Positions 1 to 64,000 of a stretch of 64,000 bases of DNA are shown one piece after another (position 1 is the first letter of the stretch; each line of letters opens with the position of its first letter). Position numbers and translations under genes: made by a program. A model generated the notes under the pieces. The model did no database searches and was not told where the DNA came from. It was given only the letters and a program-made list of their open reading frames with translations. Source of the stretch: Siphonodentalium dalli (lineage: Eukaryota; Mollusca; Scaphopoda; Gadilida; Siphonodentaliidae); the NCBI GenBank assembly GCA_032622095.1, contig CP136066.1, positions 103,561,319 to 103,625,318 on the forward strand. The letters run 5' to 3'.

Positions 1-1659
1 CTGTTGGCCTCTCTCTATCATATAAATACTTTTTCTAAAAACCCTTAAACCAACTCGACGTGCGATTTCCCTGCGCTCCTGTTGCGCAAATTATAGTATA
101 AAAAGTGCGTCTATTTCAGACAAAGTTCAAACAGTAAATATGACCAGACAAGACATAGAAACCGCTAATCTCATTACCAATATAACAAAACCAGTCGAAC
201 ATGATTGCCTTTCAAAGCAATAACACCGGGCATCAGGTTACGGACAGTCACAGGCACACACACCATGGATAAATACACGGTCAAAAAACGGCTGTTGTTT
301 TGTACGGTTATATCTGGCATATACCATGGTTATATATAAACGGGCTACGAGCATCTGACCGTGGTGTCCTCAAAATCTCAATGTAAAACCCAATTGTCGT
401 CTTTATTTTTTCGAACTAATGTTTTTATGATGTTCATGTTATAATGTCTGAAGTATACGCAGTTGTAAATAAATAAATAGTTCTTTATTGGTGTGACGGA
501 TTAATCGCGATAAACAAAATGACATTCGCTCCGATCCGACAAGGTGGGCTACTGCTTATATTCCGTGTGTAAGAATCATGTTTTGTGATGCTATTTGGAT
601 ATATAATTTATGAGAATATGTGTAACGCTTTGAACAAGAGTATCCTGTATTCCCACCATATATATCCACACTATGCAGAGGGTTTCACATCACTTTAACC
701 TGGGCAACGCCGGGTAACCCTGCTAGTATCAAATAAAGACAACTATATATAATAAGTAATTATTGTCCAATTGCGAAACTTGAAACGCCCATATGCATGT
801 TATTAACAACCGAAGATCATGCCTGAACTGTACCATCTAAAACACACGGAGACGCTAAATATATGTCGAAATCACAAAGAAACAGTCTTTCAAAGTCAAA
901 ATCTTCCTTCTTAGGGCCAGTCGGGATTTGCTTTTTTAAATGAATTTTACTTCATAGCAGACCTCATAGCAGTCATGTAAACCTGAAACAAACGGAACAT
1001 AAATCGAACACGTACACTACTGTTGTCTTTCTGCGCATTCATATTTAGGTTGAAAATAGTTCCGGAGCCTCGTTATGATTCAGACATTGATGATATGAAA
1101 TCTTATCACGATACCATCATGATCCGCGGAAAACCATCGCCGAATAATAGTGGTATTTAGGGTAATAAATAGCATGGAGATGTTATGGGCGCAAGAGACA
1201 AATAACGACCCATATTGAACTGCATTAAAATTTTGCTCAGTATATATACGCTCAGTAACCGGAATACAGAGAAGGAACCTAATCACGAAGATTACCACAC
1301 ACGTGTTGTTCCACAATTTTGAAACAAAACACAATGTGGTTGTGATAGCTGAAACAACCTATATAGTTGAACATAACACTGAATGCCAGTAATATGTAAA
1401 ATAAAAGGTCGGCCGACCACAGTGTCCCCCAACAACGTGGCAAGTCGATGCCGCTTTGTTAATGAAATTAAAAAAAAATGTTGAAATGTTCTAAGTCGAA
1501 AGGGTTAATAATTCCGTAAACAAAAATTATTTCCGTCATCTATATACATGTTGCACATCTGCAATATGTGGGTAACAATACTCTGAAGTTTCAAATATCT
1601 ACGATCAAAACTGGAGGAGTTGATTACACCATGAAGGTACCCTCATACAGAAAATTATA
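1..1659. other. Non-coding, no gene recognised
   Basis: AT-rich sequence with stops in all frames. The short open stretches lack codon bias, recognisable motifs or convincing splice context. I see no RNA gene or transposon terminus here. Confidence 0.5.
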
Positions 1660-2190
1660 AAAAAAACTTTCAAAGTCGAAAGGCCCATAACACTGGGAAA
1701 AATCATTGGATCAAACTCAAATTCGAACTTGTCCTGTATTTTGATATGAACGCCCCACAAAAAAAACTGAATTTTCAATTGAACAGTCCAAACTTGAGTT
1801 ATCATCCGGAAACCAAAGAAAAAAGAAGAAAATTTTATTTTCTAAGTCGAAAAAAGTCCATAACTCCAGGAAAAATCATCAGATCAAACTCAAATTCGAA
1901 CTCAACCTGTATCTTGATATGACTGATTAACACAAAAACGGTATTTGCAATTAAAGGATCCAAACTTGAGATATCATCCGGAAACCGAAAAAGTGAGAAA
2001 TTTTCAAAGTAAGAAAAAGAAAATAACTCCATAACAGAACATCGGATCAAACCCAGAATTGCAGAGCACCTGTGTTCTTGGTTGAGACACCATCGTACCA
2101 AGTTTCAATCAAATCGGATGATTATTACTGGAGTTATAACTCCGGACGGACGGACGGACACACGGACGTGCGGACGGAGCTGATTACAAT
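1660..2190. repeat. Degenerate ~170-bp tandem repeat ending in GGAC runs
   Basis: Successive copies share phrases such as 'ggatcaaactcaaattcgaact' (about 1708 and 1880) and 'ttgagatatcatccggaaacc' (about 1795 and 1968). The block ends in a CGGACGGACGG run (2142-2175) next to a strong hairpin. Such repeats are abundant in molluscan intergenic DNA as I remember it; this is not proof of taxonomy. The short ORFs inside are by-products of the repeat. Confidence 0.6.
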
Positions 2191-2191
2191 A

Positions 2192-2220
2192 GTCCCCCGA
2201 AAATAAATTTTACGGGGGAC
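2192..2220. repeat. GTCCCCCG...CGGGGGAC hairpin at repeat end
   Basis: GTCCCCCG pairs with CGGGGGAC, extended by AAAAT/ATTTT with one bulge and a 2-nt loop. It marks the 3' boundary of the preceding dispersed repeat. Confidence 0.7.
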
Positions 2221-2908
2221 AATTAACTGGGATATAATAATAATAATTAAAACACACGTGGTATTTATGTTAGTCGCCTTTCATTGATTTATCTCTAAAA
2301 TTTTATAATCGTGCGCTATATGCAACAAACATTCAGTTGAGTTCCCCGGTAGAAAGTAGCGAGCTTGCATATTGTTTGCAAAATTGATAAAGAGTGTTCA
2401 TACAATTAAATTACCCAAATAGGCAATATATAAAGAGCGTTATTCTACAACGGCGTCGTATAATTAGTTATATTATTAAATTGATTGCACACGCTTTGAC
2501 AAGAGTGTCCGAATTAACTAAATATATGGTATAGGTCGGTACTAATACACCATGGTACTAAATATATGTGCCAGAACTCCACATAGAATAGTGCACCTGT
2601 AACTGTAGCCAACATATCATCGCAAAAATAGACTCTTAATCGACCTATATAACAGACATAGGTTCATATTGGACTTATGTGTTTCGGAAATGAGCCCATA
2701 GTGGACTTGTGCCCATTATTATGTTGGATGGGTCGGACAACAGTGAAACACATTATAAAGAGCGTACATCAGGTTTATTCGTTTATTTTCCAGCTTGTTC
2801 TTGTGAAAATATGCGCAATACGGGGTTATTTCATATTGAAATAGTCGCATATAGGGTTGTTTTAATAACCAGCGTTTAGATCCATTAAGGGTTTATTTCA
2901 AATCTAAA

Positions 2909-2981
2909 TAATGCTAATATGAGCTTATTTCAGTCACATGAAATAAGTTCACTATGAGCTTATTTCGGCGAGAACCGGCTG
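2909..2981 (+). repeat. Direct repeat, copy 1 (GAGCTTATTTC type)
   Basis: About 75 bp, matching 3917-3997 with few substitutions: both contain ATATGAGC(T/C)TATTTCAGTC and end in GAGAAC(C/G)GGCTG. The roughly 0.9 kb between the copies is filled with degenerate repeats, so the pair may bound a duplicated or inserted segment. Confidence 0.65.
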
Positions 2982-3916
2982 TTGTAGCATATGCACAGAT
3001 ACATAGGGCTTATTTCAGATTTAAACAAGTGCACCCCCGCCAAAGTGGCTTTCCGCTGAGGTTTATTCATTTTTCTGATGTGGCTTAATTTCGAAAGATG
3101 TCTTAGTTTGGACTGTGATGACTGCAAAAATTTTGAAATTTGTTCATATTTGTTTGAGTTATCAATTCTGACAAACATAAATCTCGAAAAATTGACAATC
3201 TGAGGTTGATAATTCAGACAGAATGAAAATTCAAACAACGTCATTGGGCAGTGTTTTGAAAGTATTCGTAACGGCAAACCTCCATACCAAATTGCATTCA
3301 GATCCGATAACCCATGGCTGAGATATCTTCACGAACGGACAAAAAGATATAATTTCCAGATACACAAAGAAGGGTAACTCTAAAATGGAAAACGTGAACA
3401 ACGCCATGTGTCCCTTTTTTGAAAGCAGTCGTGATGGTGAACCTCCATATACACTTTCATTTAGATCATATCACCATTGGTTGAGATATATGCATGGACG
3501 GACACAATCCAAATATCCAGATAAACAAGATGGTTGCTGGCGGCCGTGATTTAAAACATTTTTTGGAAAACAGTTGAGATCTGCCATCTAGAGGCCACCC
3601 CAAAGATTCAGATGAAGTTTGGTGAAAATCGGATGAGGGATATGGCTTGTAGGGTGTACCGAAGGACTTAGTCATGTAAAGAGTAAAATCCATTTCACAA
3701 TAAGTCCATTACTCAATCAGGGCCGTAACTCCGAAAAATTTAAATGGACGAACCCCGCTGATTTTTAATACCCCCCCCCCCATGTTGGTTCATCAACACA
3801 CCGAAGTTAATTAAAATCCGACTGACGATGAACAAGATATAGAGCTTCAAAGTTGTTACAGATGGACGGAACCCATTCCTATTATACCCCCGCCAAACTT
3901 CGTTTGCGTGGGATAA
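2982..3916. repeat. Degenerate tandem repeats with alternating 'aacctccat...tgagatat' phrases
   Basis: Related phrases recur at about 3270-3330, 3435-3500, 3570-3650 and 3740-3850: 'acctccata(c/t)', 'ttcattta/agatc', 'ggctgagatat', 'acggac'. A homopolymer C run lies at 3772-3781. ORFs here are shadows of the repeat. Confidence 0.5.
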
Positions 3917-3997
3917 TAATGCCAATATGAGCCTATTTCAGTCCTATGAAATATGTTCACAATGAGCTTATTTCTCAATTTCTGCGAGAACGGGCTG
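3917..3997 (+). repeat. Direct repeat, copy 2 (GAGCTTATTTC type)
   Basis: Partner of 2909-2981. It has an extra 'tcaatttct' before GCGAGAAC. Confidence 0.65.
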
Positions 3998-4079
3998 CAT
4001 ATTAGATCATGAAATTAATCTATACTCTGTCTAACGCCCGTAGAGATCATATTCCACCAGTACAAAACCTTGGAACTTT

Positions 4080-4451
4080 TTGAAGTTTTGAAAGGAAACC
4101 TTATAAAGTCGAAAAAATAACATGGGGAATATATTTCTTAGTTATTATCTGTTCCTTAATAATGTACTTTACTGTATATAGGTGAAGGTCCCAACTCGAA
4201 ATTTCACGATCAAAGCGAATTTTTGAGAGATTTTGCTTTGCGTTGCTGACAATTATAGCATTTCTCCTGGCTGGGTAAATAATTCAATGTTTATTGCGAT
4301 ATCGGCTCACAAAAGACATAGAAAAACATGCAATTTTGATTTGGGACATTCACCTATTGTGAAGTACATAATTAAGGAACAGATAATATCTGAGAAATAT
4401 CTTCCCCGCGTTATTGTTTCGACTTTATAAGGTTCCCTGTCAAAACTTCAG
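4080..4451. mobile_element. Inverted-repeat MITE-like element
   Basis: The two ends are inverted copies over about 120 bp: TGAAGTTTTGAAAGG...CCTTATAAAGTCGAAA on the left matches the reverse complement of TTTCGACTTTATAAGG...CAAAACTTCA on the right. The 65-codon plus-strand ORF at 4233-4430 lies inside and is a by-product. A diverged relative of the left flank occurs near 42120-42240 ('attccaccagt(a/t)caaaacct'). Confidence 0.7.
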
Positions 4452-5119
4452 GTATATAATATGCATGTTAAAAATGTTTTTTCGACTGGCTATGTTATCA
4501 GACAGTCGTCGTTATCTGACTAACTTGTGGAAAATAACTTCAATAATAAATTCAACTTTGGTCTGCCCACTTATAGAATAAGTCAGATTCCTATGAGAAC
4601 TTGTGAATTAAAGATTTAATCGGTCTCAAAGGTGTTACATATATATAGGCACATGTATGTACACAAGAAGATATATATATACATACTTACGTTCAATTAT
4701 GTATACACATCTACGGATTCATGTTTTTTTTTATACTGATAGTATTTGACATTATAGTACATATACAGTAATGAAAAATTGTTCACCGAGAGTTCACAAG
4801 CTATTGTAAATAATATTTTTTACATAAATGAAGATTGGCATAAATTGACAAACATGAATATTAAATTAGCATTATATACAATGGAACCACAATGTGTGGT
4901 ACACAGCTACCTGAAAATAAGACATTTATAATACAATAATTTGACTCCTCATATATTCTCTATACCTGTATTTATAAGGTGATGATAATAAATAATTGAA
5001 TTGATGTTGGGTCTATTCAATCTGCTAAATCGGCTCACTGAGAAATGCACTTTACCGACCTAGCCACAGAGGGTCATCCCCTCCAGGTCACGGTGATATT
5101 TTCTTGATATATTCATCTA
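4452..5119. other. AT-rich 3' flank of the TMEM179-like gene
   Basis: No further coding signal. On the minus strand this lies immediately downstream of the terminal exon and should contain its 3' UTR. I could not identify a convincing polyadenylation signal; an ATTAAA-like word on the minus strand near 4615-4620 is a weak candidate. Confidence 0.4.
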
Positions 5120-5272
5120 TTAGACTAAAATATTCGTGTCATTATCTGTGGAGGTTTTCACTGTAGATCCTTTACAACATGGCGATAAACATCCAATCTT
5201 CGGCATATACCATGTGCATATGGACACACCAACAAGAGTTATCCACAATACTAGGGATATCCACGCAGCACC
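5120..5272 (-). CDS. TMEM179-like membrane protein, terminal exon
   Basis: On the minus strand a good acceptor (TTATTTTCAG at 5273-5282) opens a 50-codon frame ending in TAA at 5120-5122. It starts with GAAWISLVLW, then a hydrophobic helix (LVLWITLVGVSICTW), then a short polar tail with a CC pair and a Ser/Thr/Asp-rich end. In TMEM179 and TMEM179B the fourth transmembrane helix begins with a similar small-residue/Trp motif before a cytoplasmic tail, so this is read as the last coding exon of the gene whose earlier exons lie at 18098-18256 and 19452-19645. It starts in phase 0, while the 18098-18256 exon ends in phase 2, so at least one exon of length 3n+1 is missing between them. That exon would carry the extracellular loop. 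Function of the family is poorly known; localisation in a membrane is inferred. Confidence 0.7.
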   Translation of the reverse strand, partial: GAAWISLVLWITLVGVSICTWYMPKIGCLSPCCKGSTVKTSTDNDTNILV

Positions 5273-5492
5273 CTGAAAATAAACAGATATTTGTTAAAGA
5301 CATATTGAGTGTTTATTTCTGAGAATCAAACTCACAAGTCAATACCCAGCATTTATTCACTAAAAGAATGCTGTATTTAACGAATAACCATATGATGGAA
5401 CAATTGCAACGTATGCCAGACTATCTATATAAGAGCATGCACTGGCTTACAAGATCAAGGTAAATATTGTTAGGCCAATGCATTATCTATTA

Positions 5493-5711
5493 TGAATGGC
5501 AAACAGACGCTCTTTATAGAGATGCGTCAAAAACAAACGCTCATTAAATAATCACTTGATTAACCCCCGCCGTGCCTTTGCGGTGATTTGAGATTGGAGA
5601 ACGGGTGCTCTGAGCTTCTCTAAACCTTGACCACGGTCATGTCGGTGAGATTTGACACTTACATAGGAAGTTTGAGCTCAATCTTTACACGCGTTTTGGA
5701 TTCTATGAAGT

Positions 5712-5742
<31 letters not shown>

Positions 5743-6397
5743 CGAAGTGGCAAACAGACGCTCTTTATAGAGATGCGTCAAAAACAAACGCTCATTAAAT
5801 AATCACTTGATTAACCCCCGCCGTGCCTTTGCGGTGATTTGAGATTGGAGAACGGGTGCTCTGAGCTTCTCTAAACCTTGACCACGGTCGTGTCGGTGAG
5901 ATTTGACACTTACATAGGAAGTTTGAGCTCAATCTTTACACGCGTTTTGGATTCTATGAAGTACACACACACACACACATATATACGTGGCAAACAGACG
6001 CTCTTTATAGAGATGCGTCAAAAACAAACGCTCATTAAATAATCACTTGATTAACCCCCGCCGTGCCTTTGCGGTGATTTGAGATTGGAGAACGGGTGCT
6101 CTGAGCTTCTCTAAACCTTGACCACGGTCGTGTCGGTGAGATTTGACACTTGAGACTTCGTATATATGTGTGTGTGTGTACTTCATAGAATCCAAAACGC
6201 GTGTAAAGATTGAGCTCAAACTTCCTATGTAAGTGTCAAATCTCACCGACACGACCGTGGTCAAGGTTTAGAGAAGCTCAGAGCACCCGTTCTCCAATCT
6301 CAAATCACCGCAAAGGCACGGCGGGGGTTAATCAAGTGATTATTTAATGAGCGTTTGTTTTTGACGCATCTCTATAAAGAGCGTCTGTTTGCCATTC
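5493..6397. repeat. ~245-bp tandem units plus an inverted unit (foldback array)
   Basis: Three same-direction units begin with TGGCAAACAGACGCTC (about 5497, 5748 and 5988); the third is cut after GATTTGACACTT. A fourth, inverted unit follows from about 6157 to 6397. Each full unit ends in (CA)n then TATATACG. The whole array therefore starts with ATGGCAAACAGACGC and ends with its reverse complement. The third and fourth units can form a very long hairpin. Related sequence (GAGAACGGGTGCTC, ACGCTCTTTAT) recurs at 57440-57600. Confidence 0.85.
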
Positions 6398-7269
6398 AAC
6401 GTTATTTGCATCTGCAGAGAGATATACGGAACATACATTAAATTTAAAAAACATTTGTTTCTGACCAACCCTGCGAGCACGGATGGCGCGCTTTGTTTTT
6501 ACAGTATATAGTTATATACCGAAATCATCCCAGATAATCACGAATATAGCATCAGATTTCTCCCCAGATATATCGTTATAAAGCTACTGGAATCTGCCAA
6601 TCTACGGGAAATTCCAGGGAATGCCGATTGAGCTCAAACTTGCTACCCACGGGAAGTGTCATATATATGAGTGTGTCCTTTATGGACTCGAACCGATTGA
6701 GCTCAAACTTGCTAAATAAGAAAATAGCCCCCAAGCCGTAAATATCAACAACAACGATATTGCTACCTACGGGGAGCAACGTTATTAGCATCTGCAGAAT
6801 TATGCAGAGAGAAAGTGCTTTCCTATTTTTAGAACGCAACACATGTTTACGTCGCGTTGGTGATTGAGGTTCACAACGGGGTTAATTGACTGTCCGCTCT
6901 TTGCGACGATGAGGTTCACGGCGGGGACTATTGACCAACACTCACAATTTCGTCTTTTGCATCAGATACCAACACCTCGACCGATCGGGACGAAACTTGG
7001 TACGTGAGTGTAGTTTGACCAGGTGGTCGTCGCTGTCGTATTGGCGAGCCCGTGCGACGCCCGTGCAGCGCATGCGCAGACGAGATATCGGAAACGGGTG
7101 GAGCTATCGACTTGAAATTTGGTATGTGAATGTATCTTGCGCCGGGTACACATTTTATCGGGTCGCCGAGCCCGTGCGACGCCAGCTTCGCGCATGCGCA
7201 GACCAGATCTCGGAAACGGGTGGAGCTACCGGGTACAAATTTTTCTTATTGAAACGCGTGGAGCTAAAA
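6398..7269. repeat. Diverged repeats related to the foldback array
   Basis: 'caacgttatt(t/a)gcatctgcag' occurs at about 6397 and 6777, and 'gctcaaacttgct' occurs at about 6640 and 6702. The 57.2 kb region contains a related block (CTTCCCGTAGGTAGCAAG). From about 6955 the sequence carries repeated 'gaaacttggta(c/t)gtga' phrases, and the plus-strand ORF at 6931-7329 reads through it. I do not regard that ORF as a gene. Confidence 0.5.
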
Positions 7270-7337
7270 ATTAAAAATATATATATAAAAAAATGTCATG
7301 TTTCGGACAAGCCGCCGGTGGCGGGCTAACCTGCTAG
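7270..7337 (+). mobile_element. Helitron-like 3' terminus
   Basis: A GC hairpin (GCCGCCGGTGGCGGGC) is followed by TAACCTG and then CTAG, with T as the next base. This matches the Helitron 3' signature (hairpin about 10 nt before CTRR, insertion before T). The same terminus occurs inverted at 56929-56970. The 5' end of this copy was not located. Confidence 0.6.
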
Positions 7338-7811
7338 TCTATTATATATTTTGGAAGATCTGTGTGTGTGTGTGTGTATCTGTGTGTGTGTGTGTTCGCG
7401 ATGAACTCGAAAACGGCCCAGCCGATTTCGATGAAACTTGGTATGTGGGGGTATTTTCGGCCGGGGGGTGGCATGGGCCTATTAATTTGCCTGTGCGACG
7501 TGACCTTGAAATCGGGTCAATTCAAGGTCAAATCGCCAATTTTGATGGGATTTCGACGAAATTTGATACATGGGGGTACTTTTATCAACTGAGTGTTTTG
7601 GACGGGTAAAATCGTGCCCCCGACCTGACCTTGACCTTCAAAATAATAAATTCAAAGTCAAAACGGGTAAAACCGGATGGATTTCGACGGGCACGTTTGT
7701 CGGGTACTTTCGTCCGGGCAGTGTTTTGGACTGGCCAAATCGTGACCCCACTTGACCTTCAAAATGGACAATTCAAGGTCAAAGCCCGGACGAAGTCGGG
7801 TCACCTTCTAG
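7338..7811 (+). mobile_element. Non-autonomous Helitron-like element A
   Basis: Begins with 5'-TCTATTATATATTTTGG directly after a CTAG end. It contains (TG)n and 'gaactcgaaaacggcc...gaaacttggta' phrases. It ends with a hairpin (CCCGGACgaaGTCGGG), then TCACCTT, then CTAG. No Rep/helicase coding is present. It is immediately followed by a second copy with the same 5' end, the tandem arrangement typical of short Helitrons. Confidence 0.65.
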
Positions 7812-8348
7812 TCTATTATATATTTTGGAAGATCTGTCTGTGTATCTGTCTGTGTGTGTGTGTTCGCGATGAACTCGAAAACGGCCGACCCGATTTCGAT
7901 GAAACTTGGTATGTGGGGGTATTTTCGGCCGGGGGGTGGCATAGGCATATTAATTTCCCCGTGCGACGTGACCTTGATCTTTAAATTGGGTCATTTCAAG
8001 GTCAAACGCCCGAATATCACGGGATTTCGATGAAACTTGGTATGTGGGGATACTTTCGTATGGGGAGTCTCACAATCATATCCATTTGCCCGTGCGACGT
8101 GACATTGACCTTGAAATCGGGTCAATTCAAGGTCAAATCGCCAATTGTGATGGGATTTCGATGAAATATCATACATAGGGTTACTTTTGTCCACTGAGTG
8201 TTTTGGACGGGTCAAATCGTGACCCCGACCTGGATTTCGACGGGTACTTTTGTGTTTTGGACGGGTCAAATCGTTACCCCACCTGACCGTGACCTTCAAA
8301 ATGGTCAATTCAAGGTCCAAGCCCGGACGAAGTCGGGTCACCTTCTAG
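7812..8348 (+). mobile_element. Non-autonomous Helitron-like element B
   Basis: Same TCTATTATATATTTTGG start and same hairpin plus CTAG end as element A, about 60 bp longer, and followed by T at 8349. Internal 'tttcgatgaaa(c/t)' phrases are repeated several times. Overlapping ORFs on both strands are by-products. Confidence 0.65.
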
Positions 8349-9716
8349 TCTTATATATGCGACTCGCATATATAAGAGAATGCATTGGCACAGGGTTTTC
8401 GCAAACATTCAAAAGCTCCAGTCTTAAAAGGGTTAATGAATTACACAAATCTCACTGCGTATATGAAGTAAACCGTGAGTTATGTGCATTTTATAAGTAG
8501 TTTATCGTTCATGCCTTGACACACTACAGCCCTTTGCGACGAAATGCTATAAAAAACGCGCCAATTATTACACCAACACGATTCACTGCATATAATTCTG
8601 GTGTTTCTTTAATTCGGATTCGCCCGAAGTTTTCCCGGAATCCGGATTAATGATATAGATACGCCCATATAAAATAATGTGTCCTGATAATTTTGATGTA
8701 AAATAACTCTCCAGTGGAGTAACTCTATGTACATGTATGAGATGATGTCTACCTGGTAAATATTTGGTACATATTTTAAAGGCACTCAATCCGATTCGAT
8801 TGTCCCCATATCATCAGATTCAAAAAATATTTTTTTTTATTTTGAAATGCCGCTTCAGTTATCAGAATCGATTAATTGTCAAAAAATAATGCTAACCACA
8901 GTCAACTATATATAAAATTGCCCAAAACCTGTTATTAATCAACATTTTGTTCACCGAAATTTTGCCGGTTTGTCAAATATCTGACACAAAAAAGCCACTT
9001 AATTTTAGAATTATCTATCTCCATCCGCAATTTGGTCCGAGACCGACTTCTGGTAGACTTTTACTGGGCCACTTAATATTATTGGGGGTGAAAAATAATA
9101 GATTTCAGAAATCGATATCTGATCACTCTTGAGCTTTGATGGGTGGGTGGGTTCCTCGACTCGAATCAAATAATTTTTACGACCGAAGCAAAGGAAATAG
9201 TAATTTGCGAGCATTAATTCGGATGATGCATCTTTAAATATGGATTCAGGGTTCCAGACCTCAATTTGAAACAACGACATAACGCATCTGATTTAACATA
9301 GCTTTAAACAACGACATAACACACCTGATTTAACATAGCTTTCTGCTTTGTTCTGTATAACAAATATTGAAAGCAAAATATGATATGTAAATTGGACCAA
9401 AGAATATCATTTTGATATTAAAAAAATTGTTTTGGCGTCCCTCTAAAACATCGCAAATCTATGAAATAAATGCATAGAAAATGCAATATCTAACAAAATA
9501 GCATTTTTCTTGTAGCACTTCTTGTTCCAAACATGTTATTTTATACAATGGAATCTAAATAAACAGTAAAATTGCTTTCGCAAAAATTGGTCTGGAACCG
9601 TGATTATCTTTTGTAACTGGAATATAGTTTTGTCACGCGAACATATTTGTTTGGGACATATTGATTGTAAGTGACGGATAATTACATTGCGTAAAGACGT
9701 TGCACATATTCGTTTG
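8349..9716. other. Intronic, no feature recognised
   Basis: AT-rich. The phrase 'aaacaacgacataac(g/a)ca(t/c)ctgatttaacatagct' is duplicated in tandem at about 9267-9300 and 9304-9342. No gene seen. Confidence 0.4.
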
Positions 9717-10066
9717 AAGGGGAACTATACACTAAATCCGGCCATTTATGGGACCATCTCCTTTTGTACTCAACAGAATCTATGCAACAAATGAATGAAT
9801 TTGAGCCATAGATTAGTGCAAAATTAAACTCATGCGCTCCATGCACGATGCAGACAACATGGTAATTATAATGAAAATGAATTTATGACTCCAATCATAA
9901 ATTCATTTTCATTATAATTACCATGTTGTTTGCATCGTTCACAGGTCACATGAGTGTATTTTGCTCTCATTCGTGGCTCAAATTCATTCATTTGTTGCAT
10001 ATATTCTGTTGAGTATAAAAGGAGATGGTCCCATAAATGACTGGATTTAAGGTACAGTCCCCCTTT
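9717..10066. mobile_element. Palindromic MITE, ~350 bp
   Basis: Almost the whole element folds on itself. AAGGGGAACTATAC at the left is the inverted counterpart of GTACAGTCCCCCTTT at the right. The stem includes 'gggaccatctccttttgta' against its complement, and the centre is GAATTTATGA-ctcca-TCATAAATTC at about 9880-9905. No coding capacity. Confidence 0.85.
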
Positions 10067-10526
10067 AAAGAGGAATGAAATGAGCTGATATCAGCATAAA
10101 TTATACAATTTAAGATTAAAGCCGCCATGAAAACATGTTAGAACTGATATAGGGTAAAAAGGATATATTTTGAGAAAATTGAAACATTGAGTCACTACAT
10201 TTGAATAATGATCAATATCGGTATAATTTATAAATTCAACTTATACATAATTTGTGTTTTTTGGAGTTAAAAATACATGAACCTGAATTTTTTTTTTATT
10301 GTGCTGGAACTAAAACTTTACTGTCCTACGTGTACATTTGTACCTCGGCAATTGAGAGACATGTATGAAACGAACTGCCGTCGATTCTTTCAAACGTTAT
10401 GTATTGGCCATCGCTGCATCTGCAAATGGAATAAGATTGATATGATTAACATAATCTATATATAATATCACGAAGCGCTCTTTATTCCCTCTGACATTGG
10501 GACAAACAGAAGCAGATGTATAGATC

Positions 10527-11168
10527 GGCGATTTAAGGACATCATGACCACCGGGATTGATTGAATACAAATTTCTCTGTAGTTTAAAAGCCTCTCAGAG
10601 GTTGTCTTTGGTGCTGTTGTTATATCTGATTTAAATAAACTGAAACTTATCTTATCTTTGACATACTGTATTCCTTTTGGAATATAAAATGGGGTGGAAA
10701 AACACGCTCGTACAGTTTGGAAAATTGTCAATATTCAATAACAATGATATAATGATATACTTTAATACGGAAGCATGGAGTCGCCACATACAAAAATAAA
10801 TTCCACCCCTAAATCGGCGTATATATACGCCGACCATCGGCGTATATACGCCGAACATCGGCGTAAATACGCCGAACATCGGCGAAGTTATGCCAAATAC
10901 CGGCGCATATACGCCGATCATCAGCGTAACTATACGCAGATGGCGATGGTCACATATACATACTATCCGCCTTACCTCAAACCTGACCTTTAAAATATGC
11001 ATTTCTGATAATTAATTTCTGAGAGTCGTCTCTACCTTAGTCAATTGTGACTCAACCTATTTCAATATGATGAGATGCACTGAATAATATCAAAACAGGG
11101 GGTTGGAGACTGATACATTTGTATCAGGGGGCTGAAACATGAATTTCATAGATTTGGGAGCCGAAACC
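10527..11168 (+). repeat. 641-bp tandem duplication, unit 1
   Basis: Starts near TTTAAGGACATCATGACC and runs to the same phrase in unit 2. It contains the 21-bp palindromic minisatellite and ends with 'gggagccgaaacctgc'. High similarity to unit 2. Confidence 0.85.
10813..10945. repeat. 21-bp minisatellite with self-complementary core CGGCGTATATACGCCG
   Basis: About six units of ATCGGCGTATATACGCCGAMC. The core of each unit is a perfect palindrome, so every repeat can form its own small cruciform. The outer units are degenerate. Confidence 0.85.
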
Positions 11169-11800
11169 TGCTTTAAGGACACCATGCCCACCGGGATTGA
11201 TTGAATACAAATTTCGCTGTAGTTTAAAAGCCTCTCAGAGGTTGTGTTTGATGCTGTTGTTATATCTGATTTAAATAAACTGAAACTTATCTTTGACATA
11301 CTGTATTCCTTTTGGAATATAAAATGGGGTGGAAAAAACACGCTCGTATACAGTTTGGAAAATTGTCAATATTCAATAACAATGATATAATGATATACTT
11401 TAATAAGTCGCCAAATACAGAAATAAATTCCACCCCTAAATCGGCGTATATACGCCGACCATCGGCGTATATACGCCGAACATCGGCGTAAATACGCCGA
11501 ACATCGGCGTAGTTATGCCAAATATGGGCGCATATACAGCGTAACTATACGCCGATGGCGATGGTCACATATACATACTACCCGCCTTACCTCAAACCTG
11601 ACCTTTAAAATATGCATTTCTGATAATTAATTTCTGAGAGTCGTCTCTACCTTAGTCAATTGTGACTAAACCTATTTCAATATGATGAGATGCCCTGAAT
11701 AATATCAAAACAGGGGGTTGGAGACTAATACATTTGTATCAGGGGGCTGAAACACGAATTTCATAGATTTGGGAGCCGAAACCTGCTTTTACATTAAGGG
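11169..11800 (+). repeat. 641-bp tandem duplication, unit 2
   Basis: Second copy, starting TTTAAGGACACCATGCCC, with the same minisatellite at about 11441-11550 and the same tail (GGGGGTTGGAGACT...GGGAGCCGAAACC). Confidence 0.85.
11441..11550. repeat. 21-bp palindromic minisatellite, second array
   Basis: About five units of the CGGCGTATATACGCCG type, with one unit partly lost relative to the first array. Confidence 0.8.
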
Positions 11801-12140
11801 CTATGCGAATAATATAAATCATTTATGAACTCAGTCATTTGATATTCGTTTAAAACCACATCTCATATACAGTAATGTTCTTTAAAAGTTTCGAGCCACA
11901 TACAGAGTGACTAAAAGAAAGGAGAACAAGTTTCCAATGTCTTAACAATTTCTGATTAAGCATATGTATATTTTGAGGTAGAGCATGTATGGTAAGATTA
12001 ACTGCATAAATGATTCTATATTATTCCCATATAGCCCTTAATGTAAACGGTAGGGCAGGTCTCAGCTCCAAAATCTATAAAAACAATTCAGGTTTTACTC
12101 CCACCATTGATACAAATTTACCAGTCTCCAAACCCTGTTT
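11709..12140. repeat. Inverted repeat formed by the duplication tail
   Basis: The tail 11709-11812 (ACAGGGGGTTGGAGAC...TTTACATTAAGGGCTAT) is matched in reverse at about 12029-12150 (ATAGCCCTTAATGTAAAC...CTCCAAACCCTGTTTTG), with an unrelated loop of about 215 bp. It may be the two ends of another foldback element. Confidence 0.65.
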
Positions 12141-12150
12141 TGATTTTATT

Positions 12151-13024
12151 CTTTGTATATCCTCATATTGAAAAATAATTTTGTCCACAATTCACGAAGG
12201 GAAACACAATTCTCAGTTCAGTAAAGATCAGAGATGCATATGTTTAGGTAGGACAAGAGGTTAACCCTTTACCCAACAGTAATATGACTACCATCATTAC
12301 CTCCACCCAATACTGATAGGAGAGAACGTCGCCACCCTAGCCAACAGAACTTTCTGGTGACGTCAATGTTATTGGAACAAAAATGTATTACTACTAAATT
12401 TTATGGTAGCTCTTGTTTTATGAAATTATGTTTATCTGCATGGATGGGAGTAATACAGAATAAAGGGGATGCAAAATATCGAACTTGGAAATGTAATGTA
12501 TGTTACAAAGGGGACAGTACATGCCGTGTTAAATTTTTAACTGAATTTCCAATCATGTGTGTTAGGTCAGATATTCCACAGACAGTTTGATTGTTTTGGT
12601 GCATTTGGAAGTTCTAAGACCAACTTGCCTCACGTCCTTAATAGGGACGTTAGGTTTAAAGTGGGCTATCAAACCGTTGATAATATAAAACCCAATATAT
12701 GCCAATTCAATAACAAATATTATGTGCTTTTAACGTACTTCTGTTTAACATTTATTGGATTTTTTAACTTCTTGTTTTGTTTTATCTACTCCCGCCCAGT
12801 CTTCGTTAACGTTTAATGGGTACTTTGAGCTAGAAGACCACCGAGTTGATGCCCGAAGTTAACAGAATGGCGAAATGAGGTCTATATTTGTAATTCTATT
12901 TTTACGGATGGTGTTCGTTGCGTAAAAAGACTTTGTTAGCACTATGAGTGGATCTCACATGGCAACATATCAAGTTACATTATTACGCCCCCAGGGTGTA
13001 TACCAACGTATAAATTATTGTATC
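12151..13024. other. Intronic, no feature recognised
   Basis: Two overlapping plus-strand ORFs (12357-12590 and 12559-12816) include a Cys-containing stretch (WKCNVCYKGDSTC), but I recognise no family and see no splice context. Confidence 0.35.
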
Positions 13025-13078
13025 GCATGGGCGCTGTGCGTTTTATTTATAGAAATGGGAATTTTTGGTATACACTAA
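13025..13078 (+). repeat. Dispersed repeat, left piece of a split copy
   Basis: 'gcatgggcgctgtgcgttttattt(a)tagaaatgggaatttttgg' matches the start of the repeats at 54195 and 55287. The continuation appears only after about 14195, so roughly 1.1 kb of other sequence now separates the two parts. Confidence 0.6.
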
Positions 13079-13287
13079 ACGTTGTAGTGCGACGCCGCAG
13101 TCGACAAATTGCAGTAGGTCCCCTATTTGCGGGGTCCATTTGCGGAAATATCGAATTCGCGGAGGTCCCTTAAAATGGTCGAAATATGTTGATTTTAATG
13201 AGGGAACGGGTGCGTATATGTCAATTGATACGCATTTTAAACAAATACGACACGATCATCATAATAGTGGTTTGTTCTATCAATTAT

Positions 13288-13302
13288 ATCATCATCATCA
13301 TC

Positions 13303-13334
<32 letters not shown>

Positions 13335-13340
13335 CATAAT
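13288..13340. repeat. (ATC)n microsatellite
   Basis: About 17 nearly perfect CAT/ATC triplets with one CAC interruption. It encodes poly-His, poly-Ile or poly-Asp in different frames; those ORFs are not genes. Confidence 0.95.
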
Positions 13341-13639
13341 ATGGAACAAGTCTGGCTATGTTTCGTCCCAATAACATTATCTGCAATGTTTGTTTACACA
13401 TATATGTATCGTCATTCGATATTTTCTTGTGAGTCACTTGAACATTTTACTTGTCGTCGAACTCGTATTTTATATAATAGAAGAATGAGTCTATATATTT
13501 TGAATTGATCGAGTGTTGGAGCCTCAACAGCGAAGTCTGGCAAAGAGTTCTAGCTATTTACCACCCTCTGCGTGAAGAAATATTTTCCTATGTCATTGTT
13601 AACAGTGCACATCTGTAGCTTTTTTATTATGTTCGCTTG

Positions 13640-14010
13640 TTCTTCCTGATGAATTTATTTCTAATATGTCACAAGCATTGATATTGTAATGACCATTCAA
13701 CAGTCAATTATATACCTCGATTAGATCTCCTCTAAATCTTCGATATTTTAAAGACATCAGATGAGTCTTATCATTCTGTATCGGTAGCGTAGAGTTTTGA
13801 TTTGACGAACTAGCTTCGTTGCTTTTCTTTGTATTTTCTCTGACACAATGCTTTGACATTTGTGATGTGGGCTCCATGCAGAGTTACAGTACTCGATGAT
13901 AGGTCTGACCATGCTTATGTAGAGCGATCGGAAAGTGTCGATGTCCAAGTTCGTCAAAGTTCTATTGACTATGCCGATGATTTGAGAAGCTTTATTGTTT
14001 TAGGATATTG
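13640..14010 (-). pseudogene. LINE reverse-transcriptase C-terminal fragment
   Basis: The minus strand encodes the pattern that follows the RT catalytic core in Jockey/CR1-like non-LTR retrotransposons: ASQIIGIVNRTL, then LYISMVRPIIEYCNSAWSP, then IQRKATKLV. With a shift to another frame it continues as SLKYRRFRGDLIEVYN. These correspond to the conserved LVRPhLEY..Q.WSP, QRrATK and RR.RGDLIevyK motifs. The frame is interrupted by shifts and stops, and the upstream endonuclease and RT core are absent, so this is a 5'-truncated dead copy. It sits between the two parts of the split dispersed repeat (13025-13078 and 14195-14440), and its insertion may have split that repeat. Confidence 0.8.
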
Positions 14011-14194
14011 TAGGACGACTAATCTGCCCGTGCCAAATTGAGCTATATCGATGGGATATCTCACAGGACAACACATTTCGCGGGTGTGCGTTCGCTGGAT
14101 TGATAGTTGATGTGTGTAACTATTATTACCGCGTTAATTGCTAGATATGACCAATGGCTGGGTCACTTTTGAAGATTTTATGGCGGGAACACAA

Positions 14195-14440
14195 TGCCTC
14201 CGATTTTTTATCCGCATTTAGAGGCTTTCTGGTGTGGTGAATGAGAAACCGGCAGTAATAAGCCGTATTTTTTGCAATAATTTGAAGGATTAGTTGTTTT
14301 AACGGAATTCTGAGGCGGTGCATTCATATAACCGATATATTATATCTATTTTTTAATAATTTATATTTATGCCTAATAATATGATCTTGAGGGCGTTACC
14401 GTTTCTGATTATGGTTTGCTTGTTTTGACTGTCCTAAGAA
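14195..14440 (+). repeat. Dispersed repeat, right piece of a split copy
   Basis: 'aatgagaaac', 'aataatttgaaggatta', 'ttaacggaatt', 'atatgatcttgag' and 'gttaccgtttctga' match 54340-54520 and 55435-55610 in order. Confidence 0.65.
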
Positions 14441-16579
14441 TACCAACACGCTCTGTGTTCTTAACATATTTTAGGCAGCTCAGCGATGTCAACAATCACG
14501 CAAAACTGCTGTCGTAGATTTATCGCTGCTAACACAAATTTGTCGACAGCTGGCAGAAATTAGACCGTTTTTTGGCCAGTTTGCAACTGGGACTTTCCAG
14601 TGCAAATTTGCCGGCGTATGAACGTACCAATACTATGTAGATTCTTGGATTTTAGTACAATAGAACATTTACTTCTGAACATGTATCAGGCATAAAAAAT
14701 ATGAATTCAGATAATAAAATATAATCACAAATTGAGCAAAGGGTACATTCCAAGAATCAAGATTTCCTCACATTCCGTTTCCAAAATTCCGATGAACACA
14801 AATAGCCCAGTTCGAAGTTGTATTTTATATGACTTCAATGCGTCTTCCTGGAATATATAATTCTTGTAGAACGCTAGCTCAGGTATATATATTTATCGAC
14901 CTATTTCGATACCGGGAAAAATGCGAATATTATTATGTGTAATTTGCTTGGATCTAAAACTACCATGTGGTTTTAAACAGAAAACGCTCCACAAACAAAC
15001 GATGTATTTAAATAATAGTACTGAGTGAGCTGTTGGTTTTCAATTATCCTCTTAAGTGGAGGCAAAACGATTTCGTCATCCACTTTTCCATACAGTAGGC
15101 CGGGGTGGGTGGGTGGTTAAGCTGCGAAAAAAGTCACTTTTTTCCTGAGTGGTCGCAATTGTTCCCTCTTACAACATTTCTGCAATATAATTGCCTCAAA
15201 GTCTTCAGCATCATTGTTAAGGTGTGTATGACACTTAGGGCAGTGCTTAGGGGAGGGAGTTAGTGTGGATATAGGCATGATGCTTCTCAGAAATCCAGAT
15301 TACGAACCAACTCTCAGGAATTAGCCTTTTACATCTGATCACATTGCCATGTACCAATGCTACTGGTTCCAGAAAATGGACAGTTATGTAGCACATGAAT
15401 AAACTTTAATGTAAATAAATGAAAACAGCTATTCATTTATAGCATTAATATTTAATCATTATACCTGATCAGACAGACATAATTAGAGGCAAAAACATGG
15501 AAATCTCATCATGCTAAAAATTATTGAATCCTATTTAAAGCAACATCCAGTGTTAATTTTTGTTTGTTTTATTTAGTTGTATTTATTGTTTGTTCATGAA
15601 CACACAATTAAATTTCACACCAAAGCCATATGGATGCTGATAAATCTGTTAAAAGTCATGGTGTGAGATTGTATAAGATCTTGTGGATCCAGTATTATTT
15701 AGCATAAATGTTTTGCCAAAATTGATATTTTATTATTTTGATACAGTTTTCAGGTGATTACTGAAAATCAGTGGAAATTTGGTAAAATGTTCATATAAGG
15801 CCAAAGAAAAAAAGATACCACGTTTACGCACATCGACCGACCCTAAAAAATAACCGCCGACCCTAATCTTTTTATTGATATCTTGAGAAAAAGCCGGATA
15901 TGAAGAAAAAAAACAAACAACCAATGCACATACATAATGATGTTCATTAGTTGCAAAACACATGATTTCTAACATATCCCTGTATAAAGTGACCATAAAG
16001 TGACAACTGGATTTCAACAGTTAAAACTCCAGGTGTGGATTCATGGATTCATGGATTGATGGGCATGATTTTGCGATTTTAGTTTCATGAGAGTGGATAT
16101 AAGGCCTGTTTTAAGCCTTGTTTGGGAACTATCAACAGACATGGTGGGTGTGTATAGGTATAAATATAGAGGTTATCACCACATATGGAAGGGGTATAGA
16201 TACATGTACTGTTTCCAAAAACCAGGCGTGCTACTAGTAGGTTGGATGTACATGTACTGGCTACCTCCAGACAATGGGACGTAGTCATTACAATACAAGT
16301 ACCGGTGTAATGGTGGTATTATCATGTATTATGGGTAAAATTCTCACAAAACAGTAATTACATCAATTTCATACCAAGTAATATCGCCAAAATTATGAAA
16401 ATGCGGTATGTGAATAACAAATCACACACTTTTAAGTATAAACCAAGTTTGATCTTTTATTCAATCTTAATGTATATTTCCATTGTGTTGTTCGAGCGAT
16501 ACTTTCCCCACATGAGTTGGTATTTTATGTCACTTCGGTCGAGGTAGTTCAATATTTCTGCAGCTGGATAAAAAATGAA

Positions 16580-16585
<6 letters not shown>
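14441..16585. other. Intronic, no clear feature
   Basis: A weak exon-like minus-strand frame near 14740-14900 was considered and left out. The region 15820-15880 has a GACCGACCCTAAAAAATAACC phrase that looks repeat-derived. Nothing else recognised. Confidence 0.35.

Positions 16586-16611
<26 letters not shown>
16586..16611. repeat. Poly(A) tract
   Basis: 26 uninterrupted A. It could be a retroposed tail or a simple microsatellite; no retroposed body was identified upstream. Confidence 0.9.
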
Positions 16612-17200
16612 TTCACACACCGTTACCGGAAACATATTATCTTCTTCTTTTTTGGCCTAACTTGTTTACAAGTCAATACTGTCATGCATCAATTAGTCTA
16701 CAATAACAAACTGGACAACACTGGGTGCAGCTTTATACGATTCTTATCTGTTTTCAGACTGAAATTTATGTTTCATTCATTTTTTCACGCGATTCTTCTC
16801 GATGTTGAAATGACTTAGAAGAACCAGAAATAGGGTAACTGTAATACTGACCATCAAGTTTAAATGGTGTGAGACTACAGATTTGGAGGTAAAAAGGGGG
16901 TGGGTACCCCGCATGGAATTGGAAAAAATATTTTTTCCTTCAAATAAGGGGGTGGTGGGTACCCATGAGCCGGAAAAAAGTTTTTTTCAGCCTACTGTCA
17001 TGTCACTTTTTTCCGACCCCCCCCCTGATTTGACAGGTAAAATGTATACAAGTCACTTTTTGAGCCATCTAGGTAATAATTGGATAACTTTTTCTGTTAC
17101 CTCACAATCTGTGGTCCCACAGAACGTGATACTAGCGAAAATGTCATTGTTCAAGTCATAACAACGACGAAAACGGCGAATGTTGATTTTATGTGTGCGT

Positions 17201-17215
17201 TCTCTCTCTCCCCCC

Positions 17216-17283
<68 letters not shown>

Positions 17284-17292
17284 TTTCTCTTG
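17201..17292. repeat. (CT)n microsatellite
   Basis: About 90 bp of CT/TCTC with a few T insertions. The Arg/Glu-rich and Ser/Leu-rich ORFs over it are artefacts. Confidence 0.95.
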
Positions 17293-18097
17293 TCGATTAT
17301 CTCCTAATTTAATCGGTGCTACACGGGAAATGATATGACTAATATTTGGAAGGTTATGACGTTCACTTTGTGATGCAAGCTGCAAGCGTGATATTTGGAA
17401 TGAATGGTCAGTGTGAAGACTGGTCGACTTTTTCAAAATGGCCGCCGTTTTCAGCTCGTATTCAACATACGATATATCAAAACATATTTTGGTTCTTTGT
17501 ATGTCACATGAGTACAGTAAATCACAACAATAAAGTTAAGCAATTTAGTATACCAATGTAAAATAAGACGAGATTGTCAAGCAATGATCAAAATATTCTG
17601 TTTTTCACTTAAAAATATTTTTAAAAAGGTAAAAACCAGTGTCAAAACGAGAACAATCGTTCATGAAATTTGGCATGCATGCATAGCCAGAGGAAGGTAC
17701 TGAACAATTTTTGCTACAAACACGTGTGATTATGAAGCTAATGCTCCAAATTACCAACCCATATATCTGGATATTTCTCAGCTATCTTACATATGGATAA
17801 CACAGGTATACTTTAAACTCAGTGTTTCGTCTTCAGAATGTGATTCAAGCTTTATATGCAAAAACAAAGGAATGATGTTTAGATGGCTTGATTTTCAGTG
17901 ATTACATGTTGATAATAACACGATAACTCGCTATTTGTGAGTTAATGTAATCTAAAGTTCAGCTTTCGGTAATACTGCCTATCGGCATCCCTGTTTTATT
18001 CAGGAAAGTTTAATTCATTCAAGAAATCTACAATATTTGTCCTGATGTTACGGTTCCAGTACCAAATAATAAAAATAAATAATTCCTGAATCATTAC

Positions 18098-18256
18098 CTC
18101 TCTAGTTTATGTCCAACGCTTTTGGCGCCCTCTTTTAAGTTGGAACAGAGCGCATCGAAACCCGCACTGATCGTGCATGCGGATACGAGGGATATTATAG
18201 AGCAGATCATTCCAACAACAACCTCAACCAGATACAGACCAGTGGTAATATTGAAT
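18098..18256 (-). CDS. TMEM179-like membrane protein, internal exon
   Basis: 159-bp exon on the minus strand: acceptor TTCTGCAG at 18257-18264, donor AG|GTAATG at 18098-18097. It starts with one base that completes the split codon GG|A left by exon 19452-19645, so the two join perfectly in frame (ND-I-G-F-N). The product has a long hydrophobic helix (GLYLVEVVVGMICSIISLVS), then ACTISAGFDALCSNL and a basic stretch (KEGAKSVGHKLER). TMEM179B has a very similar helix end (LVSAC...LCNSI) and TMEM179 the corresponding TIVSVGF..WCDTI, which is the basis for the family call. This is transmembrane helix 3 plus the start of the following loop, by family topology. It ends in phase 2, so the next exon supplies one base. 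Confidence 0.8.
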
Positions 18257-18714
18257 CTGCAGAAGAAATTGAGAGTTTATTACGAATCATACATGTACAT
18301 TCATCAAGCCTCAAAATATAATTTATTGATTGGTATTTGCTTAATGACTCACATTCTGGTGGTCAATATGTACCCTCAATTCTCATTTACGGAATAATAT
18401 ATTGATTTTGATGAAGGAAATGTAAACTCAACATGTATGTGAATTACTTTACAGTTGCACTCAATGGTATCACGGTGCATTTTCATACAAGATGGTACAC
18501 GGCCGACTAGCTTTAACACATCTTCATTGATAACGTTCCAAATGTGGGGTGAAGTGGATATAGGCGAAACTGTTTGCCAAGGATACCCCCCCCCCAGAAT
18601 AAAAACGTTAAAAACGTCTCATTTATCGATATCCATAGGAATTTTGTCATCTTAATCAATGTAATTTCACCTTGTATATTGTAACACTGTGTTTTAAGTT
18701 GGTTCATGGATTCG

Positions 18715-18791
18715 CTACTGGACATTCGTAAACGAAATGGTCTCGGGATACGCCCTCGACCATCTAGTTCTAGTTTACGAATGTCCAGTAG
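18715..18791. repeat. Perfect 19-bp inverted repeat with 39-nt loop
   Basis: CTACTGGACATTCGTAAAC at 18715-18733 is exactly complementary to 18773-18791. Lies in the intron between the two internal TMEM179-like exons. Origin unknown; perhaps the ends of a tiny element or a structured intronic RNA. Confidence 0.9.
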
Positions 18792-19451
18792 CTCGTCCAT
18801 TAACCCTGACATAAGGAACGGAGATCTATAACGTACTCATTTTTTCTGCTCTGGTAATTTACTCGAAGTCGGCTACACTATTATATTATCGGTGTTCATG
18901 TAGTATTCGACAAGTTCTCCGGGGACAATTACACATGTTAGGAATTCTATTGTATTCGTCACATGCATGGGATGGATTCTGATACACTATAACTATTTTG
19001 TGAACATGCAATGTCTGTTTATTCTCGAAAATCAAGGAAAGTGAAACAAACAAATTACATAAACTCACGAAGATGGCCGCCATGCAAAATTCCAGAGTTG
19101 ACAATGAGCCAGGAAGAAAATTTCACATCTATAGGCAAATAAATATCAGTCTACATCACTATTGATGTCTTTGTGGACTATTCATAATTTTCGAAAAAAC
19201 CAACGCTGAGAAACAAAATCACCTGGGTGTGTGTGGCCAGGCGGTCTTGCATTGAATCTTCATTCAACCCAGATATGTCAATTGATGTTGGAAATATCAT
19301 GCCCGAATCAACGGTAAAGTTGGAAATTTCAGAGTGAATACAGCTATACATTTTCTCGATTATTTGAGTTTCCACTATACATTTGGAATATTCAAACCAG
19401 ATATCCAAACCTACTCAAACTAAGACCCTCTAACCACGACCCTCCTCTCAC

Positions 19452-19645
19452 CCTATATCATTCTTTGACGTCCGTAGTTGGTAGGCGTGAACGATCGCAG
19501 CCACCAGGCCCATCAGGCACATGGCGGCTTGTGCGTAGATGTTGAAATCACAGACATGTTTTGACCCGAATATGAACTTGAACTTGTTAGCAGATTTGAT
19601 GCCGTTTAATTCACCATACAGGAAGCAGTTACCGTCGAAGTTGTT
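19452..19645 (-). CDS. TMEM179-like membrane protein, internal exon with Cys-rich first loop
   Basis: 194-bp minus-strand exon with a clean acceptor (ATCAACAG at 19646-19653) and a near-consensus donor (AGG|GTGAGAGG at 19452-19451). The 64 full codons begin NNFDGNCFLYGELNG, resembling the F.G.C.L(Y/F)(G/T).. loop of TMEM179 and TMEM179B. A second loop Cys follows (KHVCDFNIY), then helix 2 (AQAAMCLMGLVAAIVHAYQL) and a short polar linker. It starts in phase 0 and ends in phase 2. The missing first exon should encode the initiator Met and helix 1. It probably lies beyond 19.65 kb, where a hAT MITE, LINE debris and the large palindrome now sit, or outside the window. The biochemical role of this family is not established. 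Confidence 0.8.
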
Positions 19646-19696
19646 CTGTTGATATAGAGAATAGAAAATGGCTCATTTGTCATCGTCAAGATACAG

Positions 19697-19697
<1 letters not shown>

Positions 19698-19735
<38 letters not shown>
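19698..19735. repeat. (AT)n microsatellite
   Basis: About 19 AT dinucleotides in the intron just upstream (minus-strand sense) of exon 19452-19645. Confidence 0.95.
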
Positions 19736-19739
<4 letters not shown>

Positions 19740-19998
19740 CATATATGAAAGAGCATGTGAGCGAAAGGATGTGTGCAAGTTACTGATAGCCTGGGGACGA
19801 AAGAGCTTGTGTGAGATAATCTTTTTGCAAATTTTGTTACAATATATATTTATATACATTTAATTTTGATCAATAAAAACTTTTTTAAAAAGAAAAGAAA
19901 AAAAGAAGAAAAAACAAGTAAAAAAATAACCTCAATGGCTATAATTATGTAATTTATAGTATTTGTGAATTGACAGCTAATGATGGAATTATGATAAT

Positions 19999-20911
19999 TA
20001 GTGATGCGGACCGGACCGGACCACCTTGCGTGGCAGTCCGGTCCATGCCATTCCGGTCCGGTACACATACCTGGACCGGTCCAAAACGGTCCGGTCCACC
20101 TATAATAGGCTATATGTTAATGAATTCTCTGTTTTCTCAAAGTGTTTACTCTGTATAGTACAAACTATAAGGTTACTGAGTTCAGTGCATTGCAATGAGT
20201 CCATATATGTTAAAACTTACATTGTTTGCCGATTGTATGCATCATTGTCTGTCTCTGGTGGGATATACTGGGAACGATGCACGATAATAGTATTTCTAGT
20301 AATGCGAACATGCACTAATTAAATATATTGGACAGATAAAAATCTAGGGCCAGAATGTGTCATAACCAATCTAACATGGCACTCAACTGATCGTATGCAT
20401 GATTCGTATCATACTTATTTTCATTAAATTGAAATTTAAACGAAATAACTATACTGATGACAATTATACAAATGTGTACTAATATGACTACTACATTAAT
20501 ATTGGAGTCTTGGAGATTGTGATGGCTGATTGTATAGTCCTGACAATTACAGTTATATACCTAAGTACAACTACTATATTGGATTAATGTGACTGTCTTG
20601 TCTTTCATTATAAGGAAATTGACATGTACAAAGTACATCTATACATTGTTTTCGTGGCATCAAACGTTTAATAGATATTAACCACTTGAATGCGTCAATA
20701 CATCGTTGCTAATTGATAGGACGGCAAAATATGCAATAATATTCGCGATAGTTTGTTATAACTGAAGTAAAATAGTGGACCGGACCGGAGTACCGGACCG
20801 GCGGCAAAAAGCGGTCCGGTCCGGTCCAGTGACACCCGGTCCGGACCGGACCGCTGTCCACTCCTGGACCGCGGACCGGACCGGTCCCAAGCGGTGCGGT
20901 CCGCATCACTA
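19999..20911. mobile_element. hAT-type MITE with 8-bp TSD ATGATAAT
   Basis: Terminal inverted repeats TAGTGATGCGGACC...GGTCCGCATCACTA are flanked on both sides by a perfect 8-bp duplication, ATGATAAT (19991-19998 and 20912-20919). An 8-bp TSD and a TAGnGnTG-like start are hAT hallmarks. The subterminal DNA is a dense GGACCGGACC/GGTCCGGTCC array on both sides, able to form many alternative hairpins; the centre is AT-rich and non-coding. No transposase. Probably lies in the first intron or 5' flank of the TMEM179-like gene. Confidence 0.9.
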
Positions 20912-20919
20912 ATGATAAT

Positions 20920-21359
20920 GTACCAAAGAGAACTCACACCAAACATTGTTCTGAGACAAACACTGCGATTGATTTATAGAGTTATGCCTCCTGCATGGGG
21001 TCCTAGAAAATGTGACATTATTCGTTGTCCATGGTAATGGGCGACCTATCCTGTATCACTCTCTTTGTGTATATATTTGTTTGTAATACGCAACAATATA
21101 ATTTTTCCATAATGTATGATAATTTAAACATTTAGAGATTTTAAGGTGGCATTCACAATATCCTATTCACATTCGAAACAGTTGCATTAACCGAAATAGG
21201 TGTGTCGGTATTGACTATTCGGTTATCACGGATGGCACCGTATTGGCATCTCTTAATTCTTTCTACCAATCCTTTCAGGGTATCTTTTGGAAGGCCCCCT
21301 TCTTTCTTCAGGCAAAAGTCATTTATGTATGAACAAAGCTATATAATTGTTACACATTA
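20920..21359. other. No feature recognised
   Basis: No exon-like open frame with splice sites on the minus strand. The first exon of the TMEM179-like gene was looked for here and not found. Confidence 0.4.
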
Positions 21360-22117
21360 TTATCATTATATCACAAATTTGTATAAAGTCATTTTAAAAT
21401 GCTTCGAACGGGTGCAACTAAAATTTTTGAAAATAATCATAAAAATGAAATCAAGTACGCCTACTTGTATGGATTATGGATAAAGTGGATTGAAACGTCT
21501 ATGACACGACTATGGGCGAATCTTTTCAACCGAGATTCATATAAGCTGTCGAGTGTTGTATATCGATAGTTTTACTCATATGCACTTCGTATTGGAATTG
21601 AAGACCCCTGGCTTAATATAGTAAATGTTGTACTGAATATATGTGGTCTCACATATATATGAGATGTTCAGTCGGTCGCTGATGGTGACAACTTTGTTCC
21701 ATATGTTGAACAGTCGTTAAAGGACCAGTACTTGCAATCATGGAACGAAACTTTATCCCAGAGCTCAAAATTTACTCTATATAAAAGCAATTTAAGTATC
21801 TGTTGGCACACAGACATATCTTTTAGAACTGCCGCCTAAATTCAGTTCATATCTGATCAAACTGAGAACTAGAAATAATCGGCTGCCTATTGAAGTTTCC
21901 AGTTGGAAAAACACTTACGTTCCCTCTTCGCGTTGCCAAATTTGCCGTGTTTATATGAAACGAGTTTTCGTCTTTTCGAAGAACCTGTCTGAAAACATTC
22001 TTCCAAAGTAATCCGACTTTAAAAGAACTTAAAATACGTTTTAATGACAGAAATAAAACAAACATGTTGAAATTAGCCAGATTCGCATCGGAAATAGTTA
22101 CCAAAGCAGCCATTTAA
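21360..22117 (+). pseudogene. LINE C-terminal (post-RT) fragment
   Basis: Broken plus-strand frames give the order of motifs seen after the RT domain of Jockey-like non-LTR elements: FERVQLKFLKIIIKMKSSTP (compare the usual H.KF.K.iLgv...T), then ELKTPGLI/IEDPWLN, then LKDQYLQSWN, then SSYLIKLRTRNNRLPIEVSSW and a C-x2-C (RCQICRVY). Stops and shifts are frequent, so the copy is dead. The RT core is absent. Confidence 0.7.
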
Positions 22118-22798
22118 ATTAATTTAAATTGAATATACATATATACATGGCCTCCTGTTCGTGAACATGGTCCCATACAGTGCCGCTTTCCCAGCTAATT
22201 GTGTATTTAATTATATTACAGTATTATCACTTTGAATTTGTTATCTTTAGTCGTGTGAGTTTTCCTATTTTATGTATTTCTATTATTTGAAACGTTTGTT
22301 GTAATTATGTATGATAATATTAATGTCTACCTCCAGTACCACAGATTTCTAGACGGAGATATTAAAAATTGAAATAGAGAAACGATGGCAATTTTTGTAC
22401 TTCGCACATGCACATATCTCACAGCGAACTTTTAATATGCAATCAACAAGAAGACCCTGCACAAATTAGGAATAAAATCAATTCAGTAAAAAATTTGACT
22501 GCATGGGCAAAGCCCATATTTGTGCTATTTTGGCGTGGGACTATGCCGTTTCGCTGGTAAAATAGCACACCGCACAGTTAACGTTCAAATGCGTCACTGC
22601 GAAGTAATATTACGTGATAAACGATTCGTTGTATCAAAATAAGTCAGTTTATACATACGCTGTGAATGAAAATAAAGATATCTTGATGTTTTCGTCGAAT
22701 GCAACCGATTTTTCGAGGTTTTTGTTTTTACGTCATTTCCATCTAAAATACATCAGTTGATTTGAAATGGCATAATTATCAATATTTCCGATGTCGTA

Positions 22799-22804
22799 AA
22801 GAGA
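22799..22804. repeat. Target-site duplication AAGAGA, left copy
   Basis: Six bases immediately outside the left terminus of the palindromic element, identical to 33059-33064. A 6-bp duplication is what Polinton/Maverick integrases make. Confidence 0.75.
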
Positions 22805-22960
22805 AGAAGAATAGGGGTCTCCTTACCGTCACATCTAAAAATAGAATCTTTGGGGTCTAAAATTGGTTGTGGGTGTCTCGTTCGCGTCACATCTAAAAAT
22901 AGAATCTTTGGGGTCTAAAATTGGTTGTACTAAAATATTCCCAAAATATCAAAAACCCAA
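22805..22960 (+). repeat. Element terminus, left, with 54-bp tandem repeat
   Basis: ACATCTAAAAATAGAATC...TTGGTTGT occurs twice (about 22832 and 22886). The same motif recurs near the palindrome centre (about 27669), in the same direction within the arm. Confidence 0.85.
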
Positions 22961-23808
22961 AAATTATTTTTCCAAAAATTATTTTTTCCAAAAAATTTCA
23001 AAATCCCAAAAAATTTTAAAACCCCAAAATTTCAAAAAAGAAAAAAATTCAAAACCCTCAAAATTATTTCTCCAAAAAAAAAGTATAAATAAAAAATTTA
23101 TAACGAGTTTTCGGTTTCTGATAATCTCGATATTAAAATGTCGAATGTTAAATTATTTGCGTGTAATATCTTTCGTTAATTTTTTTTTGTTCAAATATTT
23201 TTCATGAAATTATTAATCGATGTTTAGAAATAGCTTTTATTGGACATTGTGACCATCGATATGAATGCATACATTCCAGTGTTTTATCGGACGCAGTTCA
23301 TATAATTGTCATACCTGAAAATAGACACTATTACTTTTACATAAATAATAAAGAGCGTTTATTCTTTACACTCTCTCTATCCCATATGACAGGTGTGTAT
23401 TATCGTGAATTATTGGAAGTTTTGAGATGTACTATGTTCAATCCCTAACGGTCGAAAATTGTAATGTTAAATTACAACCCTCCAGAATGAATTGTCATAT
23501 TCGCTGTACACGCAATCACACGCGACATTGGTGGTAACAATGTGTCTTTCACACCTTTGCTTTACCAAATGAATTATATTATTTCCCCGGTCACAGTTAT
23601 ATGCTATTCAGAAAACATATCGATTTAATGTCTGAACAAACGAGTTAGTATCAATTAAGGTTGATAAACTGTGTCATTCACACGATAATTAGTTAGCCAA
23701 AAACATGCATACGTCCAGGACACTCAATTATAGAAATTGCTTTGATGACATTGTTATAACAACATTACGTAATAACCAATTATCGCCCCACATTCATACT
23801 TACGCTTT
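22961..23808. other. Left arm, AT-rich non-coding
   Basis: Contains homopolymer-rich 'ttccaaaaaat' DNA, a TAATAAAGAGCG word at about 23346, and a motif (GTATTATCGTGAATTATTGG, about 23397) almost identical to the start of the zinc-finger gene at about 26901. Mirrored at 32055-32900. Confidence 0.5.
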
Positions 23809-24012
23809 GGACATTTTATCAGTTTATCACGTGATCACTAAATGTGGCAATCGGGTATCCTCCGATGCCTGCAATATATTATTTATAATAATTGGACTCA
23901 TTGATCTCACGTGAATAATACTCTTAGTTGTTCCAATAAAATAGTTATCAAATTCGATCACCAATAGATTTGACTGTGGAATGTAATGACCTTTAACTTA
24001 TTTATCGATCTA
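23809..24012 (+). repeat. ~204-bp direct repeat, left arm copy 1
   Basis: GGACATTTTATCAG...CACGTGATCAC...TTATCGATCTA, repeated at 25313-25515 with few changes. It contains TATCACGTGATCA. The shared ORF tail read from both copies reflects repeated DNA, not a proven gene. Confidence 0.85.
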
Positions 24013-24134
24013 AAGGGACACTCATTATGAATGAATGTTAACAATACAAACGCACGAATGAAGAGCGTTGAACATATACGAAATTACTACACGAATGAAT
24101 TGAACCTTGAAATTTATATTTCACATCTTACCAA

Positions 24135-24400
24135 CAACAGCTACAGACATAATCATAGTATTATACTGTCTTGCATGTACACACGCTATGACATCATTAA
24201 AGGTGGACAATCCACTCAAGGTGTGGCAACAGCTACAGACATAATCATAGTATTATACTGTCTTGCATGTACACACGCTACGACATCATTAAAGGTGGAC
24301 AATCCACTCAAGGTGTGGCAACAGATACGGACATAGGCATAGTGTTATACAGTCTTCTATGTACCCACGCTATGACACCATTAACGTACATTGGATGTTA
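24135..24400 (+). repeat. 92-bp tandem repeat, ~3 copies
   Basis: CAACAG(C/A)TAC(A/G)G starts at 24135, 24227 and 24319. Longer blocks containing this unit and ATGAATGTTAACAATACAA recur at about 25683-25905 and 25906-26275. Confidence 0.85.
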
Positions 24401-24429
24401 GGTATATGACTCTTGAGTATGCACCAATC

Positions 24430-25036
24430 AATGAGCAAATGAGCAAAAAACTGAGCAAATGAGCAAAAAATGAGCAAATGAGCAAGAAAATGAGCAAATG
24501 AGCAAGAAAATGAGCAAATGAGCAATAAAAATGAGCAAATGAGCATAAAAATGAGCAAATGAGCAAGAAAATGAGCAAATGAGCAATAAAAATGAGCAAA
24601 TGAGCATAAAAATGAGCAGATGAGCAAGAAAATGAGCAAATGAGCAAGAAAATGAGCAAATGAGCAATAAAAATGAGCAAATGAGCAAAAAAAATGAGCA
24701 AATGAGCAAGAAAATGAGCAAATGAGCAATAAAAATGAGCAAATGAGCAAATAAATGAGCAAATGAGCAATAAAAATGAGCAAATGAGCAAAAAAATGAG
24801 CAAATGAGCAAGAAAATGAGCAAATGAGCAATAAAAATGAGCAAATGAGCAAATAAATGAGCAAATGAGCAATAAAAATGAGCAAATGAGCAAAAAAATG
24901 AGCAAATGAGCAAGAAAATGAGCAAATGAGCAATAAAAATGAGCAAATGAGCAAATAAATGAGCAAATGAGCAAAACAATGAGCAATAAAATGAGCAAAT
25001 GAGCAATAAAAATGAGCAAATGAGCAAAAAAATGGG
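24430..25036 (-). repeat. GAGCAAAT minisatellite, left arm
   Basis: More than 25 units of ATGAGCAAATGAGCAANAAA. Because the complementary strand lacks stops in all three frames, it yields spurious Leu/Ile/Cys/Ser/Phe-rich ORFs of about 200-270 codons on the minus strand. Confidence 0.95.
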
Positions 25037-25312
25037 CATACCTGTATGCAGGCCTACCAGTGGATGAATAGTCTGTCGGAGAAGTACTGTGTAGACAGGT
25101 CTTGCCGGTAAGAGAGTCAGACGAGAAGTGAAGGCTCGGCTATTAAAACATAGTAATGCGATAGCGAACATCAAACGAGTCTGCGCACGCATATCTGTCA
25201 AAAGGATACAATAGCAGTCATTGGTCAATTTATCCCCGGTGTCATCTCAGTACCCAATCGGGACGAAGCCGAAGGTCAACTCATTTTTTTTGCTCATTAT
25301 AGTACGTCACTT

Positions 25313-25515
25313 GGACATTTTATCAGTTTATCACGTGATCACTAAATGTGGCAATCGGGTATCCACCGATGCCTGCAATTTATTATTTATAATAATTGGA
25401 CTCATTGATCTCACGTAAATAATACTCTTAGTTGTTCCAATAAAATAGTTATCAAATTCGATCACCAATAGATTTGACTGTGGAATATAATGACCTTTAA
25501 CTTATTTATCGATCT
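25313..25515 (+). repeat. ~204-bp direct repeat, left arm copy 2
   Basis: Second copy of 23809-24012, with CCACCGATGCC in place of CCTCCGATGCC. Confidence 0.85.
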
Positions 25516-26322
25516 ATGTTAAGACATGGTCTTAACAAAAAACTTGACCATAACAAAAATTACCTTACATTTATGCATGAATCTAATTAGACCATACGTA
25601 AATATTGTCAGCTTATCGTCTGATGAGCAAATCCGATGTTTATCAAAAATAGTACAACTTCCAGTTGGTAATTACTCTTACGAATGAAGAGCGTTGAACA
25701 TATACGAAATTACTACACGAATGAACTGAAATTTATATTTTCACATCTTACCAACAACAGATACAGACATAGTCATAGTGTTATACTATCTTACATGTAC
25801 CCATGCTATGACATCATTCGAAGGGGCAATACACTCAAGGAGTTAAAGTGACACGAAACAAGGGACGTGATGTAATATTGGTGTTTGAATCTTAAAGGAA
25901 CACAAGACACTCTAAAGGGACACTCATTATGAATGAATGTTAACAATACAAGCGCACGAATGAAGAGCGTTGAACATATACAAAATTACTACATGAATGA
26001 ATTGAACCTTGAAATTTATATTTCACATCTTACCAACAACAGCTACAGGCATTATCATAGGGTTATACTGTCTTGCATATACACACGCTATGACATCATT
26101 AAAGGCGGACAATCCACTCACGGTGTGACAACAGATACAGACATAGGCATAGTGTTATACAGTCTTCTATGTACCAATGCTATGACATAATTAAAGGGGG
26201 ATAATACACGCACGGTGTGGAATGTTAAAGTGACACGCGGTAAGGGACGTGATGTAATATTGGTGAAACCCCCTCCCCACTTATAGATATATAACGAAGA
26301 CGAGAATAACATGTTGATGAAG

Positions 26323-26328
26323 TTTATT
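26323..26328 (-). terminator. Polyadenylation signal AATAAA, left-arm zinc-finger gene
   Basis: AATAAA on the minus strand 5 nt after the stop codon of the 26334-26903 gene; mirrored at 29546-29551. A very short 3' UTR, as in compact viral genomes. Confidence 0.6.
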
Positions 26329-26333
26329 GAAAT

Positions 26334-26903
26334 TTAATCATTGTCTGAATCTTCGACCGTTAGATTTACTTCTAAGAGTTTCTTGAATTTTCTCATCGCT
26401 TCATCTGCAGCCCATTCATTATTATATCCGTGTTTGGTCAGTTTGGCCATTTTCTTCATGATCATGGTATGTATGCGTGATGTTTTCAATCGATACTGGT
26501 ATTCTATTAATCGTCTATAACTTTTGAGAAACAGAGCAAACTCTGTGTCGATGGTATCCTCTTTTCCCGACATGCTCTCATCTCCCGAAATGCTCTCTTC
26601 TTCTTTCACATCATTGGTGACGCGTTTCATCATACTTTTGAATGTGTCCATCTCGTTGACACATCGCGCAGCTTTCTTAAGACCGAATACCGTTCTACTA
26701 CCGACGCCATTACCATCTTCTGAATCTGATAGCGTTCCACGTTCATCTTCATCTGAATCTAGAACCGCTTCGTCAGATTCATCGGTATCTTCTCCGAAGA
26801 GAGTTGGTTTTGTCTCAGACATAACTCCGTGTTTAATCTGTTTATGTCTTTGTAGATTGTAGTTCGTCGATAAAATAATGCCACATAAATCACACCCGTG
26901 CAT
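26334..26903 (-). CDS. C2H2 zinc-finger/acidic protein of Polinton-like element, left arm
   Basis: 189 codons. Residues 4-25 form one C2H2 finger (C4-x2-C7-x12-H20-x4-H25). Residues about 37-70 are strongly acidic (DTDESDEAVLDSDEDE). Residues about 110-189 are charged and helical, with HTMIMKKMAKLTKHGYNNEW and a final acidic tail. The arrangement (N-terminal finger, acidic middle, helical C-terminus) resembles a family of C2H2 proteins I remember from invertebrate Polinton-like insertions; function there is unknown, with DNA or RNA binding likely from the finger. It is a copy of 28971-29540 with the same predicted protein. A TATAAG box lies about 30 nt upstream of the start, and AATAAA follows the stop. 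It overlaps the neighbouring 64-aa ORF by 14 nt. Confidence 0.75.
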   Translation of the reverse strand: MHGCDLCGIILSTNYNLQRHKQIKHGVMSETKPTLFGEDTDESDEAVLDSDEDERGTLSDSEDGNGVGSRTVFGLKKAARCVNEMDTFKSMMKRVTNDVKEEESISGDESMSGKEDTIDTEFALFLKSYRRLIEYQYRLKTSRIHTMIMKKMAKLTKHGYNNEWAADEAMRKFKKLLEVNLTVEDSDND

Positions 26904-27084
26904 TATCGCGAATTATTGGAAGAACCATCACTCTTATAAGTAGCGATAAAAAGAGAGAATAAGGTGTGGTATACAACCGTCGCTCTAAGAGTACGTTCGT
27001 CCCGGTGCTAGGGTATAGATATTTGACCGCCGGTGATTCAATTAATGCCAATTTATCAGTATGGTACTCTATGTATTCATTCAT
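26890..27084 (-). CDS. 64-aa ORF of Polinton-like element, left arm
   Basis: Identical to the right-arm ORF 28790-28984. It begins MNEYIEYHTDKLALIE and has one hydrophobic stretch near the C-terminus (LFLSLLIRVMVLPII), so it might be membrane-associated. It overlaps the zinc-finger start by 14 nt, and the TATA box of that gene lies inside its coding region, so it could also be a chance ORF. No family recognised. Confidence 0.4.
   Translation of the reverse strand: MNEYIEYHTDKLALIESPAVKYLYPSTGTNVLLERRLYTTPYSLFLSLLIRVMVLPIIRDNARV
26933..26938 (-). promoter_or_regulatory. TATA-like box (TATAAG) of left-arm zinc-finger gene
   Basis: CTTATA on the plus strand; TATAAGAG in gene sense, 35 nt before the start codon. 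The same word precedes the first ORF of the cassette at 27478-27483. Confidence 0.5.
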
Positions 27085-27142
27085 GATTTGGCTAATCGTA
27101 TGACACTGATCTTTTCATTTTCTTCTTATTATTAGACAAACC

Positions 27143-27415
27143 TCAATCAGACACTCTCTTGTTGGTTTGTTTGGACGCTTTACGTGTGTTTGTCAACTTA
27201 TTTGCTGCAACTTCAGCCTTAGCCATTTCAATCGCTTGAGCGATGGGTGTCACCACGTTAATAAGTGGTTTTAGAACGTCTTCTTCACTATCACTAGTTT
27301 TAGTTCTGTCAATAAAGTATCGACCCTGATTATCTGGTATTAACTTCCCATCAACCATATCTCTGAAATGTTTTCTCCACATTTCAAGATCTGCTGGAAT
27401 ATATGGGATCGACAT
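27143..27415 (-). CDS. Small basic-tail protein of Polinton-like element, left arm (truncated)
   Basis: 90 codons. Begins MSIPYIPADLEMWRKHFRDM, then GK..PD..GRYFI, an acidic patch (DSEED) and INVVTPIAQAIEMAKAEVAA. Aromatic/Pro N-termini and a VTP.AQA.E.AK helix are features I remember from small proteins in Polinton/adintovirus-like elements, but no function is known to me. Compared with the right-arm copy (28459-28782) it has Asp instead of Val at residue 22 and a TGA in place of GGA at codon 91. That stop removes the last 17 residues, which include a basic NNKKKMKR nuclear-signal-like tail. The left copy is therefore a likely loss-of-function allele. Confidence 0.65.
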   Translation of the reverse strand: MSIPYIPADLEMWRKHFRDMVDGKLIPDNQGRYFIDRTKTSDSEEDVLKPLINVVTPIAQAIEMAKAEVAANKLTNTRKASKQTNKRVSD

Positions 27416-27477
27416 GTTTCTTCAAAATGTACAAGTCACTCTTTTTTCTGCATTTTATTTTAGAAAGTTTATCGCCT

Positions 27478-27483
27478 CTTATA
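27478..27483 (-). promoter_or_regulatory. TATA-like box (TATAAG) upstream of left-arm first ORF
   Basis: TATAAGAG in gene sense, 68 nt before the ATG at 27415. Mirrored at 28391-28396. Confidence 0.45.
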
Positions 27484-27558
27484 AAAATCGATTATTGGCC
27501 ATGAATGCCAAATGCACCATGATAGTTATCGATGTCAATAATGCGTTTCGTTGAGATC

Positions 27559-27720
27559 TTGATTGAGTATGCACCAATCAATGAGCAAATAAATGAGCAA
27601 GCAGGATGTTATGTCGCTTGGTGGCGGAGGTAGCATCACCAAATTACCCTCGGGGGACCTCATTCTGCCATCTAAAAATAGAATCTTTGGGTCTAAAATT
27701 GGTTGTACTAAAATATTCCC
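27559..27720 (+). repeat. Internal copy of the element's terminal motif, left of centre
   Basis: CATCTAAAAATAGAATC...TTGTACTAAAATATTCCC repeats the sequence of the outer end (22830-22950) in the same direction. It is preceded by GAGTATGCACCAATCAATG, which also precedes the GAGCAAAT array at 24417. The mirrored copy lies at about 28150-28315. Confidence 0.85.
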
Positions 27721-27855
27721 AAAAACCCAAAACTTAAAAAATTTCAAAAAACTTAAAAAATTTCAAAAAATTTCAAAAACTTCAAAAATTTTCAAAAATT
27801 TCAAAAACTTCAAAAATTTCAAAAAACTTCAAAAATTTCAAAAACTTCAAAAATA
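27721..27855. repeat. TTTCAAAAA/CTTCAAAAA simple repeat
   Basis: Alternating AATTTCAAAAA and ACTTCAAAAA units. The mirror lies at 28020-28145. Lys/Phe/Asn-rich ORFs over it are not genes. Confidence 0.9.
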
Positions 27856-27859
27856 AGAC

Positions 27860-28018
27860 CCCTGCGGCGGCGGCGGCATTGCGGTATTTTACTGCGGCGC
27901 AGCCGCCGGCGGCGGACCCCGGCGGCGGCGGCGGAGGCACCGCCGCCGCAGTAAAATACCGGCGGCACCGCCGCCGCAGTAAAATACCGCAATGCCGCCG
28001 CCGCCGCCGCCAGGGTCT
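27860..28018. repeat. GC-rich nested hairpin at the palindrome centre
   Basis: CGG/CCG-rich DNA. The outer stem pairs GCATTGCGGTATTTTACTGC (27877-27896) with its complement around 27975-27994. Within the roughly 70-bp spacer are further CCGCCGG/CCGGCGG inverted repeats and a partial extra copy of the stem (GCAGTAAAATACCGGCGG, 27947-27964), so the centre is not symmetric. It resembles a branched terminal hairpin fused to its partner. Confidence 0.85.
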
Positions 28019-28390
28019 TATTTTTGAAGTTTTTGAAATTTTTGAAGTTTTTTGAAATTTTTGAAGTTTTTGAAATTTTTGAAAATTTTTGAAGTTTTTG
28101 AAATTTTTTGAAATTTTTGAAGTTTTTTGAAATTTTTGAAGTTTTGGGTTTTTGGGAATATTTTAGTACAACCAATTTTAGACCCAAAGATTCTATTTTT
28201 AGATGGCAGAATGAGGTCCCCCGAGGGTAATTTGGTGATGCTACCTCCGCCACCAAGCGACATAACATCCTGCTTGCTCATTTATTTGCTCATTGATTGG
28301 TGCATACTCAATCAAGATCTCAACGAAACGCATTATTGACATCGATAACTATCATGGTGCATTTGGCATTCATGGCCAATAATCGATTTT

Positions 28391-28396
28391 TATAAG
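28391..28396 (+). promoter_or_regulatory. TATA-like box (TATAAG) upstream of right-arm first ORF
   Basis: TATAAGAGGCG, 68 nt before the ATG at 28459. It is present in both arms and echoed by TATAAGAG before the zinc-finger gene. Confidence 0.45.
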
Positions 28397-28458
28397 AGGC
28401 GATAAACTTTCTAAAATAAAATGCAGAAAAAAGAGTGACTTGTACATTTTGAAGAAAC

Positions 28459-28782
28459 ATGTCGATCCCATATATTCCAGCAGATCTTGAAATGTGGAGA
28501 AAACATTTCAGAGATATGGTTGTTGGGAAGTTAATACCAGATAATCAGGGTCGATACTTTATTGACAGAACTAAAACTAGTGATAGTGAAGAAGACGTTC
28601 TAAAACCACTTATTAACGTGGTGACACCCATCGCTCAAGCGATTGAAATGGCTAAGGCTGAAGTTGCAGCAAATAAGTTGACAAACACACGTAAAGCGTC
28701 CAAACAAACCAACAAGAGAGTGTCTGATGGAGGTTTGTCTAATAATAAGAAGAAAATGAAAAGATCAGTGTCATACGATTAG
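28459..28782 (+). CDS. Small basic-tail protein of Polinton-like element, right arm (full length)
   Basis: 107 codons; the intact version of the left-arm 27143-27415. The N-terminal part is rich in Pro and aromatics (YIPADLEMW). A predicted helix INVVTPIAQAIEMAKAEVAA lies at about residues 52-71. It is followed by a basic, Asn/Lys-rich C-terminus (residues about 78-104, including KKKMKR) that could bind nucleic acid or act as a nuclear signal. Residue 22 is Val here, Asp in the left arm. A separate TATA-like box precedes it. The next ORF starts 7 nt after its stop. Family assignment is from memory of similar small proteins beside Polinton-like genes and needs a profile search. Confidence 0.65.
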   Translation: MSIPYIPADLEMWRKHFRDMVVGKLIPDNQGRYFIDRTKTSDSEEDVLKPLINVVTPIAQAIEMAKAEVAANKLTNTRKASKQTNKRVSDGGLSNNKKKMKRSVSYD

Positions 28783-28789
28783 CCAAATC

Positions 28790-28984
28790 ATGAATGAATA
28801 CATAGAGTACCATACTGATAAATTGGCATTAATTGAATCACCGGCGGTCAAATATCTATACCCTAGCACCGGGACGAACGTACTCTTAGAGCGACGGTTG
28901 TATACCACACCTTATTCTCTCTTTTTATCGCTACTTATAAGAGTGATGGTTCTTCCAATAATTCGCGATAATGCACGGGTGTGA
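28790..28984 (+). CDS. 64-aa ORF of Polinton-like element, right arm
   Basis: Same product as 26890-27084. It sits in a different frame from both neighbours, with a C-terminal hydrophobic segment. It contains the TATA box of the next gene. Real translation is uncertain. Confidence 0.4.
   Translation: MNEYIEYHTDKLALIESPAVKYLYPSTGTNVLLERRLYTTPYSLFLSLLIRVMVLPIIRDNARV
28936..28941 (+). promoter_or_regulatory. TATA-like box (TATAAG) of right-arm zinc-finger gene
   Basis: TATAAGAGTG, 35 nt before the ATG at 28971. It is followed by CTTCCAATAATTCGCGATAA, a block that recurs at about 32446 near the element's outer part. Confidence 0.5.
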
Positions 28985-29540
28985 TTTATGTGGCATTATT
29001 TTATCGACGAACTACAATCTACAAAGACATAAACAGATTAAACACGGAGTTATGTCTGAGACAAAACCAACTCTCTTCGGAGAAGATACCGATGAATCTG
29101 ACGAAGCGGTTCTAGATTCAGATGAAGATGAACGTGGAACGCTATCAGATTCAGAAGATGGTAATGGCGTCGGTAGTAGAACGGTATTCGGTCTTAAGAA
29201 AGCTGCGCGATGTGTCAACGAGATGGACACATTCAAAAGTATGATGAAACGCGTCACCAATGATGTGAAAGAAGAAGAGAGCATTTCGGGAGATGAGAGC
29301 ATGTCGGGAAAAGAGGATACCATCGACACAGAGTTTGCTCTGTTTCTCAAAAGTTATAGACGATTAATAGAATACCAGTATCGATTGAAAACATCACGCA
29401 TACATACCATGATCATGAAGAAAATGGCCAAACTGACCAAACACGGATATAATAATGAATGGGCTGCAGATGAAGCGATGAGAAAATTCAAGAAACTCTT
29501 AGAAGTAAATCTAACGGTCGAAGATTCAGACAATGATTAA
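28971..29540 (+). CDS. C2H2 zinc-finger/acidic protein of Polinton-like element, right arm
   Basis: 189 codons with the same predicted protein as the left-arm gene: one C2H2 finger (C4, C7, H20, H25), an acidic Asp/Glu/Ser middle, and a helical charged C-terminus. The predicted proteins of the two arms are identical while the neighbouring first ORF differs, which may mean purifying selection, gene conversion or simply recency. A TATA-like box lies at 28936 and AATAAA at 29546. Probably a regulatory or packaging accessory of the element; this is inference. Confidence 0.75.
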   Translation: MHGCDLCGIILSTNYNLQRHKQIKHGVMSETKPTLFGEDTDESDEAVLDSDEDERGTLSDSEDGNGVGSRTVFGLKKAARCVNEMDTFKSMMKRVTNDVKEEESISGDESMSGKEDTIDTEFALFLKSYRRLIEYQYRLKTSRIHTMIMKKMAKLTKHGYNNEWAADEAMRKFKKLLEVNLTVEDSDND

Positions 29541-29545
29541 ATTTC

Positions 29546-29551
29546 AATAAA
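29546..29551 (+). terminator. Polyadenylation signal AATAAA, right-arm zinc-finger gene
   Basis: Five nucleotides after the TAA stop at 29538-29540. Confidence 0.6.
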
Positions 29552-30357
29552 CTTCATCAACATGTTATTCTCGTCTTCGTTATATATCTATAAGTGGGGA
29601 GGGGGTTTCACCAATATTACATCACGTCCCTTACCGCGTGTCACTTTAACATTCCACACCGTGCGTGTATTATCCCCCTTTAATTATGTCATAGCATTGG
29701 TACATAGAAGACTGTATAACACTATGCCTATGTCTGTATCTGTTGTCACACCGTGAGTGGATTGTCCGCCTTTAATGATGTCATAGCGTGTGTATATGCA
29801 AGACAGTATAACCCTATGATAATGCCTGTAGCTGTTGTTGGTAAGATGTGAAATATAAATTTCAAGGTTCAATTCATTCATGTAGTAATTTTGTATATGT
29901 TCAACGCTCTTCATTCGTGCGCTTGTATTGTTAACATTCATTCATAATGAGTGTCCCTTTAGAGTGTCTTGTGTTCCTTTAAGATTCAAACACCAATATT
30001 ACATCACGTCCCTTGTTTCGTGTCACTTTAACTCCTTGAGTGTATTGCCCCTTCGAATGATGTCATAGCATGGGTACATGTAAGATAGTATAACACTATG
30101 ACTATGTCTGTATCTGTTGTTGGTAAGATGTGAAAATATAAATTTCAGTTCATTCGTGTAGTAATTTCGTATATGTTCAACGCTCTTCATTCGTAAGAGT
30201 AATTACCAACTGGAAGTTGTACTATTTTTGATAAACATCGGATTTGCTCATCAGACGATAAGCTGACAATATTTACGTATGGTCTAATTAGATTCATGCA
30301 TAAATGTAAGGTAATTTTTGTTATGGTCAAGTTTTTTGTTAAGACCATGTCTTAACA

Positions 30358-30561
30358 TAGATCGATAAATAAGTTAAAGGTCATTATATTCCACAGTCAA
30401 ATCTATTGGTGATCGAATTTGATAACTATTTTATTGGAACAACTAAGAGTATTATTTACGTGAGATCAATGAGTCCAATTATTATAAATAATAAATTGCA
30501 GGCATCGGTGGATACCCGATTGCCACATTTAGTGATCACGTGATAAACTGATAAAATGTCC
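30358..30561 (-). repeat. ~204-bp direct repeat, right arm (mirror of 25313-25515)
   Basis: Reverse complement of the left-arm block, followed outward by the other copy at about 31850-32053. Confidence 0.85.
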
Positions 30562-30840
30562 AAGTGACGTACTATAATGAGCAAAAAAAATGAGTTGACC
30601 TTCGGCTTCGTCCCGATTGGGTACTGAGATGACACCGGGGATAAATTGACCAATGACTGCTATTGTATCCTTTTGACAGATATGCGTGCGCAGACTCGTT
30701 TGATGTTCGCTATCGCATTACTATGTTTTAATAGCCGAGCCTTCACTTCTCGTCTGACTCTCTTACCGGCAAGACCTGTCTACACAGTACTTCTCCGACA
30801 GACTATTCATCCACTGGTAGGCCTGCATACAGGTATGCCC

Positions 30841-31431
30841 ATTTTTTTGCTCATTTGCTCATTTTTATTGCTCATTTGCTCATTTTATTGCTCATTGTTT
30901 TGCTCATTTGCTCATTTATTTGCTCATTTGCTCATTTTTATTGCTCATTTGCTCATTTTCTTGCTCATTTGCTCATTTTTTTGCTCATTTGCTCATTTTT
31001 ATTGCTCATTTGCTCATTTATTTGCTCATTTGCTCATTTTTATTGCTCATTTGCTCATTTTCTTGCTCATTTGCTCATTTTTTTGCTCATTTGCTCATTT
31101 TTATTGCTCATTTGCTCATTTATTTGCTCATTTGCTCATTTTTATTGCTCATTTGCTCATTTTCTTGCTCATTTGCTCATTTATTTGCTCATTTGCTCAT
31201 TTTTATTGCTCATTTGCTCATTTGCTCATTTTCTTGCTCATCTGCTCATTTTTATGCTCATTTGCTCATTTTTATTGCTCATTTGCTCATTTTCTTGCTC
31301 ATTTGCTCATTTTTATGCTCATTTGCTCATTTTTATTGCTCATTTGCTCATTTTCTTGCTCATTTGCTCATTTTCTTGCTCATTTGCTCATTTTTTGCTC
31401 ATTTGCTCAGTTTTTTGCTCATTTGCTCATT
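30841..31431 (+). repeat. GAGCAAAT minisatellite, right arm
   Basis: Mirror of 24430-25036, but with unit-level differences around 31170-31240 (some units missing or rearranged), so the arms have diverged here. The plus-strand ORFs of 190-281 codons are repeat artefacts. Confidence 0.95.
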
Positions 31432-31849
31432 GATTGGTGCATACTCAAGAGTCATATACCTAACATCCAATGTACGTTAATGGTGTCATAGCGTGGGTAC
31501 ATAGAAGACTGTATAACACTATGCCTATGTCCGTATCTGTTGCCACACCTTGAGTGGATTGTCCACCTTTAATGATGTCATAGCGTGTGTACATGCAAGA
31601 CAGTATAATACTATGATTATGTCTGTAGCTGTTGCCACACCTTGAGTGGATTGTCCACCTTTAATGATGTCATAGCGTGTGTACATGCAAGACAGTATAA
31701 TACTATGATTATGTCTGTAGCTGTTGTTGGTAAGATGTGAAATATAAATTTCAAGGTTCAATTCATTCTTGTAGTAATTTCGTATATGTTCAACGCTCTT
31801 CATTCGTGCGTTTGTATTGTTAACATTCATTCATAATGAGTGTCCCTTT

Positions 31850-32053
31850 AGATCGATAAATAAGTTAAAGGTCATTACATTCCACAGTCAAATCTATTGG
31901 TGATCGAATTTGATAACTATTTTATTGGAACAACTAAGAGTATTATTCACGTGAGATCAATGAGTCCAATTATTATAAATAATATATTGCAGGCATCGGA
32001 GGATACCCGATTGCCACATTTAGTGATCACGTGATAAACTGATAAAATGTCCA
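31850..32053 (-). repeat. ~204-bp direct repeat, right arm outer copy
   Basis: Mirror of 23809-24012. Confidence 0.85.
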
Positions 32054-32904
32054 AAGCGTAAGTATGAATGTGGGGCGATAATTGGTTATTACGTAATGTT
32101 GTTATAACAATGTCATCAAAGCAATTTCTATAATTGAGTGTCCTGGACGTATGCATGTTTTTGGCTAACTAATTATCGTGTGAATGACACAGTTTATCAA
32201 CCTTAATTGATACTAACTCGTTTGTTCAGACATTAAATCGATATGTTTTCTGAATAGCATATAACTGTGACCGGGGAAATAATATAATTCATTTGGTAAA
32301 GCAAAGGTGTGAAAGACACATTGTTACCACCAATGTCGCGTGTGATTGCGTGTACAGCGAATATGACAATTCATTCTGGAGGGTTGTAATTTCACATTAC
32401 AATTTTCGACCGTTAGGGATTGAACATAGTACATCTCAAAACTTCCAATAATTCACGATAATACACACCTGTCATATGGGATAGAGAGAGTGTAAAGAAT
32501 AAACGCTCTTTATTATTTATGTAAAAGTAATAGTGTCTATTTTCAGGTATGACAATTATATGAACTGCGTCCGATAAAACACTGGAATGTATGCATTCAT
32601 ATCGATGGTCACAATGTCCAATAAAAGCTATTTCTAAACATCGATTAATAATTTCATGAAAAATATTTGAACAAAAAAAAAATAACGAAAGATATTACAC
32701 GCAAATAATTTAACATTCGACATTTTAATATCGAGATTATCAGAAACCGAAAACTCGTTATAAATTTTTTATTTATACTTTTTTTTTGGAGAAATAATTT
32801 TGAGGGTTTTGAATTTTTTTCCTTTTTTGAAATTTTGGGGTTTTAAATTTTTTTGGGATTTTGAAATTTTTTGGAAAAAATAATTTTTGGAAAAAATAAT
32901 TTTT

Positions 32905-33058
32905 GGGTTTTTGATATTTTGGGAATATTTTAGTACAACCAATTTTAGACCCCAAAGATTCTATTTTTAGATGTGACGCGAACGAGACACCCACAACCAA
33001 TTTTAGACCCCAAAGATTCTATTTTTAGATGTGACGGTAAGGAGACCCCTATTCTTCT
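32905..33058 (-). repeat. Element terminus, right
   Basis: Reverse complement of 22805-22960, including the duplicated CTAAAAATAGAATC motif and the final CCCCTATTCTTCT. Confidence 0.85.
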
Positions 33059-33064
33059 AAGAGA
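33059..33064. repeat. Target-site duplication AAGAGA, right copy
   Basis: Immediately follows the right terminus; identical to 22799-22804. Confidence 0.75.
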
Positions 33065-33213
33065 ATAGATATAATTGATGCCAATTTTCCCCGTGCAAAT
33101 CAATGTTTTATAACGAAGCTAGTTTTCCCACAACCCACGCACATTTACTGTTACTATCGATGGTTTTAACTAATATCAATTTATTTTGGAACGAGAAAGT
33201 GAAACTTTATATA

Positions 33214-35488
33214 GGTCCGAATCGGCTTATCTGGTTTAGACTAGGTTTTATTCTAGACCAGGTTTTACTCTAGTTTAAACTAGGTTTAAGTAGGAGTATG
33301 GTTTTACTGTAGTAAAACTAGGTTTTATGGGAGTAAAACTGGGTTTTTAGTGTAGTTAAATCCAGTTTTGTGATAAACTCAGTTTTAGTTTGTGGAATTC
33401 GATCTCAAATAAAACTAGGTTTTATTGACGTGATAAAGTTATGGTAATATTACTAATTGTTTGTGGTGAATTGGCTATATAATCATCAGTATAAGCTTCT
33501 GTATATATGATTTATACGTACCATACGTCTCGTCTCGAAAATATACCTTTAAATATACTTTGAAAAAACATCAAAGTTAAACCACCCTACCCCAGGTTTT
33601 ACTAAAACCTAGTTTTGTGGGTTTAATTATTCGGTCGATATTTTTCGCCCAGTATTGATGTTATTTCTTCGCGTATATGGGAGTGTTTATTTTGAATTGG
33701 GGGAGGCGTTTATGCTTGAGCGTTTGTCACTCAATGTTCATGCAGGAGAGTCTTAGTGGAATTCGGGGAGGCGATGTCGGTATACTTATGAGATAAATTC
33801 TAACAAAATATGTGCCAGTGTGATGGATGATTTCTTGCTATATATGTTTGTTTGCAATTCGCTCGTTCGGATGTCGCTTTGCCGAGCATGGAGGGATCGG
33901 ACGGATCAGTTTGACACGTTAGACACGAACATGACTTTTGAAGCTGATTCCTTATTCACAAAAAGGTCTCTTGCGGTCAATTTGACGCATGGGTTGGTGG
34001 CCCGCCCAAATACCCATCAGAGACACCCCAGCCCTCACCCGGGGGAGGGTAACCACCACCCTGAGGTGGAATGGAGTATGGGCCATTTTGGAGAACTGTA
34101 AGGATTTCGGCCAATTTGATGGTATGGGTGGGTGGTCCGCCCCAAATAACCGATAGAAACACCCCACCCCTCACATCCGGGGGGGGGGGTGGGGTGAACA
34201 TGGGATATGGACAATTTTCGAGACCGGTAATGATTTCTGCCAATTTGACGGCATGGATGGATAGCCCGCTCAAATGTCCCATAGAAACAGCCCACCCCTC
34301 AACCCTGGGGGAACCACCCCAGGAGGTAAAAATGGGGTATTGACCATTTTCGAGAACGGTAAGGATTTTGGTCAATTTGACGTCAGGAGTGGGTAGCCCG
34401 CTCCAACTATACCCCCTAGAAGCAACCTCACCCGGGGGTACCAGTACCACCCCGAGGGGGGGAATGGGGTATGGACCATTTTCGAGAACGGTGGGTGGCA
34501 CACCCAAATGTCCCCCTAGAAACACCCCAACCCGCACCCGGTCCATACCCTATTTTCACCCGCTCGGGTAGAACCACCCGCGGTGAGGGTGGGGGTGTTT
34601 CTATGCACTATATTTGAGGGCGGGCCGCCCACCAATGCCGTCATATTGGCCGAAATCCTTACCGTTCTCGATAACGGTCCATACCCCATTCCGACACCCG
34701 GGTGAGGGTGGTGTGTTTCTATGGGGTATTTGGGGCGGGCCACCTACACATGCATGCCGTAATATTGACCGACAGAGGCATGTTTTTTTGCGAATAAGGC
34801 AAAAAATGATCTATAACCAATTTTCACCCATGAGGGTGGTACCCTCCAGGGATGAGGGTAGGGTGTTTCTAGGGGATATTTGGAGCGGGCCACACACCCT
34901 GTCGTCAAATTGGCAGAAATCCTTACCGTTCTCGAACATCGTCCGGATTTGAGGGGTGGGTGTTTATGGGGGTTATTTGAGGTACCCTTCCCCGGGGTGA
35001 GGGCTGGGGTGTTTCTATTCGGTATGTGGGCGTACCCCATTTCCACCTCCTCGGGTGGCACCCCCGGGTGAGGGGTGGGTGGGGGGGGGGGGGTTATGGT
35101 GTATTTTGATCATGTCCACCCACTCCTGCTGCCAAATTAAGTAGCCTAAATCCTTACCGTTCTCGAAAATGGTCCATACCCCAGTTCTTCCGGGGTGAGG
35201 GGTGATGTTTTTTGGGCGGGCCACCCATTCATGCCGTCAAATTCGCCGAAATCCTTCCCGTTCTCGAAAATGGTCCATACCCCATTTTCACCCGTCCGGA
35301 TGGTACCCCCGGGGATGGATGGTGGTGTTTCTATGGGGTATTTGTGGCGGGCCCCCACCCATGCCCTCAAGAGATATTTTTGAGTTCCGAAAGTCATGTT
35401 CGTCCATGATATTAGATAATATCTAACCGCTATACAACAGACCGTGCATTCGTCGTGATTTCTCAAAGCGCACGGGTTATTCGCCTGA
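33214..35488. mobile_element. GC-rich foldback element, copy 1
   Basis: Starts GGTCCGAATCGGC followed by about 200 bp of AAACTAGGTTTTA-type subterminal repeats, then unique DNA, then about 12 degenerate units of roughly 115-125 bp (phrase CCGTTCTCGAAAATGGTCC, with GGGTGG/CCACCC blocks). The unit direction flips near 34545, so the array is itself an inverted repeat. The far end (beyond 35488) lacks the matching terminus. 57914-60008 is an inverted copy. All ORFs over the array are Gly/Pro-rich shadows. Confidence 0.85.
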
Positions 35489-38400
35489 GTCGTTATTTGG
35501 TGAGAGAATCTGGATTCAGATTACGGATTAGTCCCCGTACGACGTAGTTTGGTAAACGAACAGACCCGAATCAGTAAACGAACAGACCGTAATCGTAATT
35601 AATCGTTATTTCGTCGTAATCCAGATACAGATTCTGATACCGATTACGGACTCAAACGTTCGTAATGTAAACAAACCGAGATTTCGCCACCTCGGAGTTT
35701 AAAAACACAATAAAACATAAGAATCCGTCCCTTGTGTACAAATTATTGCAGAATATAAACGATCAATATCAAAGAATTTTAAATGCGGAGACAAATTTGT
35801 TTTATCGAGTGTAAACTGGGAGAATATAACTGAAATTAGCCAAATAATAATGTTATTGATAGTAACGCGGGGGGGGGGGGCACTTCGGTTGATGGCGAAG
35901 CAAATCATTGTCGATTTCATTGTCACTTTCAAATGTCCATTTCACAATTCCATCCATAAAATACCACCGAACGCTTGTCGATTTCATGTTCGGCGGATAC
36001 GTGGCCAGTGACCGAATTCACGTGAACCTTCATGGATATGTCTTCTGCTTTGTTCGTTATTATAATGTTTCTTCTTATTCAAGAAATAGTAGGATTATAT
36101 GATATCGATGGATTATCGATGGAGTATCAGATACACGTATGTACTATCTAGTCTTATAGCAATTTCATATTTAAAATGTATAGTGCAGAAACACAGGCAT
36201 TTATTTGGCCAACGTGCTGTACATCAGTTGGAAAATAAAGCTTTGCTCATGAAACTAATGTTGTGGTCTTGTGATCGCACGTGAACTGCATCTCCCAATC
36301 GCACAAACATAAATATAAAGCTTATTCTATGATCCCATGACTATATAGTGGAAATGTCAGTCAATTTATTGATTGAGTACCCACACGTACAAGTTCTACG
36401 GACGTGGCTAGAGGTTTCCTCAAATTTCCGGCCAACTTCACCCCCCTCTTGAACCAAACATCAATATCACAGGTTCGCAGAATTCCATTTGCACCCCCTT
36501 GGAAATATCCAACCTGACACACACTAAGATGGGAAATTACTGGTTGAAAAATTCAAACAATGAGAACAATTCCAACCTATATATGGTGTCAAATTAATGT
36601 TCAACTAATGTTGTGTCATGCATGAAATTTCCAACTGCTGGAAATGTACCAAAGTTTAGTTTAAACATATTTATTTCAAATATTTGTCAAATTTAGATAA
36701 CACATGATATATAACGCACATTTGTTTATACAGACAATGGGATCGGAGGACAAGTGCTGGCTCACTTAAGGGTACCCCTCTCCTATATGTTATTACACTG
36801 AAAAAATAAATAATTAGTAATGGCAAAGCAATATGACTACCAAAACAAGTTGAACATATATACAGATCACCGGTCACCCCATCCCCAGAGTAAGTCATAA
36901 GTTTGTATATGTATTTATTTAAAATCGGGTTTGTTTGTTGCGTTTGCTGGCTTGTACGTATCATTATTTGGAACAGTTAGTCAAAAGAATCCTGATTTGC
37001 CTCTCGTATGAATGACTGAACAGCTAAGAAAATTGTACCAATGTTCGGGGGGGGGGGGCGTTCGAGACACCCCAACAAACCCTTGTCGCCACGTCCCTGT
37101 ACAATGATTGCCCTCATCAATAAACATACTTCAACTAATATCAATTTATTTAGGAACGAGTCAGTGAGACTCTTAGTTCCCTGACTTTACACATACAAGT
37201 CTGTTACCGTATGCCATCATTTTTTCCACTGTTGGCTTATATTCTAAAGGTTTCTTATATCAAAATGCCTTGTGTGGATACTTTATCACGTTTTCGTTAA
37301 ATAGGTCTGTATAGTATAGGTCTAGACCATTGGCAGCTACTTTCAACAACTTCCATTCCCTGTATATCAAATTTCTTGTATGGATAGTTCGCATTTGTGG
37401 TAACTCTGATCTAAGCCTTTAAAGCGTGTGTATTACTCTATTGGGGGTAAAAAGGGTCATAATTATAACATAATATTCCAATTCTTAATATAATAATTTA
37501 ATTTAAATTTAACATTTAAATTTTATCTTGCTATGTTATTCTTATGAAATTTATTTTTTAAAGGTATAATTCAAAATTTTAATTGTCATTTTGCTATACA
37601 GTTAACTTTTTTTATTAATTTATGATAACTCAATATTCAAATTTTTATTATGCTATTTTATTCTTAAAGTATAAATCGTGGTTTGTAAAGTTCTAACGAC
37701 ACGCACTTTTTAGCAATCAAAATAATACATCTAACCCAAAATAGGACAAAAGAGCTAGAAAGTAACATTTAATAAGCACCACTGAGAATCAACAATAATC
37801 AAACAAGAAATTACACATGGAAATCTAAATTTAAAAATAAAAAAGGAAATAAGAATTTAAAAGTTATCCAAGACTTTGACCATTTTTAAGTGTGTCTAAT
37901 TTTAGTCCAAGATTTCTTCGACGTAAACCATCTAGTGAAATTGGTTGCGATAATGATGTTTTACGTCGAAGCCCCGCGTATATGTCTCTCTATATTGGGG
38001 TTTAATAGCGTTGATGAGCCGCTCGCCTAAACTCAGCAATAAGTCTAACAGTATGTCACAATTGTGACAGTAAACCGGTTTATTCCATATAAAATAATAT
38101 ATTTGTTCTGAACTCCACAGTAGTTGTTACTGAATGTAATGTGAAAAAATATATGTTATTACATTATTTAAATAAATACTCATTTGGTCTCGCGAAGTGA
38201 CGTTGTGAATTAAATGAAAACAACGCGAGTTTACTCGTAGCTATGCAAAACATTATATGCGCAAATTAACATGAAAGTTTATAATTATAATACATCGTCA
38301 TAACCGTGTATAAGATGTCACTATTTCCGATGTATTCTTGCACCATGTATTAATTTGTAGGGTAAAGTGACAAAAAATCCCGCCACTGGATGTGGGCGTA

Positions 38401-38570
38401 AAGTTTGCTGTTGGAAGATATATACACGGGGCTTTGACATAAAACAGCATTATCACAACCATTTCGCTAGCTGGTTTATGTAGAAGGCAACTTGGACCAG
38501 TCTCAGTTTTGTTAATTATGACGAGAGGTGGCACCGAGATTGTCGGCACTCTAAACTAAATATTGTTTTT
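35489..38570. other. Intergenic, no gene recognised
   Basis: Contains a G run at 35870-35880, related 'attacgga(t/c)t' phrases at 35515-35660, a G run at about 37049, and a short direct repeat (37132-37172, AACTAATATCAATTTATTT) matching the sequence just left of the foldback element (33168-33210). 37480-37900 is extremely AT-rich. Confidence 0.4.
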
Positions 38571-38613
38571 GTATTTTCAGACATTCGTCTAGAATTTCCG
38601 GACATATGAAGGT
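38571..38613 (+). promoter_or_regulatory. Splice-like microexon boundary (uncertain)
   Basis: TTTGTATTTTCAG|ACATTC...ATGAAG|GTGAGT gives a good acceptor and donor around a 31-nt segment with an in-frame ATG. It could be a fossil or real microexon, but no adjoining exon is identifiable. Confidence 0.25.
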
Positions 38614-38759
38614 GAGTTTTAACCTCGCTTTGGTTACCAATTTGTTGTGGCTGTTTTCCAAATATCTAAGTTGGTTATTTCCTTCGAGCAGTGTTTGGCT
38701 TAATTTCGTGTTACTTGGGATGGACATACAGTTAGATATATTAGTCAGTTTGTCGGCTG

Positions 38760-39340
38760 CTCCAGTTTGTCGGCTGTGGTTCCAGTCATACATGTATGTC
38801 CCGCTTTGCGTCATACTTACATCCGACATCGAAGTCAGATACGACACCTTTCACGGACACTGTTCGTAAAGCTCTGGGATTAGACAACACTGGTGTGATC
38901 GTTCCTTGTTTCGGAGTGTCAGGTTTATGTGTTCGAAGCATTACTCGCCACATTTAAAGTAGAATTGGTGGTTATCGGCAGCATATTTTGCTCATCATGT
39001 GTGGAGGCAATGATCTGGCAAATGATTCTGCTCTGGATGTTTTCGTTCCTTGGTCTCTTTGGTCAGTTATTTGGAGGGTCTCCATTCTTGTCAGTTGCGA
39101 CGGATTTTTGTCTTGGAAGTATTGTGTCGGCAACATGTACGTTTTCCTGAAAAAGTAAACACTGGACCCTGTGGCTGCTCACAATGCCAAGGCCGTGGAA
39201 CTCAATGTGGCAACCTGTTGAGTGCCCATTACAGGCTGGCTGGGTATTGGCCTTTGAGGAGACTAAATGACAAGGTCCATCTGGACACTACAGGTAACAC
39301 ACGGCTTAAGAGGAATGTGAACAAAGCAATTGTGTGAGCC
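38760..39340 (+). pseudogene. SGNH hydrolase-like gene remnant (retroelement-associated type)
   Basis: Frames joined across shifts show the order typical of SGNH/GDSL-like domains in invertebrate retroelements: a HSF-like start (SSHTCMSRFASYLH), ALGLDNTGVIVPCFGVSGL (Gly block), HILLIMCGGNDLAND (the GGND block), and near the end LNDKVHLDTTGNTRL followed by a helix (compare the D-x-VHL catalytic block). These are spread over different frames with stops, so the gene is broken. Tyrosine-recombinase retrotransposons of the Ngaro group can carry such a hydrolase, and a DIRS-like element lies about 3.6 kb downstream. A link between the two is possible but unproven. Confidence 0.6.
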
Positions 39341-40700
39341 TTTCGGGCGTCTGGTTTTGGCGTCTAAGTAGTGAAATTGTTGATGGGTCAGGTTTCTGCT
39401 TGTTTTGTGTGGAGTGTTTTGGTTTTAATGCCGAACTATTTCTTTTTATCGGTTATCTTACTCGTATTTAAATTCGCGCAGTACTATTTTTCGCGCATCG
39501 ATGGGTGCGCGAATTTAAAACTGAGCGAAAAATAGTACGATTCCTGAGTTTTATACCAAATCACAGAGGAAATCAGCGATATTGCGTTACATGTACATAC
39601 ATTGCAGACAGTTTGACTAAGTATATAGACCATTATATTGACATGCGGACATGCATTTCAACACCATTATTCATATGCAAATAATGCTAAAGTCTTAGAT
39701 ATTGCAATATTTGTTCAAATATTCCCGTACGAATGGACACGAATGCATGTCTCCGTATCCACACCATGCATGGAGTGACAGCGTATATAGTCATGTCGTC
39801 TCAGTTAAATATGTCAACCCAGCTATTTGAAACAATCGCAGCCACAGCCACATATTTTCTCTCAAGTCAGCCACGTCTATACGCGATTGTCTTGCGTGTA
39901 CTTCTTTGAAGTTCATTTCATTGATGTCTATGTCAAAATGATTACCCACCTATCGTCTCAACAACATATTGATGCAGTTACAATTTACTCGATGTTAATT
40001 GCCGTCGTGGTGGTCTTTTAATATGCACAGGTACCATCAGGAACGATTAAGGACTCAAATTATCACCAGATACAAATCTTTTACGAAAATATTTTTGTCA
40101 GTTTTGAATTCGCGCAGCACGGTGCGCGAATTCAAAATGCGCGAATTTAAAACTGGGCGAAAAATAGTACTGCGCGAATTTAAGTACGAGTAAGGTAGTA
40201 GCAAACACATCTCCTCCATCATGCCTCCTCTCTGCAATACAGGGTTAATTTCTTTATGTAGTCAGGGTTAGTTGGTATACCATAGATGTGACATGGCTGT
40301 GTTTGCTGTTGTTGAAATATCAGGTTTCTGCTTCTGTGTCTTGTTCTTTGTTTGCTGGCAAACTATTTCTTTGGATCGGTTTAGTAGCAAATACATCTCC
40401 TCCAGCCCAGCTCCTCTCAGCAATACATGGTTAATTAGTTTTTGTAGTCAGGCTGGTGGGGTTAATTGGTATCCGTAGATATGACATGGCTGTGCTTGCT
40501 GCTCTAGCTTTTCATAAACTGTTGATGGTTCCGAAGCTTTTGTCTGGTTTTTCGGCATTTGGTGGCAATTTTATATTTTGGTTCTTTATGTTGCTCATTA
40601 TCCTGAGCTGATTATTGCTGTCATGTCCATGTATCAAACGCATCTCCTTACAACCATCTGCGCTCTGATTCACAGGGGTTTTCAATGTGCCTTACATGGG
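39341..40700 (+). repeat. Degenerate ~200-bp tandem repeats downstream of the SGNH remnant
   Basis: Phrases 'tcaggtttctgctt', 'aactatttctttnnatcggtt', 'agcaaa(c/t)acatctcctcca' and 'gacatggctgtg(t/c)ttgctg' recur at about 39390-40290 (interrupted by the MITE), 40300-40500 and 40480-40700. Confidence 0.6.
39456..40195. mobile_element. TA-flanked MITE (Tc1/mariner-like), 740 bp
   Basis: TIRs (T/C)CTTACTCGTA(T/C)TTAAATTCGCGC...CGAGTAAGG with TA on both sides. An uninterrupted paralogous site exists at about 40360-40395 (TATTTCTTTGGATCGGTTTAGTAGCAAA), so the insertion point and the TA duplication can be read directly. The internal CGCGAATTTAAAAC(T/C)G(A/G)GCG phrases repeat the TIR. No transposase. 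Confidence 0.85.
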
Positions 40701-41255
40701 GCTGTGATGGGTTAGAGCTCTCTGTCAATATTGTGTTTGATGCTTAAGCCTTTCAGTGGTCCAATATATCCATGGTGTCATCTGTCTGGTTGCTTCGGGA
40801 TCATTCGCGGCCTGTGAAAGTCGGTCGCAAATAAACATCTTAATGCTCACAACCATACATGTATACGATAATTATATCCATTTTGAGGGTCAATATTTTT
40901 ATTTCCAGTACCATCAGAATCGTGTTGAATTAAATTAAATTTATTTCCTGTTTATTAACATTCTTTTCCATGTATTATATGTCTATATGCCCATATTTCA
41001 CAAACATGTGATGAGTATCCACCATTATGTCTTGGCTTCAATAGTTGTCATAACGCTTAGCATTTTACACATTTTACTGTGAGGATCGCCATTCATTTCA
41101 ATTCACTCGGGCACACGCTCCCACAGTGGATTCAAATTTAATGTCTTTTAAAACTTGTTTCCGGAGTTACACGCAGCTGGCTACAATTCACTGACTTCAG
41201 TCCGCTTTATTGTTTCCATTTGTCTCATTATATTTTGGCTCCAACAGAACTCTTT
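40701..41255. other. No feature recognised
   Basis: No coding signal or element boundary seen. Confidence 0.4.
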
Positions 41256-41368
41256 GGCCGGATTCGTCATCTCAGGTTTAAACCTGGTTTACGTAAAACC
41301 TCTAGGTTTAAACCGCCGTGAGTCAGCAAAATCCGTGGTTTAAACCCGAGACCGCAGGTCTAACTGAC

Positions 41369-41698
41369 GCATTCGTCATCTCTGGTTTAAACCTGGTCCA
41401 GCCAAACCAGTGGTTTAGCAGTAGTGTCTCTGTATCGTCGAGATAATTAATCGTACTTTCCTAATTCGGACCGCCTCGTTTTATTGATTGCGAAAATCAA
41501 TATTAACGACAGCGAGCATATTTTGATTGGAAATTTATAAGCGAGAAGCACTTACACATATAAAGCGTGTGGGGATACGATTATGTCAATTTCGATATTT
41601 GTTTGCGTTTTATAAGCTTAAACCGGCAACTAAATCATCTAATTCGGCGGTCCAGCTAAACCAGCTTTACCGAGGCTAAACTTGAGATGACGAATCCG
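41369..41698. mobile_element. Nested ~330-bp MITE of the same TIR family
   Basis: GCATTCGTCATCTCTGG...GGTCCAGCCAAACC on the left and GGTCCAGCTAAACC...GAGATGACGAATCCG on the right. It sits inside 41256-42907. Confidence 0.75.
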
Positions 41699-42119
41699 TC
41701 TTTTCTTCATCGCGGTTCAGAATTGTCAAGCAATCAGTCCAAGGGTGGAGCCATAAATAATCTCGAGTGAGGGCGTGTCTAAGTGGCGACTGCCGACTGG
41801 TGTTATCATGTCACAGTTGATTCATTCGCACGCAAGCTTTACTCAGATATGGACATGTTCCTTCAATTTGATTTTTACAACTATCTTGTGTTTTTTTTTG
41901 GCTTATGGCAATCACAATACTGGTGTTTTCTACGAATTCATTTGAAGGATTCAACGTTTTAATTTTTAATTTTGACACCAAAACGATGCTACTGCATGAC
42001 CATGCAGATATGCTATACACAAAGTTTGCAATCCTAAATTATATTGTTATATGAGTCAAGTTTGATAACTTATTTTTATGTAGATCATACCACAAAGCTC
42101 TACTCTGGTTACGCACATA

Positions 42120-42240
42120 AATTCCCATAATATTCCACCAGTTCAAAACCTGGGACTTTTTGATTTTCTGCGTGACCGGAAATTTATGATATTGAAAAAA
42201 AGCAACGCATGTAATAAATTTCTTTATTGGAGGGACCTGT
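42120..42240 (+). repeat. Relative of the 4040-4150 repeat
   Basis: 'attccaccagttcaaaacctgggactttttga' and 'gcaacgcatgtaataaatttctt' parallel 4053-4140. Confidence 0.5.
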
Positions 42241-42917
42241 GGCCCCTTTGTGCGATAAGGGCCTGCGACACCTTCGCGCATTTTGATCATTTGAACATTT
42301 TAATTAAAAAAATAATAATTAATTTAAAACAAACAGATATTAATTTAAATTTTGTTTCTTGTTAGATTCAACTCCTTACTCAATTTAACAACACAATTTT
42401 TAGGGGTATGGGATAAGTTGCGAACAGACAAACGGACATTCAGATAGACAGCTCCTATACCATTTAATATATACAGATATACATGTAAATTCACCAACTT
42501 TTGTCTTTGCGGATAAAGCGTCTTGCAAAAAATCTATCGCAAACAAAGTGATGAACAGCGCGTGAAACTCGTGTTGAGAGACATGCCCTTTGTGCCAGAT
42601 TGATTTAAACCCACAATGAGATCGGATTAATGGTCCATGAGCGATACTTGTTTCTCAATGAATAAACCCATTGAGCGTGCACGCGTTCGCGATAATTTAT
42701 GTGAATAACCATTATATCGGCCTGTCTTTTGGTCCAATTGGCAAGAGGGTAGTTTGACTGCATGCCCATATCACCGAATCGAGTTGTCAATTAGCTGGCA
42801 ACTGAAGGACAAAAACGCCCCCTTAGACCCGGTTTGGCTGGACCGCCAATGTAGGTTTAAACCAGGTTTAATCTCGGAGGTTTAAACCGGAGATGACGAA
42901 TCCGGCCTTTCGCTCGC

Positions 42918-44700
42918 TTGGTGATTGCATATCAGATGCCGAAGGCCAAGTCCAATCGTAAGGATCGGGGACAGCCAACACCAAATGAGGCGATCGCTAT
43001 CACGCGACCCAGCCGGGCAAGGTCATGGCAGGCGGACATTACAGTCAGCACCAATAGGGGTCGCCGCCCTGCAGCCGCTTTGACAGATGGATTGTCCCAT
43101 CTACATGTATATAGTCTGGACAATCAATGCATTCCGAAAGTTCCAGATATAGACGAGGCCACTGGACCATATATACCCGTAGATGATCAGTCAGGCAATG
43201 GTGTTTCACTTGTCTCATTGCCTGAAAACCTGATACCAATTCAGACAATGCAGTCCATCGTGGAACTGCAAGAGGAGTTGCAGGAGCTACAGGCTGCTAC
43301 CTGTGGCCACAGGTTACACTGGTGTAAATACTATAGGCAGCTCCCCCCTGCGGTTGCGGGAGGAGTAAAAAGTTTCACAGTTAAAACACTCTGGGCTGTG
43401 ATTGGTTGCATGAATTAAAAGTAAACTGTTGACAAAAATTCAAGGAATCATTGAATCATTCTCCCACAAACTTCATTTACCAAGAGGTCCATTCATTAAA
43501 GGTGAAGTCTGTTGTGGCTTTTTAGAAATTTTAAGTGTGATTGAAAAAATGACAATATTTGTTTAGTGCGGAACTGACCCTAGTTATGAAAAAACGAAAA
43601 TTTGAAGTGGATTCCCTGCCTGACGGTGTTGATTTTTTTATTGGGAAAGTTTCCACAGATGTCAAGCTCATATAATCCGAAGGCAGTTTGAACAGTTTCC
43701 ATTTGACCTCTGATGCAGATCAACAAACGTTAACATTGAAGCCTATGGGAAATATTTACACCAGTGTAACCCACAGCATGATTCAACCGGCGGGTTTTGG
43801 TGAGGTTTGAAAATTCCATCATTGCATATCGGTAGCCAGGTACCATCCGGGAACTTTGTGCCCGCTGCAAACATCGCTCCTCCAAATAAGGGTTCCTCGG
43901 TAGTGGCGGCTACCTCCAAGGTTGTTAATTCGGCGCTTCCACTTACCGCTCATGTATCCCCTGGATTGCGGACAAAAATTCTCGGCCCTGCTTGATTCTG
44001 GCAGTGACCTTAACCAGTACACTGTCAGAATCAATCCAGGGAGCTCTGCTTTTGTGTGCCCACCATAGGCTCCGCGGCAGGTCACTGATAATGATCAGTG
44101 GTTGACGGCTTTCGACACGTTTACAGATGATTATGGAATAAAGTTCCCGTCCGAAAGCCGTCAACTGAATCGGTACCAGAGCCTTATTCGCTCCATCGGT
44201 CGCGAAGGGTGTAATTGGGTCTGGTATGATCGATAACATCAGTTATTCCGACAATTCAATCCACAGTTTACTTGGGACTCAATACACTCAAAGCTTTATC
44301 TCAAAGCAAGCAAACCGAAAGCGGCTCCATGCCGCGCATCACAACAATCAATGTCTTACACTCCACACGCCTCTAACTCTTCTCCGGGACAAGGTCTTCG
44401 GAGATTTCCGTTTTCAAGTTCAATAACACAGGTTTTTGCAGTGGGTTAGAATTTCCCCATAAATTTGTAGTTTGCGACACGGACCGCTCTCTTTAGAAAT
44501 GTCTGCGGAAACTGAGTGGTTTCTGTGTAGGTTTCGCAGAGGAGCAGTTTTCAATCCAGGGGCTTCTCAAAACCACCTGACGCGAAGTGACTTGAACATG
44601 ACGTGGTCGACTGCAGCAGTGATGCCAGGTCTTGTCCACGTAGTGTTTCTCCAGCACCCAGCCCATCTCTTGTTACACCAGTAAATGTGAAAGTTTTAAA
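42918..44700 (+). pseudogene. DIRS-like retrotransposon Gag remnant
   Basis: A 166-codon frame at 42918-43418 (MPKAKSNRKDRGQ..., with a helix rich in LQEELQELQ) is followed, after frame breaks, by LPLTAHVSPGLRTKIL (about 43938) and LLDSGSDLNQYTVRINPGSS (about 43987-44046). A classic DIRS Gag block comes next: WLTAFDTFTDDYGIKFPSES, then RYQSLIRSIGREGCNWVWYD, then a Trp-containing WDSIHSKLYLK. A short Cys/His stretch (FCSGLEFPHKFVVC) follows, as expected for the zinc-binding end of these Gag proteins. Stops and shifts show it is dead. It starts just after the TIR element ending at 42907. Confidence 0.7.
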
Positions 44701-44929
44701 ACGTATGCCACACGGCTGCGATGCTGCTCAAACTTCCTTTTTGGTCGAAGGGTTTTCCAATTGTTTCATTCTAGAGTGCAATCTGTCACAACCTAACATG
44801 GTTGTGAAGAACCTGACATCTGCCCTGGAAAACCACACCCACACAAGCTTATGCGGAGAAAAATGCTAATCCGATTGCAGGCCATTTTAACAATCCGCCT
44901 TTCAAGGACTTCCACATATCACTATTGGG

Positions 44930-45590
44930 GCGGTGCCCAAAAAAAAGCCAGGGGAATACCGCATGATTCACCATCTGTCATTTCCTTATCGGAGGTCAAA
45001 CAATGATGGTATTCCTCCTGAAAAAACTGTGGTTTAATATTCGTCCATTCAGGATGCAACCTCACTCATTAAAATCACCGGAAGTGGAGGCAGTCTTTAT
45101 GCGTCTTGATATTCTTTCCGCTTTTATGTTGGTTCCTGTCTGTTATGAGGACCACCATTTGCTGAAGTGGAAGGAATAATTTTACTACGACAAGTGACTT
45201 CCCATGGGTTGTTGTCGTTCATGTGTTTTGTACGAGACACTCAGCACTGCCATATAATGGATAGCAACTCAAATATTTGGTCTCAAATTAGTTCACTACA
45301 TTGACGATTTCTGTCTCATTACCCGCTCAATGAACGAGGCAATACTACCCCTAATTTTTTTTTTTTATCTTTGTAAGACCATCGGAGTTCCCATCGAGCA
45401 TGCGAAACCTTTGGCCCAAGTTCCTGCTTGGAATTTTTAGGAATAGAAATTGACTCCAATCGTATGTAAGCTAGGCTACCAGTGGACAACCTCTGTAAAT
45501 GTCGCGACGAAATATCTCAATTATTGGGCTTGGATAAGGCTACTTTGAAACAACTGCAATCAATCCTGTGCTCGTTACACGTTTTCTTGC
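44930..45590 (+). pseudogene. DIRS-like reverse transcriptase remnant
   Basis: Motifs in order over several frames: PKKKPGEYRMIHHLSFPYRR (the IHHLS(Y/F)P signature of DIRS/Ngaro RTs), YSSIQDATSLI, then LVHYIDDFCLIT (the Y-x-DD catalytic box, intact), LEFLGIEIDS, and LPVDNLCKCRDEI...LLGLDKATLKQLQSILCSL, the connection to RNase H. The sequence diverges abruptly after about 45590; RNase H, methylase and tyrosine recombinase are not found. Same orientation and order as the upstream Gag remnant, so both belong to one element. Confidence 0.8.
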
Positions 45591-47114
45591 TGGCCATTCT
45601 GTTTTCAGTCTTGGGGCATCGCTCACTCACAGTATATTTCCTTTGTTTTGGTTGATAAGTTCTATATTTATCTTCATTGTGATTGCACATCTTTTACATC
45701 TTTCTATGCCTATTTTGTTATATGTTTTACTTTGTCAATTTATATATCATAGATATATACATGTATATGCCATGTTGTCGGTTCGTCATGGGCATTCTTT
45801 GCTTTCCAGCAAGCCCAACTGGTTTTTTATGATGGAATACCTGCTGGTTGCATCTTTATTTTCTCCATAAGACAAAATTTTCATTTTTCTTTCATCACAA
45901 TCACTTCACTTTCTAGCACTCATTACCCGGAATTGGGTACGAAAAGAAAGCAAATTATTTCCAACTGGTTTTCCCTGAACCTTCTTTTGATATACGGGCA
46001 TGGGCGGTTAACACCCACAAATGGGTAACATCAATGTATCGACACGGTTTTATTCATTCAAAACCTCTAAATTCCAGCTGTACTAATTATTATGTTATCG
46101 AAATTTACATGCTCATCAAGGCTGGACAATTATCAACCAGATGCGAAATAAATTCGTTGGACCATCCATCGGGTGTCAATCACTCTTCACATGCTAGGGC
46201 AGGTTCCCCAAAACAGGAGTTAGAGCAAAAAGTAGCTAATATGTAACCAAACCATTGGAATGAAATTATTCAACGCATAACATAGTCCAAGTAAAATAGG
46301 CTAATTATATGATCAACTGTATATGATGAATCGGAAAAAATAATCAGAGGATGGAACATTAAGGGGGAATTTAAAAAGGATGCATGTTCACATCTCGGGG
46401 AAACTCGACTGCTAATTAACTCTGCTCGTTATGATGATTTAAATACATAACGTGAACTAAGAATAAATCATAAGTTAGTAAACAAGCACTAGAACCATTT
46501 AAAGAATGTATCAATATACTACGAATGTAGAAAATTCCAATTCAGATAAAACAACTAATGAACTACGCACACATGTATAAATAATAGCCACTCAAATAAT
46601 ATTGTTTTCTCCATCTGTAGCCACATATTTATTCAATTGATATTTTTGACGAATAATGCTATATGTTGTATGTGCTAATTTATCATCTGTGTTCATATAT
46701 ATATATATATTTATGATATATTCCGTCAAATAAATATAATCTATTATTATCATCCATCACTTAACTAACACTTTTTCTGATTGGGCAAAAGCCGCCACGT
46801 GATAATCCGGGGAAAAGTCATATTGGACTCCCGAATGTCATATTGTACTCCCAAGTGTGCAATATGACTTTTTTTATCGGGACTCTGTGACGTCACGAAT
46901 TAACTATTGCGAAATTAATCGGTGAAATTGTGATGCGCGCGTAACACTGGTGGATTTAGCATTGAGCTTTTTTTTTCATTTCCGTGTTTACTGTTCCAAA
47001 TCATGCTTTCTGATGATCCAGGCTTTTATAGAGAATTACGTGCTGACAAATCCCAAAAGTAACAACTAAAGTTTTATTCCCAAAATTTGGATAAACATAC
47101 AGATGGATAATAAA
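45591..47114. other. Intergenic, no gene recognised
   Basis: AT-rich. The hydrophobic ORF at 45568-45870 is largely outside the RT remnant and has no recognisable family. At 46800-46870 the phrase 'gtcatattg(g/t)actccc(g/a)a(a/g)tgt' is duplicated, and a TGACGTCA palindrome lies near 46888. No promoter claim is made. Confidence 0.4.
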
Positions 47115-47160
47115 AATGTCATTATACAATATACAGTATAGTACATTGTATAATGACATT
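47115..47160. repeat. Perfect 16-bp inverted repeat, 14-nt loop
   Basis: AATGTCATTATACAAT and its exact complement ATTGTATAATGACATT. Confidence 0.9.
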
Positions 47161-47269
47161 GTATATATAAAACAAATACTTTATAATCTAGTCAGTGTTC
47201 GTAGATATGTCCAGATTTGGTGCAAGAAATATACATTACGTATTTGTAACCGGGTTACAGAGGTTACAA

Positions 47270-47665
47270 GTCAAAAATATCCGAAGTGTTTTTTTTTACA
47301 AAGTTACATTTGGAAATCGTTTAAAAATGCGACGTGTTTTTTGTCACATAGTTACATTTGGAAGTCGTTTCAAAAATGCGACGTGTTTTTTTTCTCACAT
47401 AGTTACAAATGCTTATCAGAGAATTACTCCAACTAGAAAAATGAAAATATTTCACCCGTCCTTGTTTAAAAATGAAAATGCGACGTGTTTTTTTTACACA
47501 TAGTTACAAATGCTTATCAGAGAATTACTCCAACTAGAAAATTAAAATATTTCACCTATCCTTGTTAAAAAAGGGTTACAGAGTTACATTTGGAAGTCGT
47601 TTCAAAATGCGACGTGTTTTTTGTCACATAGTTGCAAATGCTTATCAGAGATTTATTCCAACTAG
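47270..47665 (+). repeat. Tandem repeats with AAATGCGACGTGTTTTTT
   Basis: AATGCGACGTGTTTTTT...CACATAGTTACA recurs at about 47325, 47375, 47475 and 47605, alternating with 'tacatttggaagtcgttt' and 'gcttatcagagaattactcc'. Confidence 0.8.
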
Positions 47666-47899
47666 AAAAATGCTTTTCAGAGAATGGCTGCAGTCATAAA
47701 TTAAATTACGAATTCCCGTGTACAAGACGTAATCAAAATAATTCACGGATAGTGAATTGGACAAAGCGTGGCACAATTGATCATGTAAAAAAAAATATGT
47801 TGATAAGGGGCGTAGACTCAAGCCACCCACTGACTATTGACTATACAATGACTTAATGAGTATATGGGACTAGTATGCATATAATAAAATATTTATTTG
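47666..47899. other. No feature recognised
   Basis: Continues out of the tandem array; no gene. Confidence 0.4.
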
Positions 47900-48430
47900 A
47901 TACATTTGCTTGAAACTGTCCAAAAATTACTCGACAACGACAATTGGTATTTTCGCATTCCGGCCAATCTGCCATCAGTACTATTACTTCGTACTCAACA
48001 GAAATTCAAATAATGGAAATCTGGTTACCTTATTCTACAACTCAGAGACTAACGAAACCAACAACAACATATGGGTACAGTATCTCTTTAAGCGTGGGTT
48101 AATTCGGAAGACGGTGCCCGAATGTTCTCGATGTCAGCTGACACACAATGCACACTGTCTTAATCAAGATTTGTGCGTAAATCACCTGAGATAAAATCCT
48201 TTATGTGCATGTGGAACGGAAGTAACGGCGTCACATTTTCTATTCCATTGTCCGATATACCGGAAACAACGAAAGGAATGCTTCTCTGGAACATTTAGAA
48301 ATTTTACTCTTAAGTGAAAACATATCTACCTTTAAAATAGTTCAGAAATTATAACTATGACAGAACGTTTTTCCAACTAAAATTTTGAAGCAGCAGCCAT
48401 TAATGATATGACAAGCGGCATCGAAGTATT
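47900..48430 (+). pseudogene. LINE C-terminal fragment (CCHC-like end)
   Basis: Plus-strand frames give CLNQDLCVNHLR, then CACGTEVTASHFLFHCPIYR, matching the LN.DL...HL...C.CG..ET..HFLF.CP.Y..R ending of Jockey/CR1-type ORF2 proteins. A stop lies between the two parts. The RT part is absent. Confidence 0.75.
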
Positions 48431-48938
48431 AAGTGCATTAATTACATATATTGCTCTCATTGTTCTCATTCAATCCAAATTTACACATGAAAAATTAACG
48501 TATAAGTTCCCTGCCTCTAAGTAGCACAATTGAGTCAAATTGAGATATGGTCATTCGTGGAGACGGCAAATATAAGGCTTTCAGCCGAATCCACTTCATC
48601 ATCCTACACAAGGAACACAATAGTATATATATATATTGTATTATACATGATGTGGTTTGAATGAGAATAAAATATTATTAAACTAATGAACACTGTCCTC
48701 CAGACAGAGGCATATAATTAAACAGAGCGGTGTCGGATGGTGTGGCTTTACAACCGTGGCTATGAAAACAGTTTGGGACAGTTTTGAGGAAGTGATAGCG
48801 ATGTGAAAGTTATGAGAAATATAAAAAACCAAGTTGAACCTGTTTGCAGATGAGATTTGATTGTCTCGAAAAGACGCACACACAAAAAAGGACATCAGGT
48901 CATCCAATCCTTTCCACTTGCGCGCTCTTGATTAATTA

Positions 48939-49012
48939 GCTGACACACAATGAACACTGTCTTAATCAAGATTTGTGCGAAAATCACCTAAGATCAAATC
49001 CTTTATGCGCAT
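48939..49012 (+). pseudogene. Second short LINE C-terminal fragment
   Basis: GCTGACACACAATG(A)ACACTGTC... repeats 48135-48208 almost exactly (LTHN.HCLNQDLC.NHLR), then diverges before the HFLF motif. Confidence 0.7.
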
Positions 49013-49905
49013 TTGTTTCCAATGTTTTTTGTGCCGAATGACCCCAAAATGACTCGTTTCCCATTTACATGTCAATGGTAACATTCATGACAAATTTCAT
49101 GATGATCCGACCAAAGATACGACATGTAGCCTGTGTCAAAGGATTTAGTCATACAAAGGGTAAAATCCAAGATGGCCATGTTGGATGCCATCTTGTTTCG
49201 TGACTACGCGCCCACATTTTTTCGTGTTAACATTGCTTAATAGTTGAGGGATATAATATGGAAGAACATAATTGGGTGAAGTTAAGTCCTGTGGTGTGGG
49301 GTGTAGGGGTACCCTGTCAGCTTCCAGAAAATTATATTTGTTTTTTTCATTGCCGTCACGTGACATTTTGATCTCCGGTGATGTCATCAATGACAAAATC
49401 ATAAATGTTTTTCTTTCACTGGATAGAGTATTCCAATACCTACAAATTGGCACATCACATGTTAAAATCCAATCACTTATATGGGATACCGTTTCCCCCA
49501 CCCCATCATAATCGGAAAATGTAGCTCAACTTTGCGAAGAAGTTAAATTTTTGTGATGAAAAATAAATGGAATGATGAATTGAATTTTGAAATCAAAGAT
49601 GGCCGCTGGCGTCATTGCCGAATGACCACAAAATGACTCGTTCCCATCTACATGTCAATGTTATCATCGATGCAAAATTTCATGATTATCCGACAAAGGT
49701 ATGACATGTAGCCAGCGCCGAAGGATTTAGTCATACAAAGAGTAAAATCCAAGATGGCTGTCGGCGGCCATGATTTATGGCCGAATGAACCCAAAATGAT
49801 TCATTCCCATCTACATGTCAATGTCAACAGCCATGACAAATTTCATAATGATCCGAGCAAAGGTATGACCTGTAGCCCGTGTCGAAGGATTTAGTCATGC
49901 AAAGA
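49013..49905 (+). repeat. Degenerate ~150-bp repeats (CCGAATGA...GATCCGA type)
   Basis: 'ccgaatgacc(c/a)caaaatgactcg', 'catctacatgtcaatg', 'atgat(g/t)atccgac' and 'ggatttagtcata(c)aaag' recur at about 49030-49190, 49615-49760 and 49780-49905. The middle (49200-49600) is different. Confidence 0.75.
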
Positions 49906-51215
49906 GATTTAGGAACATACCCATTTTCTATGATGGACCCTTAAAATTGTGAACCCCAAATTTGAGCCCGTGCAGTGTAAACCTAAGTGAACTTTTCCCG
50001 GTCATGTCCAGATGCAGGACGGTCCAGATATGTCTCAATATCCATATTATATGCCCAGAATCCAAAGATATAGGCACATACCCATTTTTTATGATTGCCC
50101 TTAAAATGGTGAACCCAAAATTTGAGCCCGTGCAGTGTAAACCTAAACCAACTATACATCAGTCATGTCCAGATGCAGGACGGTCCAGATATGTCCCACC
50201 ATCCATATTATATGCCAGAATCCAAAGGTATAGGCACATAACAATTTTCTATGATGGACCCTTAAAATGGTGAACCTCAAATTTGAGCCCATGCAGTTTA
50301 AACCTAAGTAAACTATACATGAGTCATGTCCAGATGCAGTACGGTCCAGGTATGTCCCAACATCCATATCATATGCCAGAATCCAAAGATATAGGCACAT
50401 AACAATTTTCTACGAAGGGCCCTTCAAATTGTGAACCCCAAATTTGAGCCGTGCAGTTTAAACCTAAGTAAACTATTCCCGGTCATGTCCAGATGCAGGA
50501 CGGTCCAGATATGTCTCAATATCCATATTATATGCCCAGAATCCAAAGATATAGGCACATACCCATTTTTTATGATTGCCCTTAAAATGGTGAACCCAAA
50601 ATTTGAGCCCGTGCAGTGTAAACCTAAACCAACTATACCTCAGTCATGTCCAGATGCAGGACGGTCCAGATATGTCCCACCATCCATATTATATGCCAGA
50701 ATCCAAAGGTATAGGCACATAACAATTTTCTATGACGGACCCTTAAAATGGTGAACCTCAAATTTGAGCCCATGCAGTTTAAACCTAAGTAAACTATACA
50801 TGAGTCATGTCCAGATGCAGTACGGTCCAGGTATGTCCCAACATCCATATCATATGCCAGAATCCAAAGATATAGGCACATAACAATTTTCTACGAAGGG
50901 CCCTTCAAATTGTGAACCCCAAATTGAGCCGGTGCAGTTTAAGCCTAAGTAAACTATTCATGAGTCATGTCCAAATGCAGGACGGTCCAGATATGTCCCA
51001 ACATCCATATCATATGCCAGAATCCAAAGATATAGGCACATAACAATTTTCTATGATGGGCCCTTCAAATTGTGAACCCCAAATTTGAGCCGGTGCAGTT
51101 TAAACCTAAGTAAACTATTCATGAGTCATGTCCAGATACAGGACGGTCCAGATATGTCCCAACATCCATATTATATGCCATAATCCAAAGATATAGGCAC
51201 ATAAAAAATTTCTAT
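49906..51215 (+). repeat. ~160-bp satellite with 481-bp higher-order unit
   Basis: Eight monomers with ACGGTCCAGATATGTCCCA at about 50010, 50170, 50340, 50490, 50660, 50820, 50983 and 51145. 49960-50430 and 50431-50910 are near-identical blocks of three monomers, so a trimer was duplicated as a unit. ORFs over it repeat in the same way and are not genes. Confidence 0.9.
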
Positions 51216-51760
51216 GATGGGCAGGAGTGGTAGTAAAAAATTTGCAGAAAGGTATGCCGTTTTTTTGCATCTGGCATTTTCGGGGACCCACCACCCCCAA
51301 ACCTGCAAATTTTTTATTTTTTAGTCCCAATTTTTCCACACCCACCCACCAAATTGCACTAAAATTGGTCTAAAATCGCATAAAACTCTACTGATATCAC
51401 TCATATGACTGAGAATGATCTCATTTAGTATATAAATAAACACTGTCGGTTACCCTTTTAGGTTTGGACGTTTCAAGAAGGTGGCGCCCAGTGGACAGGA
51501 TAAACGGAAAGTTAATATATTGTCTTCAAGCATCAATTAACGACATCTTTCAGTGATACATCTTTAAACAGTTATATAGGAATTTGTATGCCCAACACCT
51601 ACGTAACACGCCTTTCGCATGACAGGCATGCGAAGTGTTGTATTTGGCGTGTCAAGTCGTCATAAATTTTCGAAATTTTATCGAGGCGGCGAAATGTTCG
51701 CTTTTTCGTAATTTTTGGGCATGGGCTCATGGATCCGCAAATTTATGTATTGTCCTGGGC

Positions 51761-53929
51761 CCTGTACTATAGATTCCCAATACCCGTGTTTTGACTGTGG
51801 GGAACGTTTCGAATACTATGGATACCGGTAATTTACAAGTGTGTGCGATTCCCCGTCATTTACAAGAACAGACAAAATCCAGTACTACAGATCTCCGTTT
51901 GCTGCGCGTGGAGGCGAACACGTGTTAATGGGTAAAGAGAACTTACTCTAATGTTATACATGAATGGATATAGCAATGCCTATTTGAGTCAGTTTGCGAG
52001 TGGTTTAGTTGATGTATAAAGGTACATCTATGTGACAAGTTTCCGATAGTTGTGTTATTTTGTCCACAATTACATGCGCACTGTGACAATTCATTTCATC
52101 GGTATAGTGCGTGGAATACTTGTTATCATGTTGAGATGTTTTATCCCACATTGATTGCGTATTAGAGCGGAATATAGGGAATTCAATGTACGTATAACGT
52201 GACAACCCACCCCAATCTATTCATATCTGAACCCACATGTCCCATGGCGGTCAGCTTGCTCCGCCTCTGTTATTGCTACTACACACATGCTTACATCATT
52301 TTACGCTGAACACGAGTACAAAATATCATAAGTGAAAACGCTCTTTATAAGTGGTAGATGTTTTCTTGATCTACATCATAGACTATATATACAGCTTTTC
52401 CTGGCTTTCCTTGTATTTACATGGTTCATGGTAAAATATATTTAATGATGTATGTACGAACACAAAGGGATAGAGACGGATAGAGTGATCACAAATAAAC
52501 ACCACCGACAGAAAAAAACCTACACATGGTGATTATATGGTGTCAGATTGAGCAGGGTAACTTTTAACTGTATGTCGTATACATACGATTTCGATACATT
52601 TACAATGTAATTGAAAACAAACTGAATTGCCGGAGATAACAGACTGATAAAAATATTTCCAAGTGGAAAGGGTGCAAATATATAAATCAAGTGTTGCTGT
52701 TACTTTTTGTTTAAGGAGAAACTTAGATTTTACAACAAAAATTATACTGAATGTAGGAAAACATCATACTAGTGGTATAAAGTATAATTTGCAGTTATAT
52801 TAGCTGGAAAATTTAGCTATTGGAATGATTACAACCTATTCTCCAGTCTTAATGTTCAAACTCAGTGCCATTTTCTGCCATGGAATCTCGGTAACATTCA
52901 TGTATAGGGTCTCCACTGCCCGAGTGTACCTCCATCCCTTGAACCAGATATTATTTCCGAGTCCGGAAAACTATATTTGCACCCCATTCGGTTGAAATAT
53001 TGCAATGGTTACTCAAGATTTCCAACTGTTAGAAATCTCCAACCCAACAACTCCAACCGATCGAAACTTCTCAACTGATTGCCATTTAACTCCATAATTC
53101 AATCATATGTGGGATCATCGTGAACTTTGTAACGAAGATTATAGTGATGCCCCAACCCCCTATCGACGCGTCCCTGCATGAAATTACCAATTGTTGAGTA
53201 TTTTGGTGAGATTCGGCCCTGTCACAACATAATTTACGTGGAAACCCTTATTTATCAAAGGCAACTTCTCTCTGTTTATGAACCCCATCTCAAAATATAT
53301 CTATATACGCCCATGCATAATTTGAACCCAGCATCCCAACATGATACGACATTGATGTTATTGGCCCCGTGAGAACTTAGCACGACGACAAAGGGTTAAT
53401 GGATGAGTGCGCAATACACCCAGCGATAATCCTGCATATCGACATTCGTACGCGTTTCATTGCGGTGACAACCACTAATTCATCCTCGTTTATTTGTAAT
53501 TTTAACACCGTGTTCTACCCGATGCTGTGTTATTTCTGTACTATGGAACTACCTAAGTTGGTAATTTATCAGCCCGTCAAGTGAGTTCTTGTTTTTCCTC
53601 AAGATAGACAATTAGCGTACTATAGAATAACAAAAAGATGCAGCGTTAGGGCACTCCATTCACCCCAAAAACCGAGCAGCTTGCTGCTGAAATGAATCCC
53701 AGTTACAGATGGCTCGCCGAGAATATCATATAAGTCAGTTCACATCGATGTATGGTGTGAACAAAGGGTAATCGACTATTGTTAAATTCCAATAAACAAT
53801 GCAAGTCATTTACAAGAATACAATTGCTCGAGTACTATAGAACACAAGTCTCGCTTTACAAGACAAGGAAATTACCGAGGAACGTTCTCCGTCGGTTAAA
53901 ACACGGCTATTGGTAATCTATAGTACAGG
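51761..53929. mobile_element. hAT-like TIR transposon nested in the foldback element, 2.17 kb
   Basis: TIR CCTGTACTATAGATT(C/A)CCAATA...CTATAGTACAGG. Flanks TCCTGGGC (51753-51760) and TCCATGGGT (53930-53938) form an imperfect 8-9 bp duplication. The uninterrupted right arm of the host element (about 56020-56050) shows the empty site. No intact transposase. Another partial terminus of this family is at 61151. Confidence 0.75.
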
Positions 53930-54194
53930 TCCATGGGTAGATTATGCTGCCACACATCTTTGGAATGCAAATCTGGCGATATTTTTTGAAAATTTCAAAA
54001 TGTTCAGGTTGCAATTCGCATTAATTCCGATGATTCTGTTCAGGTTCAGAAACAATTTTCGTTCAGGTTCGAACAATTTTCGTTCAGGTTCGGACAATTT
54101 TCGTTCAGGTTCGGACGCATCAGAACCTCACCGAGAAGCGAAATGCCCAGCTGCAGTCGCGCTGTTATTGTGTTTGTTGCTTGCTCCGCGTGTA

Positions 54195-54540
54195 TAATGT
54201 TTCGCTGATTCTTTGTATACATGGGCCATGGGCGTTTTATTTATTGAAATGGGAATTTTTGGGACGGATTAAAAGTCGAACTGCGACCCGGAGGCCGAGT
54301 CCGGTAAAAGGTGTAGTTGGGAATTCTGGTGAGATGCATGAGAAACATTCAGTGATAAGCCGTATATAGTTGTTGTAATAATTTGAAGGATTGTTTGTCT
54401 TAACGGAATTATGAGTTGGTCATTCGTGAAACCAATATATTTTATATTCTATAATTACAATCATGGGTATATAATATATGATCTTGAGCGGGTTACCATT
54501 TCTGACATTGTTTTTCTTGTCTTCTATTCGTAAAAAACAA
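54195..54540 (+). repeat. Dispersed ~345-bp repeat, copy in foldback middle
   Basis: ATAATGTTTCGCTGATTCTTTG...TTTCTGACATTG. Near-identical to 55287-55610 and related to the split copy at 13025/14195. Confidence 0.85.
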
Positions 54541-55286
54541 ACACGATAAACGGGGAACACGTGGCATGGTGTTAGCCATGCAGTCCGGAATAATTTGGGT
54601 GGACTTTCTTATTGCATGCATGCATGGAAGATACATGTATGCGTACTTGTGGTTTCCTCCCAGCCCGCATACGAGGCCAATAATGTCGCCGCAGGTAGAT
54701 GATCAGATAACTGTCCACAACCGTCGATACATCTTCCTGTTACATGTTAAGTATGCATGGCCATTGGGATTAGACTGGTATTCACTGGTGATGATGTGAC
54801 ATTCCAAGCTGCAAAACAGGGTTAATCAGAGCGCGAACGCTATGCGAACATAGAGAATATGGTTTCCCGAATATTACCTGCCATGTGCGAATCTTCACGA
54901 GCGGTGATATTTCAGGAATATATTACTCGAGAAACCATATATGTTCTCTTTATGTTATGCTTATGGTAAGTAATTCTGCAAAACTACAAGTATGTGTCTA
55001 TCGAAACAAGAATTTAGACGCCGAAGTAGCGAAACTAATGCAAACAATATCAGCTGTTTCCGTTGGCAAATTACGCATCACTAAATTTGGGTGGAAAATT
55101 TCCTACTTGCGCCTAAAAGAATAGTTCCTACCCAATGGTTAAATATTACACACAGAAACTCAATTATCAAGACAAATAACAACTGAATACGTAATAAAAC
55201 AGGATCATTTGTTTTCTTTAGAACTTATCTCAGTAATGAACTATTTTCAGTCTTCCGCGGAATATCGCGTATATATAGATCCATTG

Positions 55287-55610
55287 TTAATAGCGCGAAT
55301 ATAATGTTTCGCTGATTCTTGGTATGCATGGGTCATGTGCGTTTTATATAGAAATGGACATTTTTGGGACGGATTAAAAGTCGAACTGCGACCCGGAGGC
55401 CGAGTCCGGTAAAAGGTGTAATTGGGAATTCTGGTGAGATGAATGAGAAACCTTCAGTGAAACGTGAAACAGTTGTAATAATTTGAAGGATTAGTTTTTT
55501 TAACGGAATTATGAGTTGGTCATTCGTGAAACCAATATATTTTATATTCTATAATTACAATCATGGGTATATAATATATGATCTTTACCATTTCTGACAT
55601 TGGTTTTCAT
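55287..55610 (+). repeat. Dispersed ~345-bp repeat, second copy
   Basis: Direct repeat of 54195-54540, with short deletions. Confidence 0.85.
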
Positions 55611-56348
55611 GTATGTAATATGGCAATGTAATTTCATTCCCAACTAGCTGGCGTATAGCCGACATTGCTCGAGATTATTGGCAACAATATTTAACTGTGG
55701 CTTTTGTCCCACTCATTCGGAGAAATTACCACCTATATTTGGAAATTTCAGCTGACATCTTTAGATATAACAAAGCGTGTTCGTAAGCAACACGCGCAAT
55801 AACAGCGCGGCTACAGCTAGGCACTTCGCTTCTTGGTGAGGTTTTGATGCGTTTGAACTTGAACAAAAATTGTCCGAACCTGAACGAAAATTGTTTCTGA
55901 ACCTGAACAAAATCATCGGAAATATTGCGAATCTGAACCTGAACATTTTGAAATTTTCAAAGGTCGTTTTTCGGAGTTAGACAATAAAAATATCGCCGGT
56001 TTTGCATTCCGAAGATGTGTGGTAGCCTAATCTGCCCAGGACAATACATAAATTTGCGGATCCATGAGCCCATGGCCAAAATATTACGAAAAAGCGAACA
56101 TTTCGCCGCCTCGATAAAATTTCGAAAATTTATGACGACTTGACACGCCAAATACAACATTTCGCATGCCTGTCATGCGAAAGGCATGTTACATGGGTGT
56201 TGGGCATACAAATTCCTACATAACTGTTTAAAGGTGTATCACCGAAAGATGTCGTTAATTGATGCTTGAAGACAATATATTAACTTACCGTTTATCCTGT
56301 CCACTGGGCGCCGCCATCGTGAAACATCTAAACGGGTATCCGACAGTG

Positions 56349-56928
56349 ATAACAGTTTAACCTGTTTTAGAAGCTGTTTTAATTGAAAAAATTGCTGATC
56401 ATCTGTAAACCTAGGTCATTGTGCAGAATACACAAAATTTCATAATTTCTAACTATTTCCTGATTAGTCTGTCAACCAGCCCATTATCTAACATATTCCA
56501 TACCACTTATGTTAGTCTACTGGAGCAACTTACTTCTATTATACTAAACTAGCTGAAACAAGCTCCCTTTGGGAGCCTATATTCTGCATCGGAGCTACAT
56601 GTGGCCCCCTTTGTGGGACTTCGCAAACATTTTGATCTTAGACAGAGCCTTCATTTAGCGGCGGCCCATTTGTGCGCTTCAAGTACGTTTGGTTATTGAA
56701 ACATTTTGATATATATATATTGTTTTAATATATTTTTTTAAAGATTGAATTCCTTGCTCAATTTAATAAAATCAATTTTATTTTATTTTTTTTAATTAAA
56801 ATTTTTGAAAAACTAACACCATTAGAACATCCGCCAGGGTACCCCGAGTCACCACACCAAATTTGGTTGAACTCGATGCAGGGGTCTGAGAGAAAAATCC
56901 GGACAGTTCCTACTCGTTTATATATGTA
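56349..56928. other. No gene recognised
   Basis: AT-rich. Contains 'gctccctttgggagcctatattctgcatcggagctacatgtggccccctttgtgg', which looks repeat-derived. Confidence 0.35.
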
Positions 56929-57600
56929 CTAGCAGGTTAGCCCGCCACTGGCGGCAATCGTCAGAAACATGACAATTTTTAATTTGTTTAATTAATTTTT
57001 TGAATTAATTTTTTGAATTAATTTTTTAATTTAATTTTTTGTTTTTCAATGAGTCAATTGTGCCTTTATAATTTTTTAATTTAATTAATTCTGCCTTTTT
57101 AATTTACTGGCTTTTTTAATTAATTTTTTAATTTAATTTTTTGTTTTTCAATTTGACCCGATTTGACATTGAAATGATCATTGTCAATGTCAGGTCGGGG
57201 TCACAATTTAACTCGTCCATGACACTTCCCGTAGGTAGCAAGTTTGAGTTCAATCGGTTCGAGTCTATAAAGGACACACACATATATATCATTTGTGGGT
57301 ACCCGTTTCTCAAGTTGAAGATCACCTCGGGCGGAAAAACTGACCCGATGAAAATCTCCCCCGTTCCTAGGAAGCCCTAAGTACGTAAGTATCACACAAC
57401 ACGCTCATATCTGTATACATACGCTCACTCCCGGACACAGACGTAAGAATCACATTACACGCATACGCTCTTTATCAACGACACTGCGGATACGAACGCT
57501 CTTTAACTTTCAACGCGATTAACTCCACAGTGCCGTTTTTTGTGACTGAGAGTGGAGAACGGGTGCTCGGAGCTTCTCCAAAACGCCGCGACGACCATTC
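56929..57600 (-). mobile_element. Helitron-like element end (minus strand) and related repeats
   Basis: On the minus strand the sequence ends with GCCGCCAGTGGCGGGC, TAACCTG and CTAG followed by T, the same 3' terminus as 7270-7337. Further in are TTTTTTAATTAATT-type repeats, then CTTCCCGTAGGTAGCAAG and GAGAACGGGTGCTC blocks shared with 5.5-6.8 kb. The 5' end was not located; the right limit is approximate. Confidence 0.55.
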
Positions 57601-57676
57601 CCGTGGGTTTTTATCAACATAACTAGGCATTGGTAGATTATCATGCAAGAGTTCCCATGATACAAGTAATCACTAT

Positions 57677-60008
57677 GGTCCGAATCGGCATCTCCAGTTT
57701 AGACCTGGTTTAAACTACCAGTTTAAACTGGGTTTTAGTAGTAAAACCAAGTTTTTCTCCACCGCTGGGACGAAATAGATTTGGTCGATTGCGTCACCTA
57801 TGGTCCACACTTGTCCAATTGCAAGGATAGGAGGCGTGGTCTGTCTGTTTATTATCTTTACTTGTCAATGCATTGTCGGTCACGCGACCTTTTGTCGCTA
57901 TCTAATCTTCTAGTCAGGCGAATAACCCGTGCGCTTTGAGAAATAACGACGAAAGCACGGTCTGTTGAATAGCGGTTAGATATTATCTAATATCATGGAC
58001 GAACATGACTTTCGGAACTCAAACATATCTCTTGAGGGCATGGGTGGGGGCCCGCCACAAATACCCCATAGAAACACCACCATCCCTCCCCCGGAAGTAC
58101 CACCCGGACGGGTGAAAATGGGGTATGGACCATTTTCGAGAACGGGAAGGATTTCGGCGAATTTGACGGCATGAATCGGTGGCCCGCCCAAAATACCCGA
58201 TAGAAACATCGCCCCTCACCCCGGGAGAACTGGGGTATGGTAAGGATTTAGGCTAATTAATTTGGCAGCAGGAGTGGGTGGCCCGATCAAAATACACCAT
58301 AGAACCCCCCACCACCCATCCCTCACCCGGGGGGAGGGGGTGCCACCGAGGTGGAAATGGGGTACGCCCAAATACCGAATAGAAACACCCCAGCCCTCAA
58401 CCCCGGGGAAGGGTACCTCAAATAACCCCCGTAAACACCCCACCCCTCACATCCGGACTATGTTCGAGAACGATAAGGATTTCGGCCAATTTGACGACAG
58501 GGGTGTGTGGCCCGCTCCAATATCCCCTAGAAACACCCTCATCCCTGGAGGATACCACCCTGATGGGTGAAAATGGGGTATGGAGCATTTTATTCCTTAT
58601 TCGCAAAAACATGCCTCTGTCGGTAAATATTACGGCATGTATAGGTGGCCCGTCCCAAATACCACATAGAAACACAGTCAAACACCCCACCATCACCCGG
58701 GTGTCAGAAAGCGGTATGGACCGTTATCGAGACCGGTAAGGATTTCGGTCAATATGACGGCATTGGTGGGCCATCAAATATAGTTCATAGAAACACCCCC
58801 ACCCTCACCGCGGGTATGGACCCGGGGTGCGGGTTGGGGGTATTTCTAGGGGGGGGCACTTGGGGTGTGACAACCACCGTTCTCGAAAATAGTCCATACC
58901 CCATTTTCACCCAGGGTTGAGGGGTGGGCTGTTTTCTATGGGAAATTTGAGCGGGCCATCCATCCATGCCGTCAAATCGGCCATAAATCCTTACCGGTCT
59001 CGAAAATGGCCCATATCCCATGTCCACCCCCGGATGTGAGGGGTGGGGTGTTTCTATGGGTTATTTGGGGCGGGCCACCCACCCAAACCATCAAATTGGC
59101 CGAAATCCTTACAGTTCTCCAAAATGGTCCATACTCCATTCCCCCTCAGGGTGGTCGTTACCCTCCCCGGTGAGGCACTGGGGGCTGGGGTGTCTCTGCT
59201 GGGTATTTAGGCGGGCCACCAACCCAAGCGTCAAATTGACAGAAAGAGACCTTTTGTGAATAAGGAATCAGTTTCAAAAGTTATGTTCGTGTCTAACGTG
59301 TCAAACTGATCAGTCCGATCCACCCATGCTCTCAGTCGCCAAAGCGACATCCGAACGAGCGAATTGCAAACAAACATATATAGCAAGAAATCATCCATCA
59401 CACTGGCACATATTTTGTTAGAATTTATCTCATAAGTAACGACATCGCCTCCCCGAATTCCACTAAGACTCTCCTGCATGTACATTGAGTGACAAACGCC
59501 CAAGCACAAACGCCTCCTCCAATTCAAAATAAACACTCCCATATACGTGAAGAAACAACATCAATACTGGGCGAAAAAAATCGACCGAATAATTAAACCC
59601 ACAAAACTAGATTTTAGTAAAACCTGGGGTAGGGTGGTTTAACTTTGATGTTTTTTCCAAGTATATTTAATGGTATATTTTTGAGACGAGAAGTATGGTA
59701 CCTATAAATCATATATACATAAGCTTATACTGATGATTATATAGCCAATTCACCACAAATAATTAGTAATATTACCATAACTTTATCACGTCAATAAAAC
59801 CTAGTTTCAATTGAGATCGAATTCCACAAACTTAAACTGAGTTTATCACGAAACTGGGTTTAACTACACTAAAACCCAGTTTTACTCCCATAAACCTAGT
59901 TTAACTACAGTAAAACCAAGTTTAAATCCTACTTAAACCTAGTTTAAACTGGAGTTAAACCTGGTCTAGAATAAAACCTAGTCTAAACCAGAGATGCCGA
60001 TTCGGACC
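57677..60008. mobile_element. GC-rich foldback element, copy 2 (complete termini)
   Basis: GGTCCGAATCGGCATCTC at the left and GAGATGCCGATTCGGACC at the right, each followed inward by AAACC(T/A)AG-type repeats. 57914-60008 is the reverse complement of 33214-35488, with the same ~120-bp unit array. It has both TIRs, so it is the better reference for the family. No transposase visible. Confidence 0.85.
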
Positions 60009-61150
60009 CAGGTGTCTATGTATAACCCCAAGCGGAGGTTTCAAGTATGCACGCGTTTCTGTTCAAACCTGGTTATGGAATATGTGCCAAAAGTTGATAA
60101 TTGGCTGGATTTGTTTTAAATATGAAATAGTTATGGCATTTGTTTCTGTTCCCAGAAGTAATGCTGTGGTAAATAAACGCCACACACTACACACTTGACA
60201 TCAAAATTACTAAGATCACAAATGTGCACTGACCCTCCCATTGGTACCGTTATTCATAGCACAGTGATTTAGTGCCCGTTTCGACAGAACTGACCATAAA
60301 GGGCGAACGTTTGCTCATATGTAGATTGAGACTTCGGCAAACATTATTGGAGGTGATCAGGCCAAAACTATGAAAATATGTGAATGTTTGTCTCAATACC
60401 AACAAATTCCTCGCTAATTACTTATTACCCCCCCTCCCCCATTCCACCCCTGTTGTCGCTACATGTGAGTCCCTGTTACGGTAGTCGTTTTGTGTGTTGT
60501 ACTATTCGATGTTCTCGAACCGCGACCGAATTACCTATCAAATAATCCCTTGTGTATTCTTAATAATGATCACGGGTATTCTTAAAAGAATACCCGTTTA
60601 TTATTGAAAGAATAACCGTGGGCGTTATAAGAACATACATGCTACCCAAATGCTTGTGCATTTTGGCGGATAACAGACGTATCAAGACAAAGGGACAATA
60701 TATCAGACACCCACTTTTACTTTCCGCTAATCTCCTTGTTTGACTAAAAACCTTTTTGTCAACCTGTCAATTAGCCTCTCATCATGTGGTGTGCTTGTGT
60801 GCTGTGCAGTCACCCTGGCAATTGTGTTACCTGATCAGACTCTCACATGCCTACATGTATAATTAAACGAACAAATGTGACCACATTTATTTGGTTGATT
60901 CTGTCTTAAAACAGGTTTTCCCCATTATTAACCTAAAACCACTCCCTAACCATGGAAACCAGAATTGAAAGCAAATTGATCCTCATAAAAAGACAGATAT
61001 GAGTATTTAAAAATATAAAACAGAACGGTTTATGAAAATCCCTTCATATTAATATTCTCTTGCTGTTCTCGCGGGAGAATGTTGCATAAATATTAATTGT
61101 TTGAATAAACTATTAAATGTATATCCTAGAATATGTTCCCCTCCCTGGGG
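60009..61150. other. Intergenic, no gene recognised
   Basis: No gene seen apart from the hairpin at 60573-60596. Confidence 0.4.
60573..60596. repeat. 11-bp stem hairpin CGGGTATTCTT/AAGAATACCCG
   Basis: Perfect inverted repeat with a 2-nt AA loop, flanked by AATAAT and ATTATT. Confidence 0.85.
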
Positions 61151-61190
61151 CCTGTACTATAGATTTACAATTGCCGTGTCTGAACACGTG
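61151..61190 (+). mobile_element. Solo terminus of the CCTGTACTATAG transposon family
   Basis: CCTGTACTATAGATTTACAAT followed by TGCCGTGT matches the left end of 51761-53929. No matching right end was found downstream. Confidence 0.6.
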
Positions 61191-63642
61191 TAGAAGGTTA
61201 TGTGGGGCACACAGAAGGTGTCGATTACCATAGACCTCCAATCTTATTCTTACAGTGAAAAGGCGACTTCTTGCAACGCCTCGTTTACATGCATGGTGAC
61301 CAATAAAATAATAGGTTTACCACATGTGACTTGATTGACCAATGAAAAAAAAATATTCTAGGCATATATTAACAAGGATGATAAGGCATAACTGGACCCA
61401 CCAGCATCCGGACATGCCTCAGGTATAGCTGACTTATGTTTTTCTCACACGGGCTACTTAGATACATGGGGTAGTCGTTGAGTTATAACTGGTATAAATT
61501 CGACGGTGTAAATCATAGTCGATTATTTTATCTGTATCAGTGTGGATAATCAATAAACATACTCGATTTTGTATGTGAATAATCACAGGTTATGTGGACA
61601 GTCAAATATGTATAAGACTGGCGTCAAAACGTGATAGACTTCCACGTTAAACTTCGAACGTTTCTCGACTATTTTCCTTTCACTTGATAAATGTTTCAAA
61701 CGTAGGCTTTTGTGCATTACATGTATACACGAATGCGTATAAAGGTGTAGCTTTAAATTCCTGCAATCTGATAACTTGGTCGAGACCCAGGCATACATCG
61801 GCGATATAAAACATATCAGCCATGTTAGATCATAAATGTTTTACCAAACTTCGTGACATGACAATTTTATTAATGTTATCCTCGTCTGTCGCGATTAAAA
61901 TGCGATTATACCGCGACATGCCCGATCTACCGGATCTGATACGTGTATGCCGTCTGCCTGAGGGTTGTTTATATGCGTAGTTTACTGTCTATCTTATCCC
62001 GGACATCCTGCAATGCAGTTGTGAATTGGTGTAAACAATATTTAATTTCGAACAAAACATGTAATACATACAAACAATTTGACATAAATAATAATAGAGT
62101 TCAAAACGGGGATTAGACAACAAGCCCAAAGGCTTTTATCAAGTCTTTTCCCCGGAGAAGGAAAGTTTACCCTTGGTATCAGAATAGACACCATATAGGG
62201 TAAGTTTAGCAGACGGGGAAAACATGTTAGGTCCGAAAAATATTGTTCAAGGAGGGGGTATAGAGGGATCGAGTGCAGGAAGGAAAGAACGTTTGTCAAG
62301 TTAATTGGTATTGCATACCGTGCATCAGCCAAAACGAAAGATGGGAGTGAAGCGACTTCAATAATGATTGTCTCTATTTTGATATGCCGTGATAATATAG
62401 TGAGGTGGAGTCTAAATATTCATACATGAGATCATTTGATAAACATTAAATTATTCTGCAAGTGTTATCAAGTTGTATAAAGGGGTTAACCAGGCATGGG
62501 TCCCCAAAGAAACCCATCTCGGTGATTCCCGGAAATCCAAACCTGGCCCACCCCCTGAGGATCATAGGTGCATATGTTTAAACACGAAGGGGGGTTAACT
62601 AAGCAAGGGTCCCTAGAGAAACAGTTGTGGATTGAGTACGCCTCAGGGGTCTCACGTGTTATAAACGTTGTTCTCTGAAATTATTTTTTCCTAGAAACAA
62701 ATGAAAATTATGACTAAGTCGTCACGCCCGAGAGTGTTGTGAAAAATATATAAATATACGAACCCGGTGAATATAATTTTGCGTCGACATGCACTGTAAT
62801 TGATGTCCATGAGAAGAAATTGAGATAAGAAACCGCTCGAACGGTTCAAGGATTAAAAACATTAATTCAGCTGAAGTGATTTGCATATACACCCGTGATT
62901 CGTATCGTATCTTGACAATGTATACCATTACAACCCTATGATACATACAATTAGTAATTGATCAATCATGATTGTAAGTCAGGCAGATATGGTGCCTATT
63001 AATGGAAGAGGTTACTTCCTTGCAAAGTGAAAGTGGCAGAGTTGTTGAGAATAGTGTGACTATGAGAACCTTGTTGCGGCTTGTCAACTCAAAAACAAGT
63101 ATGCCAATTCAAATGTTTTACTTTTACATATTAAAATTTGAGTGATAAATGTGATAGTCTAAAAATAAGAGGCCCGATTCGTATGATTCAGATCGATAGA
63201 AATTAGTATTACTCGTAATTGAAATAACAGTTTAGTATAATGAGAATATGAGTGCAATATTATATCCACAAAACACTCTTTGTGTGAGCTGAGCGTTTGT
63301 TTATATACCGGTACAGCACGCAAAGAGTGTACGATAAGCAAAACGCTCAACACCGTGGCATTTTTTTTTTGGGGTGAGTGATTCATTGTGACCCAATGCA
63401 TTCAACACCGAAATCTTCTTGAGGATCAGCGAGTGTTATATAACGGATGTTGCAAACAACATGTATATTGTGACCAGAGTTCACAGTGGTGTCTTCCCGG
63501 TGTTGTGTATTTTGCTTATCACACACTAATTACGTACTGTACAACAGGTTATGTAACATTGTGATTGATATAACGAACAACATATGTCATACATGTAGAA
63601 TTACCAACCTGAATACCTGTCATATTTTAGTGAGCTTTTTAA
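61191..63642. other. Intergenic, no gene recognised
   Basis: One short direct repeat: GGGGTTAACCAGGCATGGGT (about 62480) against GGGGTTAACTAAGCAAGGGT (about 62591). The minus-strand ORF at 62042-62332 has no recognisable motif. Confidence 0.4.
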
Positions 63643-64000
63643 TTATGTGCAACCTCAATTTTACCAATGTACAGTTGCATGTGTTTCAAAAATTGTATTG
63701 TCCATCATTTGGGAGTTCGACCAAGCCTTGTTTCTGAAAAAAATGGAACCTTACCAGTAGTTCATAATATGGAGCCGAGCATTAGGGATTGCGAGCCATG
63801 TACGGGTTGTGTCTGCCCAAAAACTGGATGGATGCACTCAAAATTGGACTTGCATTACCACCATATACATAAAACAAAGGTAAATGTGAGACATGTTACA
63901 AGTTCAGATCCCGACCTAAGCTTGGCCGGTATTTACAATCTAGTTGAACTGGGGAAACAACGTAAGGATCCGGATCTATCCCCAGTCATTACGTGGATAG
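63643..64000 (+). CDS. Ty3/Gypsy Pol fragment (RNase H-integrase linker), open at window edge
   Basis: This frame is open from the stop at 63640-63642 to the last base of the window. From the ATG at 63769 it reads MEPSIRDCEPCTGCVC (a C-x2-C-x-C linker block), then SSDPDLSLAGIYNLVELGK and QRKDPDLSPVITW. The last resembles the conserved Q..DPdL..VI.W just before the integrase zinc-binding domain of Ty3/Gypsy elements, and Cys-rich linkers after RNase H are also common there. RNase H itself is not recognisable upstream, so the element may be truncated on that side or carry a frameshift. Integrase would lie beyond the window. Confidence 0.6.

What the first reader, a model, noticed from the sequence alone, without database searches (positions are those of the whole stretch)
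22799..33064. A 10.25-kb palindrome that is an integrated head-to-head Polinton-like element
Two arms of about 5.1 kb are reverse complements, and the whole is flanked by a 6-bp direct repeat AAGAGA with 5'-AG...CT-3' ends. Polintons/Mavericks and adintoviruses make 6-bp duplications. A normal copy has a unique body between short terminal repeats; here the entire body is doubled. It looks like a foldback deletion derivative (compare snap-back defective genomes of protein-primed DNA viruses) that still integrated. I do not know of a described Polinton of this form.
Basis: partly seen in the sequence, partly recalled or inferred. Interest (0 to 1): 0.9.

Follow-up and report, generated by a model that had tools for sequence, protein, structure and literature searches.

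The report
Snap-back palindrome family of Polinton elements
A virus-like jumping element in this genome has given rise to doubled-back, mirror-image copies that lack its enzymes yet sit at many places, a genome-resident counterpart of the defective snap-back genomes seen in some DNA viruses.

Summary
The palindrome is real: 10,254 bp (22805-33058), two 5,127-bp halves with 14 differences outside the GC-rich centre, exact AAGAGA repeats outside. It is not unique. Of the 29 loci behind the 40 matches scored in this unnamed 2.23-Gb genome, 23 are palindromic at the centre and 4 more are palindromes with one arm internally deleted. All 10 family palindromes whose ends I read, the window's included, have perfect, different 6-bp duplications. 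A terminal pattern occurs 500 + 487 times, reversed control 0 + 0. The same ends flank PolB-bearing elements of about 16 kb; one read in part has a matching terminal repeat, a chromodomain integrase and a homologue of arm gene ORF107. So these are non-autonomous Polintons, presumably moved in trans. One palindrome carries PolB in both arms, folded at the G-rich tract that lies near the middle of ordinary copies. Best explanation: replication turns round at GC-rich tracts and the products replicate and integrate as palindromes. The literature searches that answered listed no such description.

The parts
22799..22804 (.). left copy of 6-bp target-site duplication AAGAGA
   Evidence: sequence
22805..27860 (+). 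left arm of the palindrome
27861..28012 (.). central GC-rich loop, T-shaped fold (DNA fold -92.1 kcal/mol, z -12.4 against shuffles); a similar module is printed for 12 other palindromes of 18 loci given to the script
28013..33058 (-). right arm of the palindrome
33059..33064 (.). right copy of 6-bp target-site duplication AAGAGA
   Evidence: sequence
22805..23804 (+). outer 1 kb of left arm, matching the terminal inverted repeat of a PolB- and integrase-bearing Polinton (86-94% identity in the two long matches)
32059..33058 (-). mirror copy of the helper-type terminal repeat
24430..25038 (+). ATGAGCAA-type tandem array in left arm
30836..31431 (-). same tandem array in right arm
28459..28782 (+). 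ORF107, homologue of a Polinton gene (MSITYIPADIEKWRKHFRDM... at the end of L048)
   Evidence: intact in 32 of 34 full-length matches
27143..27415 (-). left-arm copy of ORF107, cut to 90 aa by a stop
28971..29540 (+). ORF189, one weak C2H2 zinc finger at its N-terminus; source not traced
   Evidence: zf-C2H2 E 0.003, below Pfam cut-off; intact in 24 of 26 full-length matches
26334..26903 (-). left-arm copy of ORF189
27669..27774 (+). inner copy of the subterminal repeat, same orientation as the outer one
   Evidence: cross-matches (arm 4865-4969 and arm 70-217 hit the same stretches)
28100..28205 (-). mirror of the inner subterminal copy (approximate limits, by eye)
   Evidence: sequence

Best explanation
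This is one copy of a family of non-autonomous, fold-back (snap-back) Polintons. The palindromes keep the Polinton end in two copies plus a small remnant of Polinton genes. Integrase and PolB presumably come from the PolB-bearing Polintons of about 16 kb in the same genome. Shown: shared ends, 6-bp duplications at different sites, descent of the terminal repeat and ORF107 from a PolB-bearing element, arms usually more alike within an element than between elements, and palindromic form before insertion (same centre, different target sites). Inferred: a palindrome arises when protein-primed synthesis entering from one end stalls at a GC- or G-rich tract, switches to the complementary strand and copies back to the same end. 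The product has two complete ends, replicates through a self-annealing single strand in which the arms pair (which would keep them alike), and is integrated by the helper's integrase.
For: Family; palindromic centres in 23 of 29 loci, 4 more with one arm shortened. Different, perfect 6-bp duplications in 10 of 10 family palindromes with ends read. Inner segment: sister arm is nearest neighbour of both arms in 7 of 8 elements. Outer 1.3 kb: sister ends 0.2-0.6% apart in 7 of 8 elements, medians to the other ends 2.5-11%, the outlier C2 24-36% away. Terminal pattern 500 + 487, reversed control 0 + 0; on C1, 43 of 43 terminal pairs carry identical end tags, 38 tags in all. Of 10 PolB places on the part of C1 listed, 6 lie inside terminal pairs. 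One such element: 1.2-kb TIR matching the arm, integrase core E 1.6e-14, chromodomain 8.1e-08, ORF107 homologue. PolB palindrome C1:95377025-95392671: PolB on both strands (E 2.1e-31), arms 99.9% alike over 1,001 bp about the midpoint, duplication TTTGTG, folded at the tract between the halves of ordinary copies. A GC-rich module of one kind recurs at centres with different break points.
Against: The G-rich tract read in an ordinary copy folds worse than all 200 shuffles (z +6.7), so it is not a ready-made hairpin; stalling there is inferred. The PolB palindrome is alone: 1 convergent pair among the 100 junction places listed of 209. The CGG-type module and ORF189 of the window family were not found in the helper pieces I read. 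Arm likeness could also come from gene conversion after insertion; and it is not universal: for one arm of C8a (inner), and one end each of C7, C8a (tie) and C1 (outer), a foreign arm is as close or closer. Of 10 PolB places on listed C1, 4 are not inside a listed terminal pair. No replication or movement was observed.
Confidence: 0.78

Rival explanations
1. A classical foldback DNA transposon (Galileo/FB type): a cut-and-paste element whose terminal repeats grew until they fill it, moved by its own kind of transposase and kept alike by gene conversion in the chromosome.
For: Long terminal repeats filling the element and tandem arrays in the arms. Galileo has long TIRs similar to Foldback-like elements and a great variety of structures (passages of PMC4168063).
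Against: Ends and 25-bp tags are those of PolB elements, and 1 kb of terminal repeat matches a PolB- and integrase-bearing element; 6-bp duplications in 10 of 10, against 7-8 bp for D. willistoni Galileo; ORF107 is a Polinton gene; a PolB-bearing palindrome exists.
Confidence: 0.07
2. Each palindrome formed in the chromosome after insertion of a single-arm or full-length Polinton, by inverted duplication during repair or host replication.
For: Asymmetric copies, a three-arm copy (L019/L020/L028) and a tandem array of termini at C1:159.75 Mb show rearrangement.
Against: The same centre is found at different sites, each flanked outside both arms by its own 6-bp duplication. A one-arm copy was seen at 1 of 29 loci, though these loci were the query's closest relatives.
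Confidence: 0.07
3. Assembly or sequencing fold-over artefact.
For: Fold-back reads are a known long-read artefact (title and abstract start of PMC12870357, search listing).
Against: Palindromes end at target-site duplications, arms differ, and matching loci lie on all nine contigs.
Confidence: 0.02
4. Not a decayed by-product but a selected satellite: palindromes that interfere with or regulate the parent Polinton, for example by converging transcription giving double-stranded RNA against it.
For: Amplification; reading frames mostly intact; AAV snap-back genomes are reported to regulate rep and cap expression (abstract of PMC8235507).
Against: Most nucleotide differences between ORF copies and the window copy change the amino acid, so intactness may reflect youth; no expression data.
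Confidence: 0.2

Closest known systems
Polinton/Maverick transposons (adintovirus-like proviruses)
   Same: AG...CT ends, 6-bp duplication, and terminal repeat and ORF107 shared with a PolB- and rve-integrase-bearing element of the same genome.
   Different: No PolB, integrase or packaging ATPase ORF in the window element (ORF list), 10.25 kb instead of 15-20 kb (size from PMC4028283, passage), and palindromic throughout.
AAV 5' and 3' snap-back genomes (SBGs)
   Same: Sub-genomic DNA in a snap-back configuration, one class holding the rep side and one the capsid side (abstract of PMC8235507).
   Different: Here the products sit in a genome as a multi-copy family with target-site duplications; the parent encodes a PolB.
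Symmetric defective adenovirus genomes (SYREC-type and left-end duplications; recalled, not looked up)
   Same: Palindromic defective genomes of a protein-primed virus with the same end on both sides.
   Different: Virus-stock genomes, not a genome-resident transposon family (recalled).
Foldback transposons (Galileo; FB and Tetris recalled or from a listing)
   Same: Long inverted repeats; structural variants abound.
   Different: Galileo is P superfamily with 7-8 bp duplications in D. willistoni (passages of PMC4168063); no link to PolB elements that I know of.

Membership tests
Polinton/Maverick | 6-bp target-site duplication | tested here: met
   Window plus 9 other palindromes; also the PolB palindrome TTTGTG and one ordinary copy ATTCTC (ends printed). 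That 6 bp defines the family is recalled.
Polinton/Maverick | 5'-AG...CT-3' terminal inverted repeats | tested here: met
AGAAGAATAG in the window and 8 of the 9 other palindromes read, AGAAGATAG in C2; pattern 500 + 487, reversed control 0 + 0.
Polinton/Maverick | terminal repeat shared with PolB-bearing elements in the same genome | tested here: met
   86-94% in the two long matches to L048/L049; PolB of that element at C1:82690241-82691953.
Polinton/Maverick | encodes PolB | tested here: not met
   No PolB-sized ORF in the window element. Met by the helper and by the C1:95.38 Mb palindrome. The window element is therefore filed as a non-autonomous derivative, not as a Polinton proper.
Polinton/Maverick | encodes RVE integrase | tested here: not met
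   No such ORF in the window element; present in helper piece L048 (E 1.6e-14).
Polinton/Maverick | packaging ATPase | tested here: inconclusive
   Helper ORF of 218 aa: AAA_22 0.00019 and Pox_A32 0.0028, both below Pfam cut-offs; none in the window element.
Polinton/Maverick | capsid proteins and protease | not tested
   I did not read a whole helper element.
Foldback transposon | inverted repeats making up most of the element | tested here: met
Foldback transposon | 7-8 bp duplication as in Galileo (P superfamily) | tested here: not met
   6 bp in 10 of 10 palindromes
Snap-back defective genome (works like) | one end of the parent genome present on both sides, folded at an internal point | tested here: met
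   PolB palindrome folded at the mid-element tract. For the window family the source of the fold module was not found in the helper pieces read.

The most novel reading that the evidence does not exclude
An endogenous virus-like transposon has heritable defective-interfering genomes: snap-back palindromes arise repeatedly at GC-rich turn-round tracts, keep only the replication and integration ends plus a fragment, have their arms and end tags made identical by folding in each cycle, and have multiplied as hyperparasites of the Polinton. On the part of C1 listed, 23 of 43 paired elements are in the 7.8-10.6-kb class (all 13 tested were palindromic, 6 of them taken blind) against 11 in the 15.6-17.4-kb class.
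Probability: 0.5. Interest if true: 0.88.

Novelty: new variant of a known kind. Interest (0 to 1): 0.78.

Why it matters
Snap-back defective genomes are known from virus stocks. Here they sit in a genome in many copies, with junctions and a parent beside them, so their origin, inheritance and competition with the parent can be read from sequence. The identical end tags and alike arms also give in-genome evidence on how Polintons replicate, which is largely inferred from gene content (recalled).

Tried and rejected
Library searches: Pfam and PHROGs with both ORFs (a weak zinc finger in ORF189, E 0.003, and a weak PHROG of unknown function, E 0.032); IMG/VR with ORF189 only (none); the protein collection and PDB with ORF107 only (none). 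The link came only from the genome's own helper element.

I first took the fold-back point to be a hairpin present in the parent. The G-rich tract of an ordinary copy folds worse than its shuffles (z +6.7), so I now call it a stall-prone G-rich tract; that GGGCGGGCGGGCGGG is a G-quadruplex-type motif is recalled. Artefact, chromosomal doubling and classical foldback readings were considered and ranked low.

A census of the other half's junction did not complete, nor a count of the CGG module. Literature some searches failed or timed out; those answered were 10 (30 of 44 listed), 40, 48, 59, 110 (0 papers), (10 of 60 listed; 3 of 3). Papers opened: PMC4168063, PMC2836005 and PMC4028283 (passages; PMC2836005 not used), PMC8235507 (abstract and outline). 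My note gives 27 for the 7.8-10.5-kb class; the right count is 23. My note says 13 of 13 centres; one search printed the window and 12 of 18 other loci given, the other six gave no marker pair.

Rows dropped: one search left out C6b right (534 bp) and C2 left (end not located); one search counts full-length matches only.
Full report
OBSERVATION. The window holds a palindrome of 10,254 bp at 22805-33058. Its halves of 5,127 bp align with 5,090 identical of 5,140 columns; 25 of the 50 differing columns lie in the GC-rich centre, 12 are one tandem-unit gap and 13 are scattered. AAGAGA stands directly outside both ends.

ANATOMY OF AN ARM. From outside to centre: the end AGAAGAATAG and about 1 kb of terminal repeat; a region duplicated within the arm (cross-matches); an ATGAGCAA-type tandem array; ORF189 (one weak C2H2 finger) and ORF107, both reading outward from the centre; an inner copy of the subterminal repeat; then a GC-rich loop that folds as a stem with a branched head (-92.1 kcal/mol as DNA, z -12.4). 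Pfam and PHROGs gave nothing for ORF107 and only weak hits for ORF189; IMG/VR was searched with ORF189 only and the protein collection and PDB with ORF107 only, without relatives.

IT IS A FAMILY. The window lies in a 2.23-Gb genome of nine contigs, name withheld. A 1,161-bp query from the arm gave 1,769 candidates, of which the tool scored 40, all at 99-100%. They fall into 29 loci, and I looked at the inner side of each: 23 have two arms meeting head to head, 4 have the same form with one arm internally deleted (L030, L032, L039, L045), one has two arm pieces in the same orientation (L043) and one is a single arm running into other sequence (L007/L029). These are the closest relatives of the query, so not a random sample. 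Ends were read for nine palindromes besides the window. All ten have a perfect 6-bp duplication, all different: AAGAGA, GGAAGC, AGGGAC, CATAAA, ATGGTC, CTTTTC, CAAATG, CCCATG, TCTACC, AACAGC. TCTACC is read by eye, as the script placed that end wrongly; CAAATG belongs to a three-arm copy, L019/L020/L028. Palindromic form therefore preceded insertion.

ARMS STAY ALIKE, WITH EXCEPTIONS. In a 2.6-kb inner segment the sister arm is the nearest neighbour of both arms in 7 of 8 elements with both arms covered; in the eighth one arm (L014) is slightly closer to L031. Sister distance is 0.04-0.34% (0.00 between two arms of the three-arm copy), the median distance to all arms 0.5-0.9%. In the outer 1.3 kb, sister ends differ by 0.2-0.6% in seven of eight elements; medians to the other ends are 2.5-11%, and the outlier C2 is 24-36% away. 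Yet the nearest foreign end can be as close as 0.55%: in C7 one end is closer to C8a than to its sister, in C8a one end ties, and in C1, whose left end is duplicated (sisters 1.7% apart), one end is closer to C5. ORF107 is intact in 32 of 34 full-length matches and ORF189 in 24 of 26; most differences from the window copy change the amino acid, so the copies are young rather than shown to be under selection.

THE PARENT. A search for PolB (PF03175) gave 1,596 candidates, 69 scored, with one stop noted among the 149 matches, mostly in open frames of about 950 aa and a second group of about 1,310-1,330 aa. The terminal pattern AGAAGAATAGNNNYCTCSTTNNNNY occurs 500 times forward and 487 reverse, with none for the pattern read backwards. 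The 100 listed places, all on C1, form 43 pairs and 14 unpaired ends; in 43 of 43 pairs the two ends carry the same tag, with 38 different tags, where random drawing would match 3% of pairs. Lengths: 6 under 7.2 kb, 23 of 7.8-10.6 kb, one of 13.5 kb, 11 of 15.6-17.4 kb, two of 26 and 30 kb. Of the 10 PolB places on the listed part of C1, 6 lie inside such pairs (five of 15.6-17.4 kb, one of 26 kb), one beside an unpaired end and three by no listed end (my comparison). I read two end pieces of one (C1:82679759-82696105): terminal repeats of 1.2 kb, 96% alike, 86-94% like the outer kilobase of the window arm in the two long matches; duplication ATTCTC; an integrase core with chromodomain (E 1.6e-14 and 8.1e-08), a P-loop ATPase ORF only weakly like packaging ATPases, and the start of a homologue of ORF107 (MSITYIPADIEKWRKHFRDM...; 88% over 213 bp of DNA). 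This ties the palindromes to Polintons by descent, not by looks.

WHERE IT FOLDS. The inner-arm marker occurs 171 + 173 times (control 0 + 0); of the 100 places listed, 82 form 41 convergent pairs 0.25-1.4 kb apart. In the five C1 elements that have both a marker pair and a terminal pair, the two midpoints agree within 60 bp (my arithmetic). I then took 601-bp midpoints of 14 of the 38 C1 pairs without a marker pair, without knowing their form: 6 are palindromic there (L062 only by 44-bp arms at the edges of the stretch), 8 are not. By size, the blind sample is 6 of 6 palindromic at 7.8-10.6 kb, 0 of 5 in the 16-kb class and 0 of 3 others. Over all 23 C1 pairs tested by any means, 14 are palindromic: 13 of 13 at 7.8-10.6 kb, 1 of 7 in the 16-kb class, 0 of 3 others; seven of the thirteen had come to notice through palindrome-linked searches. 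GC-rich modules of one kind sit at centres although the arms break off at different points: at the window's point, at arm position 2440 (L055, L059, L062), or in sequence without a match to the window arm (L052, L056) (partly by eye). Three ordinary copies of about 16-17 kb were read at a G-rich tract between a PolB-side junction and the other half (L063; L054 and L064 from the other side); in five such elements the junction lies within 0.5 kb of the midpoint (my arithmetic). Element C1:95377025-95392671 has PolB on both sides: 1,001 bp of one arm match the other at 99.9%, mirror-wise about the midpoint within a base or so, the centre is that kind of tract doubled back after the same PolB-side junction, and the duplication is TTTGTG. 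Among the 100 junction places listed of 209, this is the only convergent pair I see, so such full-half snap-backs look rare and the smaller palindromes are the ones that multiplied.

MECHANISM. Polintons encode a protein-primed PolB and an RVE integrase (PMC4028283, passage). The ends begin with a triplet repeat, AGA AGA, as ends that use jump-back protein priming do (adenovirus, recalled). I infer that synthesis from one end stalls at a GC- or G-rich tract, switches strand and returns to the same end. The product has two good ends. Displaced single strands of a palindrome anneal to themselves, pairing the arms and exposing differences to repair, which would explain likeness of arms and end tags. 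The helper integrase inserts it with a 6-bp duplication. Shown: descent, form before insertion, duplications, a PolB half folded at the tract. Not shown: stalling, the intermediate, movement in trans.

AGAINST. The tract of an ordinary copy is no hairpin by folding. The CGG-type module and ORF189 of the window family were not found in the helper pieces read. Gene conversion after insertion could also keep arms alike. The census of the other half's junction did not complete. I did not test capsid genes or whether any helper is active.

NOVELTY. Searches for Polinton with palindrom (30 of 44 papers listed), with palindromic and foldback (3 of 3), with snapback (none) and with non-autonomous (10 of 60 listed) showed no paper whose title or abstract start describes palindromic Polintons. 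The library holds open-licence papers only, unlisted papers were not seen, and five further searches failed. Nearest in working are AAV snap-back genomes (abstract). I rate it a new variant of a known kind.

Noticed in passing
G000 C1, listing: End tags look combinatorial: 11 variants of the first variable stretch combined with 18 of the last 5-nt stretch, the same at both ends in 43 of 43 pairs. The second 58-bp unit of the terminal repeat carries variants of the same kind, as if end units were exchanged.
   Followed up: partly
G000 C1:159746518-159783981: Six forward termini with one tag, spaced 5.3-5.4 kb, then one reverse terminus: a head-to-tail array of arm-like units. One junction (L068) shows intervening sequence, so units are not simply abutting.
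   Followed up: partly
L009/L010: By eye, both flanks of this palindrome are mirror copies of a sequence like that beside the centres of L052/L056, so it seems to sit in the middle of another inverted repeat. Palindromes may nest at each other's centres.
   Followed up: no
L019, L020, L028: Three-arm copy: left arm, right arm lacking most of its outer part, then a further right arm, with one 6-bp duplication CAAATG around the whole.
   Followed up: partly
window 33214-35488 and 57914-60008: A second inverted pair of repeat copies 22-27 kb apart (pieces 78-99% complementary), with GC-rich units.
   Followed up: no
window 49905-51222: Tandem array of a 161-bp unit, about eight copies.
   Followed up: no
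G000: PolB open frames mostly of about 950 and 1,310-1,330 aa, with one stop noted among 149 matches: two groups of apparently young Polintons in one genome.
   Followed up: no
L058 (C1:48411296-48411896): By eye, the midpoint of a 6.0-kb element with the shared ends holds a coding-like stretch with a P-loop; perhaps a small non-palindromic derivative.
   Followed up: no
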